The notes beneath the pieces are model-generated. The model was not told the origin of the DNA. It saw only the letters and a program-made list of their open reading frames with translations, and searched no databases. A stretch of DNA of 50,441 nt, from positions 1-50,441 of the forward strand of contig CAMLRV010000001.1 in the NCBI GenBank assembly GCA_946482495.1, read 5' to 3'. The position numbers were made by a program, and so were the translations under genes. This DNA is from an uncultured Flavobacteriia bacterium. GTDB lineage: Bacteria > Bacteroidota > Bacteroidia > Flavobacteriales > Flavobacteriaceae. Below are positions 1-50,441 of the stretch, in pieces (the stretch's first letter is position 1; each line of letters begins with the position of its first letter).

Positions 1-1
1 T

Positions 2-73
2 CTATTGAAAGAAAATAATGCCCTGCTCCCGCGCGAAATGAAATTCGACGAAGTCAATCCTTTCGCGTGGTGA
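2..73 (+). CDS. C-terminal end of an unidentified protein (partial)
   Basis: An open frame enters from the left edge and stops at 71-73, giving the last 23 residues, which end in EVNPFAW. It is followed at once by a strong hairpin terminator, as expected for a real 3' end. Too little is left to name the family. It converges on pyk. Confidence 0.5.
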   Translation, partial: LLKENNALLPREMKFDEVNPFAW

Positions 74-83
74 GTAATAAAAC

Positions 84-109
84 AAACCCAGCCTTAGGCT
101 GGGTTTTTA
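84..109. terminator. Bidirectional intrinsic terminator between the left-edge gene and pyk
   Basis: A perfect 10-bp inverted repeat, AAACCCAGCC / GGCTGGGTTT with a TTA loop, is followed by a T tract on the plus strand and preceded by an A-rich run that gives a T tract on the minus strand. It fits termination of both converging transcripts. Confidence 0.85.
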
Positions 110-136
110 TATTTTAGACTCTTTCAGAGTGACAAA

Positions 137-1567
137 TTATTCAATCTCAGAAATTCGTAACGTGTTTACCATTCCTTTATTAGCAATTGGCATAGCCGCT
201 AAGTTGACCACCATGTCGCCTTTGGTTACATATTCTTTCTCTTTACAAATTAAGTTGATATCGTCAATAGTATCGTCGGTACTTGTGAATTTGTCGTAGA
301 AGAAAGCTCTCACACCCCAAAGTAAATTCAATTGCGTTAAAATACGTTTATTCGAAGTAAAAACTAAAATATGTGCATGTGGTCGCCAAGCCGAAATTTG
401 GAAAGCGGTGTAACCACTATTTGTCAAAGTTGTCACAGCTTTAGCGTTGATACTATCTGCCATTAATGCCGCATGAAAACAAATAGATTTTGTAATATAA
501 CGTGTGTTTCTTTTGTTTGGTGCATTATGTGGAACCGTAATTAAAGGCGAATCTTCCACACTTTCTATAATGCTGGTCATCGTTTCAATTACTTGAACCG
601 GATAACTTCCCACAGAAGTTTCCCCAGACAACATCACCGCATCGGCGCCGTCCATTACTGAGTTCGCTACGTCGTTGACTTCCGCTCTTGTTGGTGTTAA
701 ACTTGTAATCATCGTTTCCATCATTTGCGTCGCCACAATAACCGGAATTCTTGCCAATTTCGCTTTTAAGATTAATTTTTTCTGAATCAAAGGCACTTCC
801 TGAGCTGGAACTTCCACACCTAAATCGCCTCGAGCGACCATTAATCCGTCGCAAGCATTTACAATTTCGTCAATATTTTCAACAGCTTCTGGTTTTTCAA
901 TTTTAGCCACAATTGGAATTTTATGATCCGAATTGTTTTCAATTAAAAGTTGTAAATCTTTAATATCCTCTTTTGTTCTCACAAAAGAAAGCGCCATCCA
1001 ATCGACTTTGTTTTCACAAGCAAAAAGCGCATCTTTAATATCTTTCTGAGTCAATGCAGGAAGCGAAACTTTCGTATTCGGTAAGTTTACTCCTTTTTTA
1101 GATTTCAAGGGTCCACCTTGGATTACCTTACAAACTACTTCATCTACTTTATTCGTTTCAACGGCTTCAAACATTAGCTTTCCGTCATCTAACAAAATTC
1201 GTTCACCTGGATTTACATCTTTCGGAAATTCTTTGTAATTCATGTACACTCTTTCCGCAGTTCCAGGAACATCATCTGAAGTTTGAAATGTAATTAAATC
1301 TCCCGGATTTACTACTACATCTTCTTTCATCACACCCACACGTAATTTTGGACCTTGTAAATCAGCCAAAATAGAAGTGGTGTATCCAAACTCATTGTTT
1401 AATCCTCTAATGATGTCAATTCTTTCTTTAACATCAGTATAATCGGCGTGTGAAAAATTAATTCTGAAAACATTAACTCCAGCGTCAATCATTTTTTTAA
1501 TTACTTCTCTCGTACTACATGCTGGACCTAACGTGGCAACAATTTTTGTTTTTTTATTGGTATGCAT
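137..1567 (-). CDS. pyk: Pyruvate kinase
   Basis: Glycolytic enzyme converting phosphoenolpyruvate and ADP to pyruvate and ATP in the cytoplasm. The 476 residues match the usual bacterial length. The nucleotide-binding RINFSH (35-40), the catalytic loop VAKIEKPEA with K222 and E224, the metal-binding ARGDLGVEVP (D248) and the MLSGETSVG segment (about 312-320) are all intact. The start MHTNKKTKIVATLGPACS is the usual N-terminus. The gene begins 2 bases after the stop of the IPExxxVD gene, so the two are almost certainly co-transcribed. Transcription ends at the bidirectional hairpin at 84-109. No extra C-terminal PEP-utiliser-like domain is present. Identification is firm. Confidence 0.97.
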   Translation of the reverse strand: MHTNKKTKIVATLGPACSTREVIKKMIDAGVNVFRINFSHADYTDVKERIDIIRGLNNEFGYTTSILADLQGPKLRVGVMKEDVVVNPGDLITFQTSDDVPGTAERVYMNYKEFPKDVNPGERILLDDGKLMFEAVETNKVDEVVCKVIQGGPLKSKKGVNLPNTKVSLPALTQKDIKDALFACENKVDWMALSFVRTKEDIKDLQLLIENNSDHKIPIVAKIEKPEAVENIDEIVNACDGLMVARGDLGVEVPAQEVPLIQKKLILKAKLARIPVIVATQMMETMITSLTPTRAEVNDVANSVMDGADAVMLSGETSVGSYPVQVIETMTSIIESVEDSPLITVPHNAPNKRNTRYITKSICFHAALMADSINAKAVTTLTNSGYTAFQISAWRPHAHILVFTSNKRILTQLNLLWGVRAFFYDKFTSTDDTIDDINLICKEKEYVTKGDMVVNLAAMPIANKGMVNTLRISEIE

Positions 1568-1569
1568 TT

Positions 1570-2040
1570 TTAAAAAATTAAATTGTTTATCGATTTTAAA
1601 TTATCTGCATCAACTCGGTATACCGTTGATACATTTTGTATTGTATTTATGTTTTGTATGATTTCTTCACACTTGAAACTCGAATCCACATTATCTATTT
1701 TCAATAAATAATCGGCTGTTTTTAATTCAGGAATCAAATTTATGGTGATATTATCTTCAGCAAAAAAACCTACATTAGTGACATTAGAACTAAAATTGGT
1801 TTGATTTTTTATCAATTCCCAAGTAATATCATGTTTTAAATCGTCATAACTAAATCTGGAAAATTTCCCAATTCCATTATTCGATTTTATTGTTATTTCA
1901 TTATCGTTTTTAGCCAACAAAACGTTTAACTTCAAATTGATTAAAAAAGTTAATTTAAAATCTTTTAACGTGGTGTGAATCGCAATGAGTTCAAAATCAT
2001 TGGAATCAAAATCGTCTAATGTCAGTTTTAAATTCGCCAT
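1570..2040 (-). CDS. IPExxxVD family protein
   Basis: A 156-residue cytoplasmic protein without signal peptide or membrane segment. Near residue 107 it has IPELKTAD, a variant of the IPExxxVD motif that names this uncharacterised Bacteroidetes family (Ala replaces Val). Its place directly upstream of pyk, 2 bases apart, is a context I associate with the family in Flavobacteriaceae. The N-terminus contains two near-repeated DFDSNDFEL-like acidic and hydrophobic stretches and a hydrophobic beta-like segment. Function is unknown. Tight linkage to pyk suggests a role linked to central metabolism or merely shared transcription; this is inference. Confidence 0.8.
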   Translation of the reverse strand: MANLKLTLDDFDSNDFELIAIHTTLKDFKLTFLINLKLNVLLAKNDNEITIKSNNGIGKFSRFSYDDLKHDITWELIKNQTNFSSNVTNVGFFAEDNITINLIPELKTADYLLKIDNVDSSFKCEEIIQNINTIQNVSTVYRVDADNLKSINNLIF

Positions 2041-2082
2041 TACTTTTTTTAATACTTGTAAAGATAGGTTTAAAAATAATTA

Positions 2083-2112
2083 AATGGTTTAAAATTAGGT
2101 TGCTAAACCATT
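2083..2112 (-). terminator. Probable rnc terminator hairpin
   Basis: A 9-bp inverted repeat AATGGTTTA / TAAACCATT with a 12-base loop lies just past the rnc stop codon (2151). On the minus strand it is followed by a T-rich run (TAATTATTTTT). It would end the acpP-fabF-rnc transcript before the IPExxxVD-pyk pair. Confidence 0.55.
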
Positions 2113-2150
2113 AAACTTTTCACTAAAACGTTGTAGTTGATAAAAAAAAG

Positions 2151-2900
2151 TTATGATTTGTTTTCAATTTTATCTTGAAGCGCAAAAAAAGCTCTTTTGG
2201 CTGCTGTTTCTTCCGCTTTTTTCTTAGAGGTGGCTCTGGCTTTGCTAATAACTTCTTCGTCCATTAATAATCGCACACCAAAGTGTTTCACACCTTCTTT
2301 TCCATCATCTTCGAAAACTTCAAACTTAAAGTTGATTTTTTCTTTCTGACACCATTCGATAATTAAACTTTTATAGCTAATGACTTTCCCTTCTAAACGT
2401 TCAATATTTACGTAGGGTTTGATAATTTTTTCGTGAATAAATTTTTCACAATATGAAAATCCTTTGTCTAAATAAATGGCACCAATAAAAGCTTCACAAA
2501 TATTTCCGTGAATATTATCGCCAAAATGAGACGGGTTAACTTTACTCTCAATAAATTGTACTAATTTGAAATCGCGACCTAATTCGTTTAAGTGTTCGCG
2601 ACTCACAATTTTTGATCGCATTTTGGTTAAATAACCTTCATCTCCAGTTGGCACCTTCATGTATAAATGTGCCGCAATCACACTACCTAACATGGCGTCA
2701 CCTAAAAATTCCAAACGTTCGTAACTGATAGGATGACCGTTGTCGTCCATTTTGTTTGCCGAACGATGTGTAAAGGCATGTCGGTAATACACCTCAGAAT
2801 TAGGTTTGAATCCTAAAATTTCGGTTAGTTGTCGAAAAAAAACCCCGTCTTGATTAGAAGATGGGGATTTTTTCAATATTTTTTTTATAATTCTGCGCAT
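2151..2900 (-). CDS. rnc: Ribonuclease III
   Basis: Double-stranded-RNA endonuclease for rRNA and mRNA processing. The 249 residues show the family signature ERLEFLGD at 61-68 (E64, D68), the second acidic cluster NICEAFIGAIYLD with catalytic E136, and a C-terminal dsRNA-binding domain at about 172-244 ending in the basic KARATSKKKAEETAAKRA helix. The stop of fabF lies 3 bases upstream, so rnc follows fabF in one transcript. A basic N-terminal extension (MRRIIKKILKK) precedes the nuclease domain, as in other Bacteroidetes. The acpP-fabF-rnc order is a known conserved arrangement. Confidence 0.96.
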   Translation of the reverse strand: MRRIIKKILKKSPSSNQDGVFFRQLTEILGFKPNSEVYYRHAFTHRSANKMDDNGHPISYERLEFLGDAMLGSVIAAHLYMKVPTGDEGYLTKMRSKIVSREHLNELGRDFKLVQFIESKVNPSHFGDNIHGNICEAFIGAIYLDKGFSYCEKFIHEKIIKPYVNIERLEGKVISYKSLIIEWCQKEKINFKFEVFEDDGKEGVKHFGVRLLMDEEVISKARATSKKKAEETAAKRAFFALQDKIENKS

Positions 2901-2903
2901 GAA

Positions 2904-4157
2904 TTAGTCTTCTATTTTTTTGAAAAGTACACAAGCATTGTGACCTCCAAATCCAAAAGTATTACTCATTGCTACTTTAATATCTCTTTTTTGTGGAGTA
3001 TTTAAAGTTAAATTTAATGAAGGATCAATGTTTTCATCTACAGTTGAATGGTTAATTGTTGGAGGAACAATACCGTGTTTCATGGCTAAGATAGAAGCAA
3101 TAGCTTCAATAGCACCAGCAGCTCCTAACAAGTGACCAGTCATTGATTTTGTAGAGTTGATATTAATGTTTTTCGCATGTGCACCAAAAACGTGGCTAAT
3201 TGCTTTTAGCTCGGCAACATCTCCAAGTGGTGTTGAAGTTCCGTGGGTGTTAATATGGTCTACTACATCAGGAGTTAAACCAGCATCACGTAATGTATTT
3301 TCCATTACAGCTATTACTCCAATTCCTTCTGGATGTGGAGCAGTCAAATGGTATGCGTCAGATGACATTCCACCACCACCAACTTCGCAGTAAATTTTAG
3401 CACCACGAGCTTTTGCATGTTCGTATTCTTCTAAAACTAAAGCACCAGCACCTTCACCTAAAACGAATCCATCTCTGTTGGCATCAAATGGTCTTGAAGC
3501 AGTTTCAGGAGATTCATTTCTTGTAGATAAGGCTTGCATAGAGTTAAATCCGCCCATACCAGCAATAGTTACGGCAGCTTCAGAACCACCAGAAACAATT
3601 ACGTCACACATTCCTAAACGAATATAATTGAAAGCATCAATTAAAGCATTCGCAGAAGAAGCACAAGCAGAAACTGTTGTATAGTTTGGCCCCATAAAGC
3701 CATTTCTCATAGAAATATGAGCAGGAGCGATATCGGCAATCATTTTAGGGATAAAGAAAGGATTGAAACGTGGTGTTCCATCACCTTTAGCGTAACTTAG
3801 CACTTCTTCTTGGAAAGTTTCTAAACCTCCAATACCAGCTCCCCAAATTACACCTACTCTTTGTTTGTTTACGTTTGATTCTGTAATTCCTGCATCTGCG
3901 ATAGCTTGCTCACCTGCTACAATAGCATACTGAGCAAATTTATCCATACGTCTTGCTTCTTTTCTATCGATAAAGTCTTCGATGTTGAAGTTTTTTACTT
4001 CGCAGGCAAATTTTGTTTTATGTTTTTCTGTGTCATAATAAGTAATTGGAGCGGCACCGCTTTTTCCGCTAACTAAAGCATCCCAATACTCTTGAATGTT
4101 ATTTCCAATTGGAGTTAAAGCTCCAAGTCCTGTAACTACTACACGTTTTAATTGCAT
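2904..4157 (-). CDS. fabF: Beta-ketoacyl-[acyl-carrier-protein] synthase II
   Basis: Condensing enzyme of type II fatty-acid synthesis; joins malonyl-ACP to the growing acyl chain. 417 residues, normal for FabF. The Cys-His-His triad is visible: C165 in TTVSACASSANA, H305 in INTHGTSTPLGD and H342 in KSMTGHLLGAAGA, with conserved K337. It lies downstream of acpP with a 193-base gap that holds two hairpins and a possible internal promoter, so its expression may be uncoupled from acpP. The stop codon is 3 bases before rnc. Confidence 0.97.
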   Translation of the reverse strand: MQLKRVVVTGLGALTPIGNNIQEYWDALVSGKSGAAPITYYDTEKHKTKFACEVKNFNIEDFIDRKEARRMDKFAQYAIVAGEQAIADAGITESNVNKQRVGVIWGAGIGGLETFQEEVLSYAKGDGTPRFNPFFIPKMIADIAPAHISMRNGFMGPNYTTVSACASSANALIDAFNYIRLGMCDVIVSGGSEAAVTIAGMGGFNSMQALSTRNESPETASRPFDANRDGFVLGEGAGALVLEEYEHAKARGAKIYCEVGGGGMSSDAYHLTAPHPEGIGVIAVMENTLRDAGLTPDVVDHINTHGTSTPLGDVAELKAISHVFGAHAKNININSTKSMTGHLLGAAGAIEAIASILAMKHGIVPPTINHSTVDENIDPSLNLTLNTPQKRDIKVAMSNTFGFGGHNACVLFKKIED

Positions 4158-4183
4158 AAATTTTTTTTTAGTTATATAGAAAA

Positions 4184-4219
4184 ACCCAATGTATCATATT
4201 ATAAATAGAAACATTGGGT
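4184..4219 (-). terminator. Hairpin with T tract in the fabF leader (terminator or attenuator)
   Basis: The inverted repeat ACCCAATGT / ACATTGGGT (9 bp, 18-base loop) is followed on the minus strand by GGGTTTTTC, a typical intrinsic-terminator tail, only about 27 bases before the fabF start. It could stop most acpP transcripts or act as a conditional attenuator in front of fabF-rnc. Confidence 0.6.
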
Positions 4220-4268
4220 ATTACATAATGTCTTATGTGAAATGATTGTAATACAATCAATGTTTTTA

Positions 4269-4303
4269 CAAATCTAAACAAAGATTTTTAAAAACAGAAA
4301 CAA
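4269..4303 (-). promoter_or_regulatory. Possible internal promoter for fabF-rnc
   Basis: On the minus strand the -7 box TAGATTTG (4269-4276) matches TAnnTTTG. A TTG lies 24 bases upstream (4301-4303), one base beyond the usual 17-23 spacing. It sits between the two hairpins of the acpP-fabF gap. Confidence 0.4.
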
Positions 4304-4312
4304 AAATAACAA

Positions 4313-4342
4313 CATCCGTATAAAAATAAATTTACACGGATG
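4313..4342 (-). terminator. Hairpin directly after acpP
   Basis: The imperfect stem CATCCGT-a-TAAA / TTTA-c-ACGGATG begins 8 bases past the acpP stop codon; the minus strand continues TTGTTATTTTTG. It may be a weak terminator or a 3'-stabilising structure that lets acpP message accumulate over fabF. Confidence 0.5.
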
Positions 4343-4350
4343 AATGGTTA

Positions 4351-4587
4351 TTATTTCTTAGCTTCTTCGATGTAAGAAATTGCTTGACCTACAGTAGCAA
4401 TGTTTTCAGCTTGGTCATCTGGAATTTGGATATCAAATTCTTTTTCGAATTCCATGATAAGCTCAACAGTGTCTAATGAATCAGCACCTAAATCGTTAGT
4501 GAAGCTTGCTTCTGTTACCACTTCGTTTTCGTCAACACCTAATTTGTCCACGATAATCGCTTTTACTCTTGATGCAATGTCTGACAT
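4351..4587 (-). CDS. acpP: Acyl carrier protein
   Basis: Small acidic carrier that holds fatty-acyl intermediates on a 4'-phosphopantetheine arm. 78 residues; the attachment site is S37 in [10 protein letters not shown]. The protein is strongly acidic and has the helical pattern of AcpP (helix 1 [14 protein letters not shown], helix 2 [13 protein letters not shown]). It is the first gene of acpP-fabF-rnc, with a textbook promoter about 30 bases upstream. A hairpin follows the stop, which probably helps give ACP the high level it needs relative to FabF. Confidence 0.97.
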
Positions 4588-4616
4588 AATCTTTTAATTT
4601 TAATTTAATTTGTTGG

Positions 4617-4645
4617 CAAAAATAAAAAACTTTATTTTAAAACAA
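4617..4645 (-). promoter_or_regulatory. acpP promoter (Bacteroidetes type)
   Basis: On the minus strand TTG (4643-4645), an 18-base spacer and TATTTTTG (4617-4624) match the -33/-7 consensus of Bacteroidetes sigma-A promoters. The ATG follows about 30 bases downstream. Confidence 0.75.
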
Positions 4646-4749
4646 CATTTATTGTTAATAAATATAACTACGAATGTATAAAAAAATCTTTCAATACCCT
4701 AATTCTCTAATCTTTTCCTTTAAATTATTTTTTAATTTCTTTCCGATTT

Positions 4750-4782
4750 TTGGGTCTAAACCTAAATGAATTCCTATTTTTG
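4750..4782 (+). promoter_or_regulatory. purN promoter (Bacteroidetes type)
   Basis: TTG (4750-4752), a 22-base spacer and TATTTTTG (4775-4782), about 50 bases before the purN ATG. It probably drives purN-rnhA and possibly the two-component genes. It diverges from the acpP promoter. Confidence 0.7.
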
Positions 4783-4834
4783 TGTGAAATTTAGACGATT
4801 TATTACTGTAATAAGTTGAAAAAAATAGAGTTAA

Positions 4835-5395
4835 ATGAAAAAGATTGTACTTTTTGCTTCTGGGAATGGTTCTAATGCCGAAAACATTATGGCACATTTT
4901 GAAAAATTTAGTCAAGGAACTGTAGTCGGCATGTTCACTAACAATCTGCATGCCAAAGTAATAGACCGAGCAAAAAAGTTCAACGTGCCAACTTATGTGT
5001 TCAATAAAACAGAGCTTTCAGATGATACCGTTTTAAATAACTTGCAAGTATTGCAACCCGATTTAATTGTGTTGGCAGGATTCTTATTAAAATTCCCTGT
5101 AGATATTATAAACGAGTTTCCAAATAAAGTGATTAATATTCATCCTGCTTTGTTACCGAATTATGGTGGAAAAGGCATGTATGGGATGAATGTGCACAAT
5201 GCAGTTTTAGAAAATAAAGAGAAAGAAACCGGAATTACGATTCATTATGTGAACGAGCATTATGATGAAGGCGCTTTCATTTTTCAGCAAAGTGTCAATA
5301 TTGAAAATTGTACTTCTGCTGAAGAAATTGCGCAAAAAATTCACGAATTGGAGATGGAGCATTTTCCGAAAGTGATTGAAAGTTTGTTGATGTAA
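4835..5395 (+). CDS. purN: Phosphoribosylglycinamide formyltransferase
   Basis: Purine biosynthesis enzyme that transfers a formyl group from 10-formyl-tetrahydrofolate to GAR. 186 residues, normal for PurN. The N-terminal ASGNGSNAENI phosphate-binding loop (8-18), the catalytic NIHPALLP segment (N101, H103), the GKGMYG loop and HYDEGAFIFQQ with D144 are all present. It has its own promoter and is the first gene of a tight plus-strand run. The gap to rnhA starts inside its stop codon and is built from 7-base repeat units (see 5394-5456). Confidence 0.95.
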   Translation: MKKIVLFASGNGSNAENIMAHFEKFSQGTVVGMFTNNLHAKVIDRAKKFNVPTYVFNKTELSDDTVLNNLQVLQPDLIVLAGFLLKFPVDIINEFPNKVINIHPALLPNYGGKGMYGMNVHNAVLENKEKETGITIHYVNEHYDEGAFIFQQSVNIENCTSAEEIAQKIHELEMEHFPKVIESLLM

Positions 5396-5456
5396 AAAGA
5401 GACAAGTAAAAAGAGACAAGTAAAAAGTAAAAAGTAATTTTACACTAACCACTAAC
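5394..5456 (+). repeat. Heptamer-phased tandem repeats between purN and rnhA
   Basis: The stretch reads as consecutive 7-base units: AAAAAGA GACAAGT twice, AAAAAGT twice, AATTTTA once, CACTAAC twice, ending 4 bases before the rnhA ATG. The first unit overlaps the purN stop codon. No hairpin or open frame explains it. A similar phase is seen at 33523-33597 and 47507-47520. Confidence 0.75.
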
Positions 5457-5460
5457 AAAA

Positions 5461-5940
5461 ATGTCATACCAAGTTCACATATACACAGATGGCGCGGCTA
5501 AGGGAAATCCTGGTCCGGGTGGTTATGGTGTAGTGATGGAAATGGTAGGAACACCTTACAAAAAGGAGTTTTTCGAAGGTTTCAGACATACTACTAATAA
5601 TAGAATGGAATTGTTAGCGGTAATTGTAGGTTTAGAGAAATTGAAAAACTTAAAAACTAATGTGTTAGTCGTTTCCGATTCTAAATATGTGGTGGATGCC
5701 GTAGAAAAAGGTTGGGTGTTTGGTTGGGAGAAAAAATACTTCAAAGACAAAAAAAATCCCGATTTGTGGATGCGATTCTTAAAAGTGTACCGATTGCACA
5801 ACGTGAAATTCATGTGGATAAAAGGGCATAACAATCATCCCCAAAACGAACGATGTGATGAATTAGCCGTTATGGCATCGCAACAAAAGAAATTAAATAT
5901 CGATACGTTTTACGAAACGGAAGAGCAAAAGTTGATGTAG
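5461..5940 (+). CDS. rnhA: Ribonuclease HI
   Basis: Degrades the RNA strand of RNA-DNA hybrids. 159 residues. The catalytic set is complete: D10 in IYTDGAAKGNPG, E50 in NRMELLAV, D73 in VVSDSKYVV, H123 in WIKGHNNHP and D133 in ERCDELA. The basic handle region (GWEKKYFKDKKNPDLW, about 88-103) is present, as in classical type 1 enzymes. The kinase gene starts 2 bases after its stop, so they share a transcript. Confidence 0.95.
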   Translation: MSYQVHIYTDGAAKGNPGPGGYGVVMEMVGTPYKKEFFEGFRHTTNNRMELLAVIVGLEKLKNLKTNVLVVSDSKYVVDAVEKGWVFGWEKKYFKDKKNPDLWMRFLKVYRLHNVKFMWIKGHNNHPQNERCDELAVMASQQKKLNIDTFYETEEQKLM

Positions 5941-5942
5941 CT

Positions 5943-7022
5943 ATGTTTTCAAATGCCACAAATACGAATCAAAATGTGTTTAAACAAAGTTTAATTGCTC
6001 TTGTAACCGTCATACTTGTTGCTAGCGGTTGCTATTTTTTCGACAATTTTTTAGGCTATAAAGTTGTGGCATTTATATTGCTAATGACAGTTTCCATATT
6101 AGCCATGCTTTTTGAAATTGTTCCCGTTTTATTAGCTGCAACGTTGAGTGCCTTAATTTGGAATTTCTTTTTTATCAACCCAATTTATACATTTCACATT
6201 AGTAATTCGGAAGACATGCTGATGTTTTTAATGTATTTTTTGGTGGCTTTTGTGAATACTGTTTTGACCGTTAAAATTAAAAAAACAGAAAAAAAAGCAA
6301 GAGACAAAGAAGAAAAAGAAAAAACTATTAAACTTTATAACACTCTTTTAAATTCTCTTTCTCACGAATTAAGAACACCCATTTCTGCCATCATTGGTTC
6401 GGTAGATATACTTCAAGAATCGGATTCAAAATTAACTTCAGAAAATAGAAAATCATTACTCAACGAAATTGAAATCGCAGGTTTTAAATTAAACGATCAA
6501 GTGGAAAATTTACTGAATATGAGTCGACTCGAATCTGGAATTTTAAAACTAAAAATGGATTGGTGCGATTTAAATGAACAAATCCGATTAGTCATTCAAA
6601 ATCATTTTTTATCGAATTCAAGAATCATTTTTAAAGAAGAAGAAAATTTCCCAATTTGTAAATTAGATATTGGTATTTTAGAACAAATTTTAATCAATTT
6701 AATTCGAAATGCGCTACTTTATACGCCAGAAAACGCTACTGTTACAATTGATATGAAATTAGACGAAAATCTTTTAATTTTAACTATTGAAGATAACGGT
6801 TTGGGAATTCCAGAAGAACATATTCATCAAATTTTTGATAAATTTTACCGAGTACCACATACTATAACTGGCGGAACTGGATTAGGATTATCTATTGTAA
6901 AAGGTTTTGTGGAAGCGCATAATGGAACAATTGAAGTCAAAAATAATACTCCGAGCGGGCTTAAATTTGATATTTTTGTGCCAGTTGAAATTACGTATCT
7001 AAATCAATTGAAAAATGAATAA
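5943..7022 (+). CDS. KdpD-like membrane sensor histidine kinase, short form
   Basis: Sensor kinase predicted to respond to K+ limitation or turgor. 359 residues: four hydrophobic segments between about 15 and 110 resembling the KdpD DUF4118 membrane region, a charged linker, HisKA with phospho-acceptor H141 in LSHELRTP, and an ATPase domain with N box (LIRNALLYTP), G1 (IEDNGLGIP), F box and G2 (GGTGLGLSIV). The large cytoplasmic N-terminal KdpD and Usp sensor domains of E. coli KdpD (about 900 residues) are absent. It overlaps the regulator gene by 8 bases and lies 2 bases after rnhA. The kdpD-like call rests on the membrane domain, the partner and kup nearby. Confidence 0.8.
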   Translation: MFSNATNTNQNVFKQSLIALVTVILVASGCYFFDNFLGYKVVAFILLMTVSILAMLFEIVPVLLAATLSALIWNFFFINPIYTFHISNSEDMLMFLMYFLVAFVNTVLTVKIKKTEKKARDKEEKEKTIKLYNTLLNSLSHELRTPISAIIGSVDILQESDSKLTSENRKSLLNEIEIAGFKLNDQVENLLNMSRLESGILKLKMDWCDLNEQIRLVIQNHFLSNSRIIFKEEENFPICKLDIGILEQILINLIRNALLYTPENATVTIDMKLDENLLILTIEDNGLGIPEEHIHQIFDKFYRVPHTITGGTGLGLSIVKGFVEAHNGTIEVKNNTPSGLKFDIFVPVEITYLNQLKNE

Positions 7023-7692
7023 GGCTGAAATACTTGTCATTGATGACGAATCACAAATTAGAAAGTTACTCGAAATTACTTTGGAGAGTAACGATTTTAA
7101 AGTGATTCAAGCAGAAACAGGGAAGCAAGGTGTTTTGTTAGCCGCCAATCATTCGCCTGATTTAATTTTGTTAGATTTAGGTTTGCCCGATAAAAGTGGA
7201 CACGAAATTTTAAAGGAATTACGAACTTGGTATACCAAATCCATTATTATTCTTTCGGTAATTGATCAAGAAGAAGATATTGTAAAAGCCTTAGACAATG
7301 GCGCAACCGATTATTTAACGAAACCTTTTCGTAATGCCGAATTAATGGCTAGAATTCGTGCAGCTATTCGAAGAAATTCTTCTGAAAATAATGCCGTAAT
7401 TTCTCAATTTAATGAGTTGGAAATTGATGTCGTTTCTCGAACCGTGAAAAAAAATAATGAATTCCTAAAACTAACTTCTACAGAATTTAATTTACTAGCC
7501 CTTTTCATTAAAAATGAAGGTCGCGTGTTAACACATCAATACATTTTAAAAGAAATTTGGGGTGTAGGTTCACAAACTGAAACACAATACTTACGTGTTT
7601 TTGTTGGAACACTTCGCAAAAAAATTGAAGAAAACCCCAATCAACCTGAGCACATTATTACAGAAAGTGGTGTAGGTTATCGCTTTCAATAA
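7015..7692 (+). CDS. KdpE-like response regulator (OmpR/PhoB family)
   Basis: 225 residues: a receiver domain with acidic pocket D10-D11, phospho-acceptor D54 in LILLDLGLPD and K103-region TKPF, followed by a winged-helix DNA-binding domain (about 125-225) ending in ESGVGYRFQ. The segment WGVGSQTETQYLRVFVGTLRKKIE strongly resembles the recognition region of KdpE. It overlaps its kinase by 8 bases. Direct repeats of TTTATA with 11-base spacing lie just past its stop and before kup, making kup its probable target. The E. coli target kdpFABC is not in this window. Confidence 0.85.
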   Translation: MNKAEILVIDDESQIRKLLEITLESNDFKVIQAETGKQGVLLAANHSPDLILLDLGLPDKSGHEILKELRTWYTKSIIILSVIDQEEDIVKALDNGATDYLTKPFRNAELMARIRAAIRRNSSENNAVISQFNELEIDVVSRTVKKNNEFLKLTSTEFNLLALFIKNEGRVLTHQYILKEIWGVGSQTETQYLRVFVGTLRKKIEENPNQPEHIITESGVGYRFQ

Positions 7693-7695
7693 ATC

Positions 7696-7740
7696 TTTAT
7701 ATTTTCTTTATACCAACCTTTCGTTTCTTTATATTTTACC
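7696..7740 (+). promoter_or_regulatory. Candidate KdpE operator repeats upstream of kup
   Basis: TTTATA occurs at 7696-7701, 7707-7712 (followed by CC) and 7728-7733 (followed by TTTTACC). The first two form TTTATA-N5-TTTATA, almost the E. coli KdpE site as I recall it (TTTATA-N5-TTTACA followed by CC). Start spacings are 11 and 21 bases, about one and two helical turns. They lie in the gap between the regulator gene and kup. Confidence 0.6.
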
Positions 7741-7785
7741 AATAGCTTTCGGCCGAACTTTGTACCATAAAATTTTAATAATAGT

Positions 7786-9762
7786 ATGGAAACAAAAAAT
7801 GGGGTATCTAATAAAGTTACAGCAGCAACCTTATTAGTAGCATTAGGAATTATTTACGGAGATATTGGAACTAGTCCACTCTATGCCTTAAAGGCGGTTA
7901 TAGGAACAAGAAAAATTGATGAGGTTCTAGTTTATGGCGGACTTTCAGCCATTTTTTGGACATTAATTATTCAAACTTCTATTAAATATATTTGGCTAAC
8001 CTTAAAAGCAGATAATAATGGTGAAGGTGGAATTTTCTCTTTGTATGCTTTAGTTAAAAGATACGGGAAAAAATTAGTCATTCCAGCCATTTTAGGAGCT
8101 ACCACACTTTTAGCTGATGGAATCATTACGCCCCCAATTTCAGTTGCTTCTGCTGTTGAAGGCTTAGGAATGGTAAAAGGATTAGAAGGTACCATAGTAG
8201 CCGGAAACAATGTCGCAGTAGGTTTAGTAGTTTTAATTTTGTCTTTACTTTTCTTTTTTCAACGTTTCGGAACACAAGTTATTGGTAAGTTTTTCGGCCC
8301 AATAATGGCGGTTTGGTTTGGTATGTTATTAATTGTTGGTTTTAATCAGATACTAAATCATCCAGATATTTTAAAAGCCTTAAATCCATATTTTGCCTAT
8401 GAAATGTTAACGCAATACCCAAAAGGTTTTTGGTTGTTAGGTTCGGTGTTTTTATGTACAACAGGAGCTGAAGCGTTGTATTCAGATTTAGGTCACTGTG
8501 GAATTAAAAACATCAGAATCAGTTGGATTTTTGTAAAAATAAGTTTAGTTACGGCGTATTTAGGGCAAGCCGCTTGGTTAATGCATCAAAATGAAGCTTT
8601 CTTAAATGGAAGAAATCCTTTTTTCGAAATTATGCCTTCTTGGTTTTTATTGCCAAGTATAATTATAGCTACATTAGCTGCTGTTATTGCTTCACAAGCT
8701 TTAATTAGCGGAAGTTATACTTTAATTAATGAAGCCATCAACTTAAACTTTTGGCCCCGAGTTGCAGTGCGTCAACCTTCAGAATTAAAAGGACAAATTT
8801 ATATTCCAAGTGTGAATAACGTACTTTGGTTTGGTTGTATTTTAATGATTTTGTACTTCCGTTCTTCTGAGCATATGGAAGCTGCTTATGGTTTTTCGAT
8901 TACAATCACCATGATGATGACCACTTTGTTGTTAGGTTATTTCTTGAAATTCAGATTGAAGTGGAACAAATATGCAGTTTATCTAATTGTTGGTTTATTT
9001 GCCATCGTAGAATCTTCATTTTTCATTGCGAACGTGGCTAAAATTAAGGAAAGATGGATGTTCTTATTTTTCGAATTAGGAATCTTTATGATCATGTACA
9101 TTTGGTTTAATGCCAGAAAAATTCATAACCGATTTACCAAATTTACTGAGTTGGGAAAATACAGTCATCAATTAGCAGAATTAAGCGAAGACGACAGTAT
9201 TCCAAAATTCGCTACACATTTAATTTATCTTTCCAAAGCAGATAGAAGACATCATGTGGAAGAGAAAATTATGAAATCAATTTTTTCAAAAAAACCGAAA
9301 CGTGCCGACGTATATTGGTTTTTACATCTAAACAGAACCAATGAGCCTTACACGCTAAGTTATAATGTTTCAGAATTAATTGACGATAAAGTGATTAAAG
9401 TCAATATCAATGTTGGTTTCAGAATTCAGCCAAAAACCGAGCTATATTTCAAAAGAATTGTGCAAGAATTAGTCGAAAATAAAGAACTGAATCTACACAT
9501 TCGTCCAGACGGTTCTACTAAATATAATGATGAGCCCGATTTTAAATTTGTAGTGATTGAAAAATATCTTTCTGTTGAAAACGAATTTAAAATTAATGAC
9601 AGTTTGTTATTAAACAGCTATAAACACTTAAAGAGTTTTGGAATTAGTGATGAAAAAGCATTTGGTTTAGATAAAAGCGATATTGTAATTGAACATGTGC
9701 CATTATTATATCAACCGATTACTAAAATTGATTTAACGAGAGAAGAGTATGAAAACAGATAA
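7786..9762 (+). CDS. kup: Kup-family potassium uptake protein
   Basis: Low-affinity K+ symporter of the inner membrane (KUP/HAK/KT family). 658 residues with the N-terminal GDIGTSPLYAL signature, about 12 hydrophobic segments up to about residue 445, and a hydrophilic C-terminal cytoplasmic domain (about 450-658) as usual. It follows a kdpDE-like pair and probable KdpE operators, implying control by K+ starvation or turgor. The next gene overlaps its 3' end by 14 bases, then a porin follows, so the three form an operon. Confidence 0.95.
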   Translation: METKNGVSNKVTAATLLVALGIIYGDIGTSPLYALKAVIGTRKIDEVLVYGGLSAIFWTLIIQTSIKYIWLTLKADNNGEGGIFSLYALVKRYGKKLVIPAILGATTLLADGIITPPISVASAVEGLGMVKGLEGTIVAGNNVAVGLVVLILSLLFFFQRFGTQVIGKFFGPIMAVWFGMLLIVGFNQILNHPDILKALNPYFAYEMLTQYPKGFWLLGSVFLCTTGAEALYSDLGHCGIKNIRISWIFVKISLVTAYLGQAAWLMHQNEAFLNGRNPFFEIMPSWFLLPSIIIATLAAVIASQALISGSYTLINEAINLNFWPRVAVRQPSELKGQIYIPSVNNVLWFGCILMILYFRSSEHMEAAYGFSITITMMMTTLLLGYFLKFRLKWNKYAVYLIVGLFAIVESSFFIANVAKIKERWMFLFFELGIFMIMYIWFNARKIHNRFTKFTELGKYSHQLAELSEDDSIPKFATHLIYLSKADRRHHVEEKIMKSIFSKKPKRADVYWFLHLNRTNEPYTLSYNVSELIDDKVIKVNINVGFRIQPKTELYFKRIVQELVENKELNLHIRPDGSTKYNDEPDFKFVVIEKYLSVENEFKINDSLLLNSYKHLKSFGISDEKAFGLDKSDIVIEHVPLLYQPITKIDLTREEYENR

Positions 9763-10024
9763 ATCAAAAATTCTGTATGACAAATTAGATGAAATACAGA
9801 ATAAAAAAGTAAAACTTCATCTTAAAAATGGCGACATAAAAACGGGAATTATTGTTGGTTTTTTTCATGGAGATGAAGAATATGTAGAACGATGGGTTTT
9901 TCAAGAAACAGAAGATACAAACAATGAAGCCATAACTCTTAATGCGGAGGAAGGAAAAATAATCAATCATAAAGACATCATAGAAGTTTTCTTTTTTGAT
10001 GACCACTCACAAATAATTTTTTAA
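9749..10024 (+). CDS. Small protein with an Sm/LSm-like pattern, translationally coupled to kup
   Basis: 91 residues, no signal peptide, start codon inside the last codons of kup (14-base overlap, +1 frame). I do not recognise a named family. Residues 21-38 read VKLHLKNGDIKTGIIVGF, matching the Sm1 pattern (alternating hydrophobics, L-x-N-G, G four residues later); a second beta-like segment at about 70-83 (KIINHKDIIEVFFF) sits where Sm2 would be. The tight coupling suggests a role in Kup function or regulation, for example a cytoplasmic partner. The fold is inference, the gene itself is well supported by the overlap and the 1-base gap to the porin. Confidence 0.7.
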   Translation: MKTDKSKILYDKLDEIQNKKVKLHLKNGDIKTGIIVGFFHGDEEYVERWVFQETEDTNNEAITLNAEEGKIINHKDIIEVFFFDDHSQIIF

Positions 10025-10025
10025 C

Positions 10026-11369
10026 ATGAACAAAATAATAATTTTTACACTAGCACTTTTAGCGTCAATTTTATCAAACGCACAAACTGAAAAGGATACT
10101 ATAAAAACCAAAACCCCTTTTGAAAACTATGATACCACTTGGATAAACGGACAAAATCGTCAAAAAGATTTTCCATTAGTTTTAAAAGATAAAGAAGGGA
10201 AAACTATTTTAACTGGTGTGGTTTATTTAGATGGTAATTTCAATTACAATTTCGCACATCCAAAAGACAATACACAAACTATTTCTGCGGTTACAGCAAG
10301 AAGTAATGAGTTTAGTTTGGCTTTGGCAAGTATCGGAATCGAATCGAATTATAAAAATGCAATAGGACGCTTATGGTTGCAAACGGGAAGTATGCTAAAT
10401 ATAGTTCAAGAAACAGATGGTTCCGTAACTAGAGGAAGAAATACTAGTACAGGAAATTTGAAATTTATTAGAGAAGCCGCTGCAGGTTATCATTTTGATG
10501 TGAATTATGGTTTAAATTTCGAAATGGGAATTTTTATGAGTTATATTGGTTTGGAAAGTTATCTAACGCAAGAAAACTGGAGTTATCAAAGAAGTATGGC
10601 TTGTGAATTTACACCGTTTTATTTTCAAGGTGCAAGAGCACAATATTATCCAACTAAAAATTATAGAACCGAACTTTGGCTGTTGAATGGATGGCAAACT
10701 TATAACAGTTGGAGCAATCATCCTGGAATTGGAAATTCAAATTATTATCGTCCAAATGAAAACATACAATTAGTGGCTAATTTTTATTATGGTAAAGATA
10801 GTAAAAGTGGCACGCCAGACTTGTCAAACGTAATGCGTTTTCATCATGATAATAGTATTGTGTATCGTTATTTTAAAACCGAAAACAAAAAAAGAGGTTT
10901 GTCGCAAGCGGCGTTTAGTTTGAATAATCATTATGGTTTTCAGCAAGGTGATGGTGTAAAATCTAAAGATAATTTTATGGCAGGAACTTCACTTGTAAAC
11001 CGATTATGGTTCAATGCTAACAAAATTGGAGTTACTACACGTTTCGATTATGTGACCAATCCTGGAGGTTATTTATCTTTTAATCCGGCACAATCTGGAG
11101 CGATTCCGAATGATTATGAAGTGGCAATTTCAAATGGAGAAAAATTAAATATGAAACAAGTTAGTGCGACTTTAGATTTTATGCCAAGTGATTTTGTAAC
11201 GTTCAGAATTGAGTATGCTTACAGAAATGCGAGTATTCCCTATTTTACAGGAAGTGGTGGAACAACTTCACAAACTGGATTTTCAAATGATGTATTAGAT
11301 CCAACTTGGAAAGCCGATTTGAAGAAAAATGAAAATAGAATTATTTTAGCGATTAACTTTAGATTGTAA
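10026..11369 (+). CDS. Outer-membrane beta-barrel porin (BBP2/OmpL-like)
   Basis: 447 residues with a signal peptide (cleavage probably after LSNAQ, residue 20) and alternating amphipathic strands ending in RIILAINFRL, a C-terminal strand with terminal hydrophobic and aromatic residues suited to the Bam machinery. Sequence style (FIREAAAGYHFDVNYGLNFEMGIFMSYIG, here described only by pattern) resembles the BBP2 putative porins of Bacteroidetes. It starts 1 base after the small gene that overlaps kup, so it probably lets K+ or a counter-ion cross the outer membrane. As I recall, Bacteroidetes kdp operons often carry a porin too. The operon ends in a strong hairpin. Confidence 0.75.
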   Translation: MNKIIIFTLALLASILSNAQTEKDTIKTKTPFENYDTTWINGQNRQKDFPLVLKDKEGKTILTGVVYLDGNFNYNFAHPKDNTQTISAVTARSNEFSLALASIGIESNYKNAIGRLWLQTGSMLNIVQETDGSVTRGRNTSTGNLKFIREAAAGYHFDVNYGLNFEMGIFMSYIGLESYLTQENWSYQRSMACEFTPFYFQGARAQYYPTKNYRTELWLLNGWQTYNSWSNHPGIGNSNYYRPNENIQLVANFYYGKDSKSGTPDLSNVMRFHHDNSIVYRYFKTENKKRGLSQAAFSLNNHYGFQQGDGVKSKDNFMAGTSLVNRLWFNANKIGVTTRFDYVTNPGGYLSFNPAQSGAIPNDYEVAISNGEKLNMKQVSATLDFMPSDFVTFRIEYAYRNASIPYFTGSGGTTSQTGFSNDVLDPTWKADLKKNENRIILAINFRL

Positions 11370-11371
11370 TC

Positions 11372-11410
11372 AAAAAACCTGTCAGATTTTAGAAATTTGA
11401 CAGGTTTTTT
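11372..11410. terminator. Bidirectional terminator between the kup operon and thiL
   Basis: A 13-bp stem AAAAAACCTGTCA / TGACAGGTTTTTT with T tracts on both strands, ending 1 base before the thiL stop codon. It serves both converging transcripts. Confidence 0.9.
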
Positions 11411-12463
11411 TTATTCTTCTTCGCTTAAAGCATTCCAGCCTCTGGCTTTTAATTCAATTTTTGTATTGGCGCGAGTCACTAAATGAATACCTTCACTTTC
11501 CGCAACCATATGTCCAATTACTGTGAAGTTCGGATTGCCTTTGATTTTTTCGAAATCATCCATTTTAATCGTGAAGAGTAACTCGTAATCTTCACCACCG
11601 TTTAAAGCAATGGTAGTAATATCTACATTAAATTCTTCACACACATTAATTAATTGTGGATCAACCGGAATTTTTTCTTCGTATAAATTACAACCAACTT
11701 TACTTTGCTTGCAAATATGCATGATTTCAGATGACAATCCGTCCGAAATATCAATCATAGCAGTCGGTTGAATTTCTAATTTTTCTAAAATTTCTTTCAC
11801 ATCATTTCTAGCTTCTGGCTTCAATTGACGTTCAATTAAATAGGTGTAATCATCAAGTATGGGTTGGTTGTTTGGATTCACTTGAAATACTTGTTTTTCT
11901 CTTTCCAAAACTTGCAAGCCCATATATGCCGCACCTAAATCGCCAGAAACTACCAATAAATCGGTTTGTTGTGCACCATTTCTGTAGGCGATTTCATCTA
12001 AATTTGCTTCACCAATTGCGGTAATACTAATAAGTAATCCTTTTTGAGAAGAAGTGGTATCGCCACCAATCACATCAACATTATACGCATTGGCTGCTAA
12101 AGTAATTCCAGCAAAAAGTTCCTCTAATGCTTCTAAAGGAAATCGGTTAGAAACAGCAATCGAAACCGTAATTTGAGTTGGCTTAGCGTTCATTGCACAA
12201 ATATCTGAAACATTAGCAACAACCGCTTTATAACCCAAATGTTTTAAAGGCATATAGGCTAAATCGAAATGCACACCTTCAACCAATAAATCGGTTGAAA
12301 CCACAACTTTTTTATCAGCAAAATCTAAAACAGCGGCATCGTCGCCAATACTTTTCAACGTGCTTTCTTGCGAAATTTTAAAATGTTTGGTTAAATGATC
12401 AATTAAACCGAATTCACCTAAACTAGCAATATTTGTTTTTTTCTGATTTTTATCTTCTAACAT
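11411..12463 (-). CDS. thiL: Thiamine-monophosphate kinase
   Basis: Makes thiamine diphosphate from thiamine monophosphate and ATP. 350 residues, slightly longer than E. coli ThiL. The N-terminal SIGDDAAVLDF (D41, D42) metal site, the GGDTTSS loop, and DISDGLSSEI are the family's conserved acidic motifs. The rest follows the PurM-like ATP-binding fold. It is a single-gene unit with a -7 box at 12478-12485 and a shared terminator. Confidence 0.95.
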   Translation of the reverse strand: MLEDKNQKKTNIASLGEFGLIDHLTKHFKISQESTLKSIGDDAAVLDFADKKVVVSTDLLVEGVHFDLAYMPLKHLGYKAVVANVSDICAMNAKPTQITVSIAVSNRFPLEALEELFAGITLAANAYNVDVIGGDTTSSQKGLLISITAIGEANLDEIAYRNGAQQTDLLVVSGDLGAAYMGLQVLEREKQVFQVNPNNQPILDDYTYLIERQLKPEARNDVKEILEKLEIQPTAMIDISDGLSSEIMHICKQSKVGCNLYEEKIPVDPQLINVCEEFNVDITTIALNGGEDYELLFTIKMDDFEKIKGNPNFTVIGHMVAESEGIHLVTRANTKIELKARGWNALSEEE

Positions 12464-12477
12464 GGAAAAATTTTTTG

Positions 12478-12485
12478 CAAAGATA
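12478..12485 (-). promoter_or_regulatory. thiL promoter -7 box
   Basis: On the minus strand TATCTTTG matches TAnnTTTG, with a TTTG about 16 bases upstream inside a T-rich run. The ATG lies only about 15 bases downstream, giving a very short leader. Confidence 0.55.
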
Positions 12486-12576
12486 AAGTATTTGAGAACA
12501 ACAAAAAATTAAAGATGAGTTGTATATTTTAACGGTTAAATAATATCTATTGTGATTTAATTTAACGTTGGAATTA

Positions 12577-12584
12577 TAGTTTTG
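12577..12584 (+). promoter_or_regulatory. -7 box for a plus-strand small RNA
   Basis: TAGTTTTG fits TAnnTTTG. A TTG lies 24 bases upstream (12550-12552), slightly long, with an alternative TTT at 18 bases. No protein gene follows on this strand before a strong terminator at 12735. Confidence 0.45.
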
Positions 12585-12587
12585 CCC

Positions 12588-12760
12588 TGTTAAGAATTCA
12601 AACTTTTGTTTAGTAGTTTTTTGTTTGTAATTCAGTAACAAATTGGTTGTGTTTTTTAGGTGTTAGTCCTAAAATTTCATTTAAAAATTAACAAAGTAGT
12701 GATTGTTGGTTGTGTGTTAAATGAAAATTCTCTTAAGGCTGGGTTCTCCAGCCTTTTTTA
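12588..12760 (+). ncRNA. Candidate structured small RNA between thiL and recX
   Basis: About 170 bases with no plus-strand gene but a promoter-like -7 box, a plus-strand terminator and nested stems. Stem 1: TGTTA-a-GAATT-CAAAC (12588-12603) pairs with GTTTG-t-AATTC-ag-TAACA (12623-12640), 15 bp at the very 5' end. Stem 2: TTTTAGG (12654-12660) with CCTAAAA (12668-12674). Stem 3: AATTTCATTTAA (12673-12684) with TTAAATGAAAATT (12717-12729), 12 bp with one bulged A, enclosing a GU-rich loop. Stem 4: the terminator. I cannot match it to 6S, SRP, tmRNA or RNase P RNA. A regulatory RNA is the best reading, unproven. Confidence 0.5.
12735..12759 (+). terminator. Plus-strand intrinsic terminator of the candidate small RNA
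   Basis: An 8-bp stem AAGGCTGG / CCAGCCTT with a 5-base loop GTTCT is followed by TTTTTT on the plus strand. On the minus strand the stem is followed by TTAAGAG, a poor tail, so it does not look built for recX, whose stop codon it touches. Confidence 0.75.
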
Positions 12761-13234
12761 TTTGTTTAATTCTTGAAGTTTATCATAAATCAGTCCCGAT
12801 TCATATCCTTTTCGAAGCAAGAAATCCACAAATTTTTTATTTTTTTTCGGACCTTTTCTTTCTTTAATAGTATCCCAGTTTTTTTCGGCTAGTGCATGAA
12901 AATTTTCTAGATAAGTTTCTTCTGAGATTTCTTTTAAAGCCAAATCGATATTTCGTTTAGAAATTTCTCTGAATTTTAATTCTTGAACAATTCTATTTTT
13001 CCCCCAGCCTTTATAATTGTGTTTGCCACGAACAAAACTTTTTGCAAAACGTTCTTCGTCAATAAATTTATGTTCAATAAGATGAATAATTATTTTTTCT
13101 TTCGCTTCTGGAATTAAGGTAAAATGAGATAGTTTTTGTTCTACCTCTTTATGACATCGGTCTTGGTACGAACAATAATATTCCATTTTGTCGTAGATTT
13201 CTTTCAAGGTAAATGCGTTCTTACTAGTTTTCAA
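12758..13234 (-). CDS. recX: RecX family regulatory protein
   Basis: Modulator that binds RecA filaments. 158 residues, all-helical, rich in basic and acidic residues. It has the three-repeat helical layout of RecX (segments YYCSYQDRCHKEVEQKLSHF, FIDEERFAKSFVRGKH and GWGKNRIVQELKFREI being the conserved core). The RFAKSFVRGKHNYKGWGKNRI stretch is characteristic. recA is not in the window. It lies alone, its start 112 bases from the divergent giant T9SS gene. Confidence 0.9.
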   Translation of the reverse strand: MKTSKNAFTLKEIYDKMEYYCSYQDRCHKEVEQKLSHFTLIPEAKEKIIIHLIEHKFIDEERFAKSFVRGKHNYKGWGKNRIVQELKFREISKRNIDLALKEISEETYLENFHALAEKNWDTIKERKGPKKNKKFVDFLLRKGYESGLIYDKLQELNK

Positions 13235-13264
13235 TTCATTAACAATTTAATAATATAGAAAATA

Positions 13265-13296
13265 TTTCATAATAAAAAAAATATACGTTACCTTTG
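13265..13296 (+). promoter_or_regulatory. Promoter of the 1816-aa secreted protein gene
   Basis: TACCTTTG (13289-13296) is a full match to TAnnTTTG; the -33 position has TTTC 20 bases upstream, a weak match. The ATG is 50 bases downstream. Confidence 0.6.
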
Positions 13297-13346
13297 TAGG
13301 CTTTTTTTCAGCGAACCCCAAAATTAATAAAAAATTATTCAGAATT

Positions 13347-16300
13347 ATGAAATTTAGATTACTATTATTATCTTTCTTATTCGCCGCAACTTTTGGTTGG
13401 GGGCAGTTTAATATCGCGTCTGGAGGTACAAATTACACTCAAGATTTCAACACATTGACAAGTGGAACTTGGACGGATAATTCAACTTTAACTGGCTGGT
13501 ATGCAAGAACAGATTTGACAAGTCCAATTTCATCTTATGGAGCAAATACAGGGTCTACAACTACTGCTGGTTTATATGCTTTTGGTGTTGCAGGAACAAA
13601 TCCACTGACAGATAGAGGTTTAGGATTTGCACCATCGAATGCCTACACAGGTGCTTCTGGAACAGGAAAAGGATATGTTGGTTGGCGTTTAAAAAATAAT
13701 ACAGGTTCTACAATAACTTCTATAACAGTTACTTGGTCTGGAGAACAGTGGAGAAGAGATAATGCAGCTGCACAAACATTGAGTTTGTTTTATCAAAACG
13801 CTGCAACTGTAACAGCTTTAACTGGAGGGACTTGGACAGCTGCTCCATCAACATTTACGTCACCACAATTATCAGCAACGACACTTACTTTAGATGGGAA
13901 TACAGCTGCTAATAGAACTGCAAATATTAGTGTAGTTATTACTGTAAATATTCCAGCAGGAGAAGAAATTATGTTACGTTGGGAAGATTTAAATGATTCA
14001 GGAAACGATCATTTTTTAGCAGTTGATGATGTTACTGTTAATGCAACTATATCAACATGTACACAACCAACAACTCAAGCGTCAGCAGTTACCACAAATG
14101 GAGAAACATTAGATGGTTTTAATGTAAACTGGACAGCTGGAAATGGTAATGGAACTATGATTGTAGTAAAACCTTCTGCAAGTGGTACTACAGCTCCTGT
14201 TAGTGGGACTGCTTATACTGCAAATTTAGCATGGACTTCTGCAGGACAAATAGATACAAATAACCGTGTTATTTTTAGAGGTGCAGGAACTACTTCTGGG
14301 ACAATTACGGGTTTAACAGCAGGATCTCAATATTCGGTTTTTGCTTATGAATATAATTCTACAGGAGATTGTTATAAAACACCTGCCGCAACTGGTACAG
14401 GTTATACAATGTCATTAGAACCAACAGCTCATGCAGCAACTTTTACATGTACTACAATTTCTGGAACACAAATTAACTTGTCATTTCCTTCTCGTGCTAC
14501 TATTCCAAATGCTAGAGCTTATATCATTTTACAAAAAATTGGTTCAGCACCAACGGGTGTACCAACTGATGGAGTTAACTATGCTCCAGGAGCAATAATT
14601 GGTGATGCAACTGTTGTGGGGTCTACAGCATTAGATGGGACGGAAACTTCTTATTCAGTAACAGGATTAACTGCAGGAAATACGTATTATTTTGCAATTA
14701 TTCCTTTTAATGCCTATTTAAGTGTTGCCGCTACTATTAATTATTATACTAGTCCAACTATTCCAAGCACAAATTGTACAACAACTTTAGCACCTGAGAT
14801 TAATGTGCAAGGTGGTGCGGGTCCAACTTCAATTGTGGATGGTGATGTGACACCAAGTGCTACAGATGGAACTAATTTTGGAACAACTATAGTAAGTGGG
14901 ACATCAACAACTCAAACATTTACAATTCAAAATACAGGAAGTTCAGCGTTAAATTTAACAAGCGGTAGTCCGTATGTGACTATCTCTGGTGCAAATGCAG
15001 CGGACTTTACAGTTACAACAATTCCTTCAAACAGTATTGCCAGTGGAGGTTCAACAACTTTTGTAATTACATTTACACCATCGGCCTTAGGAGTAAGAAA
15101 TGCCACACTTACCATCAATAATAATGATAGTGATGAAGGCATGTATGATTTCGCTATACAAGGAACTTGTACGGCAAGTAGTGCTTCAGATATAATTTCT
15201 GTAGGGGGATCTTCTCCAGCAACTATTTCAAGTACAGTAAATGATGCTGCACCGTTAACTTCAAGTACGGGTGTTCAAGTTTGGCAATTTACAGTAAGAG
15301 ATGGAGGAGGAGCAAGTGATGCAGATAATCTTCCTACAATTTTAACAAGTTTAACTTTAGCTCAAGCAGCAGGAAATTCTGTAGGTACATGGTCCGATGG
15401 GATTACTACCGTTGCATTATTTGATGGAACTACTTTTATTGCAACAGGAACTGTTACTACAAATCAAATCCAATTTACAGGACTTAACATCAATGTTGCA
15501 GATGGTACAAATAAAACGTTAACATTAAGAATGTCATTGAAATGTCCTCTAGGAGCAGACGCATTCGATAATGAAGATTTTGTATTCTCATTATCAAATG
15601 CAAATGCCATTTTTTCTGCTTCTGGTTCAGGTAAAGCTGCTTTTACTGCTCAGACTTCGACAAATGGCAACAACGTAATCAATGTAGTAGCTACTAAATT
15701 GACGTTTACTACTCAACCAAACACTACAGGAGTTAATAATCCTATGAGTAATGTGGTTGTGGCAGCTACAGACGCTTGTGCGAATAAAGATTTAGATTAT
15801 ACCGCTAATATCTCTGTTACAAGTACAGGAAACATGACAGGTTCTCCATTAGTAATTGCGGCTACAGCAGGAGTTGCAACATTTACAAATATTACACATA
15901 CAGTAACAGGTACTGGTTTAACATTAAATGCAACGTCCGGGGCTTTAACTTCTGCAACAAGTTCATTATTTAATATTACTGTTGTTACGGCTTTTACTCC
16001 AGGAGATTTTGCGGTTATTGGTTTAAATTCAAATATCACTTGTTATCCTGGTGGTTATTCTGCTGGTGATGATGAAATTAGTTTCATGACTTTTAAAGAT
16101 ATTGAAAATGGAACCGTTTTTTACATTACAGATAATGGATACGAAAAAGTAGCGGGTTCAGGAAAATGGGGAGATACAGAAGGAACTTATAGAATTACAA
16201 GAACTGGAGGAACTGTTCCAGCAGGAACAATTCTTACTTGGAGAATGTTAAATTCAGGTGGGCCAGTAGAATTTGTTTCTCCTGATGCAAACTGGACAGC

Positions 16301-18797
16301 CGTTAGAGACGCCGCATTTCCTGGTGGAACTGTAAATATGAATTCAGGTGGAGATCAAATCTTCTTTATGCAAGGCGGTTCTTGGACAAATCCAGGTGCG
16401 GCAAATGATGCTACTTACACACCAGGTGTAATGTTATATGGTTTCAATGTGAATACTTCATGGACTAGCGGAATCAATAACTCACAAAATTCAGGATTAC
16501 CAATTGAATTAAGATGTTTTAGCTTAATGCCAGGAAGTGCACAAGACTTTTTAGAATATACAGGGCCAACTACTCCTGCAGATAAATTAGATTGGATTGC
16601 TAGATTAAATAATCCAGCTAATTGGACAAATAGAGCATCTTGTGCAGGTTACACGAGTACACATGTTGGGCAAACATATTCTGTTACTACAGGTGGTACA
16701 TTTGTAGACGGAGTTTGGACTGGTGCAAGAAGTACAGACTGGTTTGATTGTTCAAACTGGCAAACATTAAAAGTTCCAGATCAAACAATTAATGTAGATA
16801 TAAATGCAACATCCGCACAAAGAAACGCAGTTATTGATGTAGTTGCTAACGCTTCAAATGCAACACTTTATTCGAATATTGCTAAATCTAATAATATTTC
16901 AATTACTGATAAAATTTTACAAATTGAAGGAAATACGAATAACCGTTTAGACGTTTATGGAAATTTAGTTTTAGATGGAACTGGAGCTATTGATATGGAT
17001 GATACAACTCCAACAACTGACGGAACTATTAATTTATACGGGAATTGGACGAATAATATCGGGAACATAGCATTTTCTGAAGGAAATGGAACTGTTAATT
17101 TTACTGGAGCAACTCCACAAATAATTAATAACGTTACACCTGAAGGGACTGAATCATTTGGAAATGTGATTTTGAATAATAATTTCGATACAAGCGTGTC
17201 TAATAATATTATTGCAAACGGTAATTTAACAGTTAATGCAACAAAAACATTAACAGTTGCATCAAATAATTATGCTCAGGTACAAAATAACGTAACAAAC
17301 AATGGAACTTTTATAGTTCAAAATAATGGTTCTTTAGTTCAAGTGAGTGATTCAGGTGTAAATACTGGAAACATTCAATACAACAGAACTGCAAATGTTA
17401 GAAGACAAGATTATGTATATTGGTCTTCTCCAGTTGCTAATTTTGCTAGTAGTGCTGTTTCGCCAGGAACGAATTTAGGTTACCAATTCAAATGGTTGCC
17501 AACTACTGCTGGGATTAATAACTTCGGGAATTGGACCAATGCCAATGAAACAATGGTTTTAGGTAAAGGTTATATTGTTAGAGGTCCAGATTCATTTTCA
17601 ATTTCTTCTTTTGCAAATCACAATGCAACACTTACAGGTGTGCCTAATAATGGTGTAGTAACAATTCCAATTAGCAGAGGAACTTATGATGGTCCAAATT
17701 ATTCAACCGGAGTATCTTCAACACTTGGGACTAAAGATGACGATAACTGGAATTTAGTTGGAAATCCATATCCTTCATCAATTCACGCCATTAACTTCTT
17801 AACGTTAAATACAAATATTGATGGATTTGTGAATGTTTGGACACATGGTACTTTACCAGCAAATACAATTGCTGATCCATTTTATAGTGATTACGCCTAC
17901 AATTACACACCTACAGATTATATTACGTATAATGCATCTGGAGCTTCAAGTGGAGCAGGTGTTTTCAACGGAAGAATTGCTGCTGGTCAAGGATTTTTTG
18001 TTTCTATGCTACACACTTCTGCTGCCACAACAGAGAATTTAACTTTCAATAATTCATTGAGAAGTAGAACGTATAATAATAGCCAATTTTTTAGAAATTC
18101 AGCTAATAATGTAGTGTCTGATGATTTAGAAAGAAACAGAATTTGGTTGGATTTAGTTTCGTCTTCTGGAAATAGTGTAAGATCATTAATCGGATATATT
18201 GAAGGAGCAACAGATGAAAAAGACAGGTTATTTGATGCCTTCTCTAATGAAAAATTATCATTCAACATTTTCTCATTAATTGAAGAAAAACCGATGTTAA
18301 TTCAAGGTAGAAAACTTCCATTTAATAAATATGATTTGGTTAATATTGGAGTAGCTATTCCTCAAGATGGCTCATACAAAATTGCAATTAACTCTGTGGA
18401 TGGTTTGTTTTCAAATGAAAACCAAGATATCTATTTAGAAGATAAATTGTTAAATGTAATTTACGATTTAAGAGCTGCGCCATATACATTTATGGCTTCA
18501 AAAGGTGTTATTACAAACCGATTCACAATTCGCTATACAAACGGAGTTTTAGCTAACGATACTTTCGATGCTAATGATGATGTAGTAGTGGTTTCAAACC
18601 AAGAACTAAGCGTACAATCAACTAAAGAAAAAATTGCAAATGTTGTGGTTTATGATGTGTTAGGAAGAAAATTATATGAAAGTAAAGAGGTTAATGCAAA
18701 CCATTTTAATTTACCTATAAATAAACGTAATGCGCCTTTGTTTATTGAAATTGGTTTAGAAAACGGAGTTAAAATTACTAGAAAAACAGTTTTTTAA
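13347..18797 (+). CDS. Giant secreted multi-domain protein with T9SS sorting domain
   Basis: 1816 residues. A signal peptide (about 1-19, ending GWGQ) is followed by a beta-rich N-terminal domain, fibronectin-III-like segments (about 240-480), a choice-of-anchor-D-like domain (about 483-606, [14 protein letters not shown] style), further beta repeats, a domain at about 890-1130 with [25 protein letters not shown] pattern, and then a module shared with the two proteases downstream (about 1330-1740: [40 protein letters not shown]). The last 75 residues, with [13 protein letters not shown], form a type A T9SS sorting domain, so the protein should be exported and held at the cell surface or released. 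No catalytic motif is seen. Adhesin or matrix role is inference. Confidence 0.85.
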
Positions 18798-18821
18798 TTA
18801 AATAAACTTCAAATAATTAAC

Positions 18822-18852
18822 AAAAAAGGGCAGTTTTTACTGCTCTTTTTTT
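18822..18852 (+). terminator. Terminator after the 1816-aa protein gene
   Basis: A 12-bp stem AAAAAAGGGCAG / CTGCTCTTTTTT (one G-T pair) with a 6-base loop, ending in a T tract. The T tract runs directly into the -33 TTTG of the next promoter. Confidence 0.8.
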
Positions 18853-18881
18853 GCTTTTATAAGAAAAATTTCATAAGTTTG
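18850..18881 (+). promoter_or_regulatory. Promoter of the first metalloprotease gene
   Basis: TTTG (18850-18853), a 20-base spacer and TAAGTTTG (18874-18881), a full consensus match. The bases after it (GTAACTCATCC) resemble those after the promoter of the second copy (GTTACTTAACCC). Confidence 0.75.
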
Positions 18882-18906
18882 GTAACTCATCCTAAATTAA
18901 CAAGAA

Positions 18907-21900
18907 ATGAAAAAAATATTACTTTTTTTGTTTGTAATTTTTTCTTCAGTTTCATTTTCTCAAAAAAAAGAAAGTTGGTCTGAAGTAGATAGATTAAATG
19001 TTAATCCTTCAGAAAAAATTAGAAGATCTATATTGCCTACAGATTACAAATTATTTAAATTTGATTACGAAACATTTGTACAAAAACTAGTAAATGTACC
19101 GCAAAGGGATACTTTTTTTGGAGTTTCAAATGTAATTGTTTCCATTCCACATCCAAATGGAGAAATTGTGGATTACAGAATACTTGAAGCTTCAACGTTT
19201 GAACCTAGTTTACAAGATAGATTCCCTGAAATTCGATCATTTGTTGGACAAGGAGTGAAAAATGCTGGTGATGTTATTCGCTTCAGTGTTTCTCCATATA
19301 ATGGGCTAAGTGCAATTATTCGTTCTGTTGATTCAAAGGAAACGTATATCATTGACCCTTTTTCAATGGATTATAAAACGTTTATCGTTTTTGAAAAATC
19401 GAAATCATCAAAGCAAGCAGGATTTATTTGTTCAACGGAAGATGCTGTTAAAGAATTCGGACCAGTTGTTGATAAATCTGGAAATAGTATTTTAAATAAT
19501 GCCGATGATGCTAAATTAAGAAGATTTAGATTAGCACTTTCTTGTACAGCCGAGTATGCAAATTATTTTGGTGCCACGAGTTCTGCTCAAGTTGCACTTG
19601 TAAATGCTGCCTTTAATGCTACAATGACAAGAGTAAACGGAACTTTTGAATTAGATTTTAACGCAACTATGCAAATAATTGCAACAAATAATAATGTTAT
19701 TTATTATAATGCAGCATCTGATCCTTACTCACCCGCTGCAAATATGGGTAACTGGAATTCTGAATTGCAAGCTACACTAACATCAGTTATAACAGAAGCT
19801 AATTACGATATTGGTCATTTATTTGGCGCAACTGGTGGAGGTGGTAATGCAGGTTGTATTGGTTGTGTTTGTGTAAATGGTCAAAAAGGAAGTGGTATCA
19901 CTTCACCTGCAGACGCTATACCACAAGGAGATAATTTTGATATTGATTATGTTGCACATGAAATGGGACATCAATTTGGTGGAAATCATACTTGGACATT
20001 TGGTGGTAACGAAGCGACGATTGCGCAAGTTGAGCCAGGTTCGGGGATAACTATTATGGGATATGCAGGGATTACGGGAGCAACAGATGTTGCTGCACAT
20101 TCAATTCCTATTTTTCATGCGGTTTCGATTGAACAAATTACAAATAATATTAAAGGGAAAGCTTGTCCAACGATTGTAAATATTAGTAATGCAGTTCCTG
20201 TACCATCAGCTTCTGCAACGAAAACTTTACCAATTGGAACTGCATTTAAAATGTCTGGTACCGGAACTGATGCAAATGCTGGTGATATTTTATCTTATTG
20301 TTGGGAACAAATGGATGATAATAATGCTGCTACAACTTATCCTTCAACCACAGCAACTACTGGTGTGGCCTTTCGTTCTTATATGCCAGAAAATGCAGGA
20401 ACCCGATATTTCCCAAGATTAGTAGATCATTTAGCAAATGGAGTAAATGGAAATCAATGGGAAAAAGTTCCAGGTGTTGCAAGAACAGTCAACTTTAGAT
20501 TTACTGTTAGAGACAACAGACCAGGAGGAGCAAATAACGAAAGTGTAAATACAGTTGTTACTTTTGACGCAACTAAAGGACCACTTACTGTAACTTCTCA
20601 AAATACTACTGGAATTAATTATACGCAAGGTTCAACACAAACAGTTACTTGGACTGTTAACAACACCAACACAATGACAGGTGCTGCTAATGTGAATATT
20701 AAATTATCAACAGACGGTGGATTAACATATCCAATAACTTTATTGGCTAACACACCAAACGATGGAACGCAAACCGTTACTATTCCTAATGTTTTCGCCC
20801 CTTATTGTAGAATTTTAGTTGAACCAACAGCTAATGATTTTTATGCTATTAATACTACAACTTTTGCAATTGGTTATAGTGTTTCTACAGTTTGTAATTC
20901 TTATTCGGCAACTCCTGCCGGAGCAATCCCTCAAGGAAGTTATGCAGGTTGGTCAATTAATATACCTGATAGCTTTATTATTACTGATGCCAATATAACT
21001 ACTGGTATAACACACCCACGTAGAAATCAAGTATATACTTTTGTAAGAAGTCCTCAAAATGTGGATGTGAATTTATTTCAAGGAGGATCATGTGGTAATC
21101 CAATCACAAATTTAAATGGACTTTTTGATGATGAATCTGCTAATGCACCAGCATGTGGAGCTACAAATAATTTTGGTAATATGAGGCCAATTCAATCTTT
21201 AACAGGATTTGATGGTTTAAATTCTTTAGGAACTTGGATTTTTGCGGCAGCAGATGCCACATCAGATGCAAGAACAGGTACTGTGGATAGTTTTACAATT
21301 AACTTATGTTATGCTCAAGTGGTTGAAACGCCAGTTGCTTGTGGTACAATTACTTCTACTTGGAATGGAACATCTTGGTCAAACGGTGTGCCGTTAAGAA
21401 ATGTAGCTGCTATTTTTGCAGGGAATTATACTTCTACTGCCGATTTGGATGCTTGTTCAGTGACAGTAAATACAGGAGCTAATGTTATTATTGCTGCAGG
21501 TCATACTTTAACAGTTGGAGGTAGTGTTACTGTAAATGGAACAGGAACATTAACAATAAATAATAACGCAGCTTTAAAACAAATTGATGGTAATGCTGTA
21601 AATACGGGTAATATCATTGTGAAAAGAGATTCAGCTGGAATGGTTCGTTTAGATTATACAGCATGGTCTTCTCCTGTTTCTGGACAACAGTTACAAGCTT
21701 TCTCACCAAATACAATTTCTACTCGTTTTTATGAATATTTATATACTGGAACTACAACTCCTACTGCATATCAAACAGTAAATGCAACTACAAATTTCCT
21801 TAAAGGGAAAGGATATATGATTAGAGCAGCTAATGATTGGCCAGTTACTTCAACTGTGTTTAATGGTCAATTTACAGGAGTGCCTTTTAATGGCGATGTA

Positions 21901-22929
21901 ATTATGAGTTTAGGGCAAGGGTTTAATTTATTAGGAAATCCTTATGCGTCACCAATGAATGCTACAAAATTCTTAGATGATAATCCATCTACTGTTGGTG
22001 CTTTATACTTCTGGACACATACTGTTCCTGCAAGTGGTGGTGTTTATCCAGTAAATAATTATGCTTCATTTACTAAATTGGGAGGAACAGCTTCTGCAGC
22101 TGGTGGTGCCGTTCCAAACGGAACCATTCAAACAGGTCAAGGTTTCTTTGTGAGGGCTTTTGATTTTGGAACAGCTAAATTTACCAACTACCAAAGAGTT
22201 AATGCTTCTGTGAGTACACAATTTTTCAGAAATGCATCAACTCCAGAAACTGCAAATTCATCTGAATCTCACCGTATTTGGTTAAACTTAAATGATAATT
22301 CAAATAATTATAACCAAATCTTAGTTGGGTATATCAACGGAGCAACTAATGGTGTAGATATGACAATTGATGGTGAAGTTTTAGATAAAGAGAACACCAT
22401 GTTATATAATATTATCAATGATTCGGAATATGTAATTCAAGGTAAAGGATTACCTTTTGCAGATACGGATGAAATTGCCTTAGGTTTAAAAGCTACTTCA
22501 GCTGGAACATATAATATCTCATTAGAAAATGTAGACGGATTGTTTGCAAATCAAAATGTTTATATCAAAGATAATGTGACTAATATTATTCACGATATCA
22601 AACAAAATCCATACGTGTTTACTACAACAGAGGGTGTTTTCAATGATAGATTTAAAGTAGTATTTGCAAATGCTGTTTTAGGAAACCCACCATTAGTTTC
22701 AGAAGAAAGTGTTTTAGTTTTCACACAAAATGATGAGTTAAAAATTAATGCGATTCAAGAAATTAAGTCAGTTGAAATTTTTGATGTATTAGGAAGAAAT
22801 ATTTATAACAATCAAAACGTAAATGAAAAAACGTTAAATATTTCATCTATTGCTAATAGAAATCAAGCTTTATTAGTGAAAGTAACATTTACTTCAGGAC
22901 AAACTGTTGCAAAGAAAGCAATTAAGTAA
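18907..22929 (+). CDS. Reprolysin-like secreted zinc metalloprotease, copy 1, with T9SS sorting domain
   Basis: 1340 residues. Signal peptide (about 1-18), a propeptide-like domain (about 30-190), then a metzincin catalytic domain whose zinc site is HEMGHQFGGNH (H351, E352, H355, H361) with a Met-turn TIMGYAGITG about 30 residues on. This follows HExxHxxGxNH of reprolysin-like (M12-type) peptidases. After a beta domain comes a P-proprotein/CUB-like region (about 680-800, HPRRNQVYTF, GLNSLGTWIF), the module shared with the neighbour genes (about 900-1260), and a type A sorting domain (VEIFDVLGRNIYN). Cysteine pairs such as CIGCVC lie just before the zinc site. Expected to digest extracellular protein. 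Confidence 0.92.
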   Translation: MKKILLFLFVIFSSVSFSQKKESWSEVDRLNVNPSEKIRRSILPTDYKLFKFDYETFVQKLVNVPQRDTFFGVSNVIVSIPHPNGEIVDYRILEASTFEPSLQDRFPEIRSFVGQGVKNAGDVIRFSVSPYNGLSAIIRSVDSKETYIIDPFSMDYKTFIVFEKSKSSKQAGFICSTEDAVKEFGPVVDKSGNSILNNADDAKLRRFRLALSCTAEYANYFGATSSAQVALVNAAFNATMTRVNGTFELDFNATMQIIATNNNVIYYNAASDPYSPAANMGNWNSELQATLTSVITEANYDIGHLFGATGGGGNAGCIGCVCVNGQKGSGITSPADAIPQGDNFDIDYVAHEMGHQFGGNHTWTFGGNEATIAQVEPGSGITIMGYAGITGATDVAAHSIPIFHAVSIEQITNNIKGKACPTIVNISNAVPVPSASATKTLPIGTAFKMSGTGTDANAGDILSYCWEQMDDNNAATTYPSTTATTGVAFRSYMPENAGTRYFPRLVDHLANGVNGNQWEKVPGVARTVNFRFTVRDNRPGGANNESVNTVVTFDATKGPLTVTSQNTTGINYTQGSTQTVTWTVNNTNTMTGAANVNIKLSTDGGLTYPITLLANTPNDGTQTVTIPNVFAPYCRILVEPTANDFYAINTTTFAIGYSVSTVCNSYSATPAGAIPQGSYAGWSINIPDSFIITDANITTGITHPRRNQVYTFVRSPQNVDVNLFQGGSCGNPITNLNGLFDDESANAPACGATNNFGNMRPIQSLTGFDGLNSLGTWIFAAADATSDARTGTVDSFTINLCYAQVVETPVACGTITSTWNGTSWSNGVPLRNVAAIFAGNYTSTADLDACSVTVNTGANVIIAAGHTLTVGGSVTVNGTGTLTINNNAALKQIDGNAVNTGNIIVKRDSAGMVRLDYTAWSSPVSGQQLQAFSPNTISTRFYEYLYTGTTTPTAYQTVNATTNFLKGKGYMIRAANDWPVTSTVFNGQFTGVPFNGDVIMSLGQGFNLLGNPYASPMNATKFLDDNPSTVGALYFWTHTVPASGGVYPVNNYASFTKLGGTASAAGGAVPNGTIQTGQGFFVRAFDFGTAKFTNYQRVNASVSTQFFRNASTPETANSSESHRIWLNLNDNSNNYNQILVGYINGATNGVDMTIDGEVLDKENTMLYNIINDSEYVIQGKGLPFADTDEIALGLKATSAGTYNISLENVDGLFANQNVYIKDNVTNIIHDIKQNPYVFTTTEGVFNDRFKVVFANAVLGNPPLVSEESVLVFTQNDELKINAIQEIKSVEIFDVLGRNIYNNQNVNEKTLNISSIANRNQALLVKVTFTSGQTVAKKAIK

Positions 22930-22950
22930 ATCTTTCTAAGTTTATAATTT

Positions 22951-22990
22951 AAATCTCGATTCTGATTTTTTTCGGAATCGAGATTTGTGT
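22951..22990 (+). terminator. Terminator after protease copy 1
   Basis: A 12-bp perfect stem AAATCTCGATTC / GAATCGAGATTT with a 12-base T-rich loop. The tail (GTGTTTTTGC) is only moderately T-rich. It is nearly identical to the hairpin at 27137 after copy 2. Confidence 0.75.
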
Positions 22991-23012
22991 TTTTGCACTT
23001 TATCTAACTTTT

Positions 23013-23043
23013 TTGCTATTTGTCGATTTTTTTTATACATTTG
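23013..23043 (+). promoter_or_regulatory. Promoter of the second metalloprotease gene
   Basis: TTG (23013-23015), a 20-base spacer and TACATTTG (23036-23043), full consensus and the same spacing as copy 1. Confidence 0.75.
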
Positions 23044-23070
23044 GTTACTTAACCCAAACTACTATAAATA

Positions 23071-26000
23071 ATGAAAAAGACTTTACCTTTTTTGTTAGTG
23101 TTTTTTTGTGTCTTAACATTTGGACAAACTAAAATAAACACTTGGACTGAAATTAATTCTGTTAAAGGAATTGAACCAGAAAGAATAATTAAACCCGCCC
23201 TGCCAAAAGAATTCAAAATATTTGAATTTAATTACAATGAGTTCATTAAAGATTTGGTAAATGTTCCACAGCGTGATAATTTTAATGGCGTTTCTAACGT
23301 AATAATTTCATTGCCAAATCCAAACGGTGAAATCGAACAATATAGAATTTTAGAAGCTTCTTCTTTTGAGCCTGAATTACAAGCTCAATTTCCTGAAATT
23401 AGATCATTTGCAGGACAAGGTGTAAAAAACCCAGGAAACATATTAAGATTCTCAATTTCACCTTATAATGGAATTAGCGCAACGATTCGTTCTACAAGTC
23501 AAGAAACAACTTATATTATTGATCCACTAACAAACGACTATAAAAAATTTATAGTTTTTGATAAAATCAAAAGTGAGGTGAATAAAGATTTTAAATGTAC
23601 TACAGATGAATCTGATGTGCGTGAATTTGGACCGATTTTATCAAAAAGTGGAAATTCTATTCTAAATAATGCAGACGATGGAATTTTAAGAAGATTTCAA
23701 TTGGCTTTATCTTGTACTGGAGAATATGCTGTGTATCATGGTGGCACTTTAGCAGCTGTTAACGCGGCTTTTAATGCGACTATGACTCGTGTTAATGCTT
23801 TGTTTGAATTGGATTTTAATGCCACAATGATTATCATTTCAAATAATAATAGTTTAATTTTCTTAAACGCTGCAACTGATCCTTATTCAACGGATGCAAG
23901 TTATAATACTGAAGTTCAAAATACAATAACTTCTTTAATTGGAAATGCAGGTTATGATGTTGGGCACTTGGTTTCTCAAGTTGGAAATAATGGAAATGCA
24001 GGTTGTATCACATGTGTTTGTAGAAATGATACGACTAGTACAACTGATACAAATAAAGGTAGTGGATTTACAACGTGTGTTACTCCAATTGGTGATAATT
24101 TTGATATCGATTTCGTAGCGCATGAAATGGGACATCAATTTGGAGCCAACCATACTTTTACTTTTAGTACAGAGAACAACACGGTTAATGTAGAACCAGG
24201 TTCAGGAGTAACAATTATGGGTTATGCGGGTATTACAGGTTCAACGGATGTGGCACCACACTCCATTCCAGTATTTCACGCGGCATCAATTCAACAAATC
24301 ACAAATGCAATCAAAACGTATACTTGTGATGATGAAATAGTTACAGGAAATGCGATTCCAGTACCTTCAGCTGTAGCCACAAAAACGTTGCCAAAAGGAA
24401 CCGCTTTTAAATTAATTGGAACGGCAACTGATGCCAACGCTTCAGATATTTTATCTTATTCTTGGGAACAAATTGATGACGCAACTACTGTAGGAACTGC
24501 TGCAGCAACTTTCCCTTCAACAACAGCTAGTATTGTTAATTTTAGATCATTTATGCCAAAAGCAACTGGTGTCAGAATGTTTCCTAAATTAGAAGATCAC
24601 TTAGCAAATGGATTAAATGGAAATAGATGGGAAATCGTACCCGCTCCAACGGCAGCAAATAGAGTGGTTAATTTTAGAATGACTGTTCGCGATAATAGAG
24701 CGGGAATGTCAACGAATGAAAGTGTGAATACTGCTGTTACTTTTGATTTTTCTAAAGGACCTTTTACCGTAACTTCTCAAAATACTGCAGGTTTAAGTTA
24801 TGCACAAGGTTCTTCTCAAACGGTTACATGGACAGTTAACAGTACTAATACAATGACTGGCGCAGCAAATGTGAACATCAAATTATCTACTGATGGCGGA
24901 CTTACTTATCCTACAACGTTATTGGCAAATACACCAAACGACGGAACTGAAGCTGTAACAATGCCAAATATATTAGCAACAAAATGTAGAATTTTAATTG
25001 AGCCAACAGGTAACGATTTTTATGCCATAAATACTAACAACTTTGCAATCGGTTATACGGTAACTGAAGTTTGTACGAATTATACCGTAACACCAAACTT
25101 TACAATTCCGGAATCAGAAGTTACAGTGGATGTGCCAATCACAGTAAATGATAACTATGAAATTACCGATGTAAATGTAACTACTTCTATCACTCACCCA
25201 AGAAGAAGTCAATTACGTGTAACTTTAAGAAAAGCTTCTCAAAGTGTTTATGATGAAAGATTCTTATTTAAAGGTGGAAGTTGTGGTAATGCAATAACAA
25301 ATTTAAATGGAACATTTGACGATGAATCTGCAACTGCCGCTGCCTGTGGTACTACAAATAACTTTGGAAACATGAAACCATACGATCCAATCACTTCTTT
25401 TGATGGATTAAATTGTAATGGTGTATGGTATTTAGGAATTAGAGACGCAACAGTTGATGCTAATGATGGAACTTTAGCTAGTTACACATTAACTATTTGT
25501 AGATATGATTATACATTAATTGGTGGAGCTTGCGGAACAACAACTTCAACTTGGAATGGAACTGCATGGTCTAATGGTGTGCCAACAAATAGTGTGGCTG
25601 CTAATTTTACAGGAAATTATACATCAACGGGCGACTTACAAGCTTGTTCTGCTACTATTGCAACAGGTGTTACAGTAACATTTAATGCAGGTCATACGTT
25701 TATTGTTGGTGATGCAGTAACTGTAAATGGAACAGGAAGTTTAGTCATCAACAATAACGCGGCATTACGTCAAACAGGTGAAAAAACCAATGTAGGTAAT
25801 ATCATTGTAAAACGTAATAGTGCTCCAATGGTTCGTTTAGATTATACAGCTTGGTCTTCTCCAGTTTCTGGACAACAATTACAAGCCTTCTCTCCGAATA
25901 CTTTATCAAACAGATTTTATCAATATTTATATACGGGTACAACTACACCAACAGCTTACCAATCTGTAACAGCAACAACAAACTTTATCAGTGGTAAAGG

Positions 26001-27117
26001 TTATATGATTCGAGCTGCTAATAATTGGCCTACTTCTGCAACAGTATTTAATGGTCAATTTACTGGTGTTCCAAATAATGGATACTATACTCAAAACACA
26101 GGAAAAGGATATAATTTATTAGGAAATCCTTATGCTTCACCTGTTGATGCTTCTAAATTTTTAACAGATAATTCTACTTTAGTTGGTGCCTTGTATTTTT
26201 GGACACATACTTCACCAGCAAGTGGAGGAGTTTATCCAGTTAATAATTTTGCATCGTACACCAATTTAGGAGGAACAGCTTCTGCAGCAGGTGGTGCTGT
26301 ACCAAATGGAATCATTCAAGTTGGACAAGGTTTTTACATTAATGCTTATGATTCTGGTTCGGCGAGTTTTAAAAATTCACAACGTGTAAATGCTTCTGCT
26401 TCAACACAGTTTTTTAGAACTTCTGAAAGTAATTCTGAGTCAAACGAAACCGAAAAACACAGAATATGGTTAAACTTAAACGACGCAACTAACAACTATA
26501 ACCAAATTTTAGTGGGTTATATAAATGGAGCTACAAATCAAGTTGATAATGCAATTGATGGTGAAGTTTTAGATAAAAGTAACACCATGTTATATAACAT
26601 AATCAATGATTCTGAATATGTTATTCAAGGTAAAGGATTACCTTTTGCAAATACTGATGAAATTGCTTTAGGTTTAAAAGCAACTACCGCTGGAACGTAT
26701 AACATTTCATTAGAAAATGTAGATGGATTATTTGTAAATCAAGAAGTGTTTATTAAAGACAATGTGACCAACACGATTCATGATATTAAACAATCACCTT
26801 ATGTTTTCACAACTGCTGATGGTGTATTTAATAACCGTTTCAAAGTAGTATTTACAAATGCAATATTATCAAATAATACATTTGTTTCTGATGAAAGTGT
26901 GGTAGTATTTACTCAAAATGAAGAATTAAAAATTACTGCTTCGCAAGAAATGGCAACAGTAGAAGTTTTTGACATGCTTGGAAGAACTATTTACAACAAT
27001 AATAAAGTTAACAATGCAACTTTAAGTATTGCATCAATTGCAAATAGAAATCAAGCCTTATTAGTAAAAATTACTTTAACTTCTGGTCAAACAATTATGA
27101 AAAAAGTAATTAAATAA
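23071..27117 (+). CDS. Reprolysin-like secreted zinc metalloprotease, copy 2, with T9SS sorting domain
   Basis: 1348 residues, a full-length paralogue of the gene before it. Signal peptide (about 1-18), propeptide, catalytic domain with HEMGHQFGANH at exactly the same residues (H351, E352, H355, H361) and Met-turn TIMGYAGITG, P-proprotein-like domain, shared C-terminal module and type A sorting domain (VEVFDMLGRTIYN). Differences cluster in the propeptide, the loop before the zinc site (CITCVC with a Thr/Ser-rich insertion) and the P domain, while the C-terminal 450 residues are nearly the same. This suggests altered substrate choice after duplication; that is inference. Confidence 0.92.
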   Translation: MKKTLPFLLVFFCVLTFGQTKINTWTEINSVKGIEPERIIKPALPKEFKIFEFNYNEFIKDLVNVPQRDNFNGVSNVIISLPNPNGEIEQYRILEASSFEPELQAQFPEIRSFAGQGVKNPGNILRFSISPYNGISATIRSTSQETTYIIDPLTNDYKKFIVFDKIKSEVNKDFKCTTDESDVREFGPILSKSGNSILNNADDGILRRFQLALSCTGEYAVYHGGTLAAVNAAFNATMTRVNALFELDFNATMIIISNNNSLIFLNAATDPYSTDASYNTEVQNTITSLIGNAGYDVGHLVSQVGNNGNAGCITCVCRNDTTSTTDTNKGSGFTTCVTPIGDNFDIDFVAHEMGHQFGANHTFTFSTENNTVNVEPGSGVTIMGYAGITGSTDVAPHSIPVFHAASIQQITNAIKTYTCDDEIVTGNAIPVPSAVATKTLPKGTAFKLIGTATDANASDILSYSWEQIDDATTVGTAAATFPSTTASIVNFRSFMPKATGVRMFPKLEDHLANGLNGNRWEIVPAPTAANRVVNFRMTVRDNRAGMSTNESVNTAVTFDFSKGPFTVTSQNTAGLSYAQGSSQTVTWTVNSTNTMTGAANVNIKLSTDGGLTYPTTLLANTPNDGTEAVTMPNILATKCRILIEPTGNDFYAINTNNFAIGYTVTEVCTNYTVTPNFTIPESEVTVDVPITVNDNYEITDVNVTTSITHPRRSQLRVTLRKASQSVYDERFLFKGGSCGNAITNLNGTFDDESATAAACGTTNNFGNMKPYDPITSFDGLNCNGVWYLGIRDATVDANDGTLASYTLTICRYDYTLIGGACGTTTSTWNGTAWSNGVPTNSVAANFTGNYTSTGDLQACSATIATGVTVTFNAGHTFIVGDAVTVNGTGSLVINNNAALRQTGEKTNVGNIIVKRNSAPMVRLDYTAWSSPVSGQQLQAFSPNTLSNRFYQYLYTGTTTPTAYQSVTATTNFISGKGYMIRAANNWPTSATVFNGQFTGVPNNGYYTQNTGKGYNLLGNPYASPVDASKFLTDNSTLVGALYFWTHTSPASGGVYPVNNFASYTNLGGTASAAGGAVPNGIIQVGQGFYINAYDSGSASFKNSQRVNASASTQFFRTSESNSESNETEKHRIWLNLNDATNNYNQILVGYINGATNQVDNAIDGEVLDKSNTMLYNIINDSEYVIQGKGLPFANTDEIALGLKATTAGTYNISLENVDGLFVNQEVFIKDNVTNTIHDIKQSPYVFTTADGVFNNRFKVVFTNAILSNNTFVSDESVVVFTQNEELKITASQEMATVEVFDMLGRTIYNNNKVNNATLSIASIANRNQALLVKITLTSGQTIMKKVIK

Positions 27118-27136
27118 TTACAAGAAATTTAATTTT

Positions 27137-27177
27137 AAATCTCGATTCTGATGTTTTTCGGAATCGAGATTTTTTTT
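27137..27177 (+). terminator. Terminator after protease copy 2
   Basis: The same 12-bp stem AAATCTCGATTC / GAATCGAGATTT, here followed by an unbroken T tract. Near-identity to 22951-22986 shows that the duplication covered the 3' control region. Confidence 0.9.
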
Positions 27178-27200
27178 ATACTTAAATTTCTCTTAACAAT

Positions 27201-27231
27201 TTTTAAACTTCAATCGGAATAACTATCTTTG
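27201..27231 (+). promoter_or_regulatory. Promoter of the PfkB kinase gene
   Basis: TATCTTTG (27224-27231) matches TAnnTTTG; only TTTT is found at the -33 position (19-base spacer). The ATG is 22 bases downstream. Confidence 0.55.
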
Positions 27232-27253
27232 CGGCTTATTTAAAACGAAGAAA

Positions 27254-28177
27254 ATGAGTAAATTATTAATTGTAGGAACGGTAGCTTTTGATGCTATTGA
27301 AACACCTTTCGGAAAAACAGATAAAATTTTAGGCGGAGCAGCAACTTATATCGGTTTATCTGCGTCTTTTTTTAATGTTGATTCGGCAATTGTATCTGTT
27401 GTAGGTGAAGATTTCCCACAAGAACATTTAGATTTATTATCAAATAGAAATATAAATATCGAAGGAATTGAAATCGTAAAAGGTGGAAAAACTTTCTTTT
27501 GGAGCGGAAAATACCATAACGATATGAATTCTCGTGATACGTTAGCGACAGAGTTAAACGTATTAGCAGATTTCAATCCAGTAGTTCCACAAAACTATAA
27601 AGATGCAGCCGTAGTAATGTTAGGAAACTTACATCCATTGGTGCAATCTTCAGTATTAAACCAAATGACATCAACTCCAAAATTAGTAGTATTAGATACG
27701 ATGAACTTTTGGATGGATTGTGCTTTACCTGAATTATTAGACGTAATGAAACGTGTAGATGTAATCACAATTAATGATGAAGAGGCACGTCAATTATCTG
27801 GAGAATATTCTTTAGTGAAAGCTGCTGCTAAAATTCATACAATGGGACCAAAGTATGTAGTGATTAAAAAAGGAGAACATGGAGCATTAATTTTCCACAA
27901 TAAAGAGGTTTTCTTCGCGCCAGCTTTACCATTAGAAGAAGTTTTCGATCCAACTGGAGCTGGAGACACTTTCGCAGGTGGTTTCTCTGGATATATCGCA
28001 CAAACTGAAGATGTTTCTTTCGAAGGTATGAAAAATGCAATTATTCATGGTTCAAATTTAGCGTCATTCTGTGTGGAAAAATTCGGAACACAAAGAATGG
28101 AGGATTTAAACAAGGAAGACGTTTATGCACGTTTACAACAGTTTAAGTCATTAACTCAATTTGACATCAAATTATAA
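27254..28177 (+). CDS. PfkB-family carbohydrate/nucleoside kinase
   Basis: 307 residues of the ribokinase fold. An N-terminal GGAATYIGLSAS substrate loop and the C-terminal DPTGAGDTFAGG anion hole with catalytic D238 are present. The substrate cannot be read from sequence; ribose, adenosine or inosine-type nucleosides are possible. It is followed by a PurF-like gene, which points to a role in PRPP or purine supply, but a terminator-like hairpin lies between them. No fusion or truncation. Confidence 0.88.
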   Translation: MSKLLIVGTVAFDAIETPFGKTDKILGGAATYIGLSASFFNVDSAIVSVVGEDFPQEHLDLLSNRNINIEGIEIVKGGKTFFWSGKYHNDMNSRDTLATELNVLADFNPVVPQNYKDAAVVMLGNLHPLVQSSVLNQMTSTPKLVVLDTMNFWMDCALPELLDVMKRVDVITINDEEARQLSGEYSLVKAAAKIHTMGPKYVVIKKGEHGALIFHNKEVFFAPALPLEEVFDPTGAGDTFAGGFSGYIAQTEDVSFEGMKNAIIHGSNLASFCVEKFGTQRMEDLNKEDVYARLQQFKSLTQFDIKL

Positions 28178-28186
28178 GAACAAACT

Positions 28187-28212
28187 ATGCCTCGAATTTT
28201 CGGGGCATTTTT
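28187..28212 (+). terminator. Terminator between the PfkB kinase and the PurF-like gene
   Basis: The stem ATGCC-t-CGA / TCG-g-GGCAT is followed by TTTTT. It may be partial, because no clear promoter is seen between it and the next start at 28248. Confidence 0.65.
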
Positions 28213-28247
28213 AATACAACTAATACATAACACACACAACAACAATT

Positions 28248-30146
28248 ATGAGCGACGCTATTAAACACGAATGTGGAATTGCATTACTTAGATTATTAAA
28301 ACCTTTAGAATACTATAAAGAAAAATATGGTTCAGCTTTTTACGGCGTAGAAAAAATGTACCTTCTAATGGAAAAACAACACAATCGTGGTCAAGATGGT
28401 GCTGGTTTTGCAAGTATCAAATTAGATGTACAACCTGGTCAACGCTACATCAGTAGAATTCGTTCTAATCAAGCACAACCAATTCAAGATATTTTTACTC
28501 AAATTAATACTAGAATTTCAGACGAATTAGAAAAAAACCCTTCATACCAAAATAATGTAGCCTTACAAAAAGAAAAAATTCCTTACGTTGGTGAATTGTT
28601 TTTAGGGCACGTTCGTTACGGAACTTTCGGAAAAAATAGCATCGAAAGTGTTCACCCATTTTTACGTCAGAATAACTGGATGCACAGAAATTTATTAGTC
28701 GCTGGAAACTTCAACATGACAAACGTTAAAGAATTATTCCAAGATTTAGTAGATGTAGGGCAGCATCCAAAATTAATGGCGGATACGGTTACGGTGATGG
28801 AAAAAATTGGTCATTTCTTAGATGATGAAATTACCGATATGTATTTAGATTGTAAAAACGAAGGACTTTCAAAACAAGAAGCTTCTCCAGTAATTGCAGA
28901 ACGTTTAAATATTGGAAGAATTTTAAGAAGAGCTTCTAAAAACTTTGATGGTGGTTATGCCATGGCTGGATTATTAGGTCACGGTGATGCTTTCGTAGTA
29001 AGAGATCCAAACGGAATTCGTCCTGCATTTTATTATCAAGATGATGAAATTGTAGTAGTAGCTTCAGAACGACCAGTTATTCAAACGGTTTTCAACGTTC
29101 CTTTCGAAAGTGTAAAAGAATTAGAAGCGGGTGATGCTATTATCGTGAAGAAAAACGGAACGGTGAAATTCGAAAATATCAGAGAAGCAGGTGAGAAAAA
29201 AGCCTGTTCATTTGAAAGAATTTACTTTTCTCGCGGAAGCGATGCCGAAATTTATCAAGAAAGAAAATTATTAGGGAAATATGTTTTTCCAAGTGTATTG
29301 AAAGAAATTGATAATGATATTCATAATTCAGTTTTCTCTTTTATTCCAAATACGGCAGAAACTTCATTCTATGGAATGGCAGAAGCGGCTCAAAAATTTT
29401 TAGACGAGCAAAAAGTTAAAGATATTATTGCACAGAGAAATACTTTAGATGAAGAAGGACTAAATGCAATTTTAGCTGAGAAAGTTCGTACCGAAAAAAT
29501 TGCAATTAAAGATGTGAAACTAAGAACTTTCATTACGGAAGATAGCAGCAGAGATGAAATGGTTTCTCACGTGTACGATATTACGTATGGTGTAGTAAAA
29601 CCAACAGATAATTTAGTAATTATCGACGATAGTATTGTTCGTGGTACCACATTAAAACAAAGTATCATTAAAATATTAGACCGATTAAATCCTAAGAAAA
29701 TTGTAGTAGTTTCTTCGGCGCCGCAAATTAGATATCCAGATTGTTATGGTATCGATATGAGTACGATGGAAGGTTTTATTGCTTTCAGAGCCACTTTAGA
29801 ATTGCTAAAAGAAACAAACCAATATCATATTGTTGATGAGGTTTACAAAAAATGTAAAGCGCAACAAGGATTAAAAGATACAGAAGTTATCAATCATGTT
29901 AAAGAAATTTACGCACCATTTACAGATGAGCAAATTTCAGATAAAATGGCACAAATGTTAACGTCAAAAAATATTAAAGCAGACGTAAAAATTATTTTCC
30001 AAAAAGTGGAAGATTTACACAAAGCCTGTCCGAAAAATTTAGGAGATTGGTACTTTACAGGTAACTATCCAACGCCAGGAGGAAACCGAGTAGTGAACAC
30101 AGCATTCATCAATTTCTATGAAGGAAATGGGGAAAGAGCTTACTAA
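28248..30146 (+). CDS. PurF-like amidophosphoribosyltransferase, enlarged form
   Basis: 632 residues, against roughly 470-510 for classical PurF. The N-terminal nucleophile-hydrolase (glutaminase) site is at C9 in HECGIALL, so an 8-residue propeptide would have to be removed. RGQDGAG (about 47-53) and GHVRYGTFG (about 122) are glutaminase landmarks. The PRPP loop IDDSIVRGTT (459-468) is intact. Extra length lies mainly between these blocks. The C-terminal FTGNYPT of PurF is kept, but the pair of cysteines that precedes it in Fe-S enzymes of the B. subtilis type is missing (DWYFTG). It may be purF itself or a paralogue; I leave the symbol empty. Confidence 0.8.
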   Translation: MSDAIKHECGIALLRLLKPLEYYKEKYGSAFYGVEKMYLLMEKQHNRGQDGAGFASIKLDVQPGQRYISRIRSNQAQPIQDIFTQINTRISDELEKNPSYQNNVALQKEKIPYVGELFLGHVRYGTFGKNSIESVHPFLRQNNWMHRNLLVAGNFNMTNVKELFQDLVDVGQHPKLMADTVTVMEKIGHFLDDEITDMYLDCKNEGLSKQEASPVIAERLNIGRILRRASKNFDGGYAMAGLLGHGDAFVVRDPNGIRPAFYYQDDEIVVVASERPVIQTVFNVPFESVKELEAGDAIIVKKNGTVKFENIREAGEKKACSFERIYFSRGSDAEIYQERKLLGKYVFPSVLKEIDNDIHNSVFSFIPNTAETSFYGMAEAAQKFLDEQKVKDIIAQRNTLDEEGLNAILAEKVRTEKIAIKDVKLRTFITEDSSRDEMVSHVYDITYGVVKPTDNLVIIDDSIVRGTTLKQSIIKILDRLNPKKIVVVSSAPQIRYPDCYGIDMSTMEGFIAFRATLELLKETNQYHIVDEVYKKCKAQQGLKDTEVINHVKEIYAPFTDEQISDKMAQMLTSKNIKADVKIIFQKVEDLHKACPKNLGDWYFTGNYPTPGGNRVVNTAFINFYEGNGERAY

Positions 30147-30164
30147 AAAGTGTATTTCATCGAG

Positions 30165-30298
30165 TATTTTTGTAGTAGAACAATTTTTTTAAAATATTTA
30201 ACAAAGTCGCCATACTTTAGCCTTACCAGAAAATTAGTAGGTTAAGTTTTATGGTAGATTTGGGGCAAAAAGGGTGAAAAGAGATTTTCACCTTTTTT
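30165..30298 (+). ncRNA. Weak candidate small RNA or structured 3' UTR after the PurF-like gene
   Basis: TATTTTTG (30165-30172) matches the -7 box and lies 18 bases past the stop codon, with no good -33. About 40 bases later a stem pairs CCATA (30210-30214) with TATGG (30250-30254) and CTTACC (30222-30227) with GGTTAAG (30240-30246). A strong terminator closes the region. No open frame is visible. It could equally be an untranslated tail of the PurF-like message. Confidence 0.3.
30267..30298 (+). terminator. Strong terminator before the Crp/Fnr gene
   Basis: A perfect stem GGTGAAAA / TTTTCACC with GAGA loop, extended by A-T pairs, ends in TTTTTT. Confidence 0.9.
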
Positions 30299-30395
30299 AT
30301 TTTACTTAAAATTCACTTCATAATATTATTCTTTTTCACAACTACTTATTATTGAATTTACTAAATTCGCCAGAATTAATATTAAATTCCTCAAA

Positions 30396-31025
30396 ATGGA
30401 AAACACACTTCAAAACACGTATAACTTTATTTTTGAAGAAGCTTTAATGAAAGAAATTTTAGCGGTATCTCAAATTTATGATTTTAAAGAAGGTGATATC
30501 ATTATCGACTTTGGTGAAATCATTAAAAGTATGCCTTTGATGTTATCGGGTGCGATTAAAATTTTGCGTGAAGATTTTGACGAAGGCGAATTGCTTTTAT
30601 ATTTTATCGAAAAAGGCGACACTTGTGCCATGTCGATGAAATGTTGTTTAGGAAATGCTAAAAGTGAAATTCGTGCCATTGCCGAAACCGACGGACAATT
30701 AATATTAATTCCAGTTGCAAAAATGAATGAATGGTTGGGCAAATATGTAACATGGAGAAATTTTGTTTTTGAGAGTTACAACAACCGATTAAAAGAAATG
30801 CTAACGGCAATTGACAACTTAGCGTTCATGAATATGGATGAAAGATTGCTAAACTATCTTTTAGAAAAATCGAAAATTAATAATTCTATCCAAATTCATA
30901 ATACGCACCAAGAAATTGCTTACGATTTAAATACTTCCAGAGTGGTGGTTTCCCGAATTTTAAAAGCGTTAGAAAACCAAGGAAAAATTAAATTGAATCG
31001 AGCATATATTGAGTTGTGTAAATAA
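30396..31025 (+). CDS. Crp/Fnr-family transcriptional regulator with a cysteine cluster
   Basis: 209 residues: an N-terminal cyclic-nucleotide-binding-like beta barrel (about 25-115), a dimer helix, and a C-terminal helix-turn-helix (about 160-205, THQEIAYDLNTSRVVVSRILKALE). Residues 74-84 read GDTCAMSMKCC, placing C77, C83 and C84 in the barrel, where a CRP would bind cAMP; the Arg/Ser of the cAMP site is not evident, and the N-terminal FNR Fe-S cysteines are absent. That points to sensing of redox or thiol/sulfur stress rather than cAMP. It stands directly before an RND efflux operon it may control. Confidence 0.88.
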   Translation: MENTLQNTYNFIFEEALMKEILAVSQIYDFKEGDIIIDFGEIIKSMPLMLSGAIKILREDFDEGELLLYFIEKGDTCAMSMKCCLGNAKSEIRAIAETDGQLILIPVAKMNEWLGKYVTWRNFVFESYNNRLKEMLTAIDNLAFMNMDERLLNYLLEKSKINNSIQIHNTHQEIAYDLNTSRVVVSRILKALENQGKIKLNRAYIELCK

Positions 31026-31045
31026 TTCATTTTTAATTCCCAACT

Positions 31046-31091
31046 CTGTAACAATTGTAACTGTACAGCAATTTGTAAGTAATTAAATTTG
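31046..31091 (+). promoter_or_regulatory. Putative operator and promoter of the RND efflux operon
   Basis: 31046-31068 holds TGTAAC twice, 12 bases apart, the palindromes ACAATTGT and CTGTACAG, and so could be a Crp/Fnr site. A -7 box TAAATTTG follows at 31084-31091, 20 bases before the ATG. No TTG stands at the right distance, which fits an activator-dependent promoter. Confidence 0.45.
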
Positions 31092-31110
31092 TGTCATAAT
31101 TAGTAAAATT

Positions 31111-32424
31111 ATGATCAAATTAAAACCATCTTTTTTTATAACAATTGTTTTATTTTCAGTTTTTGGATTCGGACAAGACACGCTTTTGATTTCTAAAGAC
31201 GATATTTCTAAAAAAATCGCAGAAAATAATTTACAAGTAAAAATCGCAGAGAAAAACTTTCAATCGGCAAAAGCAGATTACAATCAATCTAAAGCAGTTT
31301 TCTTGCCTAATATTAATGTTTCGTATACCGGAATTTCAACAACAAATCCTTTAATGGCTTTCGGTTCGAAATTAAATCAAGAAATTTTAACGGCTTCCGA
31401 TTTCAATCCAGCCTTATTAAATGATCCTGCGAAAACACAAAACTTTGCTACTAAATTCGAAATCCAACAACCATTAATCAATGTCGATGGAATTTACGGT
31501 CGCCAAGCCGCTAAAGCAAAAATGGATGCTTTTCAATTGCAAACCGAGCGCACTAAAGAATACTTAGAATTAGAAGTTTCTAAAGCCTACATGCAATTGC
31601 AATTGGCCTACAAAGCAGTAATTGTTTTGATGAAAGCCAACACAACTGGAAAAGCGAATTTAAAATTAGTTGAAAATTATTTCAAACAAGGTTTATTGCA
31701 AAAAACAGATTTGCTAAACGTGCAAGTTCGTGTGAACGAAATCGCAAACCAATTGCAATATGCGAAAAGTAACGTGCAAAATGCTTCGGATTATTTGGCT
31801 TTTCTTTTAAATGAAGATATGCAAGGAAAAGTGTATGTACCAAATGAACCTTTGGAAAGCACTATTACTATTGAAGAAATAAACAGTACTTTGTCTGAAA
31901 ACAGAAAAGATATTCAAGCCATGCATAAATCTTCTGAAGCGTATGCGAAAATGCTTCAATCTTCAAAAATGTCTTTCTTGCCAAGATTGAATGCTTTCGG
32001 AAGTTATGAAATGTACGATAAAAATATTTTCGGAACATATGCCAAAGGTTACATCGTTGGTGCACAATTATCTTGGAATGTTTTTGATGGGAATAAATCC
32101 ATCGGGAAATATGAAAAAGCAAAAGCCGAATCGCTAAAAGCTGAAGTTGAAAAAGAACAATATACCAAACAAAGTCAGTTAGAATTAAACAAAGCGAGTC
32201 GTCAACTCAAAGATGCAGAAAATAAAGTAAATTTATCGCAATTAGCATTTGAGCAATCACAAGAAGCGTACCGAATTCGTCAAAACAGATTTGCCCAAGG
32301 TTTAGAAAAAACAACCGATTTATTACAATCGGAAACTCAAATGATTCAAAAAGAATTAGAACAACTACAAGCGGTTTTCGAATATAATTTTACGAAACAA
32401 TATTTACAGTTTTTAACAAAATAA
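31111..32424 (+). CDS. TolC-family outer-membrane efflux channel
   Basis: 437 residues with a signal peptide (about 1-20, FGFGQ) and two repeated long coiled-coil halves, as in the trimeric TolC fold. Alternating helical segments such as NLQVKIAEKNFQSAKADYNQSK and the second-half YRIRQNRFAQGLEKTTDLLQSETQ are typical. It is the first gene of the tripartite pump; the adaptor begins 26 bases after. Confidence 0.92.
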   Translation: MIKLKPSFFITIVLFSVFGFGQDTLLISKDDISKKIAENNLQVKIAEKNFQSAKADYNQSKAVFLPNINVSYTGISTTNPLMAFGSKLNQEILTASDFNPALLNDPAKTQNFATKFEIQQPLINVDGIYGRQAAKAKMDAFQLQTERTKEYLELEVSKAYMQLQLAYKAVIVLMKANTTGKANLKLVENYFKQGLLQKTDLLNVQVRVNEIANQLQYAKSNVQNASDYLAFLLNEDMQGKVYVPNEPLESTITIEEINSTLSENRKDIQAMHKSSEAYAKMLQSSKMSFLPRLNAFGSYEMYDKNIFGTYAKGYIVGAQLSWNVFDGNKSIGKYEKAKAESLKAEVEKEQYTKQSQLELNKASRQLKDAENKVNLSQLAFEQSQEAYRIRQNRFAQGLEKTTDLLQSETQMIQKELEQLQAVFEYNFTKQYLQFLTK

Positions 32425-32450
32425 TGTATTAAAACTTTAAAACAAGAACT

Positions 32451-33536
32451 ATGAAAAATACACTAACAATACTAACACTTTCTACTTTCTTATTTCTTTC
32501 GTGTGGAAAAGATAGAAATGAAGCAACAAATAACGAACCAGCAATTGCTGTTCAAGTAAGTGGATCAGCTTCAAATAATTCTGAATTTATCTCAACTAGC
32601 GGAAAAACAGAAGCAGAAAGTAGCGCCAATTTGAGTACTCGAATGATGGGTTATGTAACGAAAGTTCATGTAAAAGTAGGACAAAAAGTTTCTGCCGGAC
32701 AATTATTAGTAAGTATTAATAGTGCCGATTTACAAGCGAAAAAAGCGCAAGTTGATGCTTCTATCTTGCAAGCAACTGCGGCTTACAATAATGCAAAAAA
32801 AGATTACGACAGATTCACTGTGTTATTTAGTCAACAAAGTGCTTCACAAAAAGAATTAGACGACATGACTTCTCGTTACGAAATGGCAAAAGCAAGTTTA
32901 GCAGGCGCAAAACAGATGCGTAATGAAATTATGGCGCAGTTTTCTTATTCAAATATTACGGCTCCATTTTCAGGAGAAATTACAAACACTTTCGTGAAAG
33001 ATGGTGATATGGCGAATCCAGGAATGCCATTAGTGAGTGTAGAAGGCGCTTCTAGAATGCAAGTTACTACTATGGTTTCTGAAAGTGATATTGCTCAAAT
33101 TAAAAACGGAATGGCAGTTAAAATTTTAGTAAAATCACTAAATAAAGAAGTTTCTGGAAAAGTTTCTGAAGTGAGTGGATCAGCTAAAAATACGGGTGGA
33201 CAATACATAGTAAAAGTAACTTTAAACACAAATAATAAAGCTATTTTATCTGGAATGTTTGTGAATGTGCAATTTCCTATCACTAATCAACCCAAAACAG
33301 AAACAGTTGTAAAAACAGATAAAGTGATGGTGCCAGAAAGCGCATTAGTAAAACAAGGGCAACTAACCGGAATTTACACAATTTCTAGCAAAAAAACTGC
33401 TATTTTAAGATGGATTAGAACGGGAAAATCTTTTGGAAATCAAGTGGAAGTTTTATCTGGATTAACTGCTAACGAGCCATATATCGTTTCAGCAGAAGGA
33501 AAATTGTATAACGGAGCAAATGTTAGTGTTCAGTAA
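32451..33536 (+). CDS. RND efflux periplasmic adaptor lipoprotein
   Basis: 361 residues. A lipoprotein signal (LFLSCGK, lipidated C18) anchors it to a membrane. The lipoyl/biotinyl-like domain (about 60-100), a coiled-coil hairpin (about 100-160), a second lipoyl half (ITAPFSGEI) and a beta-barrel domain follow the HlyD/AcrA layout. It bridges the TolC-like channel and the permease. A 12-base repeat TTAGTGTTCAGT overlaps its stop codon and recurs 21 bases on. Confidence 0.93.
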   Translation: MKNTLTILTLSTFLFLSCGKDRNEATNNEPAIAVQVSGSASNNSEFISTSGKTEAESSANLSTRMMGYVTKVHVKVGQKVSAGQLLVSINSADLQAKKAQVDASILQATAAYNNAKKDYDRFTVLFSQQSASQKELDDMTSRYEMAKASLAGAKQMRNEIMAQFSYSNITAPFSGEITNTFVKDGDMANPGMPLVSVEGASRMQVTTMVSESDIAQIKNGMAVKILVKSLNKEVSGKVSEVSGSAKNTGGQYIVKVTLNTNNKAILSGMFVNVQFPITNQPKTETVVKTDKVMVPESALVKQGQLTGIYTISSKKTAILRWIRTGKSFGNQVEVLSGLTANEPYIVSAEGKLYNGANVSVQ

Positions 33537-33597
33537 GTAGTAATTAGTGTTCAGTTACGGTTTTTAGTTTAAAACTTGAAACTTGAAACTTTTAAAC
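33523..33597 (+). repeat. Heptamer-phased repeats between the RND adaptor and permease genes
   Basis: TTAGTGTTCAGT occurs at 33523-33534 and 33544-33555, 21 bases (3 x 7) apart. AAACTTG occurs in tandem at 33572-33578 and 33579-33585, followed by AAACTTT; this is 49 bases (7 x 7) from the first unit, so everything shares one 7-base phase. An inverted pair GTTTAAAA / TTTTAAAC (33567-33574, 33590-33597) brackets the AAACTTG run. Confidence 0.7.
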
Positions 33598-33605
33598 AAA
33601 AAAAC

Positions 33606-36600
33606 ATGCAAGAAGGTATATCAGGTAAAATAGCGCATTTTTTCATTCATTCGAAATTAACGATTTTGTTAATGGTCGGATTGATGATTATTGGCGTGTA
33701 TAGTTCGTTTTTAATTCCTCGTGAAGAAGAACCACAAATTGCCATTCCAATGGCTGATATTATGATTGGATATCCAGGTGCGAGTCCGGCCGAAGTGGAA
33801 AGTCGTGTCATCAAACCACTAGAAAAAATACTATCCAACGTAAAAGGTGTAGAGCATTTGCATAGTATGGCCATGAACGGTCAAGCCATGATTATTGTGC
33901 AATTTTATGTAGGTCAAGATATTGAACGCTCGTATGTTAAACTGTACGATGAATTATCTAAAAACGAAAATATTTTCCCAAAAGGTGTATACAAACCAAT
34001 AGTGAAAACACGTTCAATTGATGATGTTCCTATGCTTGGCGTCACGCTTTGGAGTGAAAAACTAAACGATTTCGAAATTCGTCAAATCGCAGAAGAAGTA
34101 ACTTCGGAAATTGAAAAAGTGAAAGATGTTGCTGCAACCAAAGAAATTGGGGGAAGAACACGCGAATTAAAAGTGGTTTTAGATAAAGATAAAATGGCTG
34201 AAAATGGTGTGGACGCATTAGGAATTATGCAAATGATTCAAGCAAATAACGGCAGTTCACAATCGGGAAGTTTTGTAAATAATGATAAAGAATTTTTACT
34301 AACCACTGGCGAATTTTTAGCGACTTCCGAAGATGTTGAAAATTTAGTAGTAGGTGTTAATGCGAATATGCCTGTTTATTTAAAACAAGTGGCTACTATT
34401 CAAGACGGACCAGCAACACCAAGAAGTTATGTGTCTTTCGGATATGGAAAAGCAAACGAAAAATTTGCTAAAAATAAATCAGAATATCCTGCGGTTACCA
34501 TTTCTGTTGGAAAAGTAAAAGGTGCAGATGCGATGCAAATTGCAGACAAAATCATCGAAAAATTAGAAGCCTTAAAGAAAACATTAATCACAGATGATGT
34601 TCATGTGGAGATTTCAAGAAATTATGGAGAAACCGCATCAGATAAAGTAGGCGAATTGTTAACACACTTATGTGTGGCGATTTTGGCGGTAACAATATTA
34701 GTAATGTTAGCTATGGGTTGGCGTGGCGGTTTAGTGGTTTTCTTTTCGGTGCCATTAACATTCGCTTTAACGCTGTTTGCTTATTATATGTTAGGTTACA
34801 CGCTTAACAGAATTACGCTTTTTGCCTTAGTTTTCGTGGTCGGAATTGTGGTAGATGATAGTATTATTATCGCGGAAAACATGCATCGACATTTTAAAAT
34901 GAAGAAATTATCCTTCATTGATGCGGCTATTTATGCGATTAACGAAGTTGGAAACCCAACTATTTTAGCCACATTTACAGTTATTGCGGCCATTTTACCA
35001 ATGGCGTTCGTTTCTGGAATGATGGGACCATACATGAGTCCGATGCCAATTGGCGCTTCCATTGCCATGTTACTTTCCTTATTTGTTGCCTTAACCGTTA
35101 CACCTTATTTAGGTTTTCATTTATTACAAGAAAAAGACAAACAAGAGCATCATGCCGAACAAGGTTTAGAAACATCTTGGATTTATAAAATTTACAATAA
35201 ATTTCAACGTCCATTTTTAGAGAATTCTAAAAAGCGCAGAATCATGTTAGTGGTGACAGTTATTTTATTAGGTGGTTCAGTACTGATGTTTTTCACGAAG
35301 TCGGTATTAGTAAAAATGTTACCATTCGATAATAAAAACGAATTCCAAGTGGTAATTGATATGCCAGAAGGCACCACTTTAGAAAGAACTGCAGTAGTGA
35401 CTCAAGAAATTGCACAATACCTTTCTACAGTTCCAGAAGTGGTAAATTATCAAAACTATATTGGAACTTCAGCGCCGATTACTTTTAATGGTTTGGTTCG
35501 TCATTATGATTTGCGTGGCGGAAGCAATATGGCTGATATTCAAGTAAATTTACTTCACAAAGATGATAGAGATTTACAAAGTCACGATTTAGCTAAAGTG
35601 GTGCGTCCAGAAGTACAAAAAATTGCCAAGAAATATGGTGCGAATGTTAAAATCATTGAAGTGCCGCCAGGACCACCAGTTTTATCAACTTTAGTTGCTG
35701 AAATTTATGGGCCAGATTATAAACAACAAATTGATGTAGCCAATCAGGTTAAAGGAATTTTAGAGAAAACTACTGATATTGTGGATATAGATTGGTATGT
35801 TGAAGACAATCAAACGGAATATAAATTAGAAGTCGACAAAGAAAAAGCAATGCTTAACGGAATTGCACCACAACAAATTGTTGGAAATTTGACTTATTTG
35901 TTAAAAGAATATCCGATTTCGACTTTATACGATGAAGATTCGAATAATAGTGTGGGAATTGTACTTTCGTTAGACGACAAAGACAAAACATCTTTACAAG
36001 ATATTCAGAATTTAAAAATTAAAGGTTCGCACGGAAATGTTATTCCGGTTGCCGATTTGGTAAAAGTAAAACAAGATACGCTTCAAAAAACCATTTATAG
36101 AAAAGATCAAAAACGTGTGGTTTATGTAACGGCTGATATGGCAGGACAATTAGAAAGTCCGGTTTATGCTATTTTAGGGATGAATGAGCATTTGCAAAAA
36201 ATGAAACTGCCGAAAGGATATAAAGTGAACGAATTATACATGGAACAACCTTCAGATGAAAGTGATTTCACCGTAAAATGGGATGGAGAATGGCAAATTA
36301 CTTTAGAAGTTTTCCGAGATTTAGGAGTAGCATTTGGAGTAGTGGTTGTGATTATTTATATGCTAATTGTTGGTTGGTTTCAAAACTTTAAAACACCAAT
36401 TGTGATGATGATGGCTATTCCACTTTCTTTAGTGGGAATTGTATTCGGGCATTGGTTATTGAGTGCGTATTTTACAGCAACATCATTTATTGGGATGATT
36501 GCTTTGGCTGGAGTGATGGTTCGAAATTCCGTCTTACTTATTGATTTTATCGAGATTAGATTAAACGAAGGTATTCCGTTAAAACAAGCCATTATTGAAG

Positions 36601-36812
36601 CGGGAGCCGTACGAACTACGCCAATTTTACTAACTACAGGAGCAGTTGTAATAGGAGCTGCAATTATATTATTTGACCCAATTTTCCAAGGATTAGCAAT
36701 TTCTTTAGTATTTGGGGCAATAGTTTCTACCATTTTAACGTTAATAGTAGTTCCTATCATTTACTACATTACAGAAAGAAAAAAATGGGAAACACCAAAA
36801 ATTGAAAATTAA
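33606..36812 (+). CDS. RND efflux permease (AcrB/HAE1 type)
   Basis: 1068 residues. Proton-driven inner-membrane pump. One N-terminal and two groups of transmembrane helices flank two large periplasmic loops. The first half carries VFVVGIVVDDSIIIAENMHRH, with the acidic relay pair in the fourth segment. The start is placed at the ATG at 33606 (MQEGISGKIAHFFI), because upstream in-frame codons (TTG at 33576) fall inside the 7-base repeats. It completes the TolC-adaptor-permease set and ends before a bidirectional terminator. Cargo cannot be told from sequence; heavy metals, drugs or metabolites are possible. Confidence 0.94.
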   Translation: MQEGISGKIAHFFIHSKLTILLMVGLMIIGVYSSFLIPREEEPQIAIPMADIMIGYPGASPAEVESRVIKPLEKILSNVKGVEHLHSMAMNGQAMIIVQFYVGQDIERSYVKLYDELSKNENIFPKGVYKPIVKTRSIDDVPMLGVTLWSEKLNDFEIRQIAEEVTSEIEKVKDVAATKEIGGRTRELKVVLDKDKMAENGVDALGIMQMIQANNGSSQSGSFVNNDKEFLLTTGEFLATSEDVENLVVGVNANMPVYLKQVATIQDGPATPRSYVSFGYGKANEKFAKNKSEYPAVTISVGKVKGADAMQIADKIIEKLEALKKTLITDDVHVEISRNYGETASDKVGELLTHLCVAILAVTILVMLAMGWRGGLVVFFSVPLTFALTLFAYYMLGYTLNRITLFALVFVVGIVVDDSIIIAENMHRHFKMKKLSFIDAAIYAINEVGNPTILATFTVIAAILPMAFVSGMMGPYMSPMPIGASIAMLLSLFVALTVTPYLGFHLLQEKDKQEHHAEQGLETSWIYKIYNKFQRPFLENSKKRRIMLVVTVILLGGSVLMFFTKSVLVKMLPFDNKNEFQVVIDMPEGTTLERTAVVTQEIAQYLSTVPEVVNYQNYIGTSAPITFNGLVRHYDLRGGSNMADIQVNLLHKDDRDLQSHDLAKVVRPEVQKIAKKYGANVKIIEVPPGPPVLSTLVAEIYGPDYKQQIDVANQVKGILEKTTDIVDIDWYVEDNQTEYKLEVDKEKAMLNGIAPQQIVGNLTYLLKEYPISTLYDEDSNNSVGIVLSLDDKDKTSLQDIQNLKIKGSHGNVIPVADLVKVKQDTLQKTIYRKDQKRVVYVTADMAGQLESPVYAILGMNEHLQKMKLPKGYKVNELYMEQPSDESDFTVKWDGEWQITLEVFRDLGVAFGVVVVIIYMLIVGWFQNFKTPIVMMMAIPLSLVGIVFGHWLLSAYFTATSFIGMIALAGVMVRNSVLLIDFIEIRLNEGIPLKQAIIEAGAVRTTPILLTTGAVVIGAAIILFDPIFQGLAISLVFGAIVSTILTLIVVPIIYYITERKKWETPKIEN

Positions 36813-36840
36813 TATTGTTTTTTTTTATAGTTATTGAATT

Positions 36841-36872
36841 AAAAAAGCCGCTCTTAACAGAACGGCTTTTTT
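36841..36872. terminator. Bidirectional terminator between the RND operon and tyrS
   Basis: The 10-bp stem AAAAAAGCCG / CGGCTTTTTT has a 12-base loop and T tracts on both strands. Confidence 0.9.
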
Positions 36873-36891
36873 GATTTTTATGTAAATGAAA

Positions 36892-38190
36892 TTATTTCAC
36901 TTTTAAAATATAATAGTTTTTCTTTCCTTTTTGAAGTAATACAAATGTATCAGCAATTAAATCATTTGATGAAATAACGAATTCTTCTGTTACTTTTACT
37001 TTGTTTACCGAAATCGCGTTGTCTTTTAACGCTCTTCTTGTTTCATTTCCAGAAGATAAAAATCCAGATTTTACAAACGCTTCTACAATAGGATAACCCG
37101 CTTCAATTTCAGATTTAGTTACTTCTGCTTGATCTAAACTTTCAAAAACATCCGTTAAGGTTTTTAAATCTAATTGTTTTAAATCGTCCACTGTTGGTTT
37201 AAAGAACGCTTGAGATGCAAAAACCGCTTTTTCATGTTCTTCTGCACCGTGAATCATCACCGTTAATTCTTCGGCTAATTTTTTCTGTAATACACGTAAA
37301 TGCGGTGCTTCAGCATGTTCTGTTAATAAAGCATCAATAGTTGCTTTATCTAAGAATGTAAATATTTTAATGTATTTTTCAGCATCCACATCAGTCGTAT
37401 TGAACCAAAATTGGTAAAACTCATACGGAGATGTTTTATCTGCATCTAACCAAATATTTCCTTTTTCCGATTTTCCGAATTTCGAACCATCCGCTTTTGT
37501 AATTAACGGGCAAGTCATCGCGTAAGCTTTTCCTTCAATTTCCGAATCCACATTCATTCTACGGATTAATTCCGTTCCAGTTGTGATATTTCCCCATTGG
37601 TCACTTCCACCCATTTGTAATAAACAATTATGATGTTTGTGTAAATGATAAAAATCGTAACCTTGAATTAATTGGTAGGTAAACTCTGTAAAACTCATTC
37701 CTTCGCCATCGCCTGTTAAACGTTTTTTTACAGAATCTTTACTCATCATGTAGTTTACGGTAATGCGTTTTCCAACTTCACGAACAAAATCAATGAATGA
37801 AAATTCTTTCATCCAATCATAATTATTCACTAAAACTGGTGCTTGTGCATCAGTCGCATCGAAATCTAAAAAACGTGATAATACGTTTTTAATTCCTTCT
37901 ACATTTTTATTTAAAGTGGCTTCGTCTAATAAATTTCTTTCTGCAGATTTTCCTGATGGATCACCAATCATACCTGTTGCACCACCAACTAAAGCAAATG
38001 GTTTATGTCCGAAGTTACGTAAGTGCATCAATAAAATAATTGGCACTAAACTTCCAATGTGTAACGAATCTGAAGTGGGATCAAAACCAATATAAGCTGC
38101 TGTTGGTTCTTTTAATAATTGCTCTTCAGTTCCTGGCATGGCATCGTGAACCAAACCTCTCCATTGTAATTCTTCTACTAAATTCTTCAT
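36892..38190 (-). CDS. tyrS: Tyrosyl-tRNA synthetase
   Basis: Charges tRNA-Tyr. 432 residues, the TyrS1 type. Class I signatures are HIGS (44-47) in SLHIGSLVP and KFGKS (about 231-235) in the position of KMSKS. A C-terminal S4-like RNA-binding domain (about 355-432) ends the protein. The MMPL transporter stop lies 1 base upstream, so tyrS is probably co-transcribed with it. Confidence 0.97.
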   Translation of the reverse strand: MKNLVEELQWRGLVHDAMPGTEEQLLKEPTAAYIGFDPTSDSLHIGSLVPIILLMHLRNFGHKPFALVGGATGMIGDPSGKSAERNLLDEATLNKNVEGIKNVLSRFLDFDATDAQAPVLVNNYDWMKEFSFIDFVREVGKRITVNYMMSKDSVKKRLTGDGEGMSFTEFTYQLIQGYDFYHLHKHHNCLLQMGGSDQWGNITTGTELIRRMNVDSEIEGKAYAMTCPLITKADGSKFGKSEKGNIWLDADKTSPYEFYQFWFNTTDVDAEKYIKIFTFLDKATIDALLTEHAEAPHLRVLQKKLAEELTVMIHGAEEHEKAVFASQAFFKPTVDDLKQLDLKTLTDVFESLDQAEVTKSEIEAGYPIVEAFVKSGFLSSGNETRRALKDNAISVNKVKVTEEFVISSNDLIADTFVLLQKGKKNYYILKVK

Positions 38191-38191
38191 T

Positions 38192-40615
38192 TTATTTTTT
38201 TATTATTTCTTCACCCAAAGCATCTGGGTCTTCATCATTTTCTAAAACATCCATGGTTAGTTCCTTCAACTCTTGCTGATTGGCAATACTTCTGTTTAAG
38301 GACAAGACTAAACTTGGTAATAAAATTAAATTGGTTAACATTCCGAAAAGTAATGTAATAGAAACCAAACCTCCTAATGCCACTGTTCCTCCAAAATCCG
38401 ACAAGGTAAATACCGAGAATCCGAACAACAATACGAAAGAAGTATAAAACATACTTGGGCCTTCTTCTTCTAATGTAGCGAAGATAGATTTTTTAATTTT
38501 CCAATTATGGCGAACTAATTCTTGGCGATATTGTGCTAAGAATCGAATGGTATCGTCTACGGAAAGTCCGAACGCAATTCCGAAAACCAAAATTGTAGAT
38601 GGTTTAATTGGAATTCCTAAATATCCCATCAATCCAGCTGTTGCTAAAAGTGGTAATAAATTCGGAATCAACGCTACAAAAATCATTTTTACCGAACGGA
38701 ATAAGAAAAAGATTAAGGCTCCAGTTAATGCTAAAGCGAAAATTAACGACTCAATTAAATTTTCTAATAAATATCCAGTTCCTTTTTGAAATAACAAAGC
38801 CTTTCCGGTAATTGTAACTGTGTAACGGTCTTTCGGGAATAATTTATGAATTCGGTCTTGTAATTTTTCTTCTACTTTCTCCATTTCGTCTGTGCTCACT
38901 TCTCTCATAAATGTAGAAATTCTTGCATAACGTCCAGTATCATCCACATAACTTTTTAGTGGATTATTTTTACTGTCTTTCGACGAATTTTTCAAGTAAG
39001 GTAAAATGAATGCTTGCTCTTGTGAATTCGGTAAATCGTAAAAAACTGGGTTTCCGTTATAATAGGCTTGTTTGGAAAACTTCACTAAATTCACAATCGA
39101 AATTGGTTTTGAAAGTTCTGGAATCGCTTCAATTTCTGCCTGTAACTCGTCCATTTTTCTCAACGTAGAAGTTTTCATTACCCCTTTTTTACGTTTGGTG
39201 TCGATTAAAATTTCTACTGGTAGCACACCTTTAAATTCTTTTTCGAAGAAACGAATGTCTTCAAAAAACGGAGTGCTTTTTGGCATATCTTCCAAGATAC
39301 TTCCAGAGATTTTCATTTTGTACACACCAATAATTCCAATGATTAAAATACCAACTGATACGGCATAAACCTTTACACTATGATATTTTACTTGGTCAAT
39401 AATCCAGTTTTTGAAATCAACTAAATAACCACGTTCTAAATGTTCCAAATGTTTTTCTTTTGGAAGTGGCATGAAACTAAAGAAAATCGGAATCACAAAT
39501 AAACTCAGCACGAAAAGCGCCATAATGTTTACCGATGTTACAATTCCAAACTCTTGTAATAATTTATTGTCGGTAATAATAAATGTAGCAAAACCAACTG
39601 CAGTTGTCACATTCGTAATAAACGTTGCGGTTCCAACTTTCGTTAAAACACGTTGTAAACCTTTAGCTCTATTTCCATGAATACGTGTTTCTTGATGGTA
39701 TTTATTGGTTAAGAAAATACAATTCGGAATTCCGATAATCACAATTAGAGATGGAACTAAAGCAGTTAAAACGGTAATTTCGTAACGTAATAATCCTAAA
39801 AATCCAAAGGACCACATCACACCAATCATCACTACAAAAAGCGCCATCATAGTGGTGCGGAACGAACGGAAGAAGAAATAAAAAATTAACGAAGTGACTA
39901 ATAAGGTTGCTCCAATAAATAATCCGATTTCGCTAATAATAGCTTTAGCATTTAACGTTCTGATGTATGGCATTCCAGAAACTTTGATATCCGTTTTAGT
40001 AGATTTTTTAAACGCTTCAATTGCTGGAACTAGTTTGTTTAAAACGAATTCTTTTCTGGCAGGTTTGTTTACAATATCTTTTTTAAGATAAATGACACTT
40101 CTAACAATACCACTTTTTTTATTGAACAATAAGCTTTCATAAAAAGGCATTTTGTTTAATAAATCGTTCTTCTTAGTATTTAAATAAGTAGCATCAGCCA
40201 CTTTACTTTGATCAATAAATGGTTTTAATTGAAACGTTTGTAAGGAATCATTTTTAACTAAATCCTGAATTTCATTAAACGATAACACACCATCAACTTC
40301 TTTGTTTTTGCCAATAGAAGCTAACATGTTGTTCCATGCTTTAAACGTGGTAGGTTTAAAAACATCAGCACTTTTTACTGCAAAAATGATGACATTACCT
40401 TCTTCTCCGAATTTCTTTAAGAAATCTGTATAAGCAATATTGTCTTTATGGTCGTTTGGTAATAAATTGGCTTCAGTTTGAGTAAAACGGATATATTTCC
40501 ATTGCGATGCCATAAAACCAGTAAATAAGGCTATAAATAAAAGAACCCAATGTCTGTTTCTTAAAAGCGTTCGCGCAACAAAATTCCAAAAACTGGTGTT
40601 TAACCACTTCGTCAT
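38192..40615 (-). CDS. MMPL/RND-superfamily transporter
   Basis: 807 residues of two similar halves. Each has one transmembrane segment, a periplasmic domain and a five-helix SSD-like block (about 215-390 and 650-790; GIPNCIF and FGIAFGLSVDDTIRF are the motifs of the fourth segment). This is the hydrophobe/amphiphile-exporter-like COG1033 type, different from the AcrB-type pump upstream, and has no adaptor gene beside it. It precedes tyrS with a 1-base gap. Lipid or hopanoid-like cargo is possible but unproven. Confidence 0.9.
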   Translation of the reverse strand: MTKWLNTSFWNFVARTLLRNRHWVLLFIALFTGFMASQWKYIRFTQTEANLLPNDHKDNIAYTDFLKKFGEEGNVIIFAVKSADVFKPTTFKAWNNMLASIGKNKEVDGVLSFNEIQDLVKNDSLQTFQLKPFIDQSKVADATYLNTKKNDLLNKMPFYESLLFNKKSGIVRSVIYLKKDIVNKPARKEFVLNKLVPAIEAFKKSTKTDIKVSGMPYIRTLNAKAIISEIGLFIGATLLVTSLIFYFFFRSFRTTMMALFVVMIGVMWSFGFLGLLRYEITVLTALVPSLIVIIGIPNCIFLTNKYHQETRIHGNRAKGLQRVLTKVGTATFITNVTTAVGFATFIITDNKLLQEFGIVTSVNIMALFVLSLFVIPIFFSFMPLPKEKHLEHLERGYLVDFKNWIIDQVKYHSVKVYAVSVGILIIGIIGVYKMKISGSILEDMPKSTPFFEDIRFFEKEFKGVLPVEILIDTKRKKGVMKTSTLRKMDELQAEIEAIPELSKPISIVNLVKFSKQAYYNGNPVFYDLPNSQEQAFILPYLKNSSKDSKNNPLKSYVDDTGRYARISTFMREVSTDEMEKVEEKLQDRIHKLFPKDRYTVTITGKALLFQKGTGYLLENLIESLIFALALTGALIFFLFRSVKMIFVALIPNLLPLLATAGLMGYLGIPIKPSTILVFGIAFGLSVDDTIRFLAQYRQELVRHNWKIKKSIFATLEEEGPSMFYTSFVLLFGFSVFTLSDFGGTVALGGLVSITLLFGMLTNLILLPSLVLSLNRSIANQQELKELTMDVLENDEDPDALGEEIIKK

Positions 40616-40632
40616 GATATAAATTTAGGGTG

Positions 40633-40640
40633 CAAAGGTA
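40633..40640 (-). promoter_or_regulatory. -7 box for the MMPL-tyrS unit
   Basis: On the minus strand TACCTTTG matches TAnnTTTG, about 18 bases before the ATG. No TTG is seen at -33. Confidence 0.5.
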
Positions 40641-40730
40641 AGAATTATGACGAATTATATATAATTTTTAACCATATAAGTCATGTAAGTTTTGTTGCTT
40701 GGAGTATGAATTTAATTATGTAATAATGAG

Positions 40731-40738
40731 TATATTTG
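40731..40738 (+). promoter_or_regulatory. -7 box for the lipoprotein gene
   Basis: TATATTTG is a full match, 38 bases before the ATG. Only TTT stands 17 bases upstream. Confidence 0.45.
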
Positions 40739-40776
40739 GATTATTAAGTAATTGACAAACTTTTAAAGTTAATTTT

Positions 40777-41280
40777 ATGTTCAAAAACAGCTTCTTTATA
40801 TTATTTATTTTTGTGTTGATTTCTTGTAAATCTTCAAATCAAATAACATTGTATAAAGACAAGGATATATTTACTAAACCATTTGAGCCAACATCTATTG
40901 ATTCTTATCCATGGAAGCTTAAATCTCTTAATGTTTTTGATATTAAAATTTTCAAAGGAAAAAGAGAAAAGCAATTTTATTCGATAGTCAATAGTTTGGA
41001 AATAATGCCAAATACAGAGGATAGAATGGGTTTTCCTCGCTATGCTTTTATTTTAGATTATAATAACAAGAAAGACACTTTGTACTGTTATGATTTTAAT
41101 GATAAACACAATTATGAAAATAAATTTTATTTAGTTCAAAATGATATTACATTACAAGATACAAATGATGAATTGAAAAATTTTCTTTTCAAAAATTATG
41201 AAAAATTTATTAGAAAAGAATATTATAATTTACCAGGTAAGAAAAAAGAAAAATATTGGATTAAAGAAGATGATTTCTAA
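40777..41280 (+). CDS. Unrecognised small lipoprotein
   Basis: 167 residues with a lipoprotein signal: hydrophobic N-terminus and lipobox LISC with C17. The mature part is rich in Lys, Asp, Asn, Tyr and Phe and has no motif I know. It has its own -7 box and ends only 7 bases from the stop of the converging DUF5686 gene, with no terminator between. Base composition is more AT-rich than the neighbouring housekeeping genes, which may mean recent gain. Function unknown. Confidence 0.8.
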   Translation: MFKNSFFILFIFVLISCKSSNQITLYKDKDIFTKPFEPTSIDSYPWKLKSLNVFDIKIFKGKREKQFYSIVNSLEIMPNTEDRMGFPRYAFILDYNNKKDTLYCYDFNDKHNYENKFYLVQNDITLQDTNDELKNFLFKNYEKFIRKEYYNLPGKKKEKYWIKEDDF

Positions 41281-41287
41281 ACAAATT

Positions 41288-43519
41288 CTATATCCCCAAA
41301 TTCAAAGTAAATGATAATTTTATCGCAATGTTTTGGTCAAATTTTGGCAATTGATAGGGTCCATATCTATAATAAGTTGATAATCCGAAGCCTTTGAAAA
41401 TGTTTTGCAATTCGAAACCACTTTCAAAAAATCCTTTTTCCATCGTTTTAAAAGTTATGCCTTGATGGTTTTCTGGATGCGAAAAATAACCAAATGCGGT
41501 TTTACTTCCTAACACTAAAGTCGGTTTAATACTTTTCGAAATCATCCATTTATTGAAATAATGTTTCAATTGAAAAAACGAATACCTGTCTGAATAAAAT
41601 TCATTAAAATACATGGTTTCAAAAGACGTTTTATTGGCAAAAGTAATTCTGCTTAAAATGGTTTCTCTATCTAAATTATTCGGTGCTACACTATATAAAT
41701 GAGAAAGAGGTGTGTTTCCTAAACTCATTCCACCTTGTAATAAAAAAGTAGTTTTATGACCCGATAAATGTTTCTTCTCATGATAAACTCTCGTATCAAT
41801 TTTGGTAAATTCCATGCGGTCACTTAATAAATTCGGAATGGCGTGTGATACTTGTAAAATCACTTTCGGATAGCCTTTTTCGACTTCCAAAACTTCTTGT
41901 GGTGCTTTTAAGAATTTACTATTTGGCGACCATTCAAAACTTAATGTAGCTAATGTTAAATTGTAAATAGAATAGGATTGACTTGGTGTGGCAAATTCGT
42001 AATTAAATAACGGATTTATTCGAGAACGATTGATTTTAAAAATAGTTTCGACTTGAGAAATAAATTTCGAAATCAATGTAATTTCAAAAGTTTGATGGTT
42101 GTAAAACGTAGAAATATTAAACGGTCGTGGATCAAAAAGTTTAAAACGTTTATTATCGGCTAAAAGTGCTAAGTCCGCAAACTCGGTTAAATCATCGGTA
42201 AAAGAACCTGAAATCCACATATCGTAATTTTTTGAAACTCGAAATGACGTTCCTAGCTGACTTTTAAATACACCATCTTTTGTTCCGTAAGCCCCATAAC
42301 CAAATACTTTGAAATAGGGTGAAAGGCGATCGTTAGTAGATAAGCCTAAACCTAATCGGAAACCTTCATAATTGTTAAATTTAAAAATATCTCGAGCTCG
42401 AAGGTCAATAAATCCAAACGGAATTTGTCCATTAATAAGTTTTTTTCCGAAATAAATTTTCTTTTCGATTTTGGAAGCCGTGACTAAACTATCTAAAGTT
42501 TGATAGGTATGTTGTGAGCGTTTGTCGATGCTATCATTGGCAATTGTATTAAAAAAAGCTGTGTTGGTTTTGGTAGCACTTTTATCAATATGGATTTGGT
42601 AATGTTGTTTGTATGGCTTTTCCGCGAAATCGTAATCGGAGAAATTTCGGTTAATTTTTACAAACAAATTATTGGAGTAATCGAATTTTTTTGAAGAAGC
42701 ACTCGTCATGTTTTCAAACTGAATACTTTCGCCTAAGAAATCGATATTGTGTTTGCCTTTTCCTTTGGTAATCCACAAACTTTGCGAAACTGGAAACCAC
42801 GATTTTCCATTATTAAACCAACCGAAAATAGTTTCCGATTTAACATTGATAATACTATTGATGAAAAATGTACTTTTAGTGATGGAAAAAGTTTGCAAAT
42901 CGACATTTACAAAGCCATGAATGTTATTTTTAAAGATGTTTTTGTGCGATTCAAAATGTAAGACAATTTCTCTCCCTTTTTCGGTTGAAATGGTATCGGT
43001 AATTTCAAATTTATATTTTTGAGAGCCTTCTGAAGTAAAAGGATTTTGAAAGGTAAATTGTAAAATTTTTAATTGTTTTTTACTCAAATCAAAAGGCATA
43101 AATTCCTGACCTAATAATTCGTATACCGGTTGTTTTAAACCTGCCATTTTCAACCCGATAATCGTTTCTTTTTTCTTTCCATTAATCATAGAAACTGTTG
43201 AAACTTTCTCCGTTTGATACAGATGTTGTTTGGCAATAATTTTTTTGAATTTATAACTTGAAGAGTCAATTTTAAATTTGGTTTTCTTCTTGTTTTTGTA
43301 AATGGTATCTATTGTTCCAGAAATAGAATCTGGATGTGCTGAAACAATAGCTTTTTCGTAAAAAGAATAAGTAAAATCTAAGGCTTTTAAATGATTGTTA
43401 TTCTGAATTCGGATAATATTATTGATTAATTTTTGGGTGTTTTCATCCTGCTTTGTAGTATGCTTCTGAGCCATCGCCCCAAAAGAATATAAAAACACAA
43501 TCCAAAATATTAGCCTCAT
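41288..43519 (-). CDS. DUF5686 family outer-membrane protein
   Basis: 743 residues with a signal peptide (about 1-17, GAMAQ). A conserved N-terminal DUF5686 region (LDFTYSFYEKAIVS, about 42-60) is followed by beta-rich sequence ending in the barrel-like AIKLSFTLNLGI. Most relatives that I know carry a carboxypeptidase-regulatory-like domain ahead of DUF5686; here it is missing. A membrane-barrel role is likely, function unknown. The promoter lies in the tail of the sod terminator. Confidence 0.8.
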   Translation of the reverse strand: MRLIFWIVFLYSFGAMAQKHTTKQDENTQKLINNIIRIQNNNHLKALDFTYSFYEKAIVSAHPDSISGTIDTIYKNKKKTKFKIDSSSYKFKKIIAKQHLYQTEKVSTVSMINGKKKETIIGLKMAGLKQPVYELLGQEFMPFDLSKKQLKILQFTFQNPFTSEGSQKYKFEITDTISTEKGREIVLHFESHKNIFKNNIHGFVNVDLQTFSITKSTFFINSIINVKSETIFGWFNNGKSWFPVSQSLWITKGKGKHNIDFLGESIQFENMTSASSKKFDYSNNLFVKINRNFSDYDFAEKPYKQHYQIHIDKSATKTNTAFFNTIANDSIDKRSQHTYQTLDSLVTASKIEKKIYFGKKLINGQIPFGFIDLRARDIFKFNNYEGFRLGLGLSTNDRLSPYFKVFGYGAYGTKDGVFKSQLGTSFRVSKNYDMWISGSFTDDLTEFADLALLADNKRFKLFDPRPFNISTFYNHQTFEITLISKFISQVETIFKINRSRINPLFNYEFATPSQSYSIYNLTLATLSFEWSPNSKFLKAPQEVLEVEKGYPKVILQVSHAIPNLLSDRMEFTKIDTRVYHEKKHLSGHKTTFLLQGGMSLGNTPLSHLYSVAPNNLDRETILSRITFANKTSFETMYFNEFYSDRYSFFQLKHYFNKWMISKSIKPTLVLGSKTAFGYFSHPENHQGITFKTMEKGFFESGFELQNIFKGFGLSTYYRYGPYQLPKFDQNIAIKLSFTLNLGI

Positions 43520-43537
43520 TTAATAGTAAATTTAAAG

Positions 43538-43567
43538 CAAATATACAGATAATAAAAAAGCGTCCAA
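43538..43567 (-). promoter_or_regulatory. Promoter of the DUF5686 gene overlapping the sod terminator
   Basis: On the minus strand TTG (43565-43567), a 19-base spacer and TATATTTG (43538-43545). The TTG lies in the hairpin stem of the upstream gene's terminator. Confidence 0.6.
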
Positions 43568-43581
43568 TTACTTGAACGCTT
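43554..43581 (-). terminator. Superoxide dismutase terminator
   Basis: On the minus strand the stem AAGCGTtCAA / TTGgACGCTT (one mismatch) is followed by TTTTTT, 22 bases after the sod stop codon. Confidence 0.8.
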
Positions 43582-43603
43582 ATTTTATATTTCAGTCTTG
43601 AAA

Positions 43604-44212
43604 TTATTTCGCTTCGTTGAAACGTCTTGTCACTTCATTCCAGTTAATTACATTGAAAAAAGCTTCCACGTAATCTGGTCTTCTGTTTTGGTAATTTAAG
43701 TAATATGCGTGTTCCCAAACATCTAAACCTAAAATTGGCGCACCACCACAACCAATTCCTGGCATTAATGGATTGTCTTGGTTTGGAGAAGAACAAACTT
43801 CCACTTTTCCACCTTTTTGTACACATAACCAAGCCCATCCTGAACCAAAACGAGTGGCAGCAGCTTTAGAAAATTCTGCTTTAAAGTTATCAAAAGACCC
43901 AAAAGCAGCATCAATTGCTGCAGCTAATTCACCTGTTGGTAAACCACCACCGTTTGGTGACATTACTGTCCAAAATAAGTTATGATTGTAAAATCCACCA
44001 CCGTTATTTCTAACTGGCATGTTGTTCATATCTAAATTTGCCATAATTGCCTCAATAGATTTTCCTTCTAAATCTGTTCCAGCAATAGCAGCGTTTAAGT
44101 TTGTTGTATAAGCATTATGATGTTTTGAATGGTGGATTTCCATTGTTCTAGCATCAATATGTGGTTCTAATGCATCGTATGCATAAGGTAACTGCGGTAA
44201 TTCGAAAGCCAT
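43604..44212 (-). CDS. sodA: Superoxide dismutase, Fe/Mn family
   Basis: Removes superoxide by dismutation to H2O2 and O2. 202 residues. The four metal ligands are H27, H77, D164 and H168 ([11 protein letters not shown]). [11 protein letters not shown] and the Q in SSPNQDNPL are more like the Mn type, though a cambialistic enzyme is possible. No signal peptide, so cytoplasmic. Single gene with a -7 box at 44246. Confidence 0.95.
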
Positions 44213-44245
44213 GATATACTATTTTTAAATGATTATTATTTTTTT

Positions 44246-44267
44246 CAAATTTATAACTTTAACTTTG
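44246..44267. promoter_or_regulatory. Divergent promoters for sodA and the AddA-like gene
   Basis: On the minus strand TAAATTTG (44246-44253) points to sodA; on the plus strand TAACTTTG (44260-44267) points to the helicase gene. Both match TAnnTTTG and lie 6 bases apart, so the two polymerases may compete. Confidence 0.5.
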
Positions 44268-44323
44268 GAAATAAAAATATTTACTATTTATAGTGATATC
44301 TATAAAATTTATAATTCGCTTTT

Positions 44324-47300
44324 ATGGCATTTCAACTGTATAACGCTTCTGCAGGTTCAGGAAAAACGTACACCTTAACAAAAGAATATTTGAAAATTTT
44401 GTTAGTGGCACCAGCTAACGATGCGTATAAAAAAATTCTAGCCATTACATTTACCAACAAAGCGGTTGAAGAAATGAAAAGCCGAATTGTAGAAAGCTTA
44501 ATTGATTTTACCAAAGAGGAGGTTTCAGAAAAAACACTAGATTTCATGCGAGAAATTGGTGCTGAAATTAAACTTGATGTGCATTCCATTCAGCTCAAAT
44601 CGAGAAAAATTTTAAAGAATTTAATTCATAATTACGCGGCTTTTGATATCTCTACGATTGATAAATTTACGCATAGAATTATTCGAACATTTACCCATGA
44701 TTTAAATTTACCAACCAATTTTGATGTAACGCTGGATACTGATGAATTACTGAAAAACGCGATTGATATTGTTGTGGCGAAAGCGGGTGATGACGAACAA
44801 TTAACTCATATTTTAATCAATTTTGCGAAGAATAAAACCGATGACGATAAAAGTTGGGATGTAACGGGAGATTTATACGAAGTTTCGAAACTAATTTTAA
44901 ACGAAGAACATTTTTTCAATTTTGGAAAATTGAGCGATAAATCGGTGGATGATTTTTCTAAAATTGCTGAAAAAATTAAACTCAAAATAGAAAGCAATAA
45001 GCAAAAAGTTAAAGAAAATGCTAAATTAATTTTAGACGATTTTAATGGACATAATTTAACGAAAGATGATTTTGATCGAGGCACTTTTTATAATCATGTA
45101 GTGAATTTATTTCAAGAAAAAGCAACCGATTATAATTATGTTAATGATAGAGAAATTGTGGTTCCAAAAAAATCAAACAACTTAGAGATAGTAGAGAGTT
45201 TGACTTCTTTTTGGAAACAAAAATTAGCGATTATTTACAACGCACAAAACGAAAATGCACTATTCGATTTGATTATCAAAAACATGATTCCGTTATCGTT
45301 AATTAATGTGATTTATCAAGAGTATAAACAGTTGCAAGAAGATCAAAATGTGCTGTCGATTTCCGATTTCAACACCATCATTCACAACGAAATTAAAGAC
45401 CAGCCTGCGCCTTTTATTTATGAGCGTTTGGGCGACAGATATCGTCATTATTTTATAGACGAATTTCAAGATACTTCGCAATTGCAATGGGAAAATTTTG
45501 TTCCGTTAATTGACAATGCGTTGGCAAGTGAAGATTTAGACGGCACGAAAGGTTCGTTAATGTTAGTGGGCGATCCGAAGCAATCCATTTACCGTTGGCG
45601 CGGTGGAAAAGCAGAACAATTTATCGATTTGAGTAACGATTTGAACCCGTTTTCGAACAAAGATAAAAAGGTCAAAAATTTGCCCAAAAATTATAGAAGT
45701 TATTCGGAAGTTGTTGATTTTAATAATCAATTTTTTCAATTTCTTTCGAATGAATTTACCAACGAAGCCTATCAAAAATTATATCAAGAAACGGCAAAGC
45801 AAGAATTCAATTCTAAGCAAGGCGGATTGGTTTCTCTGAGTTTTTTAAATGATGATATTGAGATAAACGATGAAATTGCTGATGACGAAAATATTACAGA
45901 AAAAGACAAACAGTATTTATCGAAAACCTTAGAAATTATTCAAAATTCTATTGCAAACGGATTTGAATATTCGGATATTGTTTTGTTAACTAGAAAAACT
46001 CGTAATGGGGTTTTATTAGCAAACTTCTTAACCGAAAATAACATTCCAATTATTTCATCGGAAACGTTGTTGATTCAGAACGCTTCAGAAGTGAAATTCA
46101 TCATCAATTTTTTAGAATATTTAGATAGCGCGAACAATCAAGAATCAAAAATAAATTGGCTGTATTTTGTAGCAAATGAAAAGGTTTCTAAAGGTGAAAT
46201 TCATCAATTTATTACAGAAACTAAAGATTTATCAGAACCCGATTTAGAAAAATATTTAGCCGATTTTGATTGTACTATTTCTTTTGAAAATTGCAGAAAG
46301 AAATCGTTATACGAAGCGGTTGAAAACATTGTTCATGTATTTCTAAAAGAAAACACTACGATTTCCTACGTGCAGTATTTCTTAGATTTGGTTTTGGAAA
46401 GAAATGTAAAATACCAAACCAGTATTGCCGATTTTTTAGAGTATTGGGGAAAAACCGGATTCAAGCAAAGTATTCCATCTCCAGAAGGAGAAAAAGCCAT
46501 ACGAATTATGACCATTCATAAATCGAAAGGTTTAGAATTTCCGGTGGTAATTTATCCATTTGCTGATGATAGTTTAATTCCAAGAAGCAATAATATTTGG
46601 ATTCCTTTGGAAAACGAATCGGTAGATATGCCGCAAGCTTTGGTAAAAAACACTAAAGTTTTGGAAAAGTTCAATGAGGCAACTAAAGAAATCTATCAAA
46701 CCAAATCACAAGAAGAAATTTTAGACACGATTAATGTTTTGTATGTTGCCTTAACTCGTGCAGAAGAGCAATTGCATATAATTAGTAGTTATAAAATCAC
46801 TTCGAAAGGTGAAATTTCGACCTCTAAAACCTTGGCGACTTATTTTATCAATTTCTTACAACAAAATGCTAACTTTTCTATCGAACAAAAAGAGTATGTT
46901 TTTGGAAGCCCGAAAAGGCAATCACAACCACAATTGTTTTCTAAAAATAAAGCCGAAATTAAGGCTGTAGAAAAGGCGCTGGATTTCTCATCAATTAAAA
47001 TTGCGAAAAAAGAAGCGTTAATGTGGGGAACCACACAACAAGACGCGATTGAATTTGGAAATATTTTACATCAAATTTTGTCCTATATAATAACAAAGGA
47101 TGATTTAGGATTCGCAATTACTAAAAGTTTAGATGAAGGTTTGATTCAAAATTCCCAGAAAGCTGTTTTCGAAGAAAAAATAAATCAAATTATTAATCAT
47201 CCTGAACTGCAAGATTTTTTTAATCCGAATTATGTCGTATTCACAGAACACAATATTATTTCTCCAAATGAAATCAATTTAAAACCAGATAGATTGGTGT

Positions 47301-47467
47301 TAAATCATAATGAAGCTTTTTTAATTGATTATAAAACAGGTTCGCCCGAAGAAAAGCACCAAAAACAAATTGAGAATTACACACGCGTCATTGAAAAGAT
47401 GCATTTGAAAGTGGCTAAAAAAATCTTACTATATATAGGAGAAGAATTAAAAATTATACATTTGTAA
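44324..47467 (+). CDS. AddA-like UvrD-family helicase/nuclease
   Basis: 1047 residues. A superfamily 1A helicase for double-strand break repair: Walker A NASAGSGKT (7-15), Walker B DEFQDT (379-384), GDPKQSIYRWRGG, MTIHKSKGLEFP and VALTRAEEQLHI (motif VI). A C-terminal PD-(D/E)XK nuclease domain has ILHQIL and IDYKTG with D1002 and K1004. This is the AddA/RecB layout. The AddB-like partner begins at 50318 beyond kbl and an OmpA gene. Overlap-free, tight to the kbl region. Confidence 0.92.
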   Translation: MAFQLYNASAGSGKTYTLTKEYLKILLVAPANDAYKKILAITFTNKAVEEMKSRIVESLIDFTKEEVSEKTLDFMREIGAEIKLDVHSIQLKSRKILKNLIHNYAAFDISTIDKFTHRIIRTFTHDLNLPTNFDVTLDTDELLKNAIDIVVAKAGDDEQLTHILINFAKNKTDDDKSWDVTGDLYEVSKLILNEEHFFNFGKLSDKSVDDFSKIAEKIKLKIESNKQKVKENAKLILDDFNGHNLTKDDFDRGTFYNHVVNLFQEKATDYNYVNDREIVVPKKSNNLEIVESLTSFWKQKLAIIYNAQNENALFDLIIKNMIPLSLINVIYQEYKQLQEDQNVLSISDFNTIIHNEIKDQPAPFIYERLGDRYRHYFIDEFQDTSQLQWENFVPLIDNALASEDLDGTKGSLMLVGDPKQSIYRWRGGKAEQFIDLSNDLNPFSNKDKKVKNLPKNYRSYSEVVDFNNQFFQFLSNEFTNEAYQKLYQETAKQEFNSKQGGLVSLSFLNDDIEINDEIADDENITEKDKQYLSKTLEIIQNSIANGFEYSDIVLLTRKTRNGVLLANFLTENNIPIISSETLLIQNASEVKFIINFLEYLDSANNQESKINWLYFVANEKVSKGEIHQFITETKDLSEPDLEKYLADFDCTISFENCRKKSLYEAVENIVHVFLKENTTISYVQYFLDLVLERNVKYQTSIADFLEYWGKTGFKQSIPSPEGEKAIRIMTIHKSKGLEFPVVIYPFADDSLIPRSNNIWIPLENESVDMPQALVKNTKVLEKFNEATKEIYQTKSQEEILDTINVLYVALTRAEEQLHIISSYKITSKGEISTSKTLATYFINFLQQNANFSIEQKEYVFGSPKRQSQPQLFSKNKAEIKAVEKALDFSSIKIAKKEALMWGTTQQDAIEFGNILHQILSYIITKDDLGFAITKSLDEGLIQNSQKAVFEEKINQIINHPELQDFFNPNYVVFTEHNIISPNEINLKPDRLVLNHNEAFLIDYKTGSPEEKHQKQIENYTRVIEKMHLKVAKKILLYIGEELKIIHL

Positions 47468-47506
47468 AAATTATTTCGATTTTTGATTCGTAAATTAAAA
47501 AATCAA

Positions 47507-47520
47507 CAACAAACAACAAA
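47507..47520 (+). repeat. Short heptamer tandem before kbl
   Basis: CAACAAA occurs twice in tandem in the 72-base gap before the kbl ATG; the 7-base unit matches the period seen at 5394 and 33523. Two copies may be chance. Confidence 0.4.
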
Positions 47521-47539
47521 CGAAAAAATAGCAAAAACC

Positions 47540-48733
47540 ATGTACGGAAAAATTCAAGAACATTTGCAAAATGAGTTGAATACGATTCAACAAAACGGAT
47601 TATATAAAAAGGAAAGAATTATTACTTCGCCTCAAGGTGCAGAAATTATTGTAAATGGAGAAACAGTTTTAAACTTCTGTGCCAACAACTATTTAGGATT
47701 ATCATCACATCCGGAAGTGGTACAAGCAGCAAAAGATGCATTGGATTCTCATGGATTCGGAATGTCGTCTGTACGTTTCATTTGTGGAACTCAAGATATA
47801 CACAAACAACTAGAAGCTGAGATTGCAGATTTCTACGGAACAGAAGATACGATTTTATATGCAGCTGCTTTCGATGCGAATGGTGGAGTTTTTGAACCTT
47901 TATTGGGAGAAGAAGACTGTATTATTTCAGATAGTTTAAATCATGCTTCTATTATTGATGGTGTGCGTTTGTGTAAAGCAGCGCGTTACCGTTACGATAA
48001 TAATAATATGGAGCAATTAGAAGAACAATTAATTAAAGCTTCTGAAGCTGGTCATCGTTTTAAACTAATTGTAACGGATGGCGTTTTCTCTATGGACGGA
48101 TTAGTGGCGCCTTTAGATAAAATTTGCGATTTAGCGGATAAGTATGATGCATTAGTAATGGTAGATGAATGTCATGCTGCTGGTTTTATTGGTGCTACAG
48201 GTAAAGGAACTTTGGAAGCGAAAAAAGTAATGGGTCGTGTAGATATTATTACAGGAACATTAGGTAAAGCTTTAGGTGGAGCGATGGGTGGTTACACAAC
48301 TGCTAAAAAAGAAGTGATTGAAATTTTGCGTCAACGTTCTCGTCCGTATTTATTTTCGAATTCATTATCTCCAGCTATTGTTGGAGCTTCATTAAAGGTT
48401 TTTGAATTATTGAAAAAAGACAATTCGTTAAGAGATCAATTAGAATGGAATACTAATTACTTTAAAGAAGGGATGAGAAAAGCTGGTTTAGATTTCATTG
48501 ATGGCGATTCTGCAATTGTACCAGTGATGTTATACGATGCGAAATTGTCACAAGTTATGGCGGATGAACTTTTAAAATTAGGAATTTATGTAATTGGATT
48601 CTTTTTCCCAGTTGTACCGAAAGAAAAAGCTAGAATTAGAGTGCAATTGTCTGCTGCTCATACCAAAGAACATCTAGATAAAGCAATCGAAGCCTTTACT
48701 TTAGTAGGTAAAAAACTAAATATTATTCAGTAA
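47540..48733 (+). CDS. kbl: Glycine C-acetyltransferase (2-amino-3-ketobutyrate CoA ligase)
   Basis: PLP enzyme cleaving 2-amino-3-ketobutyrate with CoA to glycine and acetyl-CoA, the second step of threonine breakdown. 397 residues. PLP lysine K243 in [19 protein letters not shown] for the cofactor, and [11 protein letters not shown] at the N-terminus are present. The frame extends 57 bases further upstream, but the start is chosen at [13 protein letters not shown] because it matches the family N-terminus and the extension is low-complexity repeat sequence. A -7-like TACATTTG at 47457-47464 overlaps the end of the helicase gene. tdh is not in the window. Confidence 0.93.
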
Positions 48734-48768
48734 TTTAGCATTAATTAACTTTTAATTAGGAAAAAAAG

Positions 48769-48783
48769 CACAAAAGTTTTGTG
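48769..48783 (+). promoter_or_regulatory. Palindrome overlapping the OmpA-gene promoter
   Basis: CACAAAA-G-TTTTGTG is a perfect 15-base palindrome. It covers the -33 TTG (48779-48781) of the promoter that follows, so a repressor bound here would block it. It could also be part of a weak kbl terminator. Confidence 0.45.
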
Positions 48784-48808
48784 AATTACAAAAAACATAT
48801 TACTTTTG
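48779..48808 (+). promoter_or_regulatory. Promoter of the OmpA-family gene
   Basis: TTG (48779-48781), a 19-base spacer and TACTTTTG (48801-48808), a full consensus match suited to a highly expressed surface protein. The ATG is 40 bases downstream. Confidence 0.75.
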
Positions 48809-48848
48809 TTCGTATTATAACGCATTGTAATTAAATTAAATAAAAAGT

Positions 48849-50252
48849 ATGAAACATCTTAACAAACTATTTGCTGGGGCGTTATTGTTAGCTGGATTCA
48901 CAGTTAATGCTCAAAACAGCACAAACCCATGGGCGGTATCTTTTGGAGTTAACGCAGTTGACACAAAGATAAGCATGAAAGGAAATGACCATTTAAGATT
49001 TGAAGAATTGTACAATCCACAAGGAAATTGGAACATTGTACCTTCAGTATCTTACGTGAATGTGGCTAGAAATGTTGGAGGAAACTTCAGTTTTGGTTTA
49101 ACAGGATCATTTAACAAAATCTCTAAATGGGTAGAACACGTTCCTGGAACTAAAAACACTCACGTAGTTGGAAATCCTGGTGATTTAATGTATTACGGAG
49201 TAGACGGAGCTATTACTTACAGCTTCAAAAGTTTATTAAAATCAAAATGGTTTGACCCAACTTTACACTTAGGTGGAGGTTATACTTTCTTCGGTGATGC
49301 ATCTGCAGGTACTGTAAACGGAGGATGGGGATTAAACTTATGGTTTGCTAAAAATGTTGCATTAACTTTAGGATCTACTTTAAAATATGGTTTCGACGAT
49401 ACAAGAGTAGCAAACTTAGATGTTCCAACTCACATTTTCCACCAAGCTGGTTTAAAATTCCAATTCGGTGCTAAAGATAGAGATGATGATGGTATCATCG
49501 ATGCAGAAGATGCTTGTCCAGATGTAAAAGGTATTGCAGCTTTCCAAGGTTGTCCTGATACAGATGGTGACGGTATCCAAGATTCAGCTGATGCTTGTCC
49601 AGAAGAAGCAGGTTCTCCTGAAATGAATGGTTGTCCTGACCAAGATGGTGACGGTGTTGCTGATAAAGATGATGCTTGTGTTGATATCGCAGGTTTACCA
49701 GCATTAAACGGATGTCCAGATGCTGATGGTGACGGTGTTGCTGATAAAGATGACGCTTGTCCTACAGTAAAAGGAGAAAAAGCTAACAAAGGTTGTCCAT
49801 GGCCAGATACTGACGGTGACAAAGTTTTAGATAAAGACGATAAATGTCCTACTGTTGCTGGTACTGTTGCAAACAACGGATGTCCAGAAGTATCAGAAGA
49901 TACTATGAAAAAATTAAATGACTACGCTAAAACGATTTTATTCGATACAGCTAAAGCGTCATTCCAAAAACAAACTTTCCCAGTATTACAAGCTATGGTT
50001 GCTATCTTAAAAGAGTACCCAACTGCTAAGTTTGCTTTAGAAGGTCACACTGATTCAGATGGTAAAGATGCAATGAACTTACAATTATCTAAAGATAGAG
50101 CTGCTGCTGTAAGAACTTACTTAATTGAGAATGGTATTGCTGCTGACAGATTAACTTCTGAAGGATACGGTGAAACTAAACCAGTTGCTTCTAACAAAAC
50201 TAAAGCTGGTAAAGCTCAAAACAGAAGAGTAGAAGTTAAATTAGTAAAATAA
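48849..50252 (+). CDS. OmpA-family outer-membrane protein with thrombospondin type 3 repeats
   Basis: 467 residues. Signal peptide (about 1-21, NAQ), an eight-strand-like barrel (about 25-205), then five acidic calcium-binding TSP3-like repeats (about 209-350; DxDGDGxxDxxDxCP units such as [15 protein letters not shown]), then a peptidoglycan-binding OmpA C-terminal domain (about 355-467) with the motifs [22 protein letters not shown] and NRRVEV. It should tether the outer membrane to peptidoglycan. It has a strong promoter and its own terminator. Confidence 0.93.
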
Positions 50253-50272
50253 TTTTTTCTCAAACAATATTC

Positions 50273-50305
50273 AAAAAGGTCTCAATTTATTGAGGCCTTT
50301 TTTTT
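50273..50305 (+). terminator. Terminator of the OmpA-family gene
   Basis: A stem AAAAAGG-T-CTCAA / TTGAG-G-CCTTTTT with TTTA loop and a T tract. It lies only 12 bases before the next start codon. Confidence 0.85.
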
Positions 50306-50317
50306 ATCTTTATTGCC

Positions 50318-50441
50318 ATGGATGCATCTTTTCTATCTAAATTGGCAAAAGAATTATTAATTAATAATTCTACTTCATTACATCATATAAACATTGTTTT
50401 GCCTAATAAAAGAGCAAAACTTTTCTTAATTGAAGAACTTA
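50318..50441 (+). CDS. AddB-like PD-(D/E)XK nuclease (N-terminal fragment, cut by the window end)
   Basis: Starts MDASFLSKLAKELL and continues in frame for 41 codons to the edge. The segment HINIVLPNKRAKLFLIEEL matches the start of the Bacteroidetes AddB-like nucleases that act with AddA. The partner is the AddA-like gene at 44324. The promoter was not found; the start follows the upstream terminator closely. Confidence 0.65.
   Translation, partial: MDASFLSKLAKELLINNSTSLHHINIVLPNKRAKLFLIEEL

Follow-up and report, generated by a model that had tools for sequence, protein, structure and literature searches.

A putative phosphate-controlled small RNA between thiL and recX in a narrow group of flavobacteria

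What occupies the gap between thiL and recX in the DNA of an uncultured member of the Flavobacteriaceae? To our knowledge, regulatory RNAs have been little charted in environmental Bacteroidota, and this gap, part of a stretch of 50,441 nucleotides that was analysed as a whole (the window), had previously been proposed to hold an unassigned structured small RNA (the original prediction). Both neighbours, thiL and recX, lie on the minus strand, and their original naming agrees with family models: thiL matches TIGR01379 with 312 bits, above the cut-off, while recX matches PF02631 and PF21981 (RecX HTH domains), both above their cut-offs. Further out, beside thiL, the plus strand encodes a porin at positions 10026-11369, a beta-barrel protein assigned to BBP2 (PF07642).

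The plus strand of the gap itself holds a -7 box, several stem-loops and an intrinsic terminator (Table 1). The terminator reads AAGGCTGG GTTCT CCAGCCTT at 12735-12755 and continues into a T run; both this hairpin and the -7 box are where the original prediction had placed them, and the arrangement recurs in five relatives. Since the consensus -7 box of flavobacteria occupies -12 to -5, as given in the available text of PMC9723704, the position of the box places the putative transcript start near 12589. Judged by sequence alone, some features of a trans-acting base-pairing sRNA are found in the window: its own promoter and an intrinsic terminator are present, and an ORF is absent. At gathering score, no Rfam family was found in the whole window, and at E values up to 10 the region 12460-12860 gave eight matches far below their gathering scores, with neither 6S-Flavo nor Flavo-1, the two families whose models had been recommended for this check, among them.

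Table 1. Positions of the features discussed (window coordinates unless a locus is named).
Feature	Position	Strand	Remark
PHO-box-like units 1 and 2	TTAAC 12529-12533, ATAAT 12540-12544	+	11 bp apart
PHO-box-like unit at +33	TTAAC 12562-12566	+	perfect WTAAY in six of six copies
+22 slot	12551-12555	+	non-matching; each of the six copies scores 1 or 2 of 5
-7 box TAGTTTTG	12577-12584	+	matches flavobacterial sigma-A consensus TAnnTTTG
Small RNA gene, putative transcript of about 171 nt	12589-12759	+	ends placed from -7 box and terminator
5' hairpin, loop UUUUGUUUAGUAGUUUUUU	12588-12640	+	predicted fold
Invariant GUUGUG, candidate pairing site	12646-12651	+	identical in six of six copies
7-bp hairpin UUUUAGG/CCUAAAA	12654-12674	+	predicted fold; pairs 12654-12660/12668-12674
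Main stem 12675-12684/12717-12726 with inner 9-bp hairpin	12675-12726	+	predicted fold
Intrinsic terminator with an 8-bp stem and a 5-nt loop, followed by a T run	12735-12759	+	sequence and fold
Small ORF	L003:2719-2832, L004:2678-2791, L019:2728-2838	-	hydrophobic C-terminal half

A search with ThiL yielded 80 loci, 28 of them with recX on the same locus; the gaps of 23 of these 28 were inspected, and the window gap was compared with all 80 by blastn. Five relatives have the same gene at the same place, namely F. urocaniciphilum (L001), F. terrigena (L003), F. bernardetii (L019) and two metagenome-assembled genomes (L004 and L015), while L002 and L005-L007 have short gaps lacking the RNA, the four being nested among the carriers on the ThiL+RecX tree. 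An RNA gene present at six loci and belonging to no Rfam family thus bears out the description first given to it.

The predicted folding of the RNA upholds the original prediction in outline and departs from it in detail. On the plus strand, 12577-12770 folds at -38.6 kcal/mol (z -2.97), a value at least equalled by one of 200 shuffles. The proposed 15-bp 5' stem has its 15 bp in total, interrupted as 12588-12592/12636-12640 and 12594-12603/12623-12633; the 7-bp stem is found as proposed; and the third stem, proposed as 12 bp with a bulge, exists with 10 bp in the MFE fold, its longer bulged form competing with the 7-bp stem. The GU-rich loop once drawn at 12685-12716 is instead predicted to contain a further 9-bp hairpin (12686-12694/12703-12711), and the target-pairing site suggested for that loop finds no counterpart in conservation, the conserved part being the invariant GUUGUG upstream. 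In folds of L003, L004, L015 and L019 this word forms exactly a 6-nt hairpin loop; in the window it is unpaired when 12589-12761 is folded and partly paired in the fold of a longer stretch, and in L001 it is paired in the predicted folds.

Comparison of the six sequences gives the individual elements unequal standing. The terminator stem is paired in 94% of cells and the outer main stem in 88%, with three pairs of the latter changing on both sides, while the inner 9-bp hairpin is poorly kept (48%). The 7-bp hairpin is reduced to 4 bp in L001 and absent from the folds of the other four relatives; of the 5' hairpin, L001 has an inner CAAAC/GUUUG in the centroid that is absent from the MFE fold, and the relatives that bear an ORF have a different sequence there. 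All six copies fold better than the mean of their own shuffles, with whole-RNA z values from -1.3 (L019, p 0.10) to -4.35 (L004), and the 3' domain without the terminator ranges from -1.23 (L003, p 0.12) to -2.82 (L004), the window giving -1.39 (p 0.10). Sliding the pairing partner lowers the paired fraction from 84% to 63% or less. The covariation test that accompanied the original prediction is passed weakly: changes on both sides occur in 3 of 22 pairs, but as many arise in 121 of 500 shuffles, and the covariation score of the six sequences is equalled or exceeded in 22 of 500. A structure is plausible in these models, and covariation is no proof of it.

Fold energy cannot decide the strand, because the minus strand of 12560-12770 folds with a better z (-4.90) than the plus strand. 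This same value is what could be said for a minus-strand element (a thiL leader or the 3' end of recX) in place of any RNA gene; on the other side stand the plus-oriented promoter conserved in all six copies, the absence of a long T run after the minus-strand hairpin and the absence of riboswitch matches in the Rfam scan, and such an element appears very improbable. The assignment to the plus strand rests on the promoter and the T run, not on folding.

The strongest clue to function is the PHO-box-like element upstream of the RNA, which the original prediction did not include. WTAAY units recur in all six copies at 0, +11 and +33, and the first of them lies, counted start to start, 48 bp before the -7 box. 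Across the window and the 80 loci, TANNTTTG occurs at 1,083 sites; three perfect in-register units are present at the six RNA promoters only, and at none of the 1,083 in any of twelve shifted registers, a result that speaks to rarity only, since the motif was defined on these six promoters. Eleven of the 1,083 sites, six of which are the RNA promoters, score at least 15 of 20. A minus-strand TANNTTTG site at 8801 of the window has a PHO-box-like score of 15 of 20. A weight matrix was built from 22 low-phosphate promoters, leaving the RNA promoters out, with the 1,077 other TANNTTTG sites as background; it ranks the promoters of L003, L004, L015 and L019 above all 1,077, that of L001 being matched or beaten by 2 and that of the window by 6, although the matrix is not fully independent, since the WTAAY score was first read off the RNA promoters and the training sites were picked with it.

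The low-phosphate status of the genes compared derives from F. johnsoniae, for which the available text of PMC8115612 names the phoBR operon Fjoh_0541-0546, PhoX and others (its Table 1), and describes lipoprotein FII as a member of the phoBR operon that adjoins a TonB-dependent receptor (TBDT) and is strongly induced by low phosphate. F-type lipoproteins, collected by protein search and not by motif, were found in 17 of the 18 chosen genomes; we infer that they correspond to FII from their lipoprotein starts and gene order, rather than from comparison with F. johnsoniae sequences. At 18 of their 22 loci a -7 box is in reach, and all 18 score at least 15 of 20; with the query excluded, 17 of 21 loci do so, and these 17 are all the loci with a box in reach. 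Among 393 control ORFs (228 with a box), a redundant set from the thiL neighbourhoods of related species, 2 score at least 15 and 21 reach 13. Of the strong PhoX loci, eight in all, four show a box within the scanned stretch (scores 13, 14, 17 and 15), and the PhoX box of G001, a carrier genome, scores 13 and lacks the third unit as does the RNA promoter. Eleven further PF05787 loci (L288-L298) were weak and were not counted as PhoX; seven of them have a box (14, 15, 14, 15, 13, 17 and 8). All five purple acid phosphatases found by family have one (13, 12, 15, 15 and 13); L195 and L152 also fit, both having come from the patterns themselves.

Allowing one mismatch, the RNA-promoter pattern matched 98 times in nine genomes against 65 for a reversed control, and in seven of the nine a match directly precedes the best F-type lipoprotein gene (positions compared by eye), or six of eight without the genome that gave the query. 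With two mismatches, counts over 199 genomes approximated the reversed control by eye, and the search served as a source of leads only. Among these leads, L162, L172 and further matches place a three-unit PHO-box-like promoter at a lipoprotein of the choice-of-anchor I type (L162 matches PF22494), which, guessing from domain types, is perhaps of the kind of Fjoh_3414, a gene strongly induced by low phosphate in the available text of PMC8115612.

Two carriers possess a putative PhoB/PhoR pair. G001 and G002 have the order PF04101 glycosyltransferase, histidine kinase, OmpR-type response regulator, TBDT and F-type lipoprotein, which is the order of Fjoh_0541-0546 apart from OprP (PMC8115612, available text); the proteins with Response_reg plus Trans_reg_C and HisKA plus HATPase_c domains adjoin the TBDT in these two, the carriers among the five that were scanned for them, the TBDT of G002 being assigned from size, start and position. 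Only three sites in the two 18-kb stretches score at least 14, at the G001 TBDT and both lipoproteins, and none does so in the RNA-promoter register at the G002 TBDT. PhoU, sought as a route to pst promoters, was found in none of six genomes, five of them carriers, and PBP_like_2 matches were left out.

A PHO box at an activating position is thus found upstream of the RNA, the box being defined by co-occurrence only, and we conclude that the RNA appears to be transcribed from a PHO-box promoter whose presumed regulator is PhoB. Repeats spaced by 11 bp are a general trait of PhoB/OmpR-family sites. This, together with the fact that the evidence consists of co-occurrence with phosphate genes, would suit a promoter element of another OmpR-family regulator using the same repeat; the presence of the element at phoBR-linked lipoproteins, the G001 TBDT, PhoX and purple acid phosphatases argues for PhoB, and a different regulator seems quite unlikely.

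How far the RNA extends beyond the five relatives was approached with a covariance model built from the six copies and run on 398 Flavobacterium genomes under strict filters, with eight candidates scored per genome, settings under which distant copies may be missed. Strong matches (E < 1e-14) occur in five of the 398, the five carriers, whose recovery follows by construction from the model having been built from these copies; matches at E up to 0.1 occur in 31 of 398, and no convincing further homologue was found in this search. Of the weaker matches, 25 loci were checked and rejected, none having an upstream -7 box that scores more than 10 of 20. Two are situated at the edge of a contig; at 22 of the remaining 23, L229 being the exception, the locus closes with a terminator-like hairpin and a T run, and GTTGTG is present in three (L223, L231 and L243). 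As far as the covariance search reaches, the family would seem narrow. BLAST of the RNA against nine genomes gave a strong match only in G001, and six of the other matches, on inspection, resembled coding or unrelated DNA. The word TAGTAGTTTTTTGTTTG, tried as a family signature, was dropped (present in 4 of 199 genomes), and the pattern GTTAACNTTTAWATAA recurred, with one mismatch, in what by eye appeared to be ribosomal protein genes and was likewise rejected.

Within this narrow group the gene is probably kept by selection, since the synonymous sites of thiL are near saturation at the same distances: four-fold sites of ThiL identical to those of the window fall to 51% in L001 and 37% in L015, and the -7 box, GUUGUG and the terminator are nonetheless retained. 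The RNA block of the window and that of L001 are 74% identical over 225 aligned positions; as a counter-control, the thiL-side spacer gives 53 of 65 identities with L001 in a gap-tolerant alignment, as high as the RNA.

From the gene, its conservation and a promoter architecture common to low-phosphate genes, each demonstrated in this analysis, a mode of action can be proposed. The locus probably encodes a lineage-specific, Pho-controlled small regulatory RNA. During phosphate shortage, PhoB would bind the WTAAY repeats, which are spaced by 11 bp and extend from about -60 to -23, and would assist sigma-A polymerase in starting near 12589; the terminator hairpin would then end transcription, giving an RNA of about 171 nt that has no ORF, whose invariant GUUGUG could pair with the start regions of mRNAs having A/C-rich leaders. 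The best target candidate is the TBDT of the phoBR cluster, itself putatively activated by PhoB, and its restraint by the RNA would constitute a feed-forward brake. Given a Pho-controlled small RNA, such a brake has a little less than an even chance of being correct. Proteobacteria have stress-induced sRNAs, such as RybB and MicA, that target the mRNAs of outer-membrane proteins, and the logic of a stress-induced RNA acting on the start of such an mRNA is alike; the phylum is another, and the likeness is one of logic only.

Support for the TBDT as a target begins with G001, in which UAAACACAAC just before the AUG is complementary to GUUGUGUUUA of the L001 RNA. This complementarity was noticed first and ranked afterwards by loop duplex energy against sampled genes of the same genome, the TBDT coming 3rd of 357 in G001 and 1st of 296 in G002. 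Against 628 background start regions drawn from these two genomes, pairing of a relative's loop with its own TBDT is matched or beaten by 4 (L001), 0 (L003) and 3 (L015), within the top 0.7%, and by 60 (L004) and 86 (L019), a weak pairing at 10-14%; the window loop, set against the TBDTs of the five relatives, is matched or beaten by 1 to 15. In full-length RNA-mRNA duplexes computed without accessibility, the TBDT pairing is not significant. The leader word ACACAAC is kept in the TBDT leader of G006, a genome lacking the RNA at thiL-recX, and is gone in G009, which also lacks it; its survival in G006 indicates that the RNA is not the sole reason for keeping the leader. Among 30 start regions of the window itself, CACAAC and ACTACT each occur in one gene, which is uninformative. 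The pairing of GUUGUG with the start region of the TBDT mRNA may accordingly be regarded as a lead.

These same data leave comparable room for a variant in which a Pho-regulated RNA works otherwise, by binding protein or through targets other than the TBDT. The promoter evidence is independent of the target, two of the five carriers pair poorly with their own TBDT, and a 5' word, AGUAGUUUUUU, is common to the window, L001 and L015, all of which would accommodate such a variant; that the sole invariant word is complementary to the start of a TBDT in the same regulon, at the ranks given above for G001 and G002, speaks for the TBDT instead. We consider this variant possible, at somewhat under an even chance.

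A further complication is posed by three of the relatives. Between the promoter and GUUGUG, L003, L004 and L019 contain an ORF of 37, 37 and 36 codons, respectively, a feature absent from the original prediction; the window has none. The peptides of L003 and L019 match no Pfam or NCBIfam family, and a small-peptide search of 199 genomes gave a convincing match in the genome of the query alone, 24 further ones lying at E 0.01 or worse. Could the transcript, then, be the mRNA of a small membrane peptide under a Pho box, with the window copy a remnant that has lost its ORF and in which the stems linger? The presence of the ORF in the same transcript would suit this reading, as would the NG86 estimate for L003 against L004 (dN 0.07, dS 0.61) and the placement by MAFFT of T-rich stretches of the window, L001 and L015 on the ORF. 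YN00, however, gives the opposite for the same pair (dN 0.17, dS 0.11); the ORF-free copies keep the promoter, GUUGUG and the terminator at near-saturated distance; and on the ThiL+RecX tree L015, the window and L001, which have no ORF, branch off outside the ORF carriers, so that one gain of the ORF is simpler than repeated loss, although the window/L001 branching has low support (82/70). An origin as a peptide mRNA is thus improbable.

The regulatory RNA remains the preferred reading, and the sister species, with their ORF, may show how an sRNA acquires a coding function. SgrS/SgrT is a dual-function sRNA, and L003, L004 and L019 resemble it in that one transcript contains a conserved, structured RNA region as well as a short ORF; they differ from it in that the window copy has no ORF and in that both functions are putative here. 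In its most elaborate form, the proposal would have a PhoB-controlled sRNA, the first of the Bacteroidota met with in our searches, brake the phoBR-linked TBDT through its invariant loop, with the transcript of a sister lineage having gained a 37-residue membrane peptide and turning dual-function. Taken as a whole, this combination is rather unlikely.

The closest flavobacterial sRNA that we found described is Rfp18 of F. psychrophilum, which, in the available text of PMC9723704, likewise has a strong predicted structure and a proposed pairing with mRNA through a stem-loop, as is proposed here for the GUUGUG loop. Rfp18 is described as widely conserved in its genus, whereas strong matches to the present RNA were found in 5 of the 398 genomes sampled, a comparison made by distribution only, and Rfp18, unlike this RNA, is tied to proteases (PMC9723704, same text). 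The F. johnsoniae PHO regulon offers a likeness of another sort, in that low-phosphate genes of the same kind share the promoter box here and two carriers have the same phoBR order; the available main text of that report (PMC8115612) does not contain the words sRNA, small RNA, promoter or motif. Pho boxes are marked in general terms in the plcP gene clusters of marine bacteria, in the accessible portion of PMC4796936. In the literature searched, which was partly accessible and included few subscription journals, we found, among the papers listed, no phosphate-controlled sRNA or PHO box in Bacteroidetes or Flavobacterium and no paper that identifies the DNA box used by Flavobacterium PhoB. The analysis provides a specific box, in which WTAAY repeats are spaced by 11 bp and a -7 box stands at +48 from the first unit, and an RNA under that box with a named candidate target, all of which can be tested in soil and water strains and which bears on how flavobacteria meter their phosphate-scavenging receptors.

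Several observations were made elsewhere. G008 is a relative that lacks the RNA at thiL-recX; there, L083:1501-1521 is a 21-bp exact match to the 5' loop region of the RNA and adjoins another terminator-like hairpin. In eight of nine genomes a conserved promoter-like stretch, TTTACATTTAAATAATTCTATTTTAAATTCTATCTTTG, recurs upstream of a membrane protein that looks MarC-like on inspection (L189, L215 and further pattern matches), and pattern-fitting boxes also recur inside or beside an endonuclease III-like gene. Lastly, in other Flavobacterium a second sRNA-like unit lies about 200 bp upstream of the start of a purple acid phosphatase, at L164/L250 (the same place, in G033) and at L152 (G136); in this unit a PHO-box-like promoter is succeeded by a short T/G-rich stretch containing AAGTAGTTTTAGTTTAGTTT and by a terminator-like hairpin, after which comes a second PHO-box-like promoter, for the phosphatase.
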